Shown here: positions 1 through 42,880 of the stretch, one piece after another
How the letters are laid out: every line of letters starts with the position of its first letter
How positions within the stretch are numbered: the stretch's first letter is position 1
DNA from: Dehalococcoidia bacterium
Lineage (GTDB): Bacteria > Chloroflexota > Dehalococcoidia > GIF9 > JAUXIO01
Reading direction: 5' to 3'
NCBI GenBank assembly: GCA_030620975.1
Contig: JAUXIO010000006.1
Coordinates: forward strand, 1 to 42,880
Length of the DNA: 42,880 bases
Made by a program: the position numbers and the translations under genes
Notes under the pieces: model-generated
Told to the model about the DNA's origin: nothing
Seen by the model: the letters and a program-made list of their open reading frames with translations, nothing else
Database searches by the model: none

Positions 1-1
1 A

Positions 2-508
2 ATAGTTAACCCGGTTCCCGTAGATGTTCTTAAAAATATGGGGGCGAGTTTCATCATAGCAGTAAATGTGAACCCCAAGCCGCAAAAAAGAAGCGCCGCC
101 AGCCCCTCCAAGAAAAGAGAAACGCCCGAAGAAATATCAAATCCACAAATAAAAAGTGCGCGCCTATCAGCTTTCAATAAGAAGCTTGATAAACTTGTTC
201 AGGACAGTAAAGACAGATTCAAGCTCTTCGAGAAATTTTCCAATATTGTAGAAGCCAAAATTTACCAAGGTAAACACAGAATAGAGCCCGACACCCCAAA
301 TATATTTGATGTGCTGGTGCAATCAATTTATGCCATGGAATACGAGATAGCAAAGTCAAAAATGAAGGGGGCGGATGTAATCATAAGTCCCGATGTCAGC
401 CATATCGCGCCATTTGAATTTCACAGAGGGAAAGAGGCCATATTGATAGGCTATGAGGCTACAAGGAGTATCCTGCCACAACTGCAACAAATGGCAAGGA
501 GGAAATAA
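2..508 (+). CDS. Patatin-like phospholipase (RssA/NTE type), 3' part only
   Basis: The open frame runs in from the left edge (first in-frame codon at base 2), so the ATG at 38 in the ORF track is internal. The first visible residues, NPVPVDVLKNMGASFIIAVNV, match the conserved stretch just after the Asp-Gly-Gly box of bacterial patatin-like proteins, where the pattern is D-G-G-x-x-N-P-x-P-V-x-x-x-x-x-x-G-A. These are Ser-Asp dyad lipid acyl hydrolases. The GxSxG nucleophile elbow and the Asp lie outside the window. The rest is a charged helical C-terminal region with a late ISPDV segment, as in RssA-like proteins. The family call is fairly firm; the substrate is unknown. Confidence 0.75.
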   Translation: MVNPVPVDVLKNMGASFIIAVNVNPKPQKRSAASPSKKRETPEEISNPQIKSARLSAFNKKLDKLVQDSKDRFKLFEKFSNIVEAKIYQGKHRIEPDTPNIFDVLVQSIYAMEYEIAKSKMKGADVIISPDVSHIAPFEFHRGKEAILIGYEATRSILPQLQQMARRK

Positions 509-573
509 CCGCTCTCAGCTCAAATCTGAAATCTCTTTACCACACTCCAACACCACAAACTCCACCAAGTCCA

Positions 574-603
574 TTGTCCACGAGTTAACGCCTATGCTAC
601 AAT
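574..603 (+). promoter_or_regulatory. Sigma70-like promoter for the dprA-topA operon
   Basis: A -35 box TTGTCC (574-579) and a -10 box TACAAT (598-603) are separated by 18 bases. Transcription would begin near base 610, only about six bases before the dprA ATG. No Shine-Dalgarno sequence precedes that ATG, so the first gene may be translated from a leaderless or nearly leaderless message. Confidence 0.5.
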
Positions 604-615
604 GGTTCAACTCTA

Positions 616-1749
616 ATGGTAAATCCGGATGAATTGAAGTACTGGGTGAGCCTCTCCAGAATACCAGGCATTGGGCGGGTAAAAATTTCCCACCTAAAAG
701 AGCATTTCGGCAGTCTCAAGTGTGCCTGGAAAGCTCAATCCAGTGAGTTAAAAGAGGCGGGGCTCGATTCATCAAGCATAAATAGAGTAGCAAGTTTGCG
801 TCCCAGGATATCTCCAGATGCCGAGATGGAAAAACTGATACGCTATAAAGTGGAAGTAATTACCTGCGAAGATTCCAATTACCCACCACAATTGAGGGAA
901 ATATATGATTACCCGCCAATGCTTTATGTTAGAGGTAGGCTCCTGCCCCAAGATGAATGTTGTCTAGCTGTGGTTGGTACTCGCAGAGCTACCATTTATG
1001 GAAGACAGGTAACTGAGGAGATTGTAGCAGATTTGGCTCAGAATAATATTACCATCGTCAGCGGCCTGGCCAGAGGGATTGACACTGCAGCTCATCGGAC
1101 TGCACTGGAAGTCGGAGGTAGAACCCTTGCCGTTTTTGGCTGCGGATTGGATATCGTTTATCCCGCAGAGAATGCCAAACTGGCTCGCCAGGTCATGGAG
1201 TGTGGGGCCCTAATAAGTGAATACCCCCTGGGTACCAGACCAAAGGGCGAGAATTTCCCTCGACGTAACCGAATCATGAGCGGGATGAGCCTGGGAGTGC
1301 TGGTAATAGAAGCCGGGGAAAGAAGCGGAGCACTGCTCACCGCCTATCATGCTCTCGAGCAAAATAGAGAGGTCTTTGCCATCCCCGGTAGCATCCTCTC
1401 ACCAGCTAGTAAAGGAACCAATCATCTTATTCAAGAAGGAGCCAAGTTAGTCCAGAACTGTGCTGATATCCTCGAGGAGCTAAATGTGACTATGATAGCC
1501 CAGCAGCTAGAGATGAAGGAGTTTTTGCCCGCTGACCAGACTGAGTCCCTAATACTGAACCAACTAACTACTGAACCAACCCACGTAGATGAGCTCTGTC
1601 GCCGCAGTGGCCTACCCATGGCTACGTTAAACAGCACCTTAGCCATGCTGGAACTCAAGGGCGCCGTAAAACAGCTTGGGGGGATGAACTATGTGCTGGC
1701 TCGAGGAGTAAAAGAAGAATATCATGCTAAAGAAATTAGTCATAGTTGA
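616..1749 (+). CDS. dprA: DNA processing protein DprA/Smf
   Basis: At 377 residues this is a full-length DprA, the ssDNA-binding protein that loads RecA on incoming DNA in transformation and is kept in many bacteria not known to be competent. An N-terminal helix-hairpin-helix-like segment (about residues 10-60, with RIPGIGRVK) precedes the Rossmann DprA domain (about 70-280), which carries GTRRATIYG, VSGLARGID and ENFPRRNRIMSG. A C-terminal winged helix (about 305-365) follows. The ATG at 616 lies next to a putative promoter and has no Shine-Dalgarno. The 3' end overlaps topA by 26 bases, implying coupled translation. I see no other competence gene in the window. Confidence 0.93.
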   Translation: MVNPDELKYWVSLSRIPGIGRVKISHLKEHFGSLKCAWKAQSSELKEAGLDSSSINRVASLRPRISPDAEMEKLIRYKVEVITCEDSNYPPQLREIYDYPPMLYVRGRLLPQDECCLAVVGTRRATIYGRQVTEEIVADLAQNNITIVSGLARGIDTAAHRTALEVGGRTLAVFGCGLDIVYPAENAKLARQVMECGALISEYPLGTRPKGENFPRRNRIMSGMSLGVLVIEAGERSGALLTAYHALEQNREVFAIPGSILSPASKGTNHLIQEGAKLVQNCADILEELNVTMIAQQLEMKEFLPADQTESLILNQLTTEPTHVDELCRRSGLPMATLNSTLAMLELKGAVKQLGGMNYVLARGVKEEYHAKEISHS

Positions 1750-3865
1750 ATCTCCAGCCAAGGCAAGAACACTAAACAGAATACTGGGCAACAATTATAC
1801 CATTAAGGCATCTTCGGGACACGTGCGTGACTTGCCCCAGAAGACTTTGGGAATAGATATAGCAAGGGATTTTAAACCCGAATATGTTCTCATCCCCCAG
1901 AAAAGAAAGCTCATCCGCGAGCTTAAAGAAGTAGCTAACAGCGCTGCTGCAATTTATTTAGCCACTGACCCTGACCGTGAAGGTGAGGCAATTGCCTGGC
2001 ACCTGGTAGAAGCAGCTAAACTAGATAAAGACAAAATACCCATCCGCCGGGTTACCTTCCACGAAATAACTAAAGATGCCGTTGAGCAAGCTTTCAGTAA
2101 TCCCGGCTCTATTAATATGCATTTGGTCAATGCTCAGCAGGCTCGGCGTATCTTGGATAGGCTGGTCGGCTACAAATTAAGTCCACTATTATGGCGAAAA
2201 GTGCAAAGAGGGCTTTCCGCAGGCAGAGTCCAGTCAGCAGCAGTAAGAATAGTTGTTGACCGCGAGCGGCAAATTGAAGGTTTTAGCCCCACAGAATATT
2301 GGACCATCGAGGCTGAATTAATAAGAACTCTGCCCCAAAATCACGAGTTGAGTTTTAGAGCAACTTTAGTGGGACTCGGCGATGGCACAAAGCTCGCCAT
2401 TCCAAATCAATCTGAAGCGGAGAGAATCACCGCCGAGTTAGATAAAGCCAGTTATGCCGTTAAGATGATACAGGCTAAAGAGGTAGCCCGCCAACCGGTG
2501 CCACCTTTCATCACCAGCACTCTACAACAGGAAGCTTGGCGAAAGCTGCGCTTTAGCGCCAAACAGACCATGGCCATTGCCCAAGGGCTTTATGAAGGTC
2601 TACCCATTGGTGATGAAGGTTCAGTTGGACTTATTACTTATATGCGCACCGACTCTACCCATATAGCCGCTGGCGCCATAGCGGAAACCAGAGACTTTAT
2701 CGCCCATAAGTATGGCACTAATTTTCTCCCGCCGCAGCCACGCACTTTTGTCAAGAAGAGCAAATGGGCACAGGAGGCCCATGAGGCAATCCGCCCCACC
2801 AAGATTTACCGAGAGCCAAGCCAGCTTCATCCTTTCTTGAATGATCAGCAACTAAAGCTCTATGAGCTTATCTGGAAACGTATGGTTGCAAGTCAGATGT
2901 CAGCAGCTCTATTCGACACTATCACTATAGATATAGAGGCAAGCTGTACACTACCTAAAAAAGAATATCTATTGAGAGCAACCAGCTCTTCAGTCAAATT
3001 CCAAGGTTTCATGGTCATTTATACTGAGGGTAAGGATGAGAGCGAACCAGATAAAGCAGCCGCAGCTCCCCTGCCCAAACTGGAAGCGGGTGACAAATTA
3101 GAGCTCTTGGGGCTTTCCCCGGAACAGCATTTTACCCAGCCACCAGCTCGCTACACCGAAGCCACATTGATAAAGGCGCTGGAACAAAAGGGAATCGGCC
3201 GCCCCAGCACTTATGCCCCCACCCTTTCAACAATCCAAGATAGAAACTACGTGCAGAAATCAGGTGGCAAGTTTTATGTCGATGAACTGGGATTTATCGT
3301 TAATGACCTTCTGGCTAAACATTTCCCCAGAATCATCGACTTAGATTTTACGGCACAGATGGAGACAAAATTGGATAAAATAGCTCAAGGCAAAGAGGAA
3401 TGGGTGCCCCTACTACAAAAATTCTACTTCCCCTTTGAAAAGACCCTGCATAAGGCTTCGGAGCAAATAGAGAAGATCAACATTGCCAAAGTAACCAGTG
3501 AAATCTGCCCCAACTGCGGTCGGGCTATGGTGATAAAAGTTGGCCGCTATGGTAAATTTTTGGCCTGCAGTGGTTACCCGGAATGCAAAACGACCAAGCC
3601 TTTAATAGTTAAAACTGGTATTCCCTGCCCTGAATGTGGCAGTGAGCTAGTGGAAAGAATCAATAGAAGAAAACGAATTTTCTACGGTTGTAGCAATTTC
3701 CCACATTGCCAATTTGCTACCAGCCATAAACCGGTTCCCCAACCCTGCCCCCATTGTGGCAAACTGCTTATCTCATATAGTAAGGAGCGGGTAAAATGCA
3801 TAACATGTGGGTATGAGAACGAACTAAGTGAATTAGAATCAGCAAGAATAAAGGTGGCATCATGA
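1724..3865 (+). CDS. topA: DNA topoisomerase I (type IA)
   Basis: This 713-residue enzyme relaxes negative supercoils through a 5'-phosphotyrosine intermediate. The Toprim domain at the N terminus has VESPAKARTL and the acidic TDPDREGEA motif. The catalytic tyrosine is Tyr306 in LITYMRTDS. The C terminus carries three cysteine-rich modules: two four-Cys zinc ribbons of the CPNCG and CPECG type (about 590-670), then a compact CPHC...CITC pair. The start lies inside the end of dprA and the stop overlaps aroQ by four bases (ATGA). Length and motif order are typical of bacterial TopA, and nothing appears missing. Confidence 0.97.
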   Translation: MLKKLVIVESPAKARTLNRILGNNYTIKASSGHVRDLPQKTLGIDIARDFKPEYVLIPQKRKLIRELKEVANSAAAIYLATDPDREGEAIAWHLVEAAKLDKDKIPIRRVTFHEITKDAVEQAFSNPGSINMHLVNAQQARRILDRLVGYKLSPLLWRKVQRGLSAGRVQSAAVRIVVDRERQIEGFSPTEYWTIEAELIRTLPQNHELSFRATLVGLGDGTKLAIPNQSEAERITAELDKASYAVKMIQAKEVARQPVPPFITSTLQQEAWRKLRFSAKQTMAIAQGLYEGLPIGDEGSVGLITYMRTDSTHIAAGAIAETRDFIAHKYGTNFLPPQPRTFVKKSKWAQEAHEAIRPTKIYREPSQLHPFLNDQQLKLYELIWKRMVASQMSAALFDTITIDIEASCTLPKKEYLLRATSSSVKFQGFMVIYTEGKDESEPDKAAAAPLPKLEAGDKLELLGLSPEQHFTQPPARYTEATLIKALEQKGIGRPSTYAPTLSTIQDRNYVQKSGGKFYVDELGFIVNDLLAKHFPRIIDLDFTAQMETKLDKIAQGKEEWVPLLQKFYFPFEKTLHKASEQIEKINIAKVTSEICPNCGRAMVIKVGRYGKFLACSGYPECKTTKPLIVKTGIPCPECGSELVERINRRKRIFYGCSNFPHCQFATSHKPVPQPCPHCGKLLISYSKERVKCITCGYENELSELESARIKVAS

Positions 3866-4302
3866 AATTCCTAATCATTCACGGGCCAAATCTCAATATG
3901 CTGGGCAAGCGAGAAAAGATAATTTATGGAGAAAAAACTTTGGCTGAAATTAATTCCCTGCTAAAAAAGCAAGCCGAAGAGCTAGAGGTAGAAATAATTA
4001 GCTTTCAATCCAATAGCGAGGGAGCGATTATAGATTTCATTCAAGAGCAATCCCCTAAAGCTGATGGAATGATTATCAATCCAGGGGCGCTCACTCACTA
4101 CAGCTTTTGTTTGCGAGATGCTTTGCTCGACACCAAATTGCCCATTGTGGAAGTCCATTTGTCCAATATCTACGCCAGGGAGGAATGGCGAGCAAAATCG
4201 GTGATTGCCCCCATTGCTAAAGGGCAAATTAGCGGATTGGGATGGAGAAGCTATGTTTTTGCCTTACAAGCTTTGGTGAGTGAATTGAGAGACAAAACCT
4301 GA
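3862..4302 (+). CDS. aroQ: 3-Dehydroquinate dehydratase, type II
   Basis: This 146-residue enzyme makes 3-dehydroshikimate from 3-dehydroquinate in aromatic amino acid biosynthesis. The signature HGPNLNMLGKRE opens the protein; Arg17 and Tyr22 (in IIYG) correspond to the active-loop Arg and the catalytic Tyr of type II enzymes. The substrate-binding stretches NPGALTHYS and VEVHLSN are also present. Type II enzymes form dodecamers. The start overlaps the topA stop by four bases and the stop lies two bases before the peptidase gene. The other shikimate genes in the window (aroB-K fusion, aroC, aroE) sit in a separate operon on the other strand. Confidence 0.96.
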   Translation: MKFLIIHGPNLNMLGKREKIIYGEKTLAEINSLLKKQAEELEVEIISFQSNSEGAIIDFIQEQSPKADGMIINPGALTHYSFCLRDALLDTKLPIVEVHLSNIYAREEWRAKSVIAPIAKGQISGLGWRSYVFALQALVSELRDKT

Positions 4303-4304
4303 GG

Positions 4305-5375
4305 ATGAATCGACTGCAAAAGCTACGGCATAAGCTCATAGAGGAAGAATTAGAGGCTCTTTTAGTTTCTCAACCAGAAAATTACCGCTACCTTTCCGGC
4401 TTTACTGGTTCTTCAGGATGGCTATTTATCTCTAACGACAGCGCTCTTTTAGCCGTTGATTTCCGCTATACAGAGCAAGCTAGTAGAGAAACGGCAGATT
4501 TCGAAGTCATTCAAGTTGAGGGTGAACTGACCGATTGGTTCCCCAAATTAGCCCTAAATTCAGGAGCCAAAGGCATAGGCTTTGAAGCGGAGCACCTTTC
4601 TTTTGCCACCTACCAGCAGCTTGCTGAAGTAGTAATTGTTAATCAATATCAACTCCAACTCATTCCAACCTCCGGCTTGGTAAAATCAATGCGGATAATA
4701 AAAGAACCGCGGGAGATAGAACTTATTACTAGAGCGGCAGAGTTGGCTGATGCCGCCATCGACTATGTCAAATCAATAATTCATCCTGAACTAACAGAGC
4801 GGGAAATAGCCTGGGAAATAGAGAGGTTTCTTCGCGAAGGCGGTAGCGAAGCTGTCCCCTTTGACCTCATTGTAGCTTCAGGTCCCAATGCAGCTTTACC
4901 TCACGCTAAACCCACTGGGCGGATTATTTGCCCCGGAGAGCCGATAATAATTGATATAGGAGCCCGGGTTGGTGGTTATTGCAGTGACTTAACCCGTACT
5001 CTGTGTTTGGAAAAGCCGAGTGAAACATTCTCTAAGATTTACGATGTCGTTTTGGAGGCGCAATTTACCGCCATAAACAGCATGAAAGCAGGTATGAGCG
5101 GCAGCCAGGCCGACCAGCTAGCCAGAACAATTATCAACCAAGCTGGCTATGGGGAAGCCTTTGGGCATGGTTTGGGACACGGTATTGGATTAGCAGCACA
5201 TGAGTCGCCGCGACTCAGCGCCAATTCTTCAGATTTACTAAGCAGCGGCATGATTTTTACCATAGAGCCCGGAATTTACATCAGCGGTTGGGGCGGTATT
5301 AGAATCGAGGACATGGTGACACTGGAAAGGGATAAAATTAAAGTGCTCAGCAAAGCATCGAAAATATTAAGCTGA
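4305..5375 (+). CDS. pepP: M24 family aminopeptidase (Xaa-Pro type)
   Basis: A 356-residue creatinase/prolidase-fold metallopeptidase. The N-terminal creatinase domain (about 1-125, with NYRYLSGFTGSSGW) precedes the pita-bread catalytic domain. All five metal ligands are visible: two Asp (in IIDIGARVGGY and SDLTRT), His in GHGLGHGIGL, and Glu in TIEPGIY and RIEDMVT. Members trim an N-terminal residue before proline or cleave Xaa-Pro dipeptides; which is true here cannot be read from sequence, so the symbol is tentative (pepQ is the alternative). Adjacency to efp is common in bacteria. Confidence 0.88.
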   Translation: MNRLQKLRHKLIEEELEALLVSQPENYRYLSGFTGSSGWLFISNDSALLAVDFRYTEQASRETADFEVIQVEGELTDWFPKLALNSGAKGIGFEAEHLSFATYQQLAEVVIVNQYQLQLIPTSGLVKSMRIIKEPREIELITRAAELADAAIDYVKSIIHPELTEREIAWEIERFLREGGSEAVPFDLIVASGPNAALPHAKPTGRIICPGEPIIIDIGARVGGYCSDLTRTLCLEKPSETFSKIYDVVLEAQFTAINSMKAGMSGSQADQLARTIINQAGYGEAFGHGLGHGIGLAAHESPRLSANSSDLLSSGMIFTIEPGIYISGWGGIRIEDMVTLERDKIKVLSKASKILS

Positions 5376-5394
5376 TCACCTGGGAGGTATAGCT

Positions 5395-5955
5395 ATGATT
5401 GATGCCGGAGAGTTGAAAAAGGGAATCACAATAGAATTAGATAAGCAGCTATACCAAGTCACTGATTATCAGCACATTAAGATGGGACGGGGTTCAGCCC
5501 AAATTAAATTGCGACTTCGGGACATTCACGGCAGTCACACCATCGAACGAGTTTTTCAAGCTAGCGAGAAATTCAACCGGGTTTTCCTCGAGCACCGGCC
5601 CATGCAACATCTTTATAATGATGGTGACCTTTACTACTTCATGGATACCGAGACCTTCGACCAAATACAGCTCAGTGCCGATCGATTAGACAAAGCGGTA
5701 AATTATTTGAAAGAGGGACAAAGCCTAGAGATATTAACCTATAAAGGCAACGCCATAGGTGCGGAGTTGCCCGCCTCAGTAGAACTCAAAGTTTCAGAGA
5801 CGGGCCCCAGTTTTAAAGGAGACACAGCCACTGGGGGTAATAAACCAGCCAAATTGGAGACGGGTATCACTATCCGAGTTCCCCTATTCATCAATAACGG
5901 GGATGTTATTAAAGTTGACACGCGCACTGGCGAATACCTAGAAAGAGTGAGTTAA
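5395..5955 (+). CDS. efp: Elongation factor P
   Basis: This 186-residue protein has the three-domain EF-P layout, with a KOW-like domain I, and ends in a conserved domain III stretch (VPLFINNGDVIKVDTRTGEY). EF-P rescues ribosomes stalled on polyproline. The exposed loop that contacts the P-site tRNA reads KMGRGSA and puts Arg32 at the tip, where E. coli EF-P has Lys34 in PGKG. A strong GGGAGG lies a few bases before the ATG. Neither the EpmA/EpmB lysylation genes nor the EarP rhamnosyltransferase is in the window, so the tip may be unmodified or modified by something else. Confidence 0.96.
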   Translation: MIDAGELKKGITIELDKQLYQVTDYQHIKMGRGSAQIKLRLRDIHGSHTIERVFQASEKFNRVFLEHRPMQHLYNDGDLYYFMDTETFDQIQLSADRLDKAVNYLKEGQSLEILTYKGNAIGAELPASVELKVSETGPSFKGDTATGGNKPAKLETGITIRVPLFINNGDVIKVDTRTGEYLERVS

Positions 5956-6624
5956 TTGTTGAGAGCCGACCTCCACATCCACACTTGCTATTCTATGGAT
6001 TGCGCCACATCTCCAGAGCAAATAATTGCCCGCTGTCTTAAGACCGGCATAAACTGCATTGCCATAACCGACCATGGCACTACAGCTGGCGCTCTAAGAT
6101 TAAAAGAAATAGCTCCTTTCCCCGTGATTATCGGCGAAGAAATTCTAACGCCCTTCGGTGAAATTATGGGACTTTTTCTCAGCAAGGAAATCACCAGTAA
6201 AATATCTCCCGAGGAAGCTGTATCTCAAATTAAATCTCAGAACGGATTAGTATGTATTCCCCACCCCTTTGACCGTCTGCGCCCGTCTGCGCTTAAAAAT
6301 CACATACTAGAAGAGCTTCTACCCCAAGTTGATATCATCGAGGCTTTCAACTCACGCAGCCTCTCTCCAAACAGTAATTCCAGAGCCTGGCAACTTGCTC
6401 AAAAATATGGACTCGCAGCCAGTGCCGGCAGCGATGCTCACACCGTCTCCGAAATTGGCAACGCCTATGTGGAGATGCCCGAGTTCAATAATAAAGATGA
6501 ATTCTTACAATCTCTAACTCAAGGCAAGATCTTCGGACACAGGACAAATCCACTGGTTCACGTTGCCAGTACTTGGTCAAGATTAAGAAAAAGTAACATC
6601 TTGGGAGGTAAAGTCACCTGCTAG
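5956..6624 (+). CDS. PHP-domain metal-dependent phosphoesterase
   Basis: A 222-residue stand-alone PHP domain with the full metal-ligand series: His7/His9 in DLHIHT, TDHGT, the Glu of IGEEI, the His of PHPFD and the terminal SDAH. This is the TrpH/YciV-like group, whose members hydrolyse phosphoesters of nucleotides or small metabolites using up to three metals. It starts with TTG directly after the efp TAA; GAGTGAG at the end of efp can serve as ribosome-binding site. A second TTG follows at 5959. The 3' end overlaps the next gene by seven bases. Substrate unknown. Confidence 0.85.
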   Translation: MLRADLHIHTCYSMDCATSPEQIIARCLKTGINCIAITDHGTTAGALRLKEIAPFPVIIGEEILTPFGEIMGLFLSKEITSKISPEEAVSQIKSQNGLVCIPHPFDRLRPSALKNHILEELLPQVDIIEAFNSRSLSPNSNSRAWQLAQKYGLAASAGSDAHTVSEIGNAYVEMPEFNNKDEFLQSLTQGKIFGHRTNPLVHVASTWSRLRKSNILGGKVTC

Positions 6625-7430
6625 CTATCGGTTGGTTTTCCACGGGCAGAGACGAAGCAGCTCGCCTGCTCCTACAAACTACGCAAAGGAGCATCCAAGA
6701 CAGTGAGCTTGAAGGCAGAATTATCTTCGTCTTTAGCAATAGGGAGCCGGGCGAATCGGGAGAGAGTGACCTTTTCTTTGAATTAGTTGATAGCTATCAT
6801 ATTCCTCTCATCTGCTTCTCATATAAGAAATTCAAACTTCTAAAGGGAATAGAAACTGAAGAAGAAAATAAAAGGGAACAAACTTTACCACTATGGCGTT
6901 TGGAATATGATAAAGAGGTAATGAAAAGACTCCAGAACTTCAGCCCAGACTTGTGCCTTCTTGCCGGCTACATGCTCATTATTGGCGAAGAAATGTGTCA
7001 AAAATATGACATGATTAATCTTCATCCAGCCCTCCCCGGTGGACCTGTAGGTAGCTGGCAGGAGGTAATCTGGACATTAGTGAAGAATAAAGCCAAAGAA
7101 ACCGGTGTAATGATACACCTGGTAACCCCCGAATTGGATAGAGGTCCAGTAGTAACTTATTGCACTTTTCCCATCGAAGGTGAACCCTTTGACCGCTATT
7201 GGCGTGAAATGGAGAAGGGAGAGCAAAACAAGAGAGATACTCTATTTCAGCTCATCCGCCAGTATGAGCTAGCTAGAGAGTTTCCACTTATAACAGCAAC
7301 GCTTAAAGCTTTTAGCCAAGGCAAAATCAAGATACAAAATGGGGAAGTGGTGAATGCTGAGAAAAAATCCATCAGCGGTTATAATCTTACTAATGAAATA
7401 AACCAAATAGTAAAGGCTAAACTGAAATGA
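6618..7430 (+). CDS. Formyltransferase (GART/PurN fold), probable CTG start
   Basis: The ORF track begins at 6900, but the frame is open back to 6612 and encodes the missing N-terminal half of the fold (IGWFSTGRDEAARLL, then IIFVFSNRE, matching the start of PurN). No ATG, GTG or TTG exists between the in-frame TAA at 6609 and base 6900. CTG at 6618 lies eight bases after a strong GGGAGGT and gives a 270-residue protein. The catalytic triad of 10-formyltetrahydrofolate-dependent transferases is present: Asn and His in INLHPALPGG, Asp in PELDRGPV. A C-terminal extension (last ~60 residues) is not typical of PurN, so the acceptor may not be glycinamide ribonucleotide. Confidence 0.75.
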   Translation: MLAIGWFSTGRDEAARLLLQTTQRSIQDSELEGRIIFVFSNREPGESGESDLFFELVDSYHIPLICFSYKKFKLLKGIETEEENKREQTLPLWRLEYDKEVMKRLQNFSPDLCLLAGYMLIIGEEMCQKYDMINLHPALPGGPVGSWQEVIWTLVKNKAKETGVMIHLVTPELDRGPVVTYCTFPIEGEPFDRYWREMEKGEQNKRDTLFQLIRQYELAREFPLITATLKAFSQGKIKIQNGEVVNAEKKSISGYNLTNEINQIVKAKLK

Positions 7431-8416
7431 ATGTAATTTGCTTTGATCTGGAAGGTCCACTATCTCCTCAGGATAACGCCTACGAGCTGATGAAACTTTT
7501 CCCTAATGGCGATAAGGTCTTCGAAGTCATTAGTCGCTATGATGACCTATTAACCTTGGAGGAAAGAGAAGACTATGAACCCGGAGACACCCTGGCCCTC
7601 ATCGCTCCCTTCCTCGTATACCATAAGTTGAAAGAGAGGGACATAATTAGCCTAGCAGAGAAAGCAAACCTGACACCGGGTGCCTTTGAACTCATTTCTC
7701 AAGCTAAATCACGAGGATGGCAAGTTTTTTGTATCAGTACTAGCTACGAGCAATATGCCCTGCGCATTACTCAAAGGCTGGACATCCCCACTCAAAATGT
7801 TAAGTGCACTCGCTTCCCTTTAGACCGATTTTCTCAATTGTTATGTAAAGAGGACTTCGCCCTATTAGAGCAGACAGAGGGGGAAATCTTGGGCATGCGC
7901 CCCTTCAGCGATGATAGCAAAATAAAGAAAAATCTTGACAACTTCTACTGGGAGAAACTACCACAGGGCAAATTGGGCACGATAATAAAACAAGTGAAAC
8001 CAATAGGTGGGCAGCGCAAAGTGGAGGCTTTGGAGCAATTTGCCCAAACTCAAAAGCAACCTTTATCTCGCTGGGTGATAATCGGCGATAGCATCACTGA
8101 CTTCAAGATGCTTCAAAGAGTTAACGAGGCTGGAGGTTTAGCAATCGCCTATAATGCCAACGAGTATGCCCTTCCCTACTCAACTATGGGACTGGCATCC
8201 GTTGACCTCACAGACCTCAGCGAAGTTCTGGAAACCTGGGAGACAGGCAAGCGCCCAGCTACGGAAAAGCTGGTCAGGAGCAAAGAAAAGGTTGGCGGTA
8301 GCGGCGATAGAGCATACTTCCACTGGCTAGCTGATACCAAAAATATTGCTGCTCCCCTTGAAATTCACAAGGGGATCCGCCGCCTAGCCAGAGAAGAAGC
8401 TGCTAAGTTAGGTTAA
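7427..8416 (+). CDS. HAD-superfamily phosphatase-like protein
   Basis: A 329-residue HAD-fold protein. Motif I is FDLEGPL, so the usual DxD reads D7-L-E9; motif II is the Ser/Thr in CISTSY; motif IV is GDSITDFKM. The DLEGP form of motif I recalls a group of archaeal and bacterial HAD proteins sometimes annotated as EhaR; that name would not imply a hydrogenase here. An insert of about 90 residues after motif II is presumably the cap. It overlaps the formyltransferase stop by four bases (ATGA), implying translational coupling. The Asp-to-Glu change at the acid/base position leaves catalysis uncertain. Confidence 0.75.
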   Translation: MNVICFDLEGPLSPQDNAYELMKLFPNGDKVFEVISRYDDLLTLEEREDYEPGDTLALIAPFLVYHKLKERDIISLAEKANLTPGAFELISQAKSRGWQVFCISTSYEQYALRITQRLDIPTQNVKCTRFPLDRFSQLLCKEDFALLEQTEGEILGMRPFSDDSKIKKNLDNFYWEKLPQGKLGTIIKQVKPIGGQRKVEALEQFAQTQKQPLSRWVIIGDSITDFKMLQRVNEAGGLAIAYNANEYALPYSTMGLASVDLTDLSEVLETWETGKRPATEKLVRSKEKVGGSGDRAYFHWLADTKNIAAPLEIHKGIRRLAREEAAKLG

Positions 8417-8441
8417 TTGATTAACTACCTCGGAGATTATC

Positions 8442-9389
8442 ATGTCTGTGCTTGAAGTAGTCGGATTCGGGGCAATGAATATGGACTACTTGTATCAGGT
8501 AACAAAAATTACCACCGAAGGCGAGCAAGTAGTTGAGGATTTCAAGCTAATGCCAGGCGGGTCAGCCGCCAATACCATCTACAGGTTAGCCAAGCTAAAA
8601 ATAAACACCGGCTTCGTTGGCGTTGTGGGTGAAGATGAAAATGGCAAAGCTCTGCTTGAAGATTTTGAAGTCGTAGGTGTAGATACCAGCCAAATTCAAA
8701 TTAAAAAGAGAGCAAAGACGGGCTCTACCCTGTGTCTTAGTGACAAATCAGGTAAACGCGCACTTTACGTTCTGCCTAACGCCAACAGCCTGCTTAACAC
8801 AAAAGATATAAATTTAGCTTATTTGAAACAGGCTAAGATAGTCCACCTATCTTCTTTTGCAAATGACGAGCAATTTAATGTGCAGATCAACATGGCAAGG
8901 GAATTAACAACATCAATAAAGATTGCCTTTGCTCCGGGAATGCTCTACGCGCTTAAGGGACTGGGAACATTAGCCCCATTAATCAAAAGAACTCATATTC
9001 TCTTTACCAATAAACCAGAAATAGAGCAACTGACCGGTAAGGATTTCAAAGCGGGAGCAAAGGACTGCCTTAGCCAAGGTTGCCATATAATAGTGATTAC
9101 CTTAGGTAAAGGTTCCACCACAAAAAAAGGTGACATCATCACAAGCTATATTTGCAGTGACAGTGAGGAATGTAAGATTAAGGCTGAAGCACCAGCTTCA
9201 AGGTTACAACTAGAAACCACTGGTGCTGGAGATGCTTTCGCCGCCGGTTTTCTGTTCGGCTTCCTCAAGGGAAGGAAACTTGAAGAGTGTGGGCTATTGG
9301 GCAATATCATGGCACAATCCGCCATCGGCAATTTAGGAGCCAGAGAAGGAGCTCTATCCCTGGCTCAAATACCACCAAGATACCGATAG
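8442..9389 (+). CDS. PfkB/ribokinase-family carbohydrate kinase
   Basis: This 315-residue protein shows both PfkB signatures: GGSAANTIYRLAKL near residue 38, for sugar binding, and TTGAGDAFAAGF near residue 258, which carries the catalytic Asp and the anion hole. The mid-region LFTNKPEIEQL and ITLGKGS are also standard. Members phosphorylate sugars or nucleosides with ATP; the substrate cannot be told from sequence. The ATG follows a CTCGGAGATT ribosome-binding site 25 bases after the HAD gene, so it is probably the last gene of the dprA operon. Its 3' end faces the CoA-transferase, with ten bases between stops. Confidence 0.88.
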   Translation: MSVLEVVGFGAMNMDYLYQVTKITTEGEQVVEDFKLMPGGSAANTIYRLAKLKINTGFVGVVGEDENGKALLEDFEVVGVDTSQIQIKKRAKTGSTLCLSDKSGKRALYVLPNANSLLNTKDINLAYLKQAKIVHLSSFANDEQFNVQINMARELTTSIKIAFAPGMLYALKGLGTLAPLIKRTHILFTNKPEIEQLTGKDFKAGAKDCLSQGCHIIVITLGKGSTTKKGDIITSYICSDSEECKIKAEAPASRLQLETTGAGDAFAAGFLFGFLKGRKLEECGLLGNIMAQSAIGNLGAREGALSLAQIPPRYR

Positions 9390-9399
9390 CATGCATCAC

Positions 9400-10767
9400 T
9401 TACGGCCAGTACAATTCTCGTGCCGTTTTCTTCAAATCATCCCTAAAATCAGGGCGGGCAACGACAGTAAGCTCCTCAGCTCTCTCTCGCTGCGACTTCC
9501 CTCTGAGCCGAGCAATGCCATACTCAGTAACTACAATATCGGCTAGCGTATGAGGCACTGTAATCTTTGACCCACATCTCAGCATGGGCACAATGCGAGA
9601 AATAGCTCCATCTTTAGCCGTTGATGGAAAAACGATGATGAATCTTCCGTTTTTAGATAGGTAACTGCCTATAGAAAAAGCAAGTAAGCCTCCGGCACCA
9701 CTAAGCATCTGAGGCCCCATAGACTCGGCATTAACTTGTCCAGTCAAATCTACTTCTAAAGCATTATTAATTGTCACCATGTTATCCAGTGCCCCTATTG
9801 TCCTGGGGTCATGTGTATACTCAATATCACGCAATTCAAACATCGGGTTCATGTGGACAAAGCTCATGTCTTCAGTCGTTCCCCCGCCGATAGCAGTAGC
9901 CACAGCCTTACCTCTATCCAAAGTCTTGTATTTGCCCGTAATCACTCCCGCTCTTACCAATCTTATGATGCCTGCGGGAGTTACCTCAGAATGCCAGCCA
10001 ATATCACATCTATCATCAAGCAAACCGGCGCGAATGAGAGTTTCGCTCGTACTGCCCTGACCAACTTGAATGGTATCGCCATCATGAATCAAAGTGGTAA
10101 CATAAGCACAAATTTGCTTCTGCTCCTCTGTAACCGCCGTCAGTGGTTTCCCATCTAAACGAACCTCACCCGGCTTTCTGCCAGTGTGTGGATGCTCCAC
10201 AAAGTAATCTATTTGCGAAACGTGAACAAAATTATCACCACAAGTTCTAATCAGCCGGTCATTAACTTCAGCTAGAACTAATTTGGCTTTGGCCACCCAG
10301 TGCCTTTTATCATATACTGAAGCACCGAAGCTACAAAAACCATCGCCATCAGGGGGTGAGACTTCAACAAAAAGGACGTCCGCATCCCATTTATCCGGAA
10401 GTTTACCTGTAATACACAAACCGCCTATTACGGCATCTCCCCTCCTTTGGGCCAGGTGATCACTGGCAACTCCTCCAGAAGCAGCAAAGCCAATTTTAAC
10501 CATAAAAGAATCTTCCCACCCCACATCCCACCAGCCAAAATCAACCGTGGGAGAGCCCATAAATATATGTACCCCTCTGAGTTCTTCCTTCCGACTTGCC
10601 AAAGCAAGACACAATGCTAAAGGGTCTCTGCCTATGGGACAAACGACATTATCTCCAGATTTAACCTTCCTAACAGCTTCCTCAGCCGAAATCTTCTTTC
10701 GCTCATACTCCTGTCGCCAATTGGGGTCCAATTTTACTTTCCCTATATATTGCTTTGTCCAATCCAT
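9400..10767 (-). CDS. CoA-transferase, acetyl-CoA hydrolase/4-hydroxybutyrate CoA-transferase family
   Basis: A 455-residue single-chain CoA-transferase of the COG0427 type (Cat1/Cat2/AbfT group). The catalytic glutamate that forms the glutamyl-CoA thioester is Glu261, in the characteristic GWHSE motif. The nucleotide-binding glycine stretch (VGQGSTSETL) and the C-terminal EYGIARLRGK signature are also present. It is clearly paralogous to the enzyme at 38399, sharing GDNF-H--IDYFVEH, SESE-like MLSG-GG and an identical YWP terminus. It probably moves CoA between acyl groups, but its acids are unknown. It lies downstream of clpP after a 185-base gap, so it probably has its own promoter. Confidence 0.88.
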   Translation of the reverse strand: MDWTKQYIGKVKLDPNWRQEYERKKISAEEAVRKVKSGDNVVCPIGRDPLALCLALASRKEELRGVHIFMGSPTVDFGWWDVGWEDSFMVKIGFAASGGVASDHLAQRRGDAVIGGLCITGKLPDKWDADVLFVEVSPPDGDGFCSFGASVYDKRHWVAKAKLVLAEVNDRLIRTCGDNFVHVSQIDYFVEHPHTGRKPGEVRLDGKPLTAVTEEQKQICAYVTTLIHDGDTIQVGQGSTSETLIRAGLLDDRCDIGWHSEVTPAGIIRLVRAGVITGKYKTLDRGKAVATAIGGGTTEDMSFVHMNPMFELRDIEYTHDPRTIGALDNMVTINNALEVDLTGQVNAESMGPQMLSGAGGLLAFSIGSYLSKNGRFIIVFPSTAKDGAISRIVPMLRCGSKITVPHTLADIVVTEYGIARLRGKSQRERAEELTVVARPDFRDDLKKTARELYWP

Positions 10768-10860
10768 GACTAGTTTGCCACTCTACAACTCAAACAAACT
10801 ACATCTAAAATCATTACCACATACTCAAAAACTAGTATACGGCATGAACCTATCTAGCAC

Positions 10861-10892
10861 GTTAAACTCAGAAATAACTTCTCAGGTTTAAC
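10861..10892. repeat. Inverted repeat upstream of the CoA-transferase
   Basis: Perfect 7-base arms GTTAAAC (10861-10867) and GTTTAAC (10886-10892) are separated by 18 bases that contain a repeated CTCAG. On the minus strand a TATACT -10 candidate lies at 10834-10839 with no recognisable -35, so the repeat occupies the -35 to -65 zone. It may be a regulator site for the CoA-transferase; this is inference from position only. Confidence 0.35.
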
Positions 10893-10952
10893 TAAAACCC
10901 AACCTTCAGCGGAGGTAACAAAAAGCCTTAGAATAGAATCACGAACTTTTTA

Positions 10953-11558
10953 CTATTTAGTAGGTGGTGCACTGAGCACTTCGTCAACGAGGCCGTATTC
11001 CACAGCTTGCTCAGCGCTAAGATAGAAATCACGGTCAGTATCATGAGCAATTTTCTCAACCGTTTGACCAGTGTGCTTAGACAAAATATTGCGAATTTTC
11101 TCCTGCATTCGCATGATTTCTCGAGCGGCAATTTCAACATCAGCAGCTTGCCCCTGAGCCCCACCGACCGCTTGGTGAAGATGTATAGTAGAGTTGGGTA
11201 AAGCATAACGTTTACCCTTGGCCCCGGCGCAGAGAAGAAGTGTACCCATACTCGCTGCCAAGCCAACACAAATAGTGGAAATATCAGGACGAGCAAGTTG
11301 CATAGTGTCATAAATGGCAAGACCAGCGCTGATAATGCCGCCGGGGCAGTGAATATAGAGGTTTATATCCTTCTCCGAGTCCTCACGCTCTAGATAAAGT
11401 ATCTGGGCAATAACAAGATTGGCTACTTGGTCGTTAATGGGTGTACCCAAGAAAATAATTCGCTCTTTTAGCAAGAGAGAGTATATATCAAAAGCTCGTT
11501 CTCCTCGTGCACCACTCTCCACTACCGTGGGGATTATGTTTTGAGCAAAACCTTTCAT
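10953..11558 (-). CDS. clpP: ATP-dependent Clp protease proteolytic subunit
   Basis: The catalytic triad is Ser103 (GLAASMGT), His128 (HLHQ) and Asp173 (DTDRD), numbering from the chosen start. I start at 11558 because AAGGAGG lies five bases before that ATG; the ORF-track ATG at 11585 has no ribosome-binding site and adds nine unusual residues. The result is 201 residues, normal for ClpP. Two conserved spots vary: HCPGG replaces the usual NSPGG, and HQA replaces HQP after the catalytic His. ClpP forms tetradecamers fed by ClpX, ClpC or ClpA. The usual downstream clpX is not here; a CoA-transferase follows instead. Confidence 0.94.
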
Positions 11559-11587
11559 GCTTACCTCCTTATCACAGACTTTCATTA

Positions 11588-12865
11588 TTAAGTCGATCCC
11601 TCGGCTATTTGCTCCAATCGTTCCTCAGTTTTCCGAATAAGTATGAACTGCTGAATAGACTTGCGGGTTTGGGATAATTCAAGGAGTTTCCGCACCTCCC
11701 CAGCCTTCTCACCAGCATCCTTCAAGATTCTTTCCACTTCATTATCCACCTCCGAATCAATAACTTCAATCTTCTCAGCCTCAGCTACTTTATCGAGTAC
11801 GAGTGAGCGAGCAAGATGTCGAGCAGCTACAGGGCGTAACTCCTCGCGGTGCTCTTCTACGGTTCGCTCCATCCTCATCAAATAATCTTCAAGCTCTTTC
11901 ATGCCCCCTGGAAAATTTCCGGCTTCCTTACCAATAAGCCTGTCAATTTCCATCTCCTCCAGAACGGGAGGGTATTCCACCTCACTAAGTTCAACAACGG
12001 CGTCTACTACCTTCTGCCTGAAGTCTGAGCGAGCTCTCTCCTCAGCTCTAGCTCTTAAATCGCTACTTATTCGCTCTCGCAGGGAAGCTAAGTCGCCGCT
12101 GCCGACGCTCCTGGCAAGCTCATCATTCAACTCAGGCAATCTCCTCTCCTTTATCTCAGCAATCACAACACTAAAAGCACATTCCTTTCCAGCAAATTCC
12201 CTTATTGCGTAGTCGCCAGAAAAGGAAAGGGTAAAGTTCTTCTGTTTATTTTTCTCCATTCCCTCCAGCTTCTCAGTAAATCCAGGGAAGGGCAATGAGG
12301 AGTGCTCAACCACTTCACATACGGCGCCTTTATAATTCAGAACGGGTTTCCCCTGAATACTGGCATCCACGTCTAATGTTACTGCATCACCAAACTGAAC
12401 AGAACGCTCTACAGGTAACAGTACCGCTCGCTGGTAGCGGAGTTGCTCAATAGCTGCGCCAACTTCCTCGCCGGTAATTTCCACGGACTCGGACTCAAGT
12501 CTTATGTCATAGTAATTACCAAGCTTGACCGTGGGGCTAACGGGAACAATAGCCTTAAGGATTACTGGCTCAGTTTGAATAACTTCTATTTGTGGCTGAG
12601 CGATGGCCTCAATGCCCTCAGACTTAACTGCCTGCTCATAGACTTGCGGGATTAGTTGCTCCAAAGCCTTCTGGAAAAAAGTTTGCCTGCCTATATGGCG
12701 TTCAAGAACAGGTCGTGGTGCCTTCCCCCGCCGAAACCCGGGAATAGAAAGCTGATTGACAAGACGATGATAGGTTTCATCCAAAGACTTCTCTACCTCA
12801 GAAGTCCCCACCTCTATATCAAGCACTACCTGACTATTTTCGATTTTCTTCGCAGCTACTTTCAT
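11588..12865 (-). CDS. tig: Trigger factor
   Basis: The ribosome-associated chaperone and peptidyl-prolyl isomerase. The N-terminal ribosome-binding domain contains the signature [14 protein letters not shown]. The middle PPIase domain spans about 155-235 and the long C-terminal helical arms fill the rest. The start at 12865 (ATG, second methionine of the ORF track) gives 425 residues, close to the family norm, with [13 protein letters not shown] as N terminus; the GTG 15 bases earlier is a possible alternative and neither has a strong ribosome-binding site. The stop lies 29 bases before the clpP start, consistent with a tig-clpP operon. Confidence 0.95.
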
Positions 12866-12900
12866 TTTCCCTAGATACACTCACAATGGTTAACAAATCT

Positions 12901-12928
12901 AATTGGTAAAGGTGTTGCTTCACCAATT
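12901..12928. repeat. Short inverted repeat between aspS and tig
   Basis: Perfect 7-base arms AATTGGT and ACCAATT flank a 14-base loop just after the aspS stop. No run of T follows on the transcribed strand, so it is a weak terminator candidate; it could also be a processing site or operator. Confidence 0.25.
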
Positions 12929-12935
12929 GCAAGCT

Positions 12936-14741
12936 CTATTCCAAATTCTCCTCCTTCAACTTAAGATGTAACTCCTTAAGCTGCTCTTCCGATACAGTCG
13001 AGGGAGCATCACTCATTAAATCCGTAGCACTTTGGTTTTTGGGGAACGCGATTACATCCCTAATATTCTTTTCCCCAGCCAATAACATTACTAATCGGTC
13101 AATGCCAGGAGCAATGCCGCCGTGAGGCGGTGCTCCATACTCCAAAGCTTCTAAGATGTGCCCAAAGCGCTCTTTCATCTCCTCCTCTCCATAACCCAGT
13201 AATCTAAATATCTTCTCCTGAAGCTCACGAGTATGGATTCTGATACTTCCGCTGGAAAGCTCACAGCCGTTACAAACGACATCATAATGGCGAGCGTGAA
13301 CCTTCGTTGGGTCTACATCAAGCAGTGGCATGTCCTCTTGCCGAGGTGCAGTGAAGGGATGATGCATGGGCTCCCAGCGATGAGTACCCTCATCCCACTC
13401 CAAAAGAGGGTAATCAACTACAAAGACAAAAGCTAAAAGATTAGGGTCAGCTAAGCCAAGACGATATCCCATTTCACAGCGCAATTCACTAAGCACTTTA
13501 TCCGCCAGCTTTGGTTTCCCAGCTACAATAAGTATAAGATCGCCTAGTTTCGCCTCAAGTCTCTGGGCTATAGCTATTGCCTGCTCTAATGTCAAATACT
13601 TAGTAACTACCGATTTAACTTCGCCAAGAGTTAATTGCTCAAGGCTGCTACCTGCCCTTCCACTTAAAGCTATAGTTATTAAACCTTCAGCCCCATAGCT
13701 TTTAGCTAGCTCAATAAGCTCATCAAGCTGCTGCCGAGAGTAATTAGCACAGCCGGGTACGCATATCCCCTTTACTTTTCCCCCCGCTTGAATAGTAGAG
13801 CAAAAGATAGCAAATTCGGACTGTGCAGCAATGTCAGATAAATCCCTGATTTCCAGTCCAAAACGCACATCTGGCTTATCTGTACCATAACGCTCCATTA
13901 CCTCGGCATAAGAAAGCCGTGGAAGAGGCATTAATAGCCGCATTTCAGGCTTAACTGCCTTTACGAGAGAAGTAAACAATTCCTCAAGAAGGTTAAGTAT
14001 GTCGTCCTCATCCACAAAGCTCATTTCTAAATCAAGCTGTGTAAATTCAGGTTGACGGTCAGCACGTAAATCCTCATCTCGGAAGCAACGAGCTATCTGA
14101 AAATACCTCTCAAAGCCGGCTACCATCAGTAATTGCTTAAGTTGCTGAGGAGATTGAGGAAGAGCATAAAACTTGCCTGGATGAAGACGACTGGGTACGA
14201 GATAATCACGTGCTCCCTCAGGGGTGCTCTTAATTAAAATGGGAGTTTCAATTTCAACAAAACCTTTAGCATCCAGAAAATCTCGGATAAACTTTATCAC
14301 TCGATGACGGAGTAGAATGTTATCTCTCATTCTAGGTCGCCTCAAGTGCAGATAGCGATATCTAAGGCAAAGGCTTTCTGCAACTTCTACATCCTCATTT
14401 ATATAAAAGGGTGGCTCTAACGAAGGATTAAGAATTGTCACATGTTGAGCAATAACTTCAACATCTCCAGTGGCTAACTTGGGATTTTCCGTACTGGGAG
14501 GACGCTGAACAACCTCGCCAGTAACTTGAATGACATACTCATTGCGCAGCTCATTGGCCAGCTCGTGTGCCATGCTTGATATTTGCGGGTCAAAAACTAC
14601 CTGAACTATACCCTCGCTATCCCTGAGGTCAACAAATACTAAACCCCCATGGTCGCGGCGGCGATGTACCCACCCCCCCAGAGTCACATTACAACCAATA
14701 TGTTCCTTCCTTACAGCTCCACAGCTATGGCTCTTAAGCAA
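12936..14741 (-). CDS. aspS: Aspartyl-tRNA synthetase, bacterial type
   Basis: A 601-residue class IIb synthetase: an OB-fold anticodon domain (about 1-110), a class II core with motif 2 in FRDEDLRADRQPEF, the bacterial GAD insertion (about 280-420) and motif 3 in GIDRLVMLL. It starts with TTG at 14741, preceded by GGAGAG at proper spacing and by a strong promoter. The N-terminal segment VHRRRDHGG puts His31 where non-discriminating AspRS of the Pseudomonas type has His and E. coli AspRS has Leu. It may therefore also charge tRNA-Asn with Asp, which would require GatCAB elsewhere. Confidence 0.96.
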   Translation of the reverse strand: MLKSHSCGAVRKEHIGCNVTLGGWVHRRRDHGGLVFVDLRDSEGIVQVVFDPQISSMAHELANELRNEYVIQVTGEVVQRPPSTENPKLATGDVEVIAQHVTILNPSLEPPFYINEDVEVAESLCLRYRYLHLRRPRMRDNILLRHRVIKFIRDFLDAKGFVEIETPILIKSTPEGARDYLVPSRLHPGKFYALPQSPQQLKQLLMVAGFERYFQIARCFRDEDLRADRQPEFTQLDLEMSFVDEDDILNLLEELFTSLVKAVKPEMRLLMPLPRLSYAEVMERYGTDKPDVRFGLEIRDLSDIAAQSEFAIFCSTIQAGGKVKGICVPGCANYSRQQLDELIELAKSYGAEGLITIALSGRAGSSLEQLTLGEVKSVVTKYLTLEQAIAIAQRLEAKLGDLILIVAGKPKLADKVLSELRCEMGYRLGLADPNLLAFVFVVDYPLLEWDEGTHRWEPMHHPFTAPRQEDMPLLDVDPTKVHARHYDVVCNGCELSSGSIRIHTRELQEKIFRLLGYGEEEMKERFGHILEALEYGAPPHGGIAPGIDRLVMLLAGEKNIRDVIAFPKNQSATDLMSDAPSTVSEEQLKELHLKLKEENLE

Positions 14742-14772
14742 AATGCTCTCCGTTCAAGTAACCCATTTTGCG

Positions 14773-14801
14773 ATTATAGCTTACAGAGGGTCTTAATTCA
14801 A
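14773..14801 (-). promoter_or_regulatory. Sigma70 promoter for aspS-tig-clpP
   Basis: On the minus strand a perfect -10 TATAAT (14773-14778) lies 17 bases from a -35 TTGAAT (14796-14801). The expected start near 14766 leaves a leader of about 25 bases holding the GGAGAG site for the TTG-started aspS. It lies within the 189-base gap after tgt. Confidence 0.8.
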
Positions 14802-14863
14802 TTTGGCAGCCAGTCCAACCTGCCCAAATGTAGCTCAAGATAAAAAGTACAAACTTCAGAATG

Positions 14864-14922
14864 CGCCAAGAGTCCAGACTAAAAATTGTGAGAGGCAAGC
14901 GTGCTTAAAACGACGCCAAGAG
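14864..14922. repeat. 9-base direct repeat 50 bp apart upstream of aspS
   Basis: CGCCAAGAG occurs at 14864-14872 and 14914-14922, exactly 50 bases apart, in the non-coding gap between tgt and the aspS promoter. No gene or terminator is evident in this gap. Function unknown; it could be chance. Confidence 0.35.
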
Positions 14923-14930
14923 CTCAGAAA

Positions 14931-16103
14931 TTACTGGCATCCTCGCGATGAATCCAGCCATTTTTGCTTTTGAGAAAGTCTAACTTCCTCATCGGTAGTC
15001 CGATACCTGGCAAGAAACTCAGCCCTGAAGCTGGCAAAAGTCCCTCTGCGAATACTGTCTTGAGTTTTATGTATGAGCCTGGCAATGAATCGCAAATTGT
15101 GAAGAGTGGCTAACCTGTAAGCTAGCAATTCCTCACATTTAAACAGGTGATGGAGATAAGCTGACGAGAAAGTACGACAGGTATAGCAATCGCAATCAGC
15201 ATCAATCGCATCCTCTTTTGTTCTGTAATACGAATTCCTTATATTGCATCTTCCATCAGGCGTTAATAAAGCACCGTTACGAGCTATCCGAGTAGGCAGA
15301 GCGCTATCAAAGAGGTCTATACCTCTAGCTACACCTTCAACGATATCTTCAGGAGAGCCTACACCCATTAGATAACGAGGTCTATCCCGAGGCAGAAAAG
15401 TTACCGTCTCTTCTACCACAGTCCAAGTTGTCTCCTTAGTTTCCCCCAGGCTCAAACCGCCGATAGCATAGCCGGGGAAATCCAAGGAGGTGAGAGTAGC
15501 TGCCGATTCTCGCCGCAATTGGGGAAAGCTACCTCCCTGGACAATCCCATAAAGGAGCTGATTTTGAGATTGATGATGTTTAAGGCATCTCTCTGCCCAT
15601 CGGTGAGTCCTTTCCATCGCTTCACGCACCTGAGCTATATCGGTGGTATAGGGTGGACACTCATCCAGAACCATAATGATGTCAGCACCGAGTGCCTCTT
15701 GAAACTCAATCACCAATTCTGGGGTCAGAAAATGGTCACTGCCGTCAATGTGAGAGCGAAAAAGAATTCCCTCATCGCTAATTTGACGTAAACTTGCCAA
15801 GCTGAAAACCTGATATCCACCGCTATCCGTCAATATGGGGCCATCCCAACATATAAATTTGTGTAGTCCACCCAGCTTTTCAACAATTTCTATACCCGGC
15901 CTCAGATAAAGATGGTAAGTATTGGCCAACAACATAGTTGCCCCTATATTCCTCAATTCCTCCGGGGTCAAAGCCTTAACTGTCCCCTGACTACCCACCG
16001 GGATGAAGACGGGCGTAAGCACCACACCATGAGGGGTAAATATCTCCCCCGCCCTCGCCTCTGTGCCCGGACAAGTTGTCACCAATGTAAAGCTATTATT
16101 CAC
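14931..16103 (-). CDS. tgt: tRNA-guanine transglycosylase
   Basis: A 390-residue TIM-barrel enzyme that exchanges guanine-34 for a queuine precursor in tRNAs with GUN anticodons. Visible are the substrate-site stretch LTDSGGYQVFSL with the general acid/base Asp, the nucleophile Asp in GIDLFDSALPTR, GIVQGG, and the zinc site CDCYTCRTF...H near residues 315-350. Length matches bacterial Tgt. Its ATG overlaps the stop of the upstream acyl-CoA dehydrogenase by four bases, so translation of the two is probably coupled. I see no queA or other queuosine gene in the window. Confidence 0.96.
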   Translation of the reverse strand: MNNSFTLVTTCPGTEARAGEIFTPHGVVLTPVFIPVGSQGTVKALTPEELRNIGATMLLANTYHLYLRPGIEIVEKLGGLHKFICWDGPILTDSGGYQVFSLASLRQISDEGILFRSHIDGSDHFLTPELVIEFQEALGADIIMVLDECPPYTTDIAQVREAMERTHRWAERCLKHHQSQNQLLYGIVQGGSFPQLRRESAATLTSLDFPGYAIGGLSLGETKETTWTVVEETVTFLPRDRPRYLMGVGSPEDIVEGVARGIDLFDSALPTRIARNGALLTPDGRCNIRNSYYRTKEDAIDADCDCYTCRTFSSAYLHHLFKCEELLAYRLATLHNLRFIARLIHKTQDSIRRGTFASFRAEFLARYRTTDEEVRLSQKQKWLDSSRGCQ

Positions 16104-17245
16104 TCTCCACCTTGGCGCAGCAAATGGGTCGCAATGATTACTCTTTGTATTTCAGAAACTCCCACGTACACTTCGGCCATCTTGGCATCCCGATACAGCC
16201 GCTCCACGGGCGAAGTTTTTACAAGTCCATACGAGCCGTGGACCTGTATCGCCATACGGGTGACCTCAACGGACATCTGCGAGGCAAATAGTTTAGCTAT
16301 GGCAGATTCACAGCGGATATTTAGCCCTCTATCTCGAAGAAAAGCAACTCTGTAGGTCAACCACCTCGCCGCCTCTATTCTTGACGCCATCTCTGCCAGA
16401 AGCCACTGAATGGTAGGTAGCTCGGCGATAGACTTGCCCAAGGCTTTTCTCTGGCGAGCATAATCAATGGACAGGCCAAGGGCTGCTTGAGCTACACCTA
16501 AACTCTGAGCGGCAACCCCAAGCCTCTCCACACTTATGGCTTCCAAGAGAATCTCAAAGCCATTCCCTTTTTTACCCAGAAGATTCTCCTCGGGCACGGA
16601 AAGGTTATCAAGATATACTTCCGAGGTTCTTAAGCCTCTCAGCCCCAGAGTTTCGTAAGGTTCATGCACTATGAACTCATCAGAGGAGGTATCAGCAATA
16701 AAAGCACTCACTCTACCCGTGTCATCCTTGGCAAAAATGATTGCCAACCGGGCTATCGGCGAAAGTGAAACAAAATTTTTGGTGCCGGTGATGAAATAAT
16801 TCTTGCCCTCAAGCCTTGCCGTGGTGGAAATAGCTCTAGGGTCAGAACCCGTAGCCGGCTCAGTAAACCCAAAGCAACCAAGACACTTGCCCGAAGCTAA
16901 TGGAAAAAGAAACTTCTCCTTCTGCTGTTCATTACCAAAGCGGAAAAGCGACTCCTCGGCGAGGGAATTTACAGCTATGACAGCCCCCGTCACCATTGCA
17001 GCACAACAAAGCTGCTCAATCAGCAAACTATAATTAACATAGCCAGCAGCACCACCACCATACTGATTGGGATAGGGCACCCCAAAATAGCCCAAGCTGG
17101 CCATCTCCTCAATGAGTTCAAGGGGAAATTGCCCAGTGCGGTCAATTTCAGCAGCCCGCGGCTTAATTCGAGCTTCAGCAAATTTCCTGACCGCCGCTTG
17201 AAACATTTTTTCCTGTTTCGTAAATTCGAAATCCACTTGGCCCAC
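16100..17245 (-). CDS. Acyl-CoA dehydrogenase with relocated catalytic base
   Basis: A 381-residue FAD-dependent acyl-CoA dehydrogenase, with the FAD-binding stretch GCFGFTEPATGSD, the central beta domain and the C-terminal helical bundle ending in SEIQR. The canonical catalytic Glu of the YEGTSEIQR motif is Val361 here (YVGVSEIQR). A Glu at 240, in SVERLGV, occupies the position used by isovaleryl-CoA and long-chain acyl-CoA dehydrogenases, so the enzyme is probably active with that base. GTG start with GGGAG before it; another GTG lies nine bases downstream. It is embedded between the CLC gene and tgt, without other fatty-acid genes adjacent. Confidence 0.9.
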   Translation of the reverse strand: MGQVDFEFTKQEKMFQAAVRKFAEARIKPRAAEIDRTGQFPLELIEEMASLGYFGVPYPNQYGGGAAGYVNYSLLIEQLCCAAMVTGAVIAVNSLAEESLFRFGNEQQKEKFLFPLASGKCLGCFGFTEPATGSDPRAISTTARLEGKNYFITGTKNFVSLSPIARLAIIFAKDDTGRVSAFIADTSSDEFIVHEPYETLGLRGLRTSEVYLDNLSVPEENLLGKKGNGFEILLEAISVERLGVAAQSLGVAQAALGLSIDYARQRKALGKSIAELPTIQWLLAEMASRIEAARWLTYRVAFLRDRGLNIRCESAIAKLFASQMSVEVTRMAIQVHGSYGLVKTSPVERLYRDAKMAEVYVGVSEIQRVIIATHLLRQGGE

Positions 17246-17263
17246 TTTCTCCCGAATTAATTG

Positions 17264-19027
17264 CTATGCTTTACGATTAGAATCCCTCCCAACTGCTGCG
17301 CTGGTATAAGCTCCAATAATATCGTGTCGGCGCAATACCCCCAATAATTTCTTGGGTGCTTGGCGATCAACTACGGGAATACGCCCCACATCACGACCGC
17401 CAAACTGCGCCAAGACATCGTGTATATTCTGGTCTGGATAAGCTACGATTGGAGACTTAGTAGCAATATCTCCAGCAGTCAGCTTGGCAGCATCCCGCAA
17501 TGCCGAGCTTTCAACATCTTCTAGGGTAACCACGCCATAAAGACGACCATCTCCATCAATTACTGGAAAACCATGATGACCAGTCTCGGTAAATTTGGTG
17601 CTCAGCTCACTGATAGGCATTTCAGGCGAAACGGTGGGGAAATTTCGCGTCATAACTTCGCTTACGCGAATGGTCCTCATTATATCTGCTCGTAAGTGCT
17701 GCCGAATGTCCACGCCTCGCCGCCGTAGTTTAAGAGTATAGATGCTCTCACGGTTAAGGCTATAAGCAATAAAAGTGCTGATAACCACAGCAATCATCAA
17801 GGGCAAAATAAGAGTATAGTTCCTAGTCATTTCAAAAAGCATGATAATCGCCGTAATGGGAGCCCGCGCCGCCCCTGCGAAGAATGCACCCATAGCCACT
17901 AAAGCATAAGCTCCCGAGGAAGCGGTAATCGCCGGATAAAGTTGGTGTACAACAGTGCCAAAGGCACCACCCAACATCGCGCCAATGAACAAAGAGGGCG
18001 CAAAAACCCCACCGCTACCACCGCTGCCAAGGGTGGCTGAAGTAGCTAACATCTTCAAGACCGCCATTATAAGGAGAGCGCCAAGTCCTATCTGCCCAGC
18101 CAAGGCGTAATCAACACTCATACGGCTCACCCAGCAAGTCTCCCCATAGCCGACCCCAAAGACGTCATAGGAATATAAACCAATGAATCCAACCAGAATG
18201 CCGCCAAAGATAGGCTTCAGATAATCAGGAATTCGCCACGCATTAAAGATATCTTCACATCTATACAACACAAATATAAAGGCTACAGCAGCCAAGCCAC
18301 AAACGATACCCAAGACAAAGTAAGGCACCATCTCCCAGTAGTTAATTACCGCGTATGGAAATATACTAAACGCTGGACTATCCCCCAAAAATCTGAGCGC
18401 GATGGCATCAGCCACAACTGAGCTAATTACCACGGGAGCCAAATTGCGTACCACAAATCTTCTCTGGATCACTTCAAGGGCAAAGAAAACGCCGCCAATT
18501 GGGGCATTGAAGGTGGCCGAGATGCCACCAGCCACTCCACAGAGCATTAGCGTCCTCAGCCAGTCCTCAGGCAGTTTAAGCCATTGTCCTATAGCTGAGC
18601 CCGCTGAGGCACCAATCTGAACAATGGGGCCTTCTCGCCCTGCAGAACCACCGCTGCCAATACATATTGAAGATGCCAATGACTTAACTGCTGCCACTCG
18701 AGGTCGAATGCGACCACCACCAACGGCAAAAGCCTCCATGACCTCGGGAACACCATGCCCCTTGGCCTCCCGAGCGCCGAAATAGACGAGGAGTCCCACC
18801 AGGAGCCCACCCGCGGCTGGCAGAAGAATCACGTAATATTGCCCCATAAAACTCAAAACATCGGCACCACCAAGAAAGAAGGAAGACTGAAAAGTCTTAA
18901 TCAGCCATCTGAAGACCATCGCTCCAAATCCAGCAATAGCCCCGACCACAACCGACAGGCCTATTCCCATAAACATCTCTGAAGAACGTAGTAAGCTTAA
19001 AAAATGCCTTAACCTTGTCATTCTCAA
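17264..19027 (-). CDS. CLC-type chloride channel/antiporter with CBS pair
   Basis: A 587-residue integral membrane CLC protein. The external gating glutamate is Glu132 in GREGP. The first anion-site motif is GHGVP instead of GSGIP, placing His91 at the usual Ser. The position matching the internal proton glutamate of E. coli ClcA appears to be Val186 (FALEVIQ). GSGGSGGVFAPSLF and the helix R region follow, then two CBS domains (about 450-580), which usually sense adenine nucleotides. TTG at 19027 or ATG six bases later could be the start. The missing proton glutamate hints at channel-like rather than strictly coupled transport. Confidence 0.9.
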   Translation of the reverse strand: MRMTRLRHFLSLLRSSEMFMGIGLSVVVGAIAGFGAMVFRWLIKTFQSSFFLGGADVLSFMGQYYVILLPAAGGLLVGLLVYFGAREAKGHGVPEVMEAFAVGGGRIRPRVAAVKSLASSICIGSGGSAGREGPIVQIGASAGSAIGQWLKLPEDWLRTLMLCGVAGGISATFNAPIGGVFFALEVIQRRFVVRNLAPVVISSVVADAIALRFLGDSPAFSIFPYAVINYWEMVPYFVLGIVCGLAAVAFIFVLYRCEDIFNAWRIPDYLKPIFGGILVGFIGLYSYDVFGVGYGETCWVSRMSVDYALAGQIGLGALLIMAVLKMLATSATLGSGGSGGVFAPSLFIGAMLGGAFGTVVHQLYPAITASSGAYALVAMGAFFAGAARAPITAIIMLFEMTRNYTLILPLMIAVVISTFIAYSLNRESIYTLKLRRRGVDIRQHLRADIMRTIRVSEVMTRNFPTVSPEMPISELSTKFTETGHHGFPVIDGDGRLYGVVTLEDVESSALRDAAKLTAGDIATKSPIVAYPDQNIHDVLAQFGGRDVGRIPVVDRQAPKKLLGVLRRHDIIGAYTSAAVGRDSNRKA

Positions 19028-19033
19028 GAAACC

Positions 19034-20695
19034 CTATGAATCTTTAAGCAAGCTCTCAATCACGGTTGACACAACTTCCCTAGGTACGTCTTTTTTAACT
19101 GTCACCTTGCCAATATCATCAAGTAGCACCCAGCGTATCTCCCTTCCCTCCACTTTTTTATCCAGCTCCATTGCCCTCAATACCGCTGTTACATCCACTC
19201 CAGGGCAACTGACAGGTAAACCAAATCGGCAAATAAGCTCCTGCTGGCGTCGTGCAGCCTCAGCAGGCAAGAGTTCTAACCGCTGGCTGAGCCTAGCTGC
19301 TCCCGTCATACCAATAGCTACCGCTTCACCATGGAGAAAACGCTCATACCGAGTGGCTGACTCCAACCCATGGGCAATAGTATGCCCATAATTTAAAATG
19401 ATGCGCCTTCCTCTTTCCTTTTCATCCTCACTGACAAGTCTCGCTTTAATGCTGGCGCTGCGGGTAATTGCTTTGCTGACAACATCCGGTGCTAACTTAA
19501 CCAGTTTATCCACATTGGCTTCAAGAAAACTAAAGAGTTTCGTATCAAGGATCAAGCCATACTTGATAACTTCAGCCCAGCCCGAGGTCAGCTCACGCTG
19601 GGATAAAGTGGTCAGGGTTTGAATATCGATAAGGACAAGGCGTGGCTGATAAAAGGCACCGATAAGATTCTTCCCTCGGGGGTGATTGACGGCTACCTTG
19701 CCACCGATGCTGGCATCAACCATCGCCACTAAGCTGGTGGGCACCTGTAGCCAAGGCAAGCCCCTCAAGAAAGTAGCTGCCACAAATCCAGCCAGGTCGC
19801 CGACCATGCCACCACCCAAGGCAACAACAACATCGTCTCTCTCCACACGATGTTCTACCAGGAAATCATAAATTCTCACTGCATAGTCCATGCTCTTTGT
19901 CATCTCACCCGGTGGCACTACAAAGGAATTAACTTTAAAGCCGGCGCCCTCTAGAACCTTTATTACTCGATTTCCATAAATGGAGAAAACAGTTTCATCG
20001 CCGATCAGGTTAGCCACACCAGATAAACCCAGCTGCCTCATTTTCTCTCCAAGTGTATCCAATAGACCCCAGCCGACATAAATGGGATAGCATTCGGTAG
20101 CCGTTCTTACCTTACAGGCAAGGTCGGGCTGGCTCTTATCTTCCCAATAGCAGCTTACACAACGCCAGCCCCTTATCACCTCCTCAGCTACTTCACTAAC
20201 GGCCAAGTTATCGGTATGAACCGTCCAGTCAGCCATAGCATAGTAAGACTGACGTGAACTCTTAAGCTGTTCAATGCGCTCCAAGGGCTTATTGCCAGAC
20301 AGAAGAGGACGAACCACAGGATTAGAGCTATAAACAGTGTCTTCAAGCAGACGATGATAAATGGTCTCCGCTTTAGCCTCAAGGCAAATGACTACCCCGC
20401 TTTCAATAAGTAAGCTGCGATTTACCGGGTCAAGAATAGCACCGCCGCCAGTAGCGATAACAGCTTGCTTCTGCTGACAAGCCTTTGCTATTGCCTGCCG
20501 CTCCAGCTCCCGAAAAGCACTCTCGCCTTGCTGCTCAAAGATCTCAGGGATAGTTTTGCCACTCGCCTTAGCTATTTCATCATCGCTATCGATGGGGCTC
20601 CAATTCAAACGATTAGCCACTTCCCTAGCTACTAATGATTTGCCAGTAGCTGAAAAACCTATGAGAAAAATATTATCAACCCGCCGCTCAGTCAT
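19034..20695 (-). CDS. aroKB: Bifunctional shikimate kinase / 3-dehydroquinate synthase
   Basis: Two shikimate-pathway enzymes in one chain of 553 residues. Residues 1-170 are shikimate kinase: Walker A GFSATGKS (13-20), DSDDE, the shikimate-binding Arg in FRELE and the GGGA loop. Residues ~190-550 are dehydroquinate synthase: GGGMVGDLAGF for NAD, the active-site Lys in SIGGKVAVN, the zinc ligands in SGWAEVIKYG, LNYGHTIAHGLE and LHGEAVAIGM. AroB acts at step 2 and AroK at step 5, so the fused activities are not consecutive. Similar fusions are known in Thermotoga. The start overlaps the aroC stop by four bases. Confidence 0.95.
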   Translation of the reverse strand: MTERRVDNIFLIGFSATGKSLVAREVANRLNWSPIDSDDEIAKASGKTIPEIFEQQGESAFRELERQAIAKACQQKQAVIATGGGAILDPVNRSLLIESGVVICLEAKAETIYHRLLEDTVYSSNPVVRPLLSGNKPLERIEQLKSSRQSYYAMADWTVHTDNLAVSEVAEEVIRGWRCVSCYWEDKSQPDLACKVRTATECYPIYVGWGLLDTLGEKMRQLGLSGVANLIGDETVFSIYGNRVIKVLEGAGFKVNSFVVPPGEMTKSMDYAVRIYDFLVEHRVERDDVVVALGGGMVGDLAGFVAATFLRGLPWLQVPTSLVAMVDASIGGKVAVNHPRGKNLIGAFYQPRLVLIDIQTLTTLSQRELTSGWAEVIKYGLILDTKLFSFLEANVDKLVKLAPDVVSKAITRSASIKARLVSEDEKERGRRIILNYGHTIAHGLESATRYERFLHGEAVAIGMTGAARLSQRLELLPAEAARRQQELICRFGLPVSCPGVDVTAVLRAMELDKKVEGREIRWVLLDDIGKVTVKKDVPREVVSTVIESLLKDS

Positions 20696-21861
20696 AATCT
20701 ACGAGAGGGAATAGAATTTAGGTAGTTATGATAATTGGCTAAAGCCTCATCAAGGCAATCTCCGCCAAACTTCTCAAGTAAGGCATCAGCCAAAACAATG
20801 GCCAGCATCGCCTCAGCAATTATTCCTGCTGAAGGGACAACACAAATATCGCTGCGCTCATAATGAGCTTTAGTTACTTCTCCGCTATGAAGGTCTACAG
20901 AAGGTAGCGGTTTGCCAAGAGTGGCAATAGGCTTAACCACAGCCCGAACCACAATGGGTTCCCCATTGCTCATGCCACCTTCGATTCCCCCAGCTCGATT
21001 AGTAATGCGCCGCCACAGAGACCCCGCTTTTTCTGAATTGGTTTGAATTACATCGTGAGCTTGAGAACCTTTAAGTTTAGCTAAACTGAAGCCAGCGCCA
21101 ATCTCCACTCCCTTTACCGCATTAATACTCATTATTGCCTGTGCGATTTTGCCGTCAAGGCGGCGATCCCACTGGACATGACTCCCCAATCCAATGGGCA
21201 CACCGGCAGCAATCACTTCAAAAATGCCACCAAGGGTATCTCCGTTAGCTTTGGCCATATCAATAGCCTTCATCATTTCCTTTCCAACTTCAGCATCAGC
21301 ACAGCGAACCGGTGAAACTTCCACCCGCTGCCAATCAACGGGTCCGCCACTTCTTATCCGATGACTGCCGATAGCTAATGTATGACTATAAATGGCAATG
21401 CCAAACTCACTGAGAAATCTTCTAGCTACGGCTCCAACAGCTACCTTAGCTGCCGTCTCTCGAGCACTAGCCCGTTCCATAATTGGTCGGATATCCCCAA
21501 CACCATATTTAACTACCCCGGCTAAATCGGCATGCCCCGGGCGGGGGGTAGTTACAGGTTCCACCCTCCTTTCCACAGGGGCAACGCTCATAGCTTCCCG
21601 CCAATTTTCCCAGTCGCGATTCCATATCAAGAGAGCAATGGGACTGCCCATAGTAAGTCCATGGCGTACCCCCGAGATAATCTCGACTTCATCCCGTTCT
21701 ATTTCCATACGAGAGCTGCGTCCATAGCCCATCTGACGACGCTTGAGGTCCCGGTTTATGTATTTCTCATCAATGGGCAAACCAGCCACTATCCCATCTA
21801 CTATAGTCACCAAGCCCTTCCCATGAGATTCACCAGCGGTAATAAAACGAAATTGTCCCAT
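20692..21861 (-). CDS. aroC: Chorismate synthase
   Basis: A 389-residue enzyme making chorismate from 5-enolpyruvylshikimate 3-phosphate with reduced FMN as cofactor. The signatures GESHGKGLV near the N terminus, RPGHADLAGV, the RASARETAAKVA stretch and the GGIEGGMSNGEPI motif are all present. The ATG is preceded by AAGGAGAT at good spacing, 21 bases after sppA. The last codons overlap aroKB (ATGA). No flavin reductase domain is attached, so it should be the monofunctional kind. Confidence 0.97.
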   Translation of the reverse strand: MGQFRFITAGESHGKGLVTIVDGIVAGLPIDEKYINRDLKRRQMGYGRSSRMEIERDEVEIISGVRHGLTMGSPIALLIWNRDWENWREAMSVAPVERRVEPVTTPRPGHADLAGVVKYGVGDIRPIMERASARETAAKVAVGAVARRFLSEFGIAIYSHTLAIGSHRIRSGGPVDWQRVEVSPVRCADAEVGKEMMKAIDMAKANGDTLGGIFEVIAAGVPIGLGSHVQWDRRLDGKIAQAIMSINAVKGVEIGAGFSLAKLKGSQAHDVIQTNSEKAGSLWRRITNRAGGIEGGMSNGEPIVVRAVVKPIATLGKPLPSVDLHSGEVTKAHYERSDICVVPSAGIIAEAMLAIVLADALLEKFGGDCLDEALANYHNYLNSIPSRRL

Positions 21862-21882
21862 AGCACATCTCCTTCTGCCCCT

Positions 21883-22797
21883 TCATTGATAGCAAGGCTC
21901 AGGATAGGTACAGCCTAAAGTCTCCAAAAGAAAGTAATTTTCTGCTCCCAATAAGCGCATTTGAATAAGACTGTACCACTCGTCCAATGTCATACCCAGA
22001 AGTGACCATAAGGACGGAGCCTCAAGTTTATAATATTCTACCTGTGGTTGCTCAATGCCAGCTAATTGTGCCGCTAAATCTATAGCCTTCTGAACTCCGC
22101 CTAATCCATCAACTAGCCCCAGCTTCTTAGCCTGAATGCCGGTATAAAGTTGACCTGTGGCTAAACTCCTGACCTTTTCTCGGCTCAAACCTCTGCCCTC
22201 AGCCACTACTTCAATAAATTGCTCATAATACTGGTCAACTAGTTCTTGCATAATCTCCTTCTCTTCAGGAGTTAATTCTCTCAATCCAGCATACATATCT
22301 TTATATTTACCACCTTTAAAGGTCTGCATTTCAATTCCCAATTTATCATACAGTCCCTTAATATTTGGTATCTGGCTAATAACACCAATACTCCCAGTCA
22401 ATGTGCCGGAAAGAGCTACAATCTTATCAGCTCTAGCTGAAATATAATAACCGCCCGAGGCTGCCATATCCCCCATGCTAACTACAATGGGTTTTTCCTT
22501 TTTAACCCTATCCATCTCATTCAGAATCTCCTGGCAAGCGGCTACGGTACCTCCCGGGCTCTCCACCTGAATGACGATTGCCTTCACGGTTCCATCCCGT
22601 TCTGCCTTGGTCAATTGCTCTCGAACTAACTCTGGGGTGATGGCACTGCCCAGAAAAAAGCTAGATTTCGCTTGAATGGGACCACTTAAGGAAATCACGG
22701 CAATTTTACCTCCCCCCGATATACAGCCAAGAGGAACTAACATAACTAGGAGTAGCAACATAGCCAAACCAACAACTGCTACTTTTCTCTTTTCCAT
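21883..22797 (-). CDS. sppA: Signal peptide peptidase SppA, short type
   Basis: A 304-residue S49 serine protease of the single-domain, Gram-positive-like class. An N-terminal hydrophobic segment (about 5-24) anchors it. The Ser-Lys dyad is Ser114 in MAASGGYY and Lys166 in KGGKYKD. It degrades cleaved signal peptides in the membrane. Cys25 in VPLGC resembles a lipobox, but Pro at -3 is poor for signal peptidase II, so an uncleaved membrane anchor is likelier. GGGGAGGG lies just before the ATG. The gene starts 19 bases inside aroE and sits, oddly, between aroE and aroC. Confidence 0.92.
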   Translation of the reverse strand: MEKRKVAVVGLAMLLLLVMLVPLGCISGGGKIAVISLSGPIQAKSSFFLGSAITPELVREQLTKAERDGTVKAIVIQVESPGGTVAACQEILNEMDRVKKEKPIVVSMGDMAASGGYYISARADKIVALSGTLTGSIGVISQIPNIKGLYDKLGIEMQTFKGGKYKDMYAGLRELTPEEKEIMQELVDQYYEQFIEVVAEGRGLSREKVRSLATGQLYTGIQAKKLGLVDGLGGVQKAIDLAAQLAGIEQPQVEYYKLEAPSLWSLLGMTLDEWYSLIQMRLLGAENYFLLETLGCTYPEPCYQ

Positions 22798-23675
22798 TTT
22801 CCCTCCCCTTTTTCGTTTAATGACCGTGCTGCCACCTTAAACATTATGTCAAGCGGTGCCTGCCTACCCGTCCATAACTCAAAAGAGGCCGCGCCTTGAT
22901 ACACCAACATGGGCAAGCCGCCGAGGGTACGAGCCCCTACTCCTTTGGCTAAGGTCAGTAGCGGCGTTTGTGGTGGATTATACACCAAGTCATAGACTAA
23001 GCTGTCCTCGGGAATCAAGTGGGCCGTTAAAGGTGATTCTCCCTCCTCCGAGCCGTATTTCATTCCCATCACGGTGCAATTGACTACTAAACGACAGCGA
23101 CTAAGCATTCTAGCAAGCGGTGCTTCTTGCCATGGGATAGCAACCAGCTCTAATTCCAACCCCGCCTTATCAGCATAGTTTCCTAAAGCAGCTACTAAGG
23201 ACTGAGCTCGCTCGAAAGTACGGTTAGCAATAGTAAGCGAAACCACCTCTTCCTTCAGCAAGGCGAAGCTTACCGCCTTGGCCACCCCACCAGCACCTAG
23301 GATTACCACCCGCTTGCCTCTAGGCCTAAATCTTCCTTCACCGTGTAATGCCCTGAGAAAACCATGAGTATCAGTATTAAAACCTACAAGCTTGTTATTA
23401 CGTTTAGCTACGGTATTAATGGCACTAACTAAGCCAGCCCACTCGTCAATCTCATCCACTAAAGGGAGAACCGCCTCCTTATAAGGTGCAGTTACATTTG
23501 CCCCTAAATTCTGAGGTTGTCGCAACTTACTTACTGTAGCTTTCAATGCCTCTGGTTTTGTTTCCCACGTCTCATAGCAAATATCAAGCTGATGGTAATC
23601 CAAAGCAGCTTGCTGAAACTCGGGAGAAACCGAATGTTCTAGGGGGTAACCAACAAGACCGATGAATTTTGTCAT
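22779..23675 (-). CDS. aroE: Shikimate dehydrogenase
   Basis: A 298-residue NADP-type dehydrogenase reducing 3-dehydroshikimate. The substrate motif GYPLEHSVSP, the catalytic Lys66 (NVTAPYKE) and Asp102 (FNTDTHGF) are in place, with a GAGGVAKA nucleotide-binding loop; the NRTF stretch after the next strand, where the ribose 2'-phosphate is read, fits NADPH. The start codon shares one base with the ruvX stop, and the end overlaps sppA by 19 bases. The C terminus (GEGKWKREK) is rich in Lys and Glu, partly dictated by carrying the sppA ribosome-binding site. Confidence 0.95.
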   Translation of the reverse strand: MTKFIGLVGYPLEHSVSPEFQQAALDYHQLDICYETWETKPEALKATVSKLRQPQNLGANVTAPYKEAVLPLVDEIDEWAGLVSAINTVAKRNNKLVGFNTDTHGFLRALHGEGRFRPRGKRVVILGAGGVAKAVSFALLKEEVVSLTIANRTFERAQSLVAALGNYADKAGLELELVAIPWQEAPLARMLSRCRLVVNCTVMGMKYGSEEGESPLTAHLIPEDSLVYDLVYNPPQTPLLTLAKGVGARTLGGLPMLVYQGAASFELWTGRQAPLDIMFKVAARSLNEKGEGKWKREK

Positions 23676-24094
23676 TAATCGGAAACTTTTAGACTATCTA
23701 GGAATCCTTGTAAAATAAGAGCGGCGGCGGCGGCATCACATTGGGCCTTCCTTTTACTCCTCTTCTTTCCGGCGTTTATCATTAACCTTTCAGCAGCCAC
23801 GGTAGACAGACGTTCATCCCACATCTCTACGCTGATTCCACCACATTCGGGAAATTTACTAATAAAAGCCTTCACCTTCTCAACTTCTTTACCAGCTCTA
23901 CCATCCAAAGAATACGGCAAACCGACCACGATACGCTCTACCTGATACTGCTGGACAAGCTCAAAAATAGCTTCTATGCTCATCTCATCGTCATCCCCAC
24001 TAATAGTAGTCAGAGGAGTAGCCAAGATCCCATCAGCATCACTCACCGCTACCCCTATTCTTTTCCCGCCAATGTCCAGCCCCAAATTGCGCAT
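23675..24094 (-). CDS. ruvX: RuvX/YqgF RNase H-fold protein
   Basis: A 139-residue member of the YqgF family, the putative Holliday-junction resolvase also implicated in 16S rRNA 5'-end processing. Features are LGLDIGGKRIGVAVSD with the first catalytic Asp, IVVGLPYSLDG, and the late WDERLSTVAAERL segment followed by the last Asp in AQCDAAAAALIL. Length is normal. It lies one base after the alaS stop; alaS-ruvX adjacency is frequent in bacteria. Confidence 0.93.
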   Translation of the reverse strand: MRNLGLDIGGKRIGVAVSDADGILATPLTTISGDDDEMSIEAIFELVQQYQVERIVVGLPYSLDGRAGKEVEKVKAFISKFPECGGISVEMWDERLSTVAAERLMINAGKKRSKRKAQCDAAAAALILQGFLDSLKVSD

Positions 24095-24095
24095 A

Positions 24096-26714
24096 TTAAG
24101 TCCCTTGAATTAACCTCTTTACCGTTCTCAGGGCCTCATCAAGCTTATTCTTATCTCTACCGCCAGCTTGAGCCAACCCCGCTTTGCCCCCACCACCACC
24201 ACCAGTGATTTTAGCTACCTGCTTAACTATCTCAGCGGCATGAAAGCCCCTAGCTACAAGGTCGGGAGTAACTACAGCCAAAAAATTTGGCTTATCGCCA
24301 TAAACCGTCCCCAAAACCACCACAGCACTTCTTAATCGGTCACGCAATAAATCTCCCATCTCCCTGATAACGGGCATGGTAAGTGGTGGCACTCTGGCAG
24401 ACAGAACGGTTATCCCCATAACCTGCTCCGTTTGACCAAGCAATGATTCTGCAACTCTTCGAGATAACTCTTTTTCCAACGATAAAGAGCGTTTGTGCTC
24501 CGCCTCCAATTCAGCGACAGCAGCTCTTACTTTACTGGAAACTTCAGCTAATGAACTGCCTACGTCTTGAGCGATGTCTTCCAAAGCAGAAAAACGCTTC
24601 TCAACTAGGCTTAAAGCACTTCTTCCAGTAACCGCTTCAATACGACGCAAGCCAGACCCGATGCTGCCCTCACTAACTACAAGAAAAATGCCAATTTCCC
24701 CAGTTGATTCAACATGAGTACCACCACAAAGCTCAGCACTTATCGGAGGTTCACCAATTTCCACCACCCTAACCACCTCCCCGTACTTCTCTTCAAAAAG
24801 AGCAATAGCGCCTTCATCTATAGCTTGTTTATAAGGAATAATCTTACCTTTCATAGGTAAGTTCTGGCGCATCTTCTCATTAACCCAATCTTGGATGTTT
24901 ACAAGCTGCTCTTTAGTAATCACGGCTAGATGAAAGAAATCAAATCTGAGCCGTTCTGGAGCTACCAATGAACCCTTCTGATGAACATGGCTTCCCAATA
25001 TCTGGCGTAGAGCCGCTTGAAGAAGATGGGTAGCAGTATGATTGCGAGCAATATCAAGCCGACGCTCAATATCAATCTCTGCCTCAACTTCATCGCCAAC
25101 AGAAATACTGCCTTCAACAACCCGCCCCTGATGAATAATCGCTTCTAAAGGACCCCTAATTGTATTTGAAATAATTGCCTTGCCCTTAGAGCACCGTATT
25201 TCCCCGGTATCCCCCACTTGCCCTCCCATGTCACCATAAAATGGAGTCTTATTTAATATTATGTCAACATCATCACCTTTTGCAGCTGTTACTGCCGGTT
25301 GAGTTTTTATTCTCAAATCAAGAACCTTCGACTTGGAATTATTTAGTTCATAGCCTACAAACTCCGTCTCAAGCTTCGGTCCCAAGCCAGTCGCCGTGCT
25401 AAGAGTAACGCTGAACTTCCGACTTTCCCTAGCCCGCTGCCGCTGCCGCTCTATTTCAGCTTCGAAGCCCTTAAGGTCAATAGATAGACCTCTTTCCTTA
25501 GCAATCTCAGTGGTTAACTCTACAGGGAAACCATAGGTATCATAAAGCCTAAAAGCCTCCTCCCCAGAAATCCAATCCTGCTTTCGGCTGATTGCCTCAT
25601 TCATGAGTTTATCCAGCAGGTTAAGCCCGACATCTAGAGTAGTAATAAACCTTTCCTCTTCCGTTTTAGTGATTCCCCCGATGAGCTTTCGGTTGGTTAC
25701 TAACTCAGAATATACATGCCCCATTTTATCAACGGTAGTCTCAGCAACTTCAGAAAGAAAGGGCTTCTCCAATCCCAATCTCCTGCCAAAAAGAGAAGCC
25801 CGACGTAATACTCGGCGCAATACGTAACCTCTACCTTCATTGGCTGGTAAAACGCCATCGGCAATGAGAAAGGCAATACTCCGACTATGCTCAGCTACAA
25901 TTCTAATAGCCCGGTCAACCTCCCCACTGTCTCCATAGCATTTTCCAGCCAGTTTACAAATCTCCTGCACCAGAGGCAAAAAAAGTTCGGTATCGTAAAC
26001 TGAAGGTCTGCCCTGAGTGGCAGCCAAGGTTCTTTCTAACCCCATCCCAGTATCAATATTAGGCTTAGGCAGGGGAGCGCGTTTCCCATCACTATCCTGA
26101 TTGTATTGAGTGAACACCAAATTCCAAATTTCAGAAAACCGCCCACAATCACAGCCGGGATTACACTCAGGCTTACCACAACCGACTTCCTCACCAAAGT
26201 CATAGTGAATTTCACTGCAGGGCCCACAAGGCCCCGAATCCCCAGCCGGACCCCAAAAGTTATCTTCCTCACCAAATCTCAATATTCTTTCCTCGGGAAC
26301 TCCGTTCTCCCGCCAGTAGTTAAAAGCCTCATCATCATCAAGATAAACAGTTACCCACAAGCGCTCTGGCGAGAGTTTTAAACGCAGGGTAACAAATTCC
26401 CACGCCCAAGAGATAGCCTCCCGCCTAAAGTAATCGCCAACGCTAAAATTGCCCAGCATCTCAAAAAAAGTAAGATGCTTATTATCACCTACCAAATCTA
26501 TATCGGTGGTGCGAAAGCATTTCTGACAGGAAGCCAAGCGCGGATTTTCAGGAACGGCTAACCCTAAGAAATAAGGCTTAATTTGTACCATACCAGCACT
26601 GGTTAGCAATAAGGTTGGATCATCGTGAGGAATTAAAGAAGAGCTGGGAATAACCTTATGTCCCTTCTCCTGGAAAAAATGAAGGTAGTTTTGCCTGATT
26701 TCATCACTGGTCAA
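24096..26714 (-). CDS. alaS: Alanyl-tRNA synthetase
   Basis: An 872-residue class II synthetase: an aminoacylation core with GDNKHLTFFEMLGNFS and the acceptor-recognition domain, then the editing domain with zinc-binding HTATH and CGGTH, and the C-Ala domain ending in a GGGGGGKAGLAQAGG stretch. A CxCxxC-rich segment near residues 180-205 (CGKPECNPGCDCG) is seen in many AlaRS. The start is TTG, eight or so bases after AAAGGTGA, and is served by a canonical promoter. It heads the long minus-strand operon ending at tgt. Confidence 0.97.
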   Translation of the reverse strand: MTSDEIRQNYLHFFQEKGHKVIPSSSLIPHDDPTLLLTSAGMVQIKPYFLGLAVPENPRLASCQKCFRTTDIDLVGDNKHLTFFEMLGNFSVGDYFRREAISWAWEFVTLRLKLSPERLWVTVYLDDDEAFNYWRENGVPEERILRFGEEDNFWGPAGDSGPCGPCSEIHYDFGEEVGCGKPECNPGCDCGRFSEIWNLVFTQYNQDSDGKRAPLPKPNIDTGMGLERTLAATQGRPSVYDTELFLPLVQEICKLAGKCYGDSGEVDRAIRIVAEHSRSIAFLIADGVLPANEGRGYVLRRVLRRASLFGRRLGLEKPFLSEVAETTVDKMGHVYSELVTNRKLIGGITKTEEERFITTLDVGLNLLDKLMNEAISRKQDWISGEEAFRLYDTYGFPVELTTEIAKERGLSIDLKGFEAEIERQRQRARESRKFSVTLSTATGLGPKLETEFVGYELNNSKSKVLDLRIKTQPAVTAAKGDDVDIILNKTPFYGDMGGQVGDTGEIRCSKGKAIISNTIRGPLEAIIHQGRVVEGSISVGDEVEAEIDIERRLDIARNHTATHLLQAALRQILGSHVHQKGSLVAPERLRFDFFHLAVITKEQLVNIQDWVNEKMRQNLPMKGKIIPYKQAIDEGAIALFEEKYGEVVRVVEIGEPPISAELCGGTHVESTGEIGIFLVVSEGSIGSGLRRIEAVTGRSALSLVEKRFSALEDIAQDVGSSLAEVSSKVRAAVAELEAEHKRSLSLEKELSRRVAESLLGQTEQVMGITVLSARVPPLTMPVIREMGDLLRDRLRSAVVVLGTVYGDKPNFLAVVTPDLVARGFHAAEIVKQVAKITGGGGGGKAGLAQAGGRDKNKLDEALRTVKRLIQGT

Positions 26715-26733
26715 TTTTTAGTCACCTTTGCCG

Positions 26734-26762
26734 ATTTTAAAGGATGCCAGTGTAGCTGTCAA
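26734..26762 (-). promoter_or_regulatory. Canonical sigma70 promoter for alaS operon
   Basis: On the minus strand, a perfect -35 TTGACA (26757-26762), a 17-base spacer and -10 TAAAAT (26734-26739). Transcription should start near 26727, giving a leader of about 12 bases before the TTG start of alaS. It is the closest match to consensus in the window. Confidence 0.8.
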
Positions 26763-26773
26763 TTTGCAGTAGC

Positions 26774-26803
26774 TTAACATTGAGAGCCAAAGTAATGTAT
26801 ATT
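26774..26803 (+). promoter_or_regulatory. Sigma70-like promoter for lepA
   Basis: A -35 TTAACA (26774-26779), an 18-base spacer and -10 TATATT (26798-26803), each one base off consensus. It lies 11 bases beyond the outer edge of the alaS promoter, pointing the other way. It overlaps the ORF-track start of lepA (26780), which argues for a downstream start. Confidence 0.65.
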
Positions 26804-26818
26804 AGCATGGATGTTAAA

Positions 26819-28645
26819 ATGAGGCAGAATCATATTAGAAACTTCTGTATTATCGCTCACATTGACCACGGTAAATCAACACTAGCTGACCGCTTACTAG
26901 AGCTTACCGGCACCATCCCCAAGCAACAAGTACGAGAGCAAATCATGGATCAGATGGAGCTAGAAAGGGAAAGGGGCATCACCATCAAAGCTAAAGCAGT
27001 GCGGATGAATTATAAAACCGATGGTAAAGAATACCAGTTAAACCTTATCGATACACCAGGACACGTTGATTTTACCTATGAAGTATCACGTAGTTTAGCA
27101 GCCGTCGAAGGAGCCATCTTGGTGGTTGATGCTACCCAGGGCATTCAAGCTCAGACCCTAGCCAATGTTTATATCGCTCTTGAACATACACTCCAAATAA
27201 TTCCCGTAGTTAACAAGATCGATTTAGCCAATGCCGAACCAGATAGAGTAGCTAAAGAGTTGAAAGACACATTGGGCTTTGCCCCCAACGAAGTCATCTT
27301 TATTTCAGCCAAAAAGGGTAAAGGGATAGAGAAGGTCTTAGAAGCTATTATTCAACAAATACCTCCTCCTCGAGGTGAATCCAATGCACCATTGCGAGCT
27401 TTAATTTTTGACTCCAAATATGACCCATATAAGGGAGTTATCGCCTTTGTTCGAATCATTGATGGCACTGCCCAAGTGAATCAACAATTGCAGCTAATGT
27501 CCAGCAGTAGGCTCATAGAAGCCTTGGAAGTCGGTATTCTTAGGCCAGAAATGACCCAACTACCTGCTCTGAAAACCAGCGAGGTGGGTTATATTGCCAC
27601 TGGCCTTAAGAATGTAACTGACTACCAAGTAGGCGATACCATCACTTGCGCTGAACAGCCAGCCTCTCGATCCCTTCCCGACTACCGCCAGGTGAAGCCC
27701 ATGGTCTTTGCCGGCCTTTATCCCATTGAAAACAAGCACTATCCACTCCTCCGCAATGCACTTGGCAAGCTTAAGCTAAGTGATGCTTCCCTGACCTATG
27801 AGCCGGAGAGCAGCATCGCTTTAGGCTTTGGCTTTCGCTGTGGTTTTCTTGGTCTGTTACACATGGAGATAGTACGTGAGCGCCTAGAGAGAGAATACGG
27901 CTTGAACTTATTAACTACAGCTCCAAATACAGCTTATCAGGTGCTTAAAAGAGATGGCGCAGTGGAGATGATAGATAACCCGGCAAAATTGCCGCCTGTC
28001 AACGAAATTGCTGAAATGCGCGAACCATGGATGTCTATCAGCATTATTACCCCAAGCAAATATATTGGCGCCGTGATGGAGTTAGTATCCCGCTATCGGG
28101 GAGAATACCAACAAATGGAATATTTAGGGGGAGCCGGCGAGGAAAAACCACTAGTCTGGCAGCGAGTCCTGCTTAAGTATGAAATCCCTTTAAGCTCCAT
28201 ATTGATTGATTTCCATGACAAACTCAAGTCATGCACCCAGGGTTATGCTTCACTGGACTACACCTTGTCAAACTACAAGCCAGCTCATCTGGTGAAACTG
28301 GAAATGCTGGTTAATAATCAGCCCGTAGATGTCCTTTCTCGCATCATCCCCGCTGACAAAGCATTTCAGGAGGGAAAAGCCACAGTAAACAAACTGAGAA
28401 GTCTCATCCCAAGACAACTCTTTGATGTAGCTATTCAAGCAGCTGTAGGACAGAGAGTGATCGCTCGGGAAACAATTAAAGCTTTGCGAAAGAATGTGCT
28501 AGCCAAATGCTACGGAGGCGACGTCACTCGTAAGCGCAAATTACTGGAGAAGCAGGCCGAAGGGAAAAAGCGACTCAAAAAGATAGGGCAAGCAGAAATT
28601 CCCCAGGAGGTTTTTACTGCAATGCTGAGGTCTGACAATCTTTAG
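26819..28645 (+). CDS. lepA: Elongation factor 4 (LepA)
   Basis: The translational GTPase that back-translocates or remodels stalled ribosomes. The G1 loop is [10 protein letters not shown]3 DTPGHVD and G4 NKID; the LepA-specific C-terminal domain is complete ([22 protein letters not shown]). I choose the ATG at 26819 (608 residues, near the family norm, with MRQNHIRNF) because the promoter overlaps the track's TTG at 26780 and its -10 lies just before the ATG at 26807. The expected transcript start near 26810 gives an almost leaderless message. It converges on the ROK gene with 12 bases between stops. Confidence 0.93.
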
Positions 28646-28657
28646 AAGATTATGCCT

Positions 28658-29635
28658 CTAGTTATGTCGCTTTTCAAAAACGAAGGCAGCGGCGCCAATT
28701 ACTCCGGCATCATCTCCAAGCTGAGCGGGAACAATGTTTACTCTCCCAGCTGGCAACTGGAAAGCTCTCTCCCCTACCACCCGTCGAGCTGGTTCAAGGA
28801 GCATGTCTCCCATATGAGCCATACCCCCACCAACAACAATCTTCTCAGGATTGAAAATGTTGACCAGATTTGTCATGCCTATGCCTAAATAATTGGCCGC
28901 CTTAGCTACAACTTCACAAGCTAGATGATCCCCATTCCGCGCTGCCACACCAACAATTTCAGCCGTAATATTCTCAAATCTACCCTCAGCAAGTTCGGCA
29001 AGAGAACTCTTCTCCCCTCGGTTAATGCGACTTACTGCCTCATTAGCCACGGCTGTACCCGAAGCTAAAGCTTCCAGACAACCAAAATTACCACAGTTAC
29101 ACCGCGGTCCATCAGCCTCTATGATCATATGGCCTATCTCCCCAGCGCAGCCATCAACTCCAGAATAAAGTTCACCACCAATAATAATCCCACCGCCAAT
29201 TCCCGTACTCACAGTGAGGTAGATCAAATTATCCACGTCTCTACCCGCTCCGTAACGATGTTCACCCAAAGCCGCAGCGCTAGCATCATTAATGAGGTAA
29301 ACAGAAACGCCCAATTTACTCTTCACAATATCTCGCAAGGGAATATTGTGCCAACCAGGGAGGTTGGGAGAGGCAGTCACTAATCCCCTCCTTGCATCTA
29401 AGATTCCAGCAGTAGCAATACCCACCCCCACCAACTGAGAAATTCCTAGTTTAGCTTTATCCAAAATATAGCTAATCGTAGCCAATAACCTATTTATTAC
29501 TGACTCTGGCCCCTCCTTGGCTAAAGATAAGCAGTATTCTCGTTGTATTATGTCACCTTGGGCTGAAACTAATGCAGCAAGAACCTTAGTGCCACCCAAA
29601 TCTACAGCCAAAACTGGTGATTTATTTCTTGACAT
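28658..29635 (-). CDS. ROK-family glucokinase
   Basis: A 325-residue ROK kinase. The phosphate loop is AVDLGGTKVLAAL, the catalytic Asp lies in INDASAAALGE, and the zinc motif GHMIIEADGPRCNCGNFGCLE-type is intact with His and three Cys. There is no N-terminal helix-turn-helix, so it is an enzyme rather than a NagC-like repressor. The start overlaps the glgA end by 14 bases, so it is third in the glgC-glgA-ROK unit and probably makes glucose 6-phosphate or a related sugar phosphate that feeds, or is recovered from, glycogen. Confidence 0.9.
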   Translation of the reverse strand: MSRNKSPVLAVDLGGTKVLAALVSAQGDIIQREYCLSLAKEGPESVINRLLATISYILDKAKLGISQLVGVGIATAGILDARRGLVTASPNLPGWHNIPLRDIVKSKLGVSVYLINDASAAALGEHRYGAGRDVDNLIYLTVSTGIGGGIIIGGELYSGVDGCAGEIGHMIIEADGPRCNCGNFGCLEALASGTAVANEAVSRINRGEKSSLAELAEGRFENITAEIVGVAARNGDHLACEVVAKAANYLGIGMTNLVNIFNPEKIVVGGGMAHMGDMLLEPARRVVGERAFQLPAGRVNIVPAQLGDDAGVIGAAAFVFEKRHN

Positions 29636-31061
29636 GCCCTCTTAGCTCTAATAGCCTGCGATATGCAGCTTCATATTTCTTAGCCGAAACTTGCCAGGAA
29701 AAATCCGCGACCATTATTCTGCGCATCACTTCTCGCCACGCCTGTCTATACCCAAAAGCACTTATAGCTCTCTTCATTACAGCTACCAGAGCTTCAACAT
29801 CATAGGCTTCAAAAACAAAGCCACTGCCTTTATCAAGATCGGGGGTCAAGTTCTGAACGGTATCAACTAAACCTCCGGTGTGGCGAACTATAGGTATAGC
29901 ACCATAGCGCATAGCAATAAGCTGCCCTAGTCCGCAAGGTTCAAAACGGGAAGGCATCAGAAACATGTCGCAACCAGCGTAAATGAGGTGAGCTAAAGTA
30001 TTATCAAAAGTTATAAATACAGCTATTTGTTCCGGGTATTTGGCCGCCATACGTCTAAGCATATCATGATAATGCTCACTACCCACCCCCAGTATAACTA
30101 GCTGGGCTCTCATCCCCTGGAATACGGGCTCAATGGCTTTCTCCACGAGGTCAAAGCCTTTCTGTTCAGCAAGCCGTGACACCACTCCAATGAGTGGAAT
30201 ATCAGCATCTTCAGGCAAATTAGCCCGTTTTTGAAGAGCTAATTTATTGGCAAGTCTGTTGCCCAGCGTTGCGAAATCGAAGTTAGCTGGAATATAAGCA
30301 TCAGTAGCAGGATCATACTCACCATAATCAATACCATTAATTATACCAATGAGCTGGTCTCGCCTATAACTCAGAACTGGGACAAGACTTCCACCGTATT
30401 CTGGCATCAGGATTTCCTGAGCGTAGGTCTCACTGACTGTAGTAACCAAATCAGCGCAGAGAATCCCCAGACTTATAAAGTTAAGCAGTGGCTTGGGAGC
30501 ACCTGCTGGATGATGCCTATAGTCCTCACTCAATCCAGAGGTAGCCAAAAAATTATTGTCAAAGGAGCCAAAATGAGCTAAGCTATGGATGGTAAATAGT
30601 GAAGCATAGGGATAATTAGCTTTTTTCAACCACAAAGGCACTAAACTTGTATGCCAATCATGACAATGAATTATCTCTGGCTGCCAATCCAATTTTGGTA
30701 ATACTTCACAGACAGCTTTAGAAAAGAATAAGAACCGCTGCAGCTGGCCTCTCTGATCTTTCCCATATATTTCGTCACCCCCAAAATAATTATCATTTTG
30801 TATCAAGTAAACCAAAATTCCATTCCCAAAGGTAGTAGTTTTTAAATCAAAGGACTCCAGCTTTGACATTAGTACATTAAAACTGCCACCCAGAGGTACC
30901 AAATGATGTTTAGCAATATCAATGCTGCCATATTTGGGTATGATTACTCGCACCTCATGCCCTAAGTCAGCCAAAGCTTTGGGTAGAGAGCCAATAACAT
31001 CGCCCAAGCCACCCACCTTGGCTAACGGGCTAATTTCGGCAGCCACAAACAAAATTCTCAC
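29622..31061 (-). CDS. glgA: Glycogen synthase (ADP-glucose, GT5)
   Basis: A 479-residue GT5 glucosyltransferase elongating alpha-1,4-glucan from ADP-glucose. The N-terminal KVGGLGDV motif binds ADP-glucose, HCHDWHT is the conserved mid-domain motif, and the C-terminal domain has SRLAEQKGFDL and the retaining-GT-B MPSRFEPCGLGQL stretch with the conserved Glu. GTG start with weak ribosome-binding site. It is separated from glgC by 84 bases in which I see no clear promoter or hairpin. Confidence 0.95.
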   Translation of the reverse strand: MRILFVAAEISPLAKVGGLGDVIGSLPKALADLGHEVRVIIPKYGSIDIAKHHLVPLGGSFNVLMSKLESFDLKTTTFGNGILVYLIQNDNYFGGDEIYGKDQRGQLQRFLFFSKAVCEVLPKLDWQPEIIHCHDWHTSLVPLWLKKANYPYASLFTIHSLAHFGSFDNNFLATSGLSEDYRHHPAGAPKPLLNFISLGILCADLVTTVSETYAQEILMPEYGGSLVPVLSYRRDQLIGIINGIDYGEYDPATDAYIPANFDFATLGNRLANKLALQKRANLPEDADIPLIGVVSRLAEQKGFDLVEKAIEPVFQGMRAQLVILGVGSEHYHDMLRRMAAKYPEQIAVFITFDNTLAHLIYAGCDMFLMPSRFEPCGLGQLIAMRYGAIPIVRHTGGLVDTVQNLTPDLDKGSGFVFEAYDVEALVAVMKRAISAFGYRQAWREVMRRIMVADFSWQVSAKKYEAAYRRLLELRGHVKK

Positions 31062-31145
31062 AGCCTAATAAAGTTCCTCACTACTCTGAAGGGGGATGAC
31101 TATACAGAACGAAATAGAAGAGCCCAAGCCTATAGCAGTTCACGT

Positions 31146-32417
31146 TCAGTAACGCTCAGAAAGTTTCCGATTAACACTTTCCCCGCTGGGAATGAAGTCA
31201 GAGGGAAAATCACTCTTTTCTGCCCAGCAACCAACCTTGCAATTGCGCCCAACTTTCAGTCCATTGGGCAACTTTGCTCCTTTACCTATCAAGGTAATAC
31301 CACTATCAAGACTCTCTGACTCTTCCTTATTAACTGTGAAATCGTCTCCATGGCCAATATAACAGTCGACACCAATCCAAACCTGTTTATCTATAATGGA
31401 ACGATCTACAACTGTACCTTCGCCCACAGTGGTGCCCTCAAGGATGATAGAGTTTTCCACTACGGCACCACTTTTAACAAATACCCCACGGGAAATAATT
31501 GAGTTTTCCACTCGCCCATTAATAATTGCACCATTTGTTATCAGACTTCTTGCCACTTGTGCCTCCGGGCCTAGCTTGACTGGGGGCATATTTTCGAAAA
31601 CACTGCGTACCTCAGCTTCCGGATTATAAAGATTTAGCTCGGGTAGATCCACAATCAAATCCATATTGGCTTTCCAGTAAGCTTCAATAGTGCCAACATC
31701 TCGCCAATAGCTGCGGAATCTGTAGCCGTATACCTTATACCTGCCTATGAGGTCTGGTAAAATATCACGCCCAAAATCATGCCCCCCTCTTCGAGCATTC
31801 TCTTCAAGAGAGTCAATAAGAATATCTCTATTAAAGATATAAATTCCCATGGAGGCAAGACTACTTGCGGCTTTTTGAGGCTTCTCTTCAAAGCTGACAA
31901 CATTATCATTATGGTCAAGAGTTATAATACCAAATCTTGAAACCTCGGCTGTCGGCACCTCCACCACACCCACGGTAACATCAGCCCGCCTAATGCGATG
32001 AGACCTAATCATATAATCATAATTCATAGTATAAACGTGATCTCCGGCGAGAATGAGGACCTCATCCACACGCTCCCGTTCCACAAAATAAAGATTTTGA
32101 TAAATGGCATCAGCAGTACCTTTATACCAATCTCGCCCTGAGCGGCTTAAGAAGGGTTGCAGAACAATGACCCCGCCTTTCTCTCTATCCAAACCCCAAG
32201 GTCTGCCAAAACCTATGTGGTGGGTTAAAGAACGCGGATTAAACTGGGTAAGTACAGCCACATTAGCAATCCCCGAGTTAGCACAGTTGCTTAAAACAAA
32301 ATCAATAATACGGTATTTGCCACCAAAGGGCACCGCTGGCTTCGCTCTCTCGCTGCACAGTATGCTTAATCTCTCACCAGCCCCACCAGCTAAAATCAAA
32401 GCTAGCACCCGATCCAC
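31146..32417 (-). CDS. glgC: Glucose-1-phosphate adenylyltransferase
   Basis: A 423-residue ADP-glucose pyrophosphorylase, the committed step of glycogen synthesis. The N-terminal nucleotidyltransferase core has LILAGGAGERL, the effector/phosphate region ERAKPAVPFGGKYRIIDF, the catalytic Asp in LAGDHVYTMNY and the glucose-1-phosphate-binding SFEEKP. The C-terminal left-handed beta helix carries hexapeptide repeats (about 290-400). GTG start seven bases after GAGGTGA. A well-formed promoter lies 29 bases upstream and overlaps one facing the opposite way. Confidence 0.95.
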   Translation of the reverse strand: MDRVLALILAGGAGERLSILCSERAKPAVPFGGKYRIIDFVLSNCANSGIANVAVLTQFNPRSLTHHIGFGRPWGLDREKGGVIVLQPFLSRSGRDWYKGTADAIYQNLYFVERERVDEVLILAGDHVYTMNYDYMIRSHRIRRADVTVGVVEVPTAEVSRFGIITLDHNDNVVSFEEKPQKAASSLASMGIYIFNRDILIDSLEENARRGGHDFGRDILPDLIGRYKVYGYRFRSYWRDVGTIEAYWKANMDLIVDLPELNLYNPEAEVRSVFENMPPVKLGPEAQVARSLITNGAIINGRVENSIISRGVFVKSGAVVENSIILEGTTVGEGTVVDRSIIDKQVWIGVDCYIGHGDDFTVNKEESESLDSGITLIGKGAKLPNGLKVGRNCKVGCWAEKSDFPSDFIPSGESVNRKLSERY

Positions 32418-32445
32418 GTTATCACCTCAATCAGCTTCACGCCCT

Positions 32446-32474
32446 ATTCTAAACTAAACCGGAAGGCTTGTCGA
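32446..32474 (-). promoter_or_regulatory. Sigma70 promoter for glgC-glgA-ROK
   Basis: On the minus strand, -35 TCGACA (32469-32474), spacer 17, -10 TAGAAT (32446-32451), each one base off consensus. Expected start near 32439. Its -35 shares six bases with the -35 of the divergent CoA-transferase promoter. Confidence 0.7.
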
Positions 32475-32497
32475 CCTATGCCTTTTGCTGATAAAAT
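32468..32497 (+). promoter_or_regulatory. Sigma70-like promoter for fused CoA-transferase
   Basis: A -35 TTGTCG (32468-32473), spacer 18, -10 TAAAAT (32492-32497); expected start near 32504 with a leader of about 45 bases containing AGGAGG. The -35 overlaps that of the opposite glgC promoter. Confidence 0.55.
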
Positions 32498-32548
32498 GCT
32501 ATCACAAAGTCAATTCAAAAACTACAAAGTAACTTTAGGAGGCGGAAA

Positions 32549-34321
32549 GTGCCTAACAAATGGGACGACTTCTTAGACAAGACCTTCACTCTAAAAGAGT
32601 ACGAGGGCGAGAATAAAGTTATCAACTTAAGCGAAGCCATCAAGCGCAATGTGGAGCCGGGTATGACGCTGTATCTGGGGGAGAGAGCTAATGCCCTAAT
32701 CTCTGAGCTCATCAGGCAGTTCTACGGCAGTCAACCCAACTTCACCATGGTTATGCTTTTCGTCATGGAACAGGCCTTAAACCTCGTTCATTGTGGGCTA
32801 GTTAAGAAGATCGTGACCGCCTCCTGTACAGAATTTTTCCCAACTTCAGGGCCAAGCCGCATAATCCGAAACGCCTTCAAAAATAAGACCGTTGAAATCG
32901 AAAACTGGAGTTTGTGTACCCTTAACCAGCAGTTGCTGGCTGGCGCCCTTGATGTGCCATTTATACCCACCAAGTCCATCGGCGGCAGCAGCATGGCTCA
33001 AGAAAACAAAGACTCTTTTTGCCAGCTACCAGACCCCTTCGGAAGCGGCAAACAGGTCAACTTGATGAAAGCGCTTAAGCCGGATATTGCCTTAATCCAT
33101 GGTTGGGCGGCCGACCCCGCGGGTAACACAATCGTGGCTCCCTGTGCAATTGGTGGTGAATATAGCCACGGAGCAAAAGCGAGCAAAAACGGTGTAATAG
33201 TAAGCGTGGAGCAAATCGTATCTACACAATTTATCAGAGAACATTCAGCCTTGGTTGGTATTCCAGCGGGCATAGTAAATTCAGTTTCACTGATACCATT
33301 TGGAGCACATCCCCACGGAATGGTAACCGATTACGGTGTAAAGGAATTTCAGCCCTATGCCGATGATTATGAGTTCACAAGAGAGCGCAGGCAAGCCTCT
33401 CGAGAGCCCCAAAACATGGACAATTGGATAAAAAATTGGGTGCTAGACTGCCCCACTCACAATGATTACTTACAAAAATTGGGCAACGACAAAATTTCAT
33501 TTCTTAAAGAAAAGGGAAATAAAAAGGACTGGAGAGATAACTTAGATATTAACGCTATATCTTACAGCCCCGAATATAATTCGCGGGAGATGATGGTTAT
33601 CGCCGCAGCAAGAAAAACAAAAGAGCTAATCTTAAAGAACAGTTATGATGGCGTACTCTGCGGTATAGGCACTTCGGGTTTGCCGGGATGGGTAGCTTAC
33701 TACGACTTAAGAAAGGAGAACTATGATGTTAATCTCTGGATCGGCTCAGGGATTTACGGATTCTCACCCTCCCCTGGCGACCCCCAACTGTGCAGCTTGC
33801 CCACAATAATGAGCGCCCGAATGCTAACCAACGGCTTAAACGCCTATGGTATATTCGTTGGCGGCAGCCACAAGGGAAAGTACATGAGTATTCTATCCGC
33901 AGCACAAGTTGACCAGCATGGCAATCTCAACTCCACAAAAACCTCGGAAACCTCGTATGTCATTGGCTCTGGCGGCGGTAATGACGCCAGTAATGCCAGC
34001 GAGGTACTAGTAGTGATCCCGCAATCGGCAAACCGCTTTGTGCCCCAGGTCTCCTACATTACTTGCCCCGGAGACAATATGACGGTGATAGTATCTGACA
34101 TGGGCATTCTTGAAAGGATAAACGGCGAATTTATCCTCACAACTTATTTCCCAAATCCCAAAATTCCCAATTCACAGGATATAATTAAACAAATACGCGA
34201 GAACTGCGGCTGGGAGCTTAAAATATCACCACAAGTTACAGAGGCACCATCACCTTCTCTAGAAGAGCTGGTTATGCTCAGGGCCTTTGATCCCCAAGGT
34301 TATTTCATTGGCGGCGATTAG
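32549..34321 (+). CDS. Fused GctA-GctB-like CoA-transferase family protein
   Basis: A 590-residue chain that joins the two halves of a class I CoA-transferase. Residues ~15-320 resemble the A subunit (IHGWAADPAGNT is the hallmark stretch); ~340-590 resemble the B subunit (CGIGTSGLPGW, then GGSGGGND-like and a late TYFPN segment). In GctB the catalytic Glu sits in an ESG motif; the matching site here reads I398-G-S-G, with Gly399 in place of Glu. Activity as a CoA-transferase is therefore doubtful; a hydrolase role like the ring-cleaving IpdAB enzymes is possible. GTG start seven bases after AGGAGG. It ends one base from the convergent holA. Confidence 0.8.
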   Translation: MPNKWDDFLDKTFTLKEYEGENKVINLSEAIKRNVEPGMTLYLGERANALISELIRQFYGSQPNFTMVMLFVMEQALNLVHCGLVKKIVTASCTEFFPTSGPSRIIRNAFKNKTVEIENWSLCTLNQQLLAGALDVPFIPTKSIGGSSMAQENKDSFCQLPDPFGSGKQVNLMKALKPDIALIHGWAADPAGNTIVAPCAIGGEYSHGAKASKNGVIVSVEQIVSTQFIREHSALVGIPAGIVNSVSLIPFGAHPHGMVTDYGVKEFQPYADDYEFTRERRQASREPQNMDNWIKNWVLDCPTHNDYLQKLGNDKISFLKEKGNKKDWRDNLDINAISYSPEYNSREMMVIAAARKTKELILKNSYDGVLCGIGTSGLPGWVAYYDLRKENYDVNLWIGSGIYGFSPSPGDPQLCSLPTIMSARMLTNGLNAYGIFVGGSHKGKYMSILSAAQVDQHGNLNSTKTSETSYVIGSGGGNDASNASEVLVVIPQSANRFVPQVSYITCPGDNMTVIVSDMGILERINGEFILTTYFPNPKIPNSQDIIKQIRENCGWELKISPQVTEAPSPSLEELVMLRAFDPQGYFIGGD

Positions 34322-34322
34322 A

Positions 34323-35321
34323 TCAAGTGGCAAGCTCAACAATCAGAAGGTCAAGAGCTAGCTCGCTATCGTACTTCCCAGTCTTGATAGCCAGATCAGT
34401 CTCCAAAAGTCCGCGATATAGATGCCTCAGCCGCTCCATCTTATATGCCCCGGCTTGCCTCAGCACCTTATCCAGAGCGTAATCCGAAGTTAAACCCAAC
34501 CTAGTTTGCAACTCACGCCGAGGCAACCCCTGGCGCAGTTCCTTGGCACAGACTACTAAGCGGAGCTGCCGGCCGAGCATAACCAAAAGGTAAGCTGCAG
34601 GAACTCCATCCTGAAGTAGTTGATGAAGTAACCTGTGAGCAGTCTTAGCTTCACCATCAAGGATGGCATCAACCAATGAAAAAACGCTGACTTCCCGAGC
34701 GTAACTCACGAGTTTCCCAACATCACTTTCTTCAATGGGACGCCCATAAGCGTAAAGCACCAATTTATCGATCTCGGCTTCCATTATCCACAGATTACCC
34801 CCCACCAGTTCAGCGAGCCAGTTTAGCGCCTGGGGAGTTATGGTACCACCCTTCTCAACCACCCGATTTTGTATCCACGCCCTTAAGCTCTTACCTCGCA
34901 ACAGGGGAAAGCGCATCACCTTAGCCAACGAAGAAAGCTCCTTCAGTAGCGGATTCCTATTATCTATCCTGCCATCAACTAATACCAGAGTTGTACTCGC
35001 TGGCATCTGTCCAATATAAACGCCAAGAGTTTGCCACTCTCCCAAACCACCCACTTTAGATTCAGCAATGTGACGGCCACCTCTTGACTGTCTCGGTCTC
35101 AACTCAAAGCGCTTTAATAAGCCGTTAACGATAACTAAGCGGGCCTGAGATAAAAAGGGAGCGGTACTGCAAATATCTTTAAGCTCACCCAAGTTTAATT
35201 GCTTAGCATCCAATGTCGCGGTATTAGCTGCCAGCATTTCTGAATTATCCAGACCCCTCTTAATCTTCCGCAACCCTTCATTAAGAGAGAAATCATCCAG
35301 TCCGTAAAGAATATAAAGCAA
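34323..35321 (-). CDS. holA: DNA polymerase III delta subunit
   Basis: A 332-residue clamp-loader delta subunit, which opens the beta sliding clamp. The N-terminal YILYGLDDFSLNEGL segment and the middle NRNPLLKEL / LRAWIQNRV region are typical, as is the LTSDYALDKVLRQAGAY region in the C-terminal collar domain. Sequence conservation in this family is low, so the call rests on overall pattern and length. TTG start after GGGGTGA. It is divergent from ychF across 95 bases, where a TAAAAT -10 candidate is visible on the holA side without a good -35. Confidence 0.88.
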   Translation of the reverse strand: MLYILYGLDDFSLNEGLRKIKRGLDNSEMLAANTATLDAKQLNLGELKDICSTAPFLSQARLVIVNGLLKRFELRPRQSRGGRHIAESKVGGLGEWQTLGVYIGQMPASTTLVLVDGRIDNRNPLLKELSSLAKVMRFPLLRGKSLRAWIQNRVVEKGGTITPQALNWLAELVGGNLWIMEAEIDKLVLYAYGRPIEESDVGKLVSYAREVSVFSLVDAILDGEAKTAHRLLHQLLQDGVPAAYLLVMLGRQLRLVVCAKELRQGLPRRELQTRLGLTSDYALDKVLRQAGAYKMERLRHLYRGLLETDLAIKTGKYDSELALDLLIVELAT

Positions 35322-35416
35322 AACTCACCCCTTTACTATTTTAACACAGGCAAAGCTCTCCTCCATTAGAGAGTAACAGTAAAGTTATGATAAAATTATG
35401 ACTAAGGGGGTCAGCA

Positions 35417-36517
35417 TTGCAAGTTGGTATCGTCGGGCTACCTAAAAGTGGCAAGACCACAATTTTTAATGCCTTAACTAAAGGTAAAGCCGAAGTTGCC
35501 ACTTATTCTTCAACTGCCCTAGCACCCAACATAGGTATAGCCAAAGTAGCCGATTCTCGGTTGCAAGCATTGGAGAGAATATTTCACCCCAAGAAAATAA
35601 CGCCTGCAGAAATAAAATATGCTGATATTGCCGGGGCATCCAAGGAATTTGGCAAAGGTGAGGGGATGGCTGGTCAGTTTCTAAACTACCTGAGTAATGC
35701 CGACGCTTTGCTCGAAGTAATTAGAGTTTTTGAAGGCGAGAAAACACCCCACATTGAAGGCAGTGTTGACCCAAAGCGAGACGTGGCCATACTCGATTTA
35801 GAGCTCGCTTTCTCCGACCTGACCATTATTGAGAGAAGACTACAGCGTCTAGAAACAACTCTAAAGGGAGCCAAGCCTTCAGAACGCGAACTTCTCCGAA
35901 GGGAACAGGCTTTGCTGCAAAAGATAAAGGCAGAGTTGGAAAAAGGCATACCGATAAGGCAGCAAGCTCTGAGCGAAGGCGAAATTAAACGCCTATCCAG
36001 CTACCAGTTTCTCACCGCCAAGCCCAGGTTAATCATCCTTAACCTCGGGGAAAATCAACTACCTCAAGCTTCTTCTCTGGAAGCTGAAACAGCTTCACTT
36101 TACCCACATTCTGATTCCGAGATAGCTGCCATGTGTGGCAAGCTAGAGATGGAGTTGGTGCAGCTTAATGATGCCGAGGCCAAGGAATTTCGCAATGCTT
36201 TAGGATTAGCTGAACCGGCACTTGACCGCGTCATTAGGCTTTCCTACAAACTCCTTGGAGTAATTTCCTTCTTCACCACGGTCTCTGCCGAATTGAAAGT
36301 CTGGACTATCCCCAAAGGCACTACCGCCTTAAAGGCGGCGGGCAAAATTCATTCCGACATTGAAAGGGGATTCATTCGAGCCGAGGTAATCGATTTTCAC
36401 GATTTGGAAAGATGCGGCAGCCTAGCTGAGGCGAGAAAGCGGGGCTTACTCAGACTCGAAGGCAAAAATTACACAGTACAGGATGGAGATGTAATCACCT
36501 TTCTATTTAATATTTAG
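35417..36517 (+). CDS. ychF: YchF/OLA1-family ribosome-associated ATPase
   Basis: A 366-residue member of the Obg-related YchF family, which binds ATP in preference to GTP. P-loop GLPKSGKTT (usual form GLPNVGKST), switch region ADIAGASKEFGKGEG, and the modified G4 motif NLGE, whose Glu in place of Asp explains ATP preference. A coiled-coil insert lies around 110-190, and the C-terminal TGS domain ends in TVQDGDVITFLFNI. TTG start seven bases after AAGGGGG. The P-loop and switch are more divergent than in most bacteria, but the domain plan is complete. Confidence 0.92.
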   Translation: MQVGIVGLPKSGKTTIFNALTKGKAEVATYSSTALAPNIGIAKVADSRLQALERIFHPKKITPAEIKYADIAGASKEFGKGEGMAGQFLNYLSNADALLEVIRVFEGEKTPHIEGSVDPKRDVAILDLELAFSDLTIIERRLQRLETTLKGAKPSERELLRREQALLQKIKAELEKGIPIRQQALSEGEIKRLSSYQFLTAKPRLIILNLGENQLPQASSLEAETASLYPHSDSEIAAMCGKLEMELVQLNDAEAKEFRNALGLAEPALDRVIRLSYKLLGVISFFTTVSAELKVWTIPKGTTALKAAGKIHSDIERGFIRAEVIDFHDLERCGSLAEARKRGLLRLEGKNYTVQDGDVITFLFNI

Positions 36518-36604
36518 CTCATCAACCGGAGAGAAATGCTCCAAATTTCCCCCAGCTGAGGGCCAGAAACCAAACTCATGTGAGTATACAACCAAACAAA
36601 TTAC

Positions 36605-36634
36605 TTGACGCTAATTATGCGGTAATGCTATACT
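36605..36634 (+). promoter_or_regulatory. Sigma70 promoter for the CoA catabolic operon
   Basis: A -35 TTGACG (36605-36610), spacer 18 and -10 TATACT (36629-36634), each one base off consensus. The start near 36641 gives a leader of about 98 bases. A dyad ACTCA-TG-TGAGT (36574-36585) lies 19 bases upstream of the -35 and could be a regulator site. The rest of the gap from 36518 to 36738 shows nothing else. Confidence 0.7.
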
Positions 36635-36738
36635 TTTGCCGAACAGTCAAACACGGAGACCACAAAATAACAGAGGAACATAAGCCATTGCTCTAGCTAC
36701 CATTGGTATGAATGCCGAATTAATTAAAGGAGGATTAA

Positions 36739-38346
36739 ATGCCAGTCATAAAGTCGCGAATCAAGGTAGATAGTGATAAGTTCAAAGATAATAAAGCTTA
36801 TTATCAAACTCTAGTTAAGCAATTAGAGGAACGCGTCGAGCAAGCAAAGGTAGGCGGCTCTGAGCGGGCTAGAACGCTACATAAGGAAAGAGGCAGACTC
36901 TTCGTCAGGGAACGCATAGAGAAAGTTCTGGACCCGGGTAGCTTTTTCTTAGAATTTAACCCTCTGGCAGCTTGGGATATGTATGATAATGAAGTTCCCT
37001 GTGCTGGAATCGTCACTGGCATAGGAATTGTCAGCGGCAAAGAATGTATGCTCATCGCCAATGACCCCACGGTTAAGGGTGGAACATACCACCCTATGAC
37101 GGTTAAAAAGCACGTGCGAGCTCAAGAGATCGCACAAGAAAATCGCCTCCCCACCATATACCTCACCGATTCTGGCGGCGCTTTCCTACCACTACAAGAA
37201 GATGTCTTCCCAGACCATTATCACTTTGGTCGTTTCTTCTACAATCAGGCGCAAATGTCCGCGATGGGAATTCCCCAGATTTGCTTGGTTTTTGGTTTAT
37301 GTACTGCTGGTGGAGCTTACGTCCCAGCCATGTCAGATGATGTGGTACAAGTAAAGAAGTGGGGCTGCATCTTCATTGGCGGTCCGCCTATGGTCAAAGC
37401 GGCCACCGGTGAAGATATAGATGCCGAAGCTCTCGGCGGCCCTGATGTCCACTGCCGAATTTCAGGGGTTTCTGATTATTACGCTAGGGATGATGCCCAC
37501 GCCTGTGAGATTTGCCGAGACATCGTCGCCCACCTCAATTCAGTCAAACACAACCCGCTTGAGATGCAAGCTCCCGAAGAACCTGCTTATGACCCCGAGG
37601 AAATTTACGGAATTATTAACAAAAAACCACAGGAATTCTTTGACATGCGCGAAATTATAGCTCGCACCGTTGATGGCAGCCGATTTGACGAATTCAAAGC
37701 CCTTTACGGAACGACTCTTATCACCGGTTTTGCCCACATTAATGGCTACCCTGTAGGAATCTTGGGCAATAATGGGATACTTTTCCCAGACTGTGCCGTT
37801 AAAGGTGCCCATTTCATTGAGCGCTGCTGTCAGCGCCACATTCCTTTACTCTACATGCATAATGTTATGGGGTTCTCAGTAGGTAGCAAGGCGGAGCGCG
37901 AGGGCATACCCAAGCACGGTGCCAAGCTGGTTATGACTACGGCAAATGCAGCAGTCCCCAAGTTTACCGTCTTCGTTAGCGGTTCCATCGGAGCCGGAAA
38001 CTATGGCATGTGCGGTCGAGGTTATCAAGGACGCTTGCTATTTGTATATCCCAGTAGCTATTGCTCAGTTATGGGTGGTCAGGTAGCAGCGGGTATACTC
38101 ACCAGGATAAAAACAGATGCTCTAAAAAGAGCGGGCAAAACTGCTACTAAAGAGGAGCTGGATAAGTTAGCACAGGAAACCAGGGAAAAGTATGATTATA
38201 CCGCCGGCCCCTATTTCTCTACCGCCCACCTTTATGATGATGGCATCATTGACCCGGTTGAAACTCGCCAATATCTTACTGCTGGCATATCAGCTTCTGT
38301 AAATGCACCGATTCCGGACACCAAATTCGGCGTTATCCGCTTGTAA
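36739..38346 (+). CDS. Acyl-CoA carboxylase, carboxyltransferase (beta) subunit
   Basis: A 535-residue crotonase-fold carboxyltransferase that moves CO2 between carboxybiotin and an acyl-CoA. The sequence most resembles 3-methylcrotonyl-CoA carboxylase beta: TDSGGAFLPLQ and CTAGGAYVPAMSDD in the N-terminal half, and an oxyanion stretch GAGNYGMCGRGYQ in the C-terminal half. Related chains also serve in biotin-dependent decarboxylases (glutaconyl-CoA type). No biotin carboxylase or biotin-carrier gene is in the window, so the partner must be elsewhere. AAAGGAGG precedes the ATG. First gene of the right-hand operon. Confidence 0.9.
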   Translation: MPVIKSRIKVDSDKFKDNKAYYQTLVKQLEERVEQAKVGGSERARTLHKERGRLFVRERIEKVLDPGSFFLEFNPLAAWDMYDNEVPCAGIVTGIGIVSGKECMLIANDPTVKGGTYHPMTVKKHVRAQEIAQENRLPTIYLTDSGGAFLPLQEDVFPDHYHFGRFFYNQAQMSAMGIPQICLVFGLCTAGGAYVPAMSDDVVQVKKWGCIFIGGPPMVKAATGEDIDAEALGGPDVHCRISGVSDYYARDDAHACEICRDIVAHLNSVKHNPLEMQAPEEPAYDPEEIYGIINKKPQEFFDMREIIARTVDGSRFDEFKALYGTTLITGFAHINGYPVGILGNNGILFPDCAVKGAHFIERCCQRHIPLLYMHNVMGFSVGSKAEREGIPKHGAKLVMTTANAAVPKFTVFVSGSIGAGNYGMCGRGYQGRLLFVYPSSYCSVMGGQVAAGILTRIKTDALKRAGKTATKEELDKLAQETREKYDYTAGPYFSTAHLYDDGIIDPVETRQYLTAGISASVNAPIPDTKFGVIRL

Positions 38347-38398
38347 TGCAGAAAATAATAGAAACTTACAATACGAAGCAACAGGGGGTGAACAACTT

Positions 38399-39727
38399 AT
38401 GGTAGATTGGCAGGAGGAATACAAGAAAAAGTTAGTATCTGCAGAAGAAGCTATCAGCATTATCAAATCTGAGCAGCGGGTGGCTTTTGCTTATGGTGCC
38501 GAGCCCCAGGCTTTAGGACTGGCTCTGTGCTCCAGATTGGGCGACTTAGAGAATGTAAGGCTCGTGGTGCCAGCGCCGGGAAGGGATTTTGGCTGGTATG
38601 ACCCAGGCTGGGAAATGTCCTTTCAGATAGAGGTTGGCTTCATTCTACCCATGGTAAGAAACATGATAGAGGAAAGAAGGGGTGACTACATTATCAGCGG
38701 CTTGGTTTGGGCACAGCCACCTGGCGTAAGACCAAACCCAGATGTACTGCTTATGCAGCTATCAACCCCAGACGACCACGGCTTCTGTGGCTTCGGAAAT
38801 TCCCTCTGGGACAAGAAAGAAGCAGTCAGGGATGCCAAAATGGTCATAGCTGAAGCCAATCCAAGACTAATCCGAACTTACGGCGACAATTTCATCCACA
38901 TGTCAGAGATAGACTATTTTGTGGAGCATATCCCCACTGGGAAAACCCCCGGAGCTACGGACATACTGGGCAGAAAAAGCACCGGACCCGGGGAGGTGGA
39001 AAAGACAATAGCTGAGAGCATCGCCAGCATAATCAATGACGGCGATTGCCTGGAGATCGGCGTCGGCGGTGCTGCTGAATGGCTACCACTAATAGGAGTT
39101 CTGGATAATAAGCATGACCTTGGCTGGCATTCAGAGAATACCCCCAGAGGCATAGCGACTTTAATGCGCAACGGAGTAATCAACAGCAAGCGCAAGCAAA
39201 TTAAAACGGGCATACATGTCGCCACCGCGGTTGGCGGCGGTACCAGGGAGGAAATGGACTGGATCGCCAATAATCCACTGATTGAAGTGCACAGCTCCTT
39301 CTGGGTTCTAAACCCCGCTGTCATCTGTCAGAACGATAATGTGGTGGCTATCAACAGTTGTCTTTCCATAGACCTGACCGGTCAGATTGCCTCTGAGTCT
39401 TTGGGGCCCACCATGCTGAGCGGCACTGGCGGGCAACTAACCTTCGCCATCGGAGCTGCACTATCCAAAGGCGGCCGCAATATTACTTGCTGCCGCTCCA
39501 CGGCAAAAACCAAAGAGGGAACGATCTCACGCATTGTGCCACAATTGCCAGTGGGAACCATCATAACTGTACCCCGCGTGCTGGCTGACATGGTCATTAC
39601 CGAATACGGTATCGCCAGGCTTCGGGGAAAAACTCAGCGAGAGCGAGTTGAAGAACTCATCGCCGTTGCCCATCCCGACTTCCGCGCCGAGCTGAGAAAG
39701 GAAGCACAGAGGCTGTATTGGCCCTAA
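38399..39727 (+). CDS. CoA-transferase, acetyl-CoA hydrolase/4-hydroxybutyrate CoA-transferase family
   Basis: A 442-residue COG0427-type CoA-transferase. The ATG at 38399 follows AGGGGGTG with eight-base spacing and aligns with the paralogue; the ORF-track start at 38303 lies within the preceding gene and adds unrelated residues. Catalytic Glu246 lies in GWHSENTP, and the C-terminal EYGIARLRGK is intact. By eye it is roughly 45% identical to the protein at 9400 along most of its length. In this operon it probably activates a carboxylic acid by CoA transfer, or releases the final product. Substrate unknown. Confidence 0.88.
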   Translation: MVDWQEEYKKKLVSAEEAISIIKSEQRVAFAYGAEPQALGLALCSRLGDLENVRLVVPAPGRDFGWYDPGWEMSFQIEVGFILPMVRNMIEERRGDYIISGLVWAQPPGVRPNPDVLLMQLSTPDDHGFCGFGNSLWDKKEAVRDAKMVIAEANPRLIRTYGDNFIHMSEIDYFVEHIPTGKTPGATDILGRKSTGPGEVEKTIAESIASIINDGDCLEIGVGGAAEWLPLIGVLDNKHDLGWHSENTPRGIATLMRNGVINSKRKQIKTGIHVATAVGGGTREEMDWIANNPLIEVHSSFWVLNPAVICQNDNVVAINSCLSIDLTGQIASESLGPTMLSGTGGQLTFAIGAALSKGGRNITCCRSTAKTKEGTISRIVPQLPVGTIITVPRVLADMVITEYGIARLRGKTQRERVEELIAVAHPDFRAELRKEAQRLYWP

Positions 39728-39799
39728 ATCTTCCCAAGGTCAGGGCTCTAGCTTTTTAAATATTAAAAATAATAAAGTAAACTATTAAGGAGGCTGAGA

Positions 39800-39973
39800 A
39801 TGGATAAGGAAAGAAAATGTGCTTGGTGTGGGGAAACAATGTTACCTAAGGTAGACCGCAAGAAAAGCGATTTTGGAGACATAGTAGAGAGAAAATGTTC
39901 TAAGTGTGGCAAAGTGGTGGCGGTTTACCTTGAGTCAGAAGGGGAATTTCTCCCTAAGATGCGCTCATATTGA
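39800..39973 (+). CDS. Small two-CxxC zinc-ribbon protein
   Basis: Not in the ORF track because of its size. The 57-residue product begins MDKERKCAWCGETML and has a second knuckle CSKCGKVVA, spaced so that the four Cys should bind one zinc (CxxC-x22-CxxC). Its start is set by AAGGAGG six bases upstream, as strong a ribosome-binding site as in the flanking genes, and it lies in the gap between the CoA-transferase and the MaoC-like gene, on the same strand. The end (FLPKMRSY) has no known motif. I do not recognise the family. A structural or regulatory partner of the operon enzymes is one possibility. Confidence 0.75.
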   Translation: MDKERKCAWCGETMLPKVDRKKSDFGDIVERKCSKCGKVVAVYLESEGEFLPKMRSY

Positions 39974-40016
39974 ATTCTTGGAAGGATGCCCAAATCACAG
40001 AGAAAAGGAGAACTAA

Positions 40017-41240
40017 ATGGTAGAGAAAACTGAAACCAAAATGGCAGAAACATATATTACCGATGAACGGCTGACAGATTGGGAAAAAAGAATTGGGATG
40101 GATTTGCGCGTTGGCAATATTTACAACCAAAATGTGTCATACGAGGCAATAAGAAATTTTGCCAATGGAATAGGCGATGATAATCCATTATATCGAGACC
40201 CGGAGTATGCCAAGAAGACCAAATTTGGAGCGCTAGTAGCTTCTCCCGCTTGGCCAGGCAGCGTCTTTCCACATTGGGTGCTGCAGGGTTTGCCAGGAGT
40301 TCATGCTGACCACTCAGCTTCAGATTGGGAAAACCTAAAGCCAATATATGTCAACGACAAAATCACTCCAAAGTGCTACTTCGTGGGCTACGATGTAAAA
40401 AGCAGTAAGTTCGCCGGAAAGACTGCGTTTGAATACCAGAGGTTTGAGTACTGGAACCAGAAGAATGAACTAGTGTCCGTGGGACACAATTTGCTCGTAA
40501 GATATGAGAGGCAAACGGCAAAGAAAGCATCATCTGAAGGTAAGGGTAAATATGACGAGTTCCAGTTGCCTCATCCCTGGACCGAGGAAGAACTCAATAA
40601 GGTAGATGAAGATGCCCTGGCTGAGGAGATACGAGGCTCAAAGGTAAGATACTGGGAAGATGTGAAAGTTGGAGATGAGCTGAAGCCAGTGGTCAAAGGC
40701 CCCTTTGGCATGACAGATATAGTTGCTTACTGTGCTGGAGCAGCTCCAGTGCAGCTTGCCGCCCACGGCGTTCAACTTAAATTATATAAGAGGCACCCGG
40801 CGTGGGGCTTCCGGCATTCTGTAAACCATTCATGGGAACCCATCTACGCAGTTCACTACTTGCATGAGGCAGCTTGGGCTGCCGGCGCCCGCTATGCCTA
40901 CGATGTGGGAATTCAGAGGCATTGCTGGTTGGTCAATCTGCTCACTAACTGGATGGGCGACGAAGGCTGGATAAAATCATGCAATGCCCAGTACCGTCAG
41001 TTCGTATATCATTCAGATGTAGTATGGTTCACCGGCAAAGTCATCAAGAAATACGTTGATGAGAACGGGGAATACTGCGTGGATATCGAAACTCACGGCA
41101 TAAATCAGAGAAAAGCTGACACCATACCTGGTACTTCCACGGTAATTCTCCCATCGAGGGAGAAGGGAACCTGGCCCGTAGAGAAGAGATTGCCATCAAA
41201 GGAGTGGCGTGGCACAGGCAAGGGAGTTTACTTCGATTAG
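40017..41240 (+). CDS. MaoC-like double-hotdog acyl-CoA hydratase/dehydratase
   Basis: A 407-residue protein with two hotdog domains. The N-terminal one (about 20-170) has the loop GIGDDNPLYRD, the FAS1/MaoC_dehydrat_N version of the hydratase-2 motif, where the usual catalytic His of GDxNPxH is Tyr59. The C-terminal domain (about 215-360) retains VGDELKP and MTDIVAYCAGA but lacks a clear GDxNP. Members hydrate trans-2-enoyl-CoA or dehydrate 3-hydroxyacyl-CoA. Because the standard Asp-His pair is not obvious in either half, activity should be seen as probable, not certain. AAAGGAG precedes the ATG; a second Met lies eight codons in. Confidence 0.78.
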   Translation: MVEKTETKMAETYITDERLTDWEKRIGMDLRVGNIYNQNVSYEAIRNFANGIGDDNPLYRDPEYAKKTKFGALVASPAWPGSVFPHWVLQGLPGVHADHSASDWENLKPIYVNDKITPKCYFVGYDVKSSKFAGKTAFEYQRFEYWNQKNELVSVGHNLLVRYERQTAKKASSEGKGKYDEFQLPHPWTEEELNKVDEDALAEEIRGSKVRYWEDVKVGDELKPVVKGPFGMTDIVAYCAGAAPVQLAAHGVQLKLYKRHPAWGFRHSVNHSWEPIYAVHYLHEAAWAAGARYAYDVGIQRHCWLVNLLTNWMGDEGWIKSCNAQYRQFVYHSDVVWFTGKVIKKYVDENGEYCVDIETHGINQRKADTIPGTSTVILPSREKGTWPVEKRLPSKEWRGTGKGVYFD

Positions 41241-41281
41241 TCTTGTCAATGCAGTAGTAAATTTTTAAAGGAGGGAACAGT

Positions 41282-42454
41282 ATGGAGCTTCGAGACATAA
41301 GGGATTTCGGTCTAAGCGAAGACCAAAAAATGGTAAGGCAGATGGCTATAGACTTCGGCGAGAAGGAGATATTGCCGGTCATAGAGGAATATGAAGCCGA
41401 GGGGCGCTACCCCAAAGACATCGTTAACAAGCTGGGTGAACTGGGCTTCCTAGGCCCTTTTGTTCCCCCGGAATATGGCGGCGCCGGCATGGACTTCCTG
41501 AGCTACGGTATAATCTGCGAGACAGTAGCTTATTACGACTGGGTATGCGCTTCAGCAATCTCAGTTCAAATGTCACTTGTGGGTTCCGGAATTCTGCGCT
41601 TCGGTACTGAGGAGCAGAAGCAAGAGTTCCTGGTACCTCTAGCCAGCGGGAAAAAGCAAGCTTCAGGTTCCCTCACTGAACCTAACGCTGGTACTGACCT
41701 AGCTAGCTTAACCACCAGGGCAGTGCGAGATGGTGATGACTATATCCTCAATGGCAATAAGACATACATCTCCCATGCCACCCACGCTGATATACTGCTT
41801 ACCTTAGCCACCACCGACCCAGCACTCAGGCACAAAGGTATCTGTGCCTTCTTGGTAGAAAACCCATCCCCAGGCATCAGCACCAGCAAGCTGCCTATAT
41901 GGGGCATGACCAGGGGTGATACCTGCGATGTGGCTTATGAAAATGTCCGCGTGCCAGCAAAGAATATGCTCCTCGGAGAAAACCGAGGCTGGACAGTCGT
42001 CATGGCAAACCTGGATACGGGAAGATACTCTGTGGCTTGTCGATGTATGGGGCAATCTCAATACTTCGTTGACCAGGCAATTGCCTATGCCAACCAAAGA
42101 GAAACATTTGGGACGTTAATACGCGAATACCAGATGGTCAAGGCAATGATCGCCGATATGGTGGTAAACACAGAGGCAGCCAGGTTGCTGTGCTACCGCG
42201 TTGGTCGTTTGAAGGATGCTGGAGAACAACGCACTGGCTTTGAGGCAGCTCAAGCTAAGCTCTTTGCCAGCGATACTGCAGTTAAGAGTGCCTTAGACTG
42301 CATCCAGATCCACGGCGGTGTTGGTGCGACCAAAGATTACTCCTTTGGACACAAGCTGCTCGAAGCGAAGGTGCTCCAGATCGGCGAGGGCACCAACCAG
42401 ATACAGAGAAGAATGATTGCCGACTACGCTTTAGGGATGCTAAAACAAAAGTAA
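41282..42454 (+). CDS. Acyl-CoA dehydrogenase
   Basis: A 390-residue FAD enzyme that introduces the alpha-beta double bond into an acyl-CoA. FAD/substrate stretch ASGSLTEPNAGTDLASL, central beta domain, and helical domain with RETFGTLIREYQ. Unlike the dehydrogenase at 16100, the canonical catalytic Glu is present: Glu369 in IGEGTNQIQR. AAAGGAGGG precedes the ATG. It is the last gene of the operon, followed 41 bases later by a strong hairpin. With the hydratase, CoA-transferase and carboxyltransferase it outlines a CoA-ester degradation route; glutaryl- or short branched-chain substrates are plausible but not shown. Confidence 0.93.
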   Translation: MELRDIRDFGLSEDQKMVRQMAIDFGEKEILPVIEEYEAEGRYPKDIVNKLGELGFLGPFVPPEYGGAGMDFLSYGIICETVAYYDWVCASAISVQMSLVGSGILRFGTEEQKQEFLVPLASGKKQASGSLTEPNAGTDLASLTTRAVRDGDDYILNGNKTYISHATHADILLTLATTDPALRHKGICAFLVENPSPGISTSKLPIWGMTRGDTCDVAYENVRVPAKNMLLGENRGWTVVMANLDTGRYSVACRCMGQSQYFVDQAIAYANQRETFGTLIREYQMVKAMIADMVVNTEAARLLCYRVGRLKDAGEQRTGFEAAQAKLFASDTAVKSALDCIQIHGGVGATKDYSFGHKLLEAKVLQIGEGTNQIQRRMIADYALGMLKQK

Positions 42455-42495
42455 ATTGACTTAAGTGCTTGTAAAATAACTAGCCAATTAACGCC

Positions 42496-42530
42496 CTTAG
42501 AGGGCACTAGATAATCTAGTGCCCTCTAAG
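42496..42530 (+). terminator. Strong hairpin ending the CoA operon
   Basis: A perfect 16-base inverted repeat, CTTAGAGGGCACTAGA and its complement, with a TAA loop, 41 bases after the dehydrogenase stop. Only three T follow, so it may be a terminator with a poor tail or a 3'-end stabilising stem. Confidence 0.65.
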
Positions 42531-42880
42531 TTTGCAAAGCAAAAGCTCAAACTGCACTATTTGCAATATGCATTAAACAAGGCTGTCTTAAAATCCCCCC
42601 ATTACTTTATACAATATTTTGGCTTGCTGGATTGACTGCTGTAGATTCAAGGCCATTGGTTACCAACATAGCACTAAGCAATCCAACCATCAATTACAAC
42701 AGAAATATTTCTACATACGCAGGAGCCCCTCATCCCTCCCTGTCAGAACCACTTGTCGTTCCAAAGTTACGACTACATTCTGCACGGGCAGATATTTTGC
42801 TACTGCGGGCAATACAATTGCCAGTTAGTCAATAGTAAATATGAGCTGTTACATTTTGGAGAGAGTAAGAATGAGATTAA
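42531..42880. other. Non-coding stretch with possible gene start at the edge
   Basis: I see no supportable gene here: the two ORFs in the track (42619 and 42632) overlap in different frames, begin at weak codons without ribosome-binding sites and encode nothing recognisable. No tRNA cloverleaf or repeat is evident. At the far end GGAGAGAG (42858-42865) lies five bases before ATG at 42871 (ATG AGA TTA), which may open the next gene, cut off by the window. Confidence 0.4.

Follow-up and report, generated by a model that had tools for sequence, protein, structure and literature searches.

A conserved 57-residue zinc-ribbon protein encoded directly upstream of a double-hotdog MaoC-type dehydratase in Dehalococcoidia, and its possible role as an accessory subunit

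Directly upstream of the gene for a double-hotdog MaoC-type acyl-CoA dehydratase, the window (the whole stretch of Dehalococcoidia DNA analysed here, 42,880 nucleotides) encodes a conserved zinc-ribbon protein of 57 residues, for which ZR is used below as shorthand (positions 39800-39973, + strand). The explanation that we favour, with a probability of roughly 0.55, is that ZR is a small accessory subunit of the dehydratase encoded downstream of it. The four cysteines of ZR would hold one metal ion, probably zinc, and so rigidify the ribbon; the ribbon together with the conserved C-terminal tail would dock onto the dehydratase; and the docked protein would stabilise the enzyme, or shape its active site or the way in which it contacts the enzymes next to it. 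We infer zinc binding, and likewise the physical docking of ZR and MaoC and its effect on the enzyme.

It is evident that ZR is a real gene under selection. A Shine-Dalgarno sequence, AAGGAGG (39787-39793, + strand), is followed by six bases (ctgaga) and an ATG at 39800, and the frame, whose stop codon ends at 39973, translates as MDKERKCAWCGETMLPKVDRKKSDFGDIVERKCSKCGKVVAVYLESEGEFLPKMRSY. The protein carries two CxxC pairs, C7/C10 and C33/C36, separated by 22 residues (CAWCG, then CSKCG, in a CxxCG-x21-CxxCG arrangement), and its C-terminus extends 21 residues past the last cysteine and bears the conserved tail EGEFLPKMRSY. The first-pass annotation had pointed to the ribosome-binding site with its six-base spacing, to the two knuckles 22 residues apart and to a position between two operon enzymes as signs of a real gene, and each of these has been borne out, a CoA-transferase being encoded upstream and MaoC downstream. 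When 100 windows of the same dinucleotide make-up were simulated, none held an ORF of at least 50 residues with a GGAGG-preceded ATG and a CxxC-x(18-26)-CxxC pattern, against one in the real window. Elsewhere in the class nine genomes have an orthologue, which makes ten genomes in eight families (by family codes), with identities of 61 to 25% and lengths of about 50-63 residues. In the alignment of all ten proteins C7, W9, C10, G26, E30, C33 and C36 are invariant, and seven of the nine orthologues read CPWC at the first knuckle. Relatives that share the operon were examined for loss of the frame or of the cysteines, on which the gene call could have foundered; none was seen, the four cysteines being invariant throughout. 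Purifying selection is apparent from the comparison of the window with genome G008, for which dN is 0.27 and dS 1.56 (dN/dS ~0.17), with substitutions at the three codon positions numbering 13/12/28. This conservation across nine further genomes is far above chance. The default minimum length of common gene finders lies below 57 codons.

Central to the proposed function is the constancy of the neighbouring enzyme. At every one of the ten loci, ZR is immediately followed on the same strand by a double-hotdog MaoC protein of about 400 residues, 61-79% identical across loci to that of the window, which itself has 407 residues (FAS1_DH_region / MaoC_dehydratas; 40017-41240, + strand) and a C-terminal extension, RGTGKGVYFD. 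The distance from the ZR stop to the MaoC start, measured to the first listed start codon, is at most 43 nt in nine loci (the lowest value, -8, being an overlap) and reaches 151 nt in the tenth, L031; individually it is 43 nt in the window, 37 in L027, 36 in L028 and L030, 20 in L026, 18 in L029, 12 in L032, 0 in L034 and -8 in L024. The two genes were nowhere found fused. An invariably upstream position and tight spacing, with the genes overlapping in L024 and touching in L034, would also suit an assembly chaperone or a translation-coupled leader without a lasting role in the mature enzyme. However, the gap in L031 is too long for strict coupling, and the conserved residues include the metal site and a tail that is matched in the enzyme, and we consider such a role improbable.

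All other neighbours vary, which leaves ZR and MaoC as the constant unit; in L026, L030 and L031 the gene before ZR points the other way, which reduces the minimal unit to ZR and MaoC. An acetyl-CoA hydrolase/transferase-type CoA-transferase (38399-39727, + strand) lies directly upstream of ZR in the window and in the relatives L024, L027, L028 and L032, and its presence there in five of the ten loci speaks for a reading in which ZR serves this enzyme, or the carboxyltransferase of the same operon (MmdA/AccD type; 36739-38346, + strand), instead of the dehydratase. Yet the CoA-transferase does not adjoin ZR in L026, L030, L031 and L034 and is found downstream of MaoC in L029, and the carboxyltransferase is near ZR in only three of the ten loci (the window, L027 and L028), MaoC alone being constant; of all the readings weighed here this one is the least probable. 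Of the options offered in the first-pass annotation, a structural partner of the hydratase is the best supported, on genome evidence only, and a link with the carboxyltransferase finds no support. The next operon gene after MaoC in the window encodes an acyl-CoA dehydrogenase according to its family matches (41282-42454, + strand); L027 and L028 have two acyl-CoA dehydrogenases, and L026 and L030 a CoA ligase downstream. Methylmalonyl-CoA mutase-type genes occur near the pair in L026 and L032, which hints at branched or C4 acyl-CoA as substrates. Within the window, similar CoA-transferases are encoded far apart, at 9400-10767 and 38399-39727, and a third, different one at 32549-34321.

The distribution of ZR across genomes follows that of one type of MaoC. 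A profile search of 393 genomes of the class returned ten matches at E<=3e-22, all adjoining a ZR-type MaoC, and the next at E=6e-6; ZR was never seen away from its MaoC in this search. Matches in G163, G233, G372, G060 and G368 (E 6e-6 to 8e-4) were rejected as far under the family scores and lying in longer or unrelated frames. Extension to the phylum yielded no added member in 400 genomes, and a contig scan with two strict peptide patterns, which may miss distant members, gave ZR matches in Chloroflexota only. No relative turned up on plasmids when ZR was the query, nor on viral contigs when the MaoC protein was.

Conversely, a search with the MaoC protein in the same 393 genomes gave 74 places in 43 genomes, the flanks of which were scanned for CxxC-x(15-32)-CxxC frames. 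ZR is present at 10 MaoC loci (the window included) and absent at 60 more distant homologues, two of which have an unrelated CxxC frame upstream; three loci were uninformative, those of G039 and G098 starting at a contig end and that of G277 missing the relevant stretch. At ~2893 of the last (L079, G277:C102), about 2.6 kb is gone in comparison with L027, comprising the MaoC N-terminus, ZR, the CoA-transferase and part of the carboxyltransferase, which is either a deletion or an assembly fault. When the C-terminal extension is left out of the tree, the MaoC proteins that come with a ZR group in a single clade (SH-aLRT 97), and one change of state accounts for the presence of ZR. In three genomes (G066, G116 and G156) a single MaoC copy with ZR coexists with one to three copies without it. 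The existence of ZR-less homologues in related genomes indicates that ZR is not needed for the MaoC fold in general, and only four positions are fixed in the ZR-bearing and different in the ZR-less proteins, too few for mapping an interface. One locus, L071 (G116:C141:1-11000), has three diverged MaoC paralogues close together, 55, 42 and 37% identical to that of the window and without a zinc ribbon.

The partner enzyme is itself of a familiar fold. The MaoC protein of the window scores 44 bits against FAS1_DH_region in Pfam (cut-off 22), and the Foldseek matches of the partner enzyme, at E 2e-19 (5i7n) to 2e-13, have the double-hotdog fold. This fold is common to 5i7n, MSMEG_6754 (4v12), the mesaconyl-CoA hydratase MeaC (8hgn) and the Chloroflexus MaoC (4e3e), but the identity to these proteins is ~14%, and their entries name no small zinc-ribbon partner. 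The N-terminal hotdog is without the catalytic D-x4-H, reading GDxN(P/Q)L(Y/F/W) where R-specific hydratases have GDxNPxH, and the position of the His is aromatic in the aligned homologues. A conserved His (V-H-Y) in the C-terminal domain suggests that activity would still be possible.

Moreover, the two proteins carry matching C-terminal tails. Of the ten pairs, seven have RGTGKGVYF or a close variant at the end of MaoC, and these are precisely the ones whose ZR carries an R(T/S/N)(F/Y) tail; L029 has the variant GVFLP, and in the ZR of G384 the motif is near the end, not terminal. The pairs of G156, G093 and G022 have neither tail nor extension, and the ZR-less MaoC proteins are without the extension; the MaoC proteins of G039 and G277, where ZR is not visible, also bear it. 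With a single change of tail state on the tree, such a match hints at contact between ZR and MaoC without proving it. It may reflect shared descent rather than co-evolution, and joint descent would likewise predict the correlation between ZR and MaoC distances (r 0.83). From the tails one could go further and regard ZR as an obligate subunit of a two-component double-hotdog dehydratase, docked by way of reciprocal C-terminal tails (...FLPxxRTF in ZR, ...RGTGKGVYF in MaoC), perhaps compensating for the missing N-terminal His, a type of subunit that would be new for MaoC enzymes; we put this forward only tentatively, as a possibility with the odds clearly against it. In L029, ZR and MaoC share a reading frame that is interrupted between the two by one TGA, and the read-through chimera was folded as a computational device (five paired rows, monomer only), with no claim that read-through takes place. 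In the model, the MaoC part adopts a double-hotdog fold, nearest to 5i7n, MSMEG_6754 and mesaconyl-CoA hydratase, and the pLDDT blocks of ZR and both tails are mostly 50-68, with one of 80. Given this low confidence for ZR and the tails, no docking is predicted by what is a weak test.

ZR alone is modelled by AlphaFold as a ribbon of three main strands and a short helix, with a mean pLDDT of 81. Neither Pfam nor NCBIfam gave a family at cut-off (about 24 weak Pfam matches, none close), the PDB sequence search gave no significant match and Foldseek with the model none at E<=0.001. ZR is apparently an undescribed single-domain zinc-ribbon family, not a new kind of system. The CPxCG-related small zinc finger proteins have fewer than 100 residues and two Cys/His patterns 7-40 residues apart, at least one of them CPxCG-like (PMC2253796), and zinc was absent from five of the 14 Haloferax members examined (PMC11241148). 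With 57 residues and 22 between CAWCG and CSKCG, ZR has the size and motifs of this class, and judged by its sequence it would fit there as a new family.

Among the members of this class, Brz of Halobacterium salinarum is encoded directly upstream of bop (PMC2253796); Brz, HVO_2753 and other Haloferax CPxCG proteins resemble ZR in size and knuckles, and Brz also in lying beside the gene that it serves (PMC2253796, PMC11241148). ZR differs from Brz and HVO_2753 in having no family match above cut-off, in belonging to Chloroflexota, in being tied to one enzyme clade and in its conserved C-terminal tail. The main rival to an accessory subunit is a Brz-like protein that would regulate the operon locally, through transcription or RNA binding; ZR shares with Brz the size class, the motif class and the position relative to the target gene (PMC2253796), and three ZR genes do come first in their gene run. 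Five of the ten ZR proteins also match the Brz zinc-ribbon model (PF23454), but at E 0.0088 or worse, far under cut-off, and that of the window is not among them. Further, the members of the ZR family are close to neutral (net charge -1 to +5), which gives no hint of nucleic-acid binding; a regulator ought to be linked to promoters, whereas ZR is tied to one MaoC clade though all other operon genes differ; and an enzyme tail matching that of ZR would not be expected. A regulatory role is in our view unlikely. For the redox or thiol sensor that had also been proposed in the first-pass annotation, in which oxidation would free the metal from the cysteines and switch the pathway, no positive evidence was found: four CxxC cysteines would allow for it, but their pattern and spacing are ordinary for structural zinc ribbons and the ZR alignment holds no other conserved redox residue, so that we consider it highly improbable.

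The closest functional analogy for an accessory subunit is offered by the zinc ribbon-OB proteins of the DUF35 / zf-ChsH2 type (ChsH1-ChsH2, Shy-Sal, SSO2064, PhlB), which partner MaoC hotdogs or thiolases, as known from genome context and co-purification (PMC2954200, PMC11321319). There, too, a zinc ribbon is linked with an acyl-CoA hotdog or thiolase, and on the best reading ZR may work similarly. Unlike these proteins, ZR has no OB domain after the ribbon, and its neighbour is a double-hotdog protein. Membership in DUF35/zf-ChsH2 is ruled out by the absent OB fold and by a score of 16.5 bits (cut-off 23.2) that covers one knuckle only, three of the ten ZR proteins matching at all. Acetone carboxylase is a zinc-containing enzyme complex with a small gamma subunit (PMC5543143). 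This subunit (5svb_C) appears in the Foldseek list of ZR at E 1.7, which is not significant, has about 20 kDa, and no sequence similarity to ZR was found. A literature search found no paper pairing MaoC with a small zinc ribbon.

If ZR is indeed an accessory subunit of its dehydratase, a clade of MaoC dehydratases in uncultured Chloroflexota would need a second small gene, and the enzyme expressed alone would miss ZR. Moreover, genome evidence would then have assigned a specific enzyme partner to a very small zinc protein, in a class that is mostly without known function.
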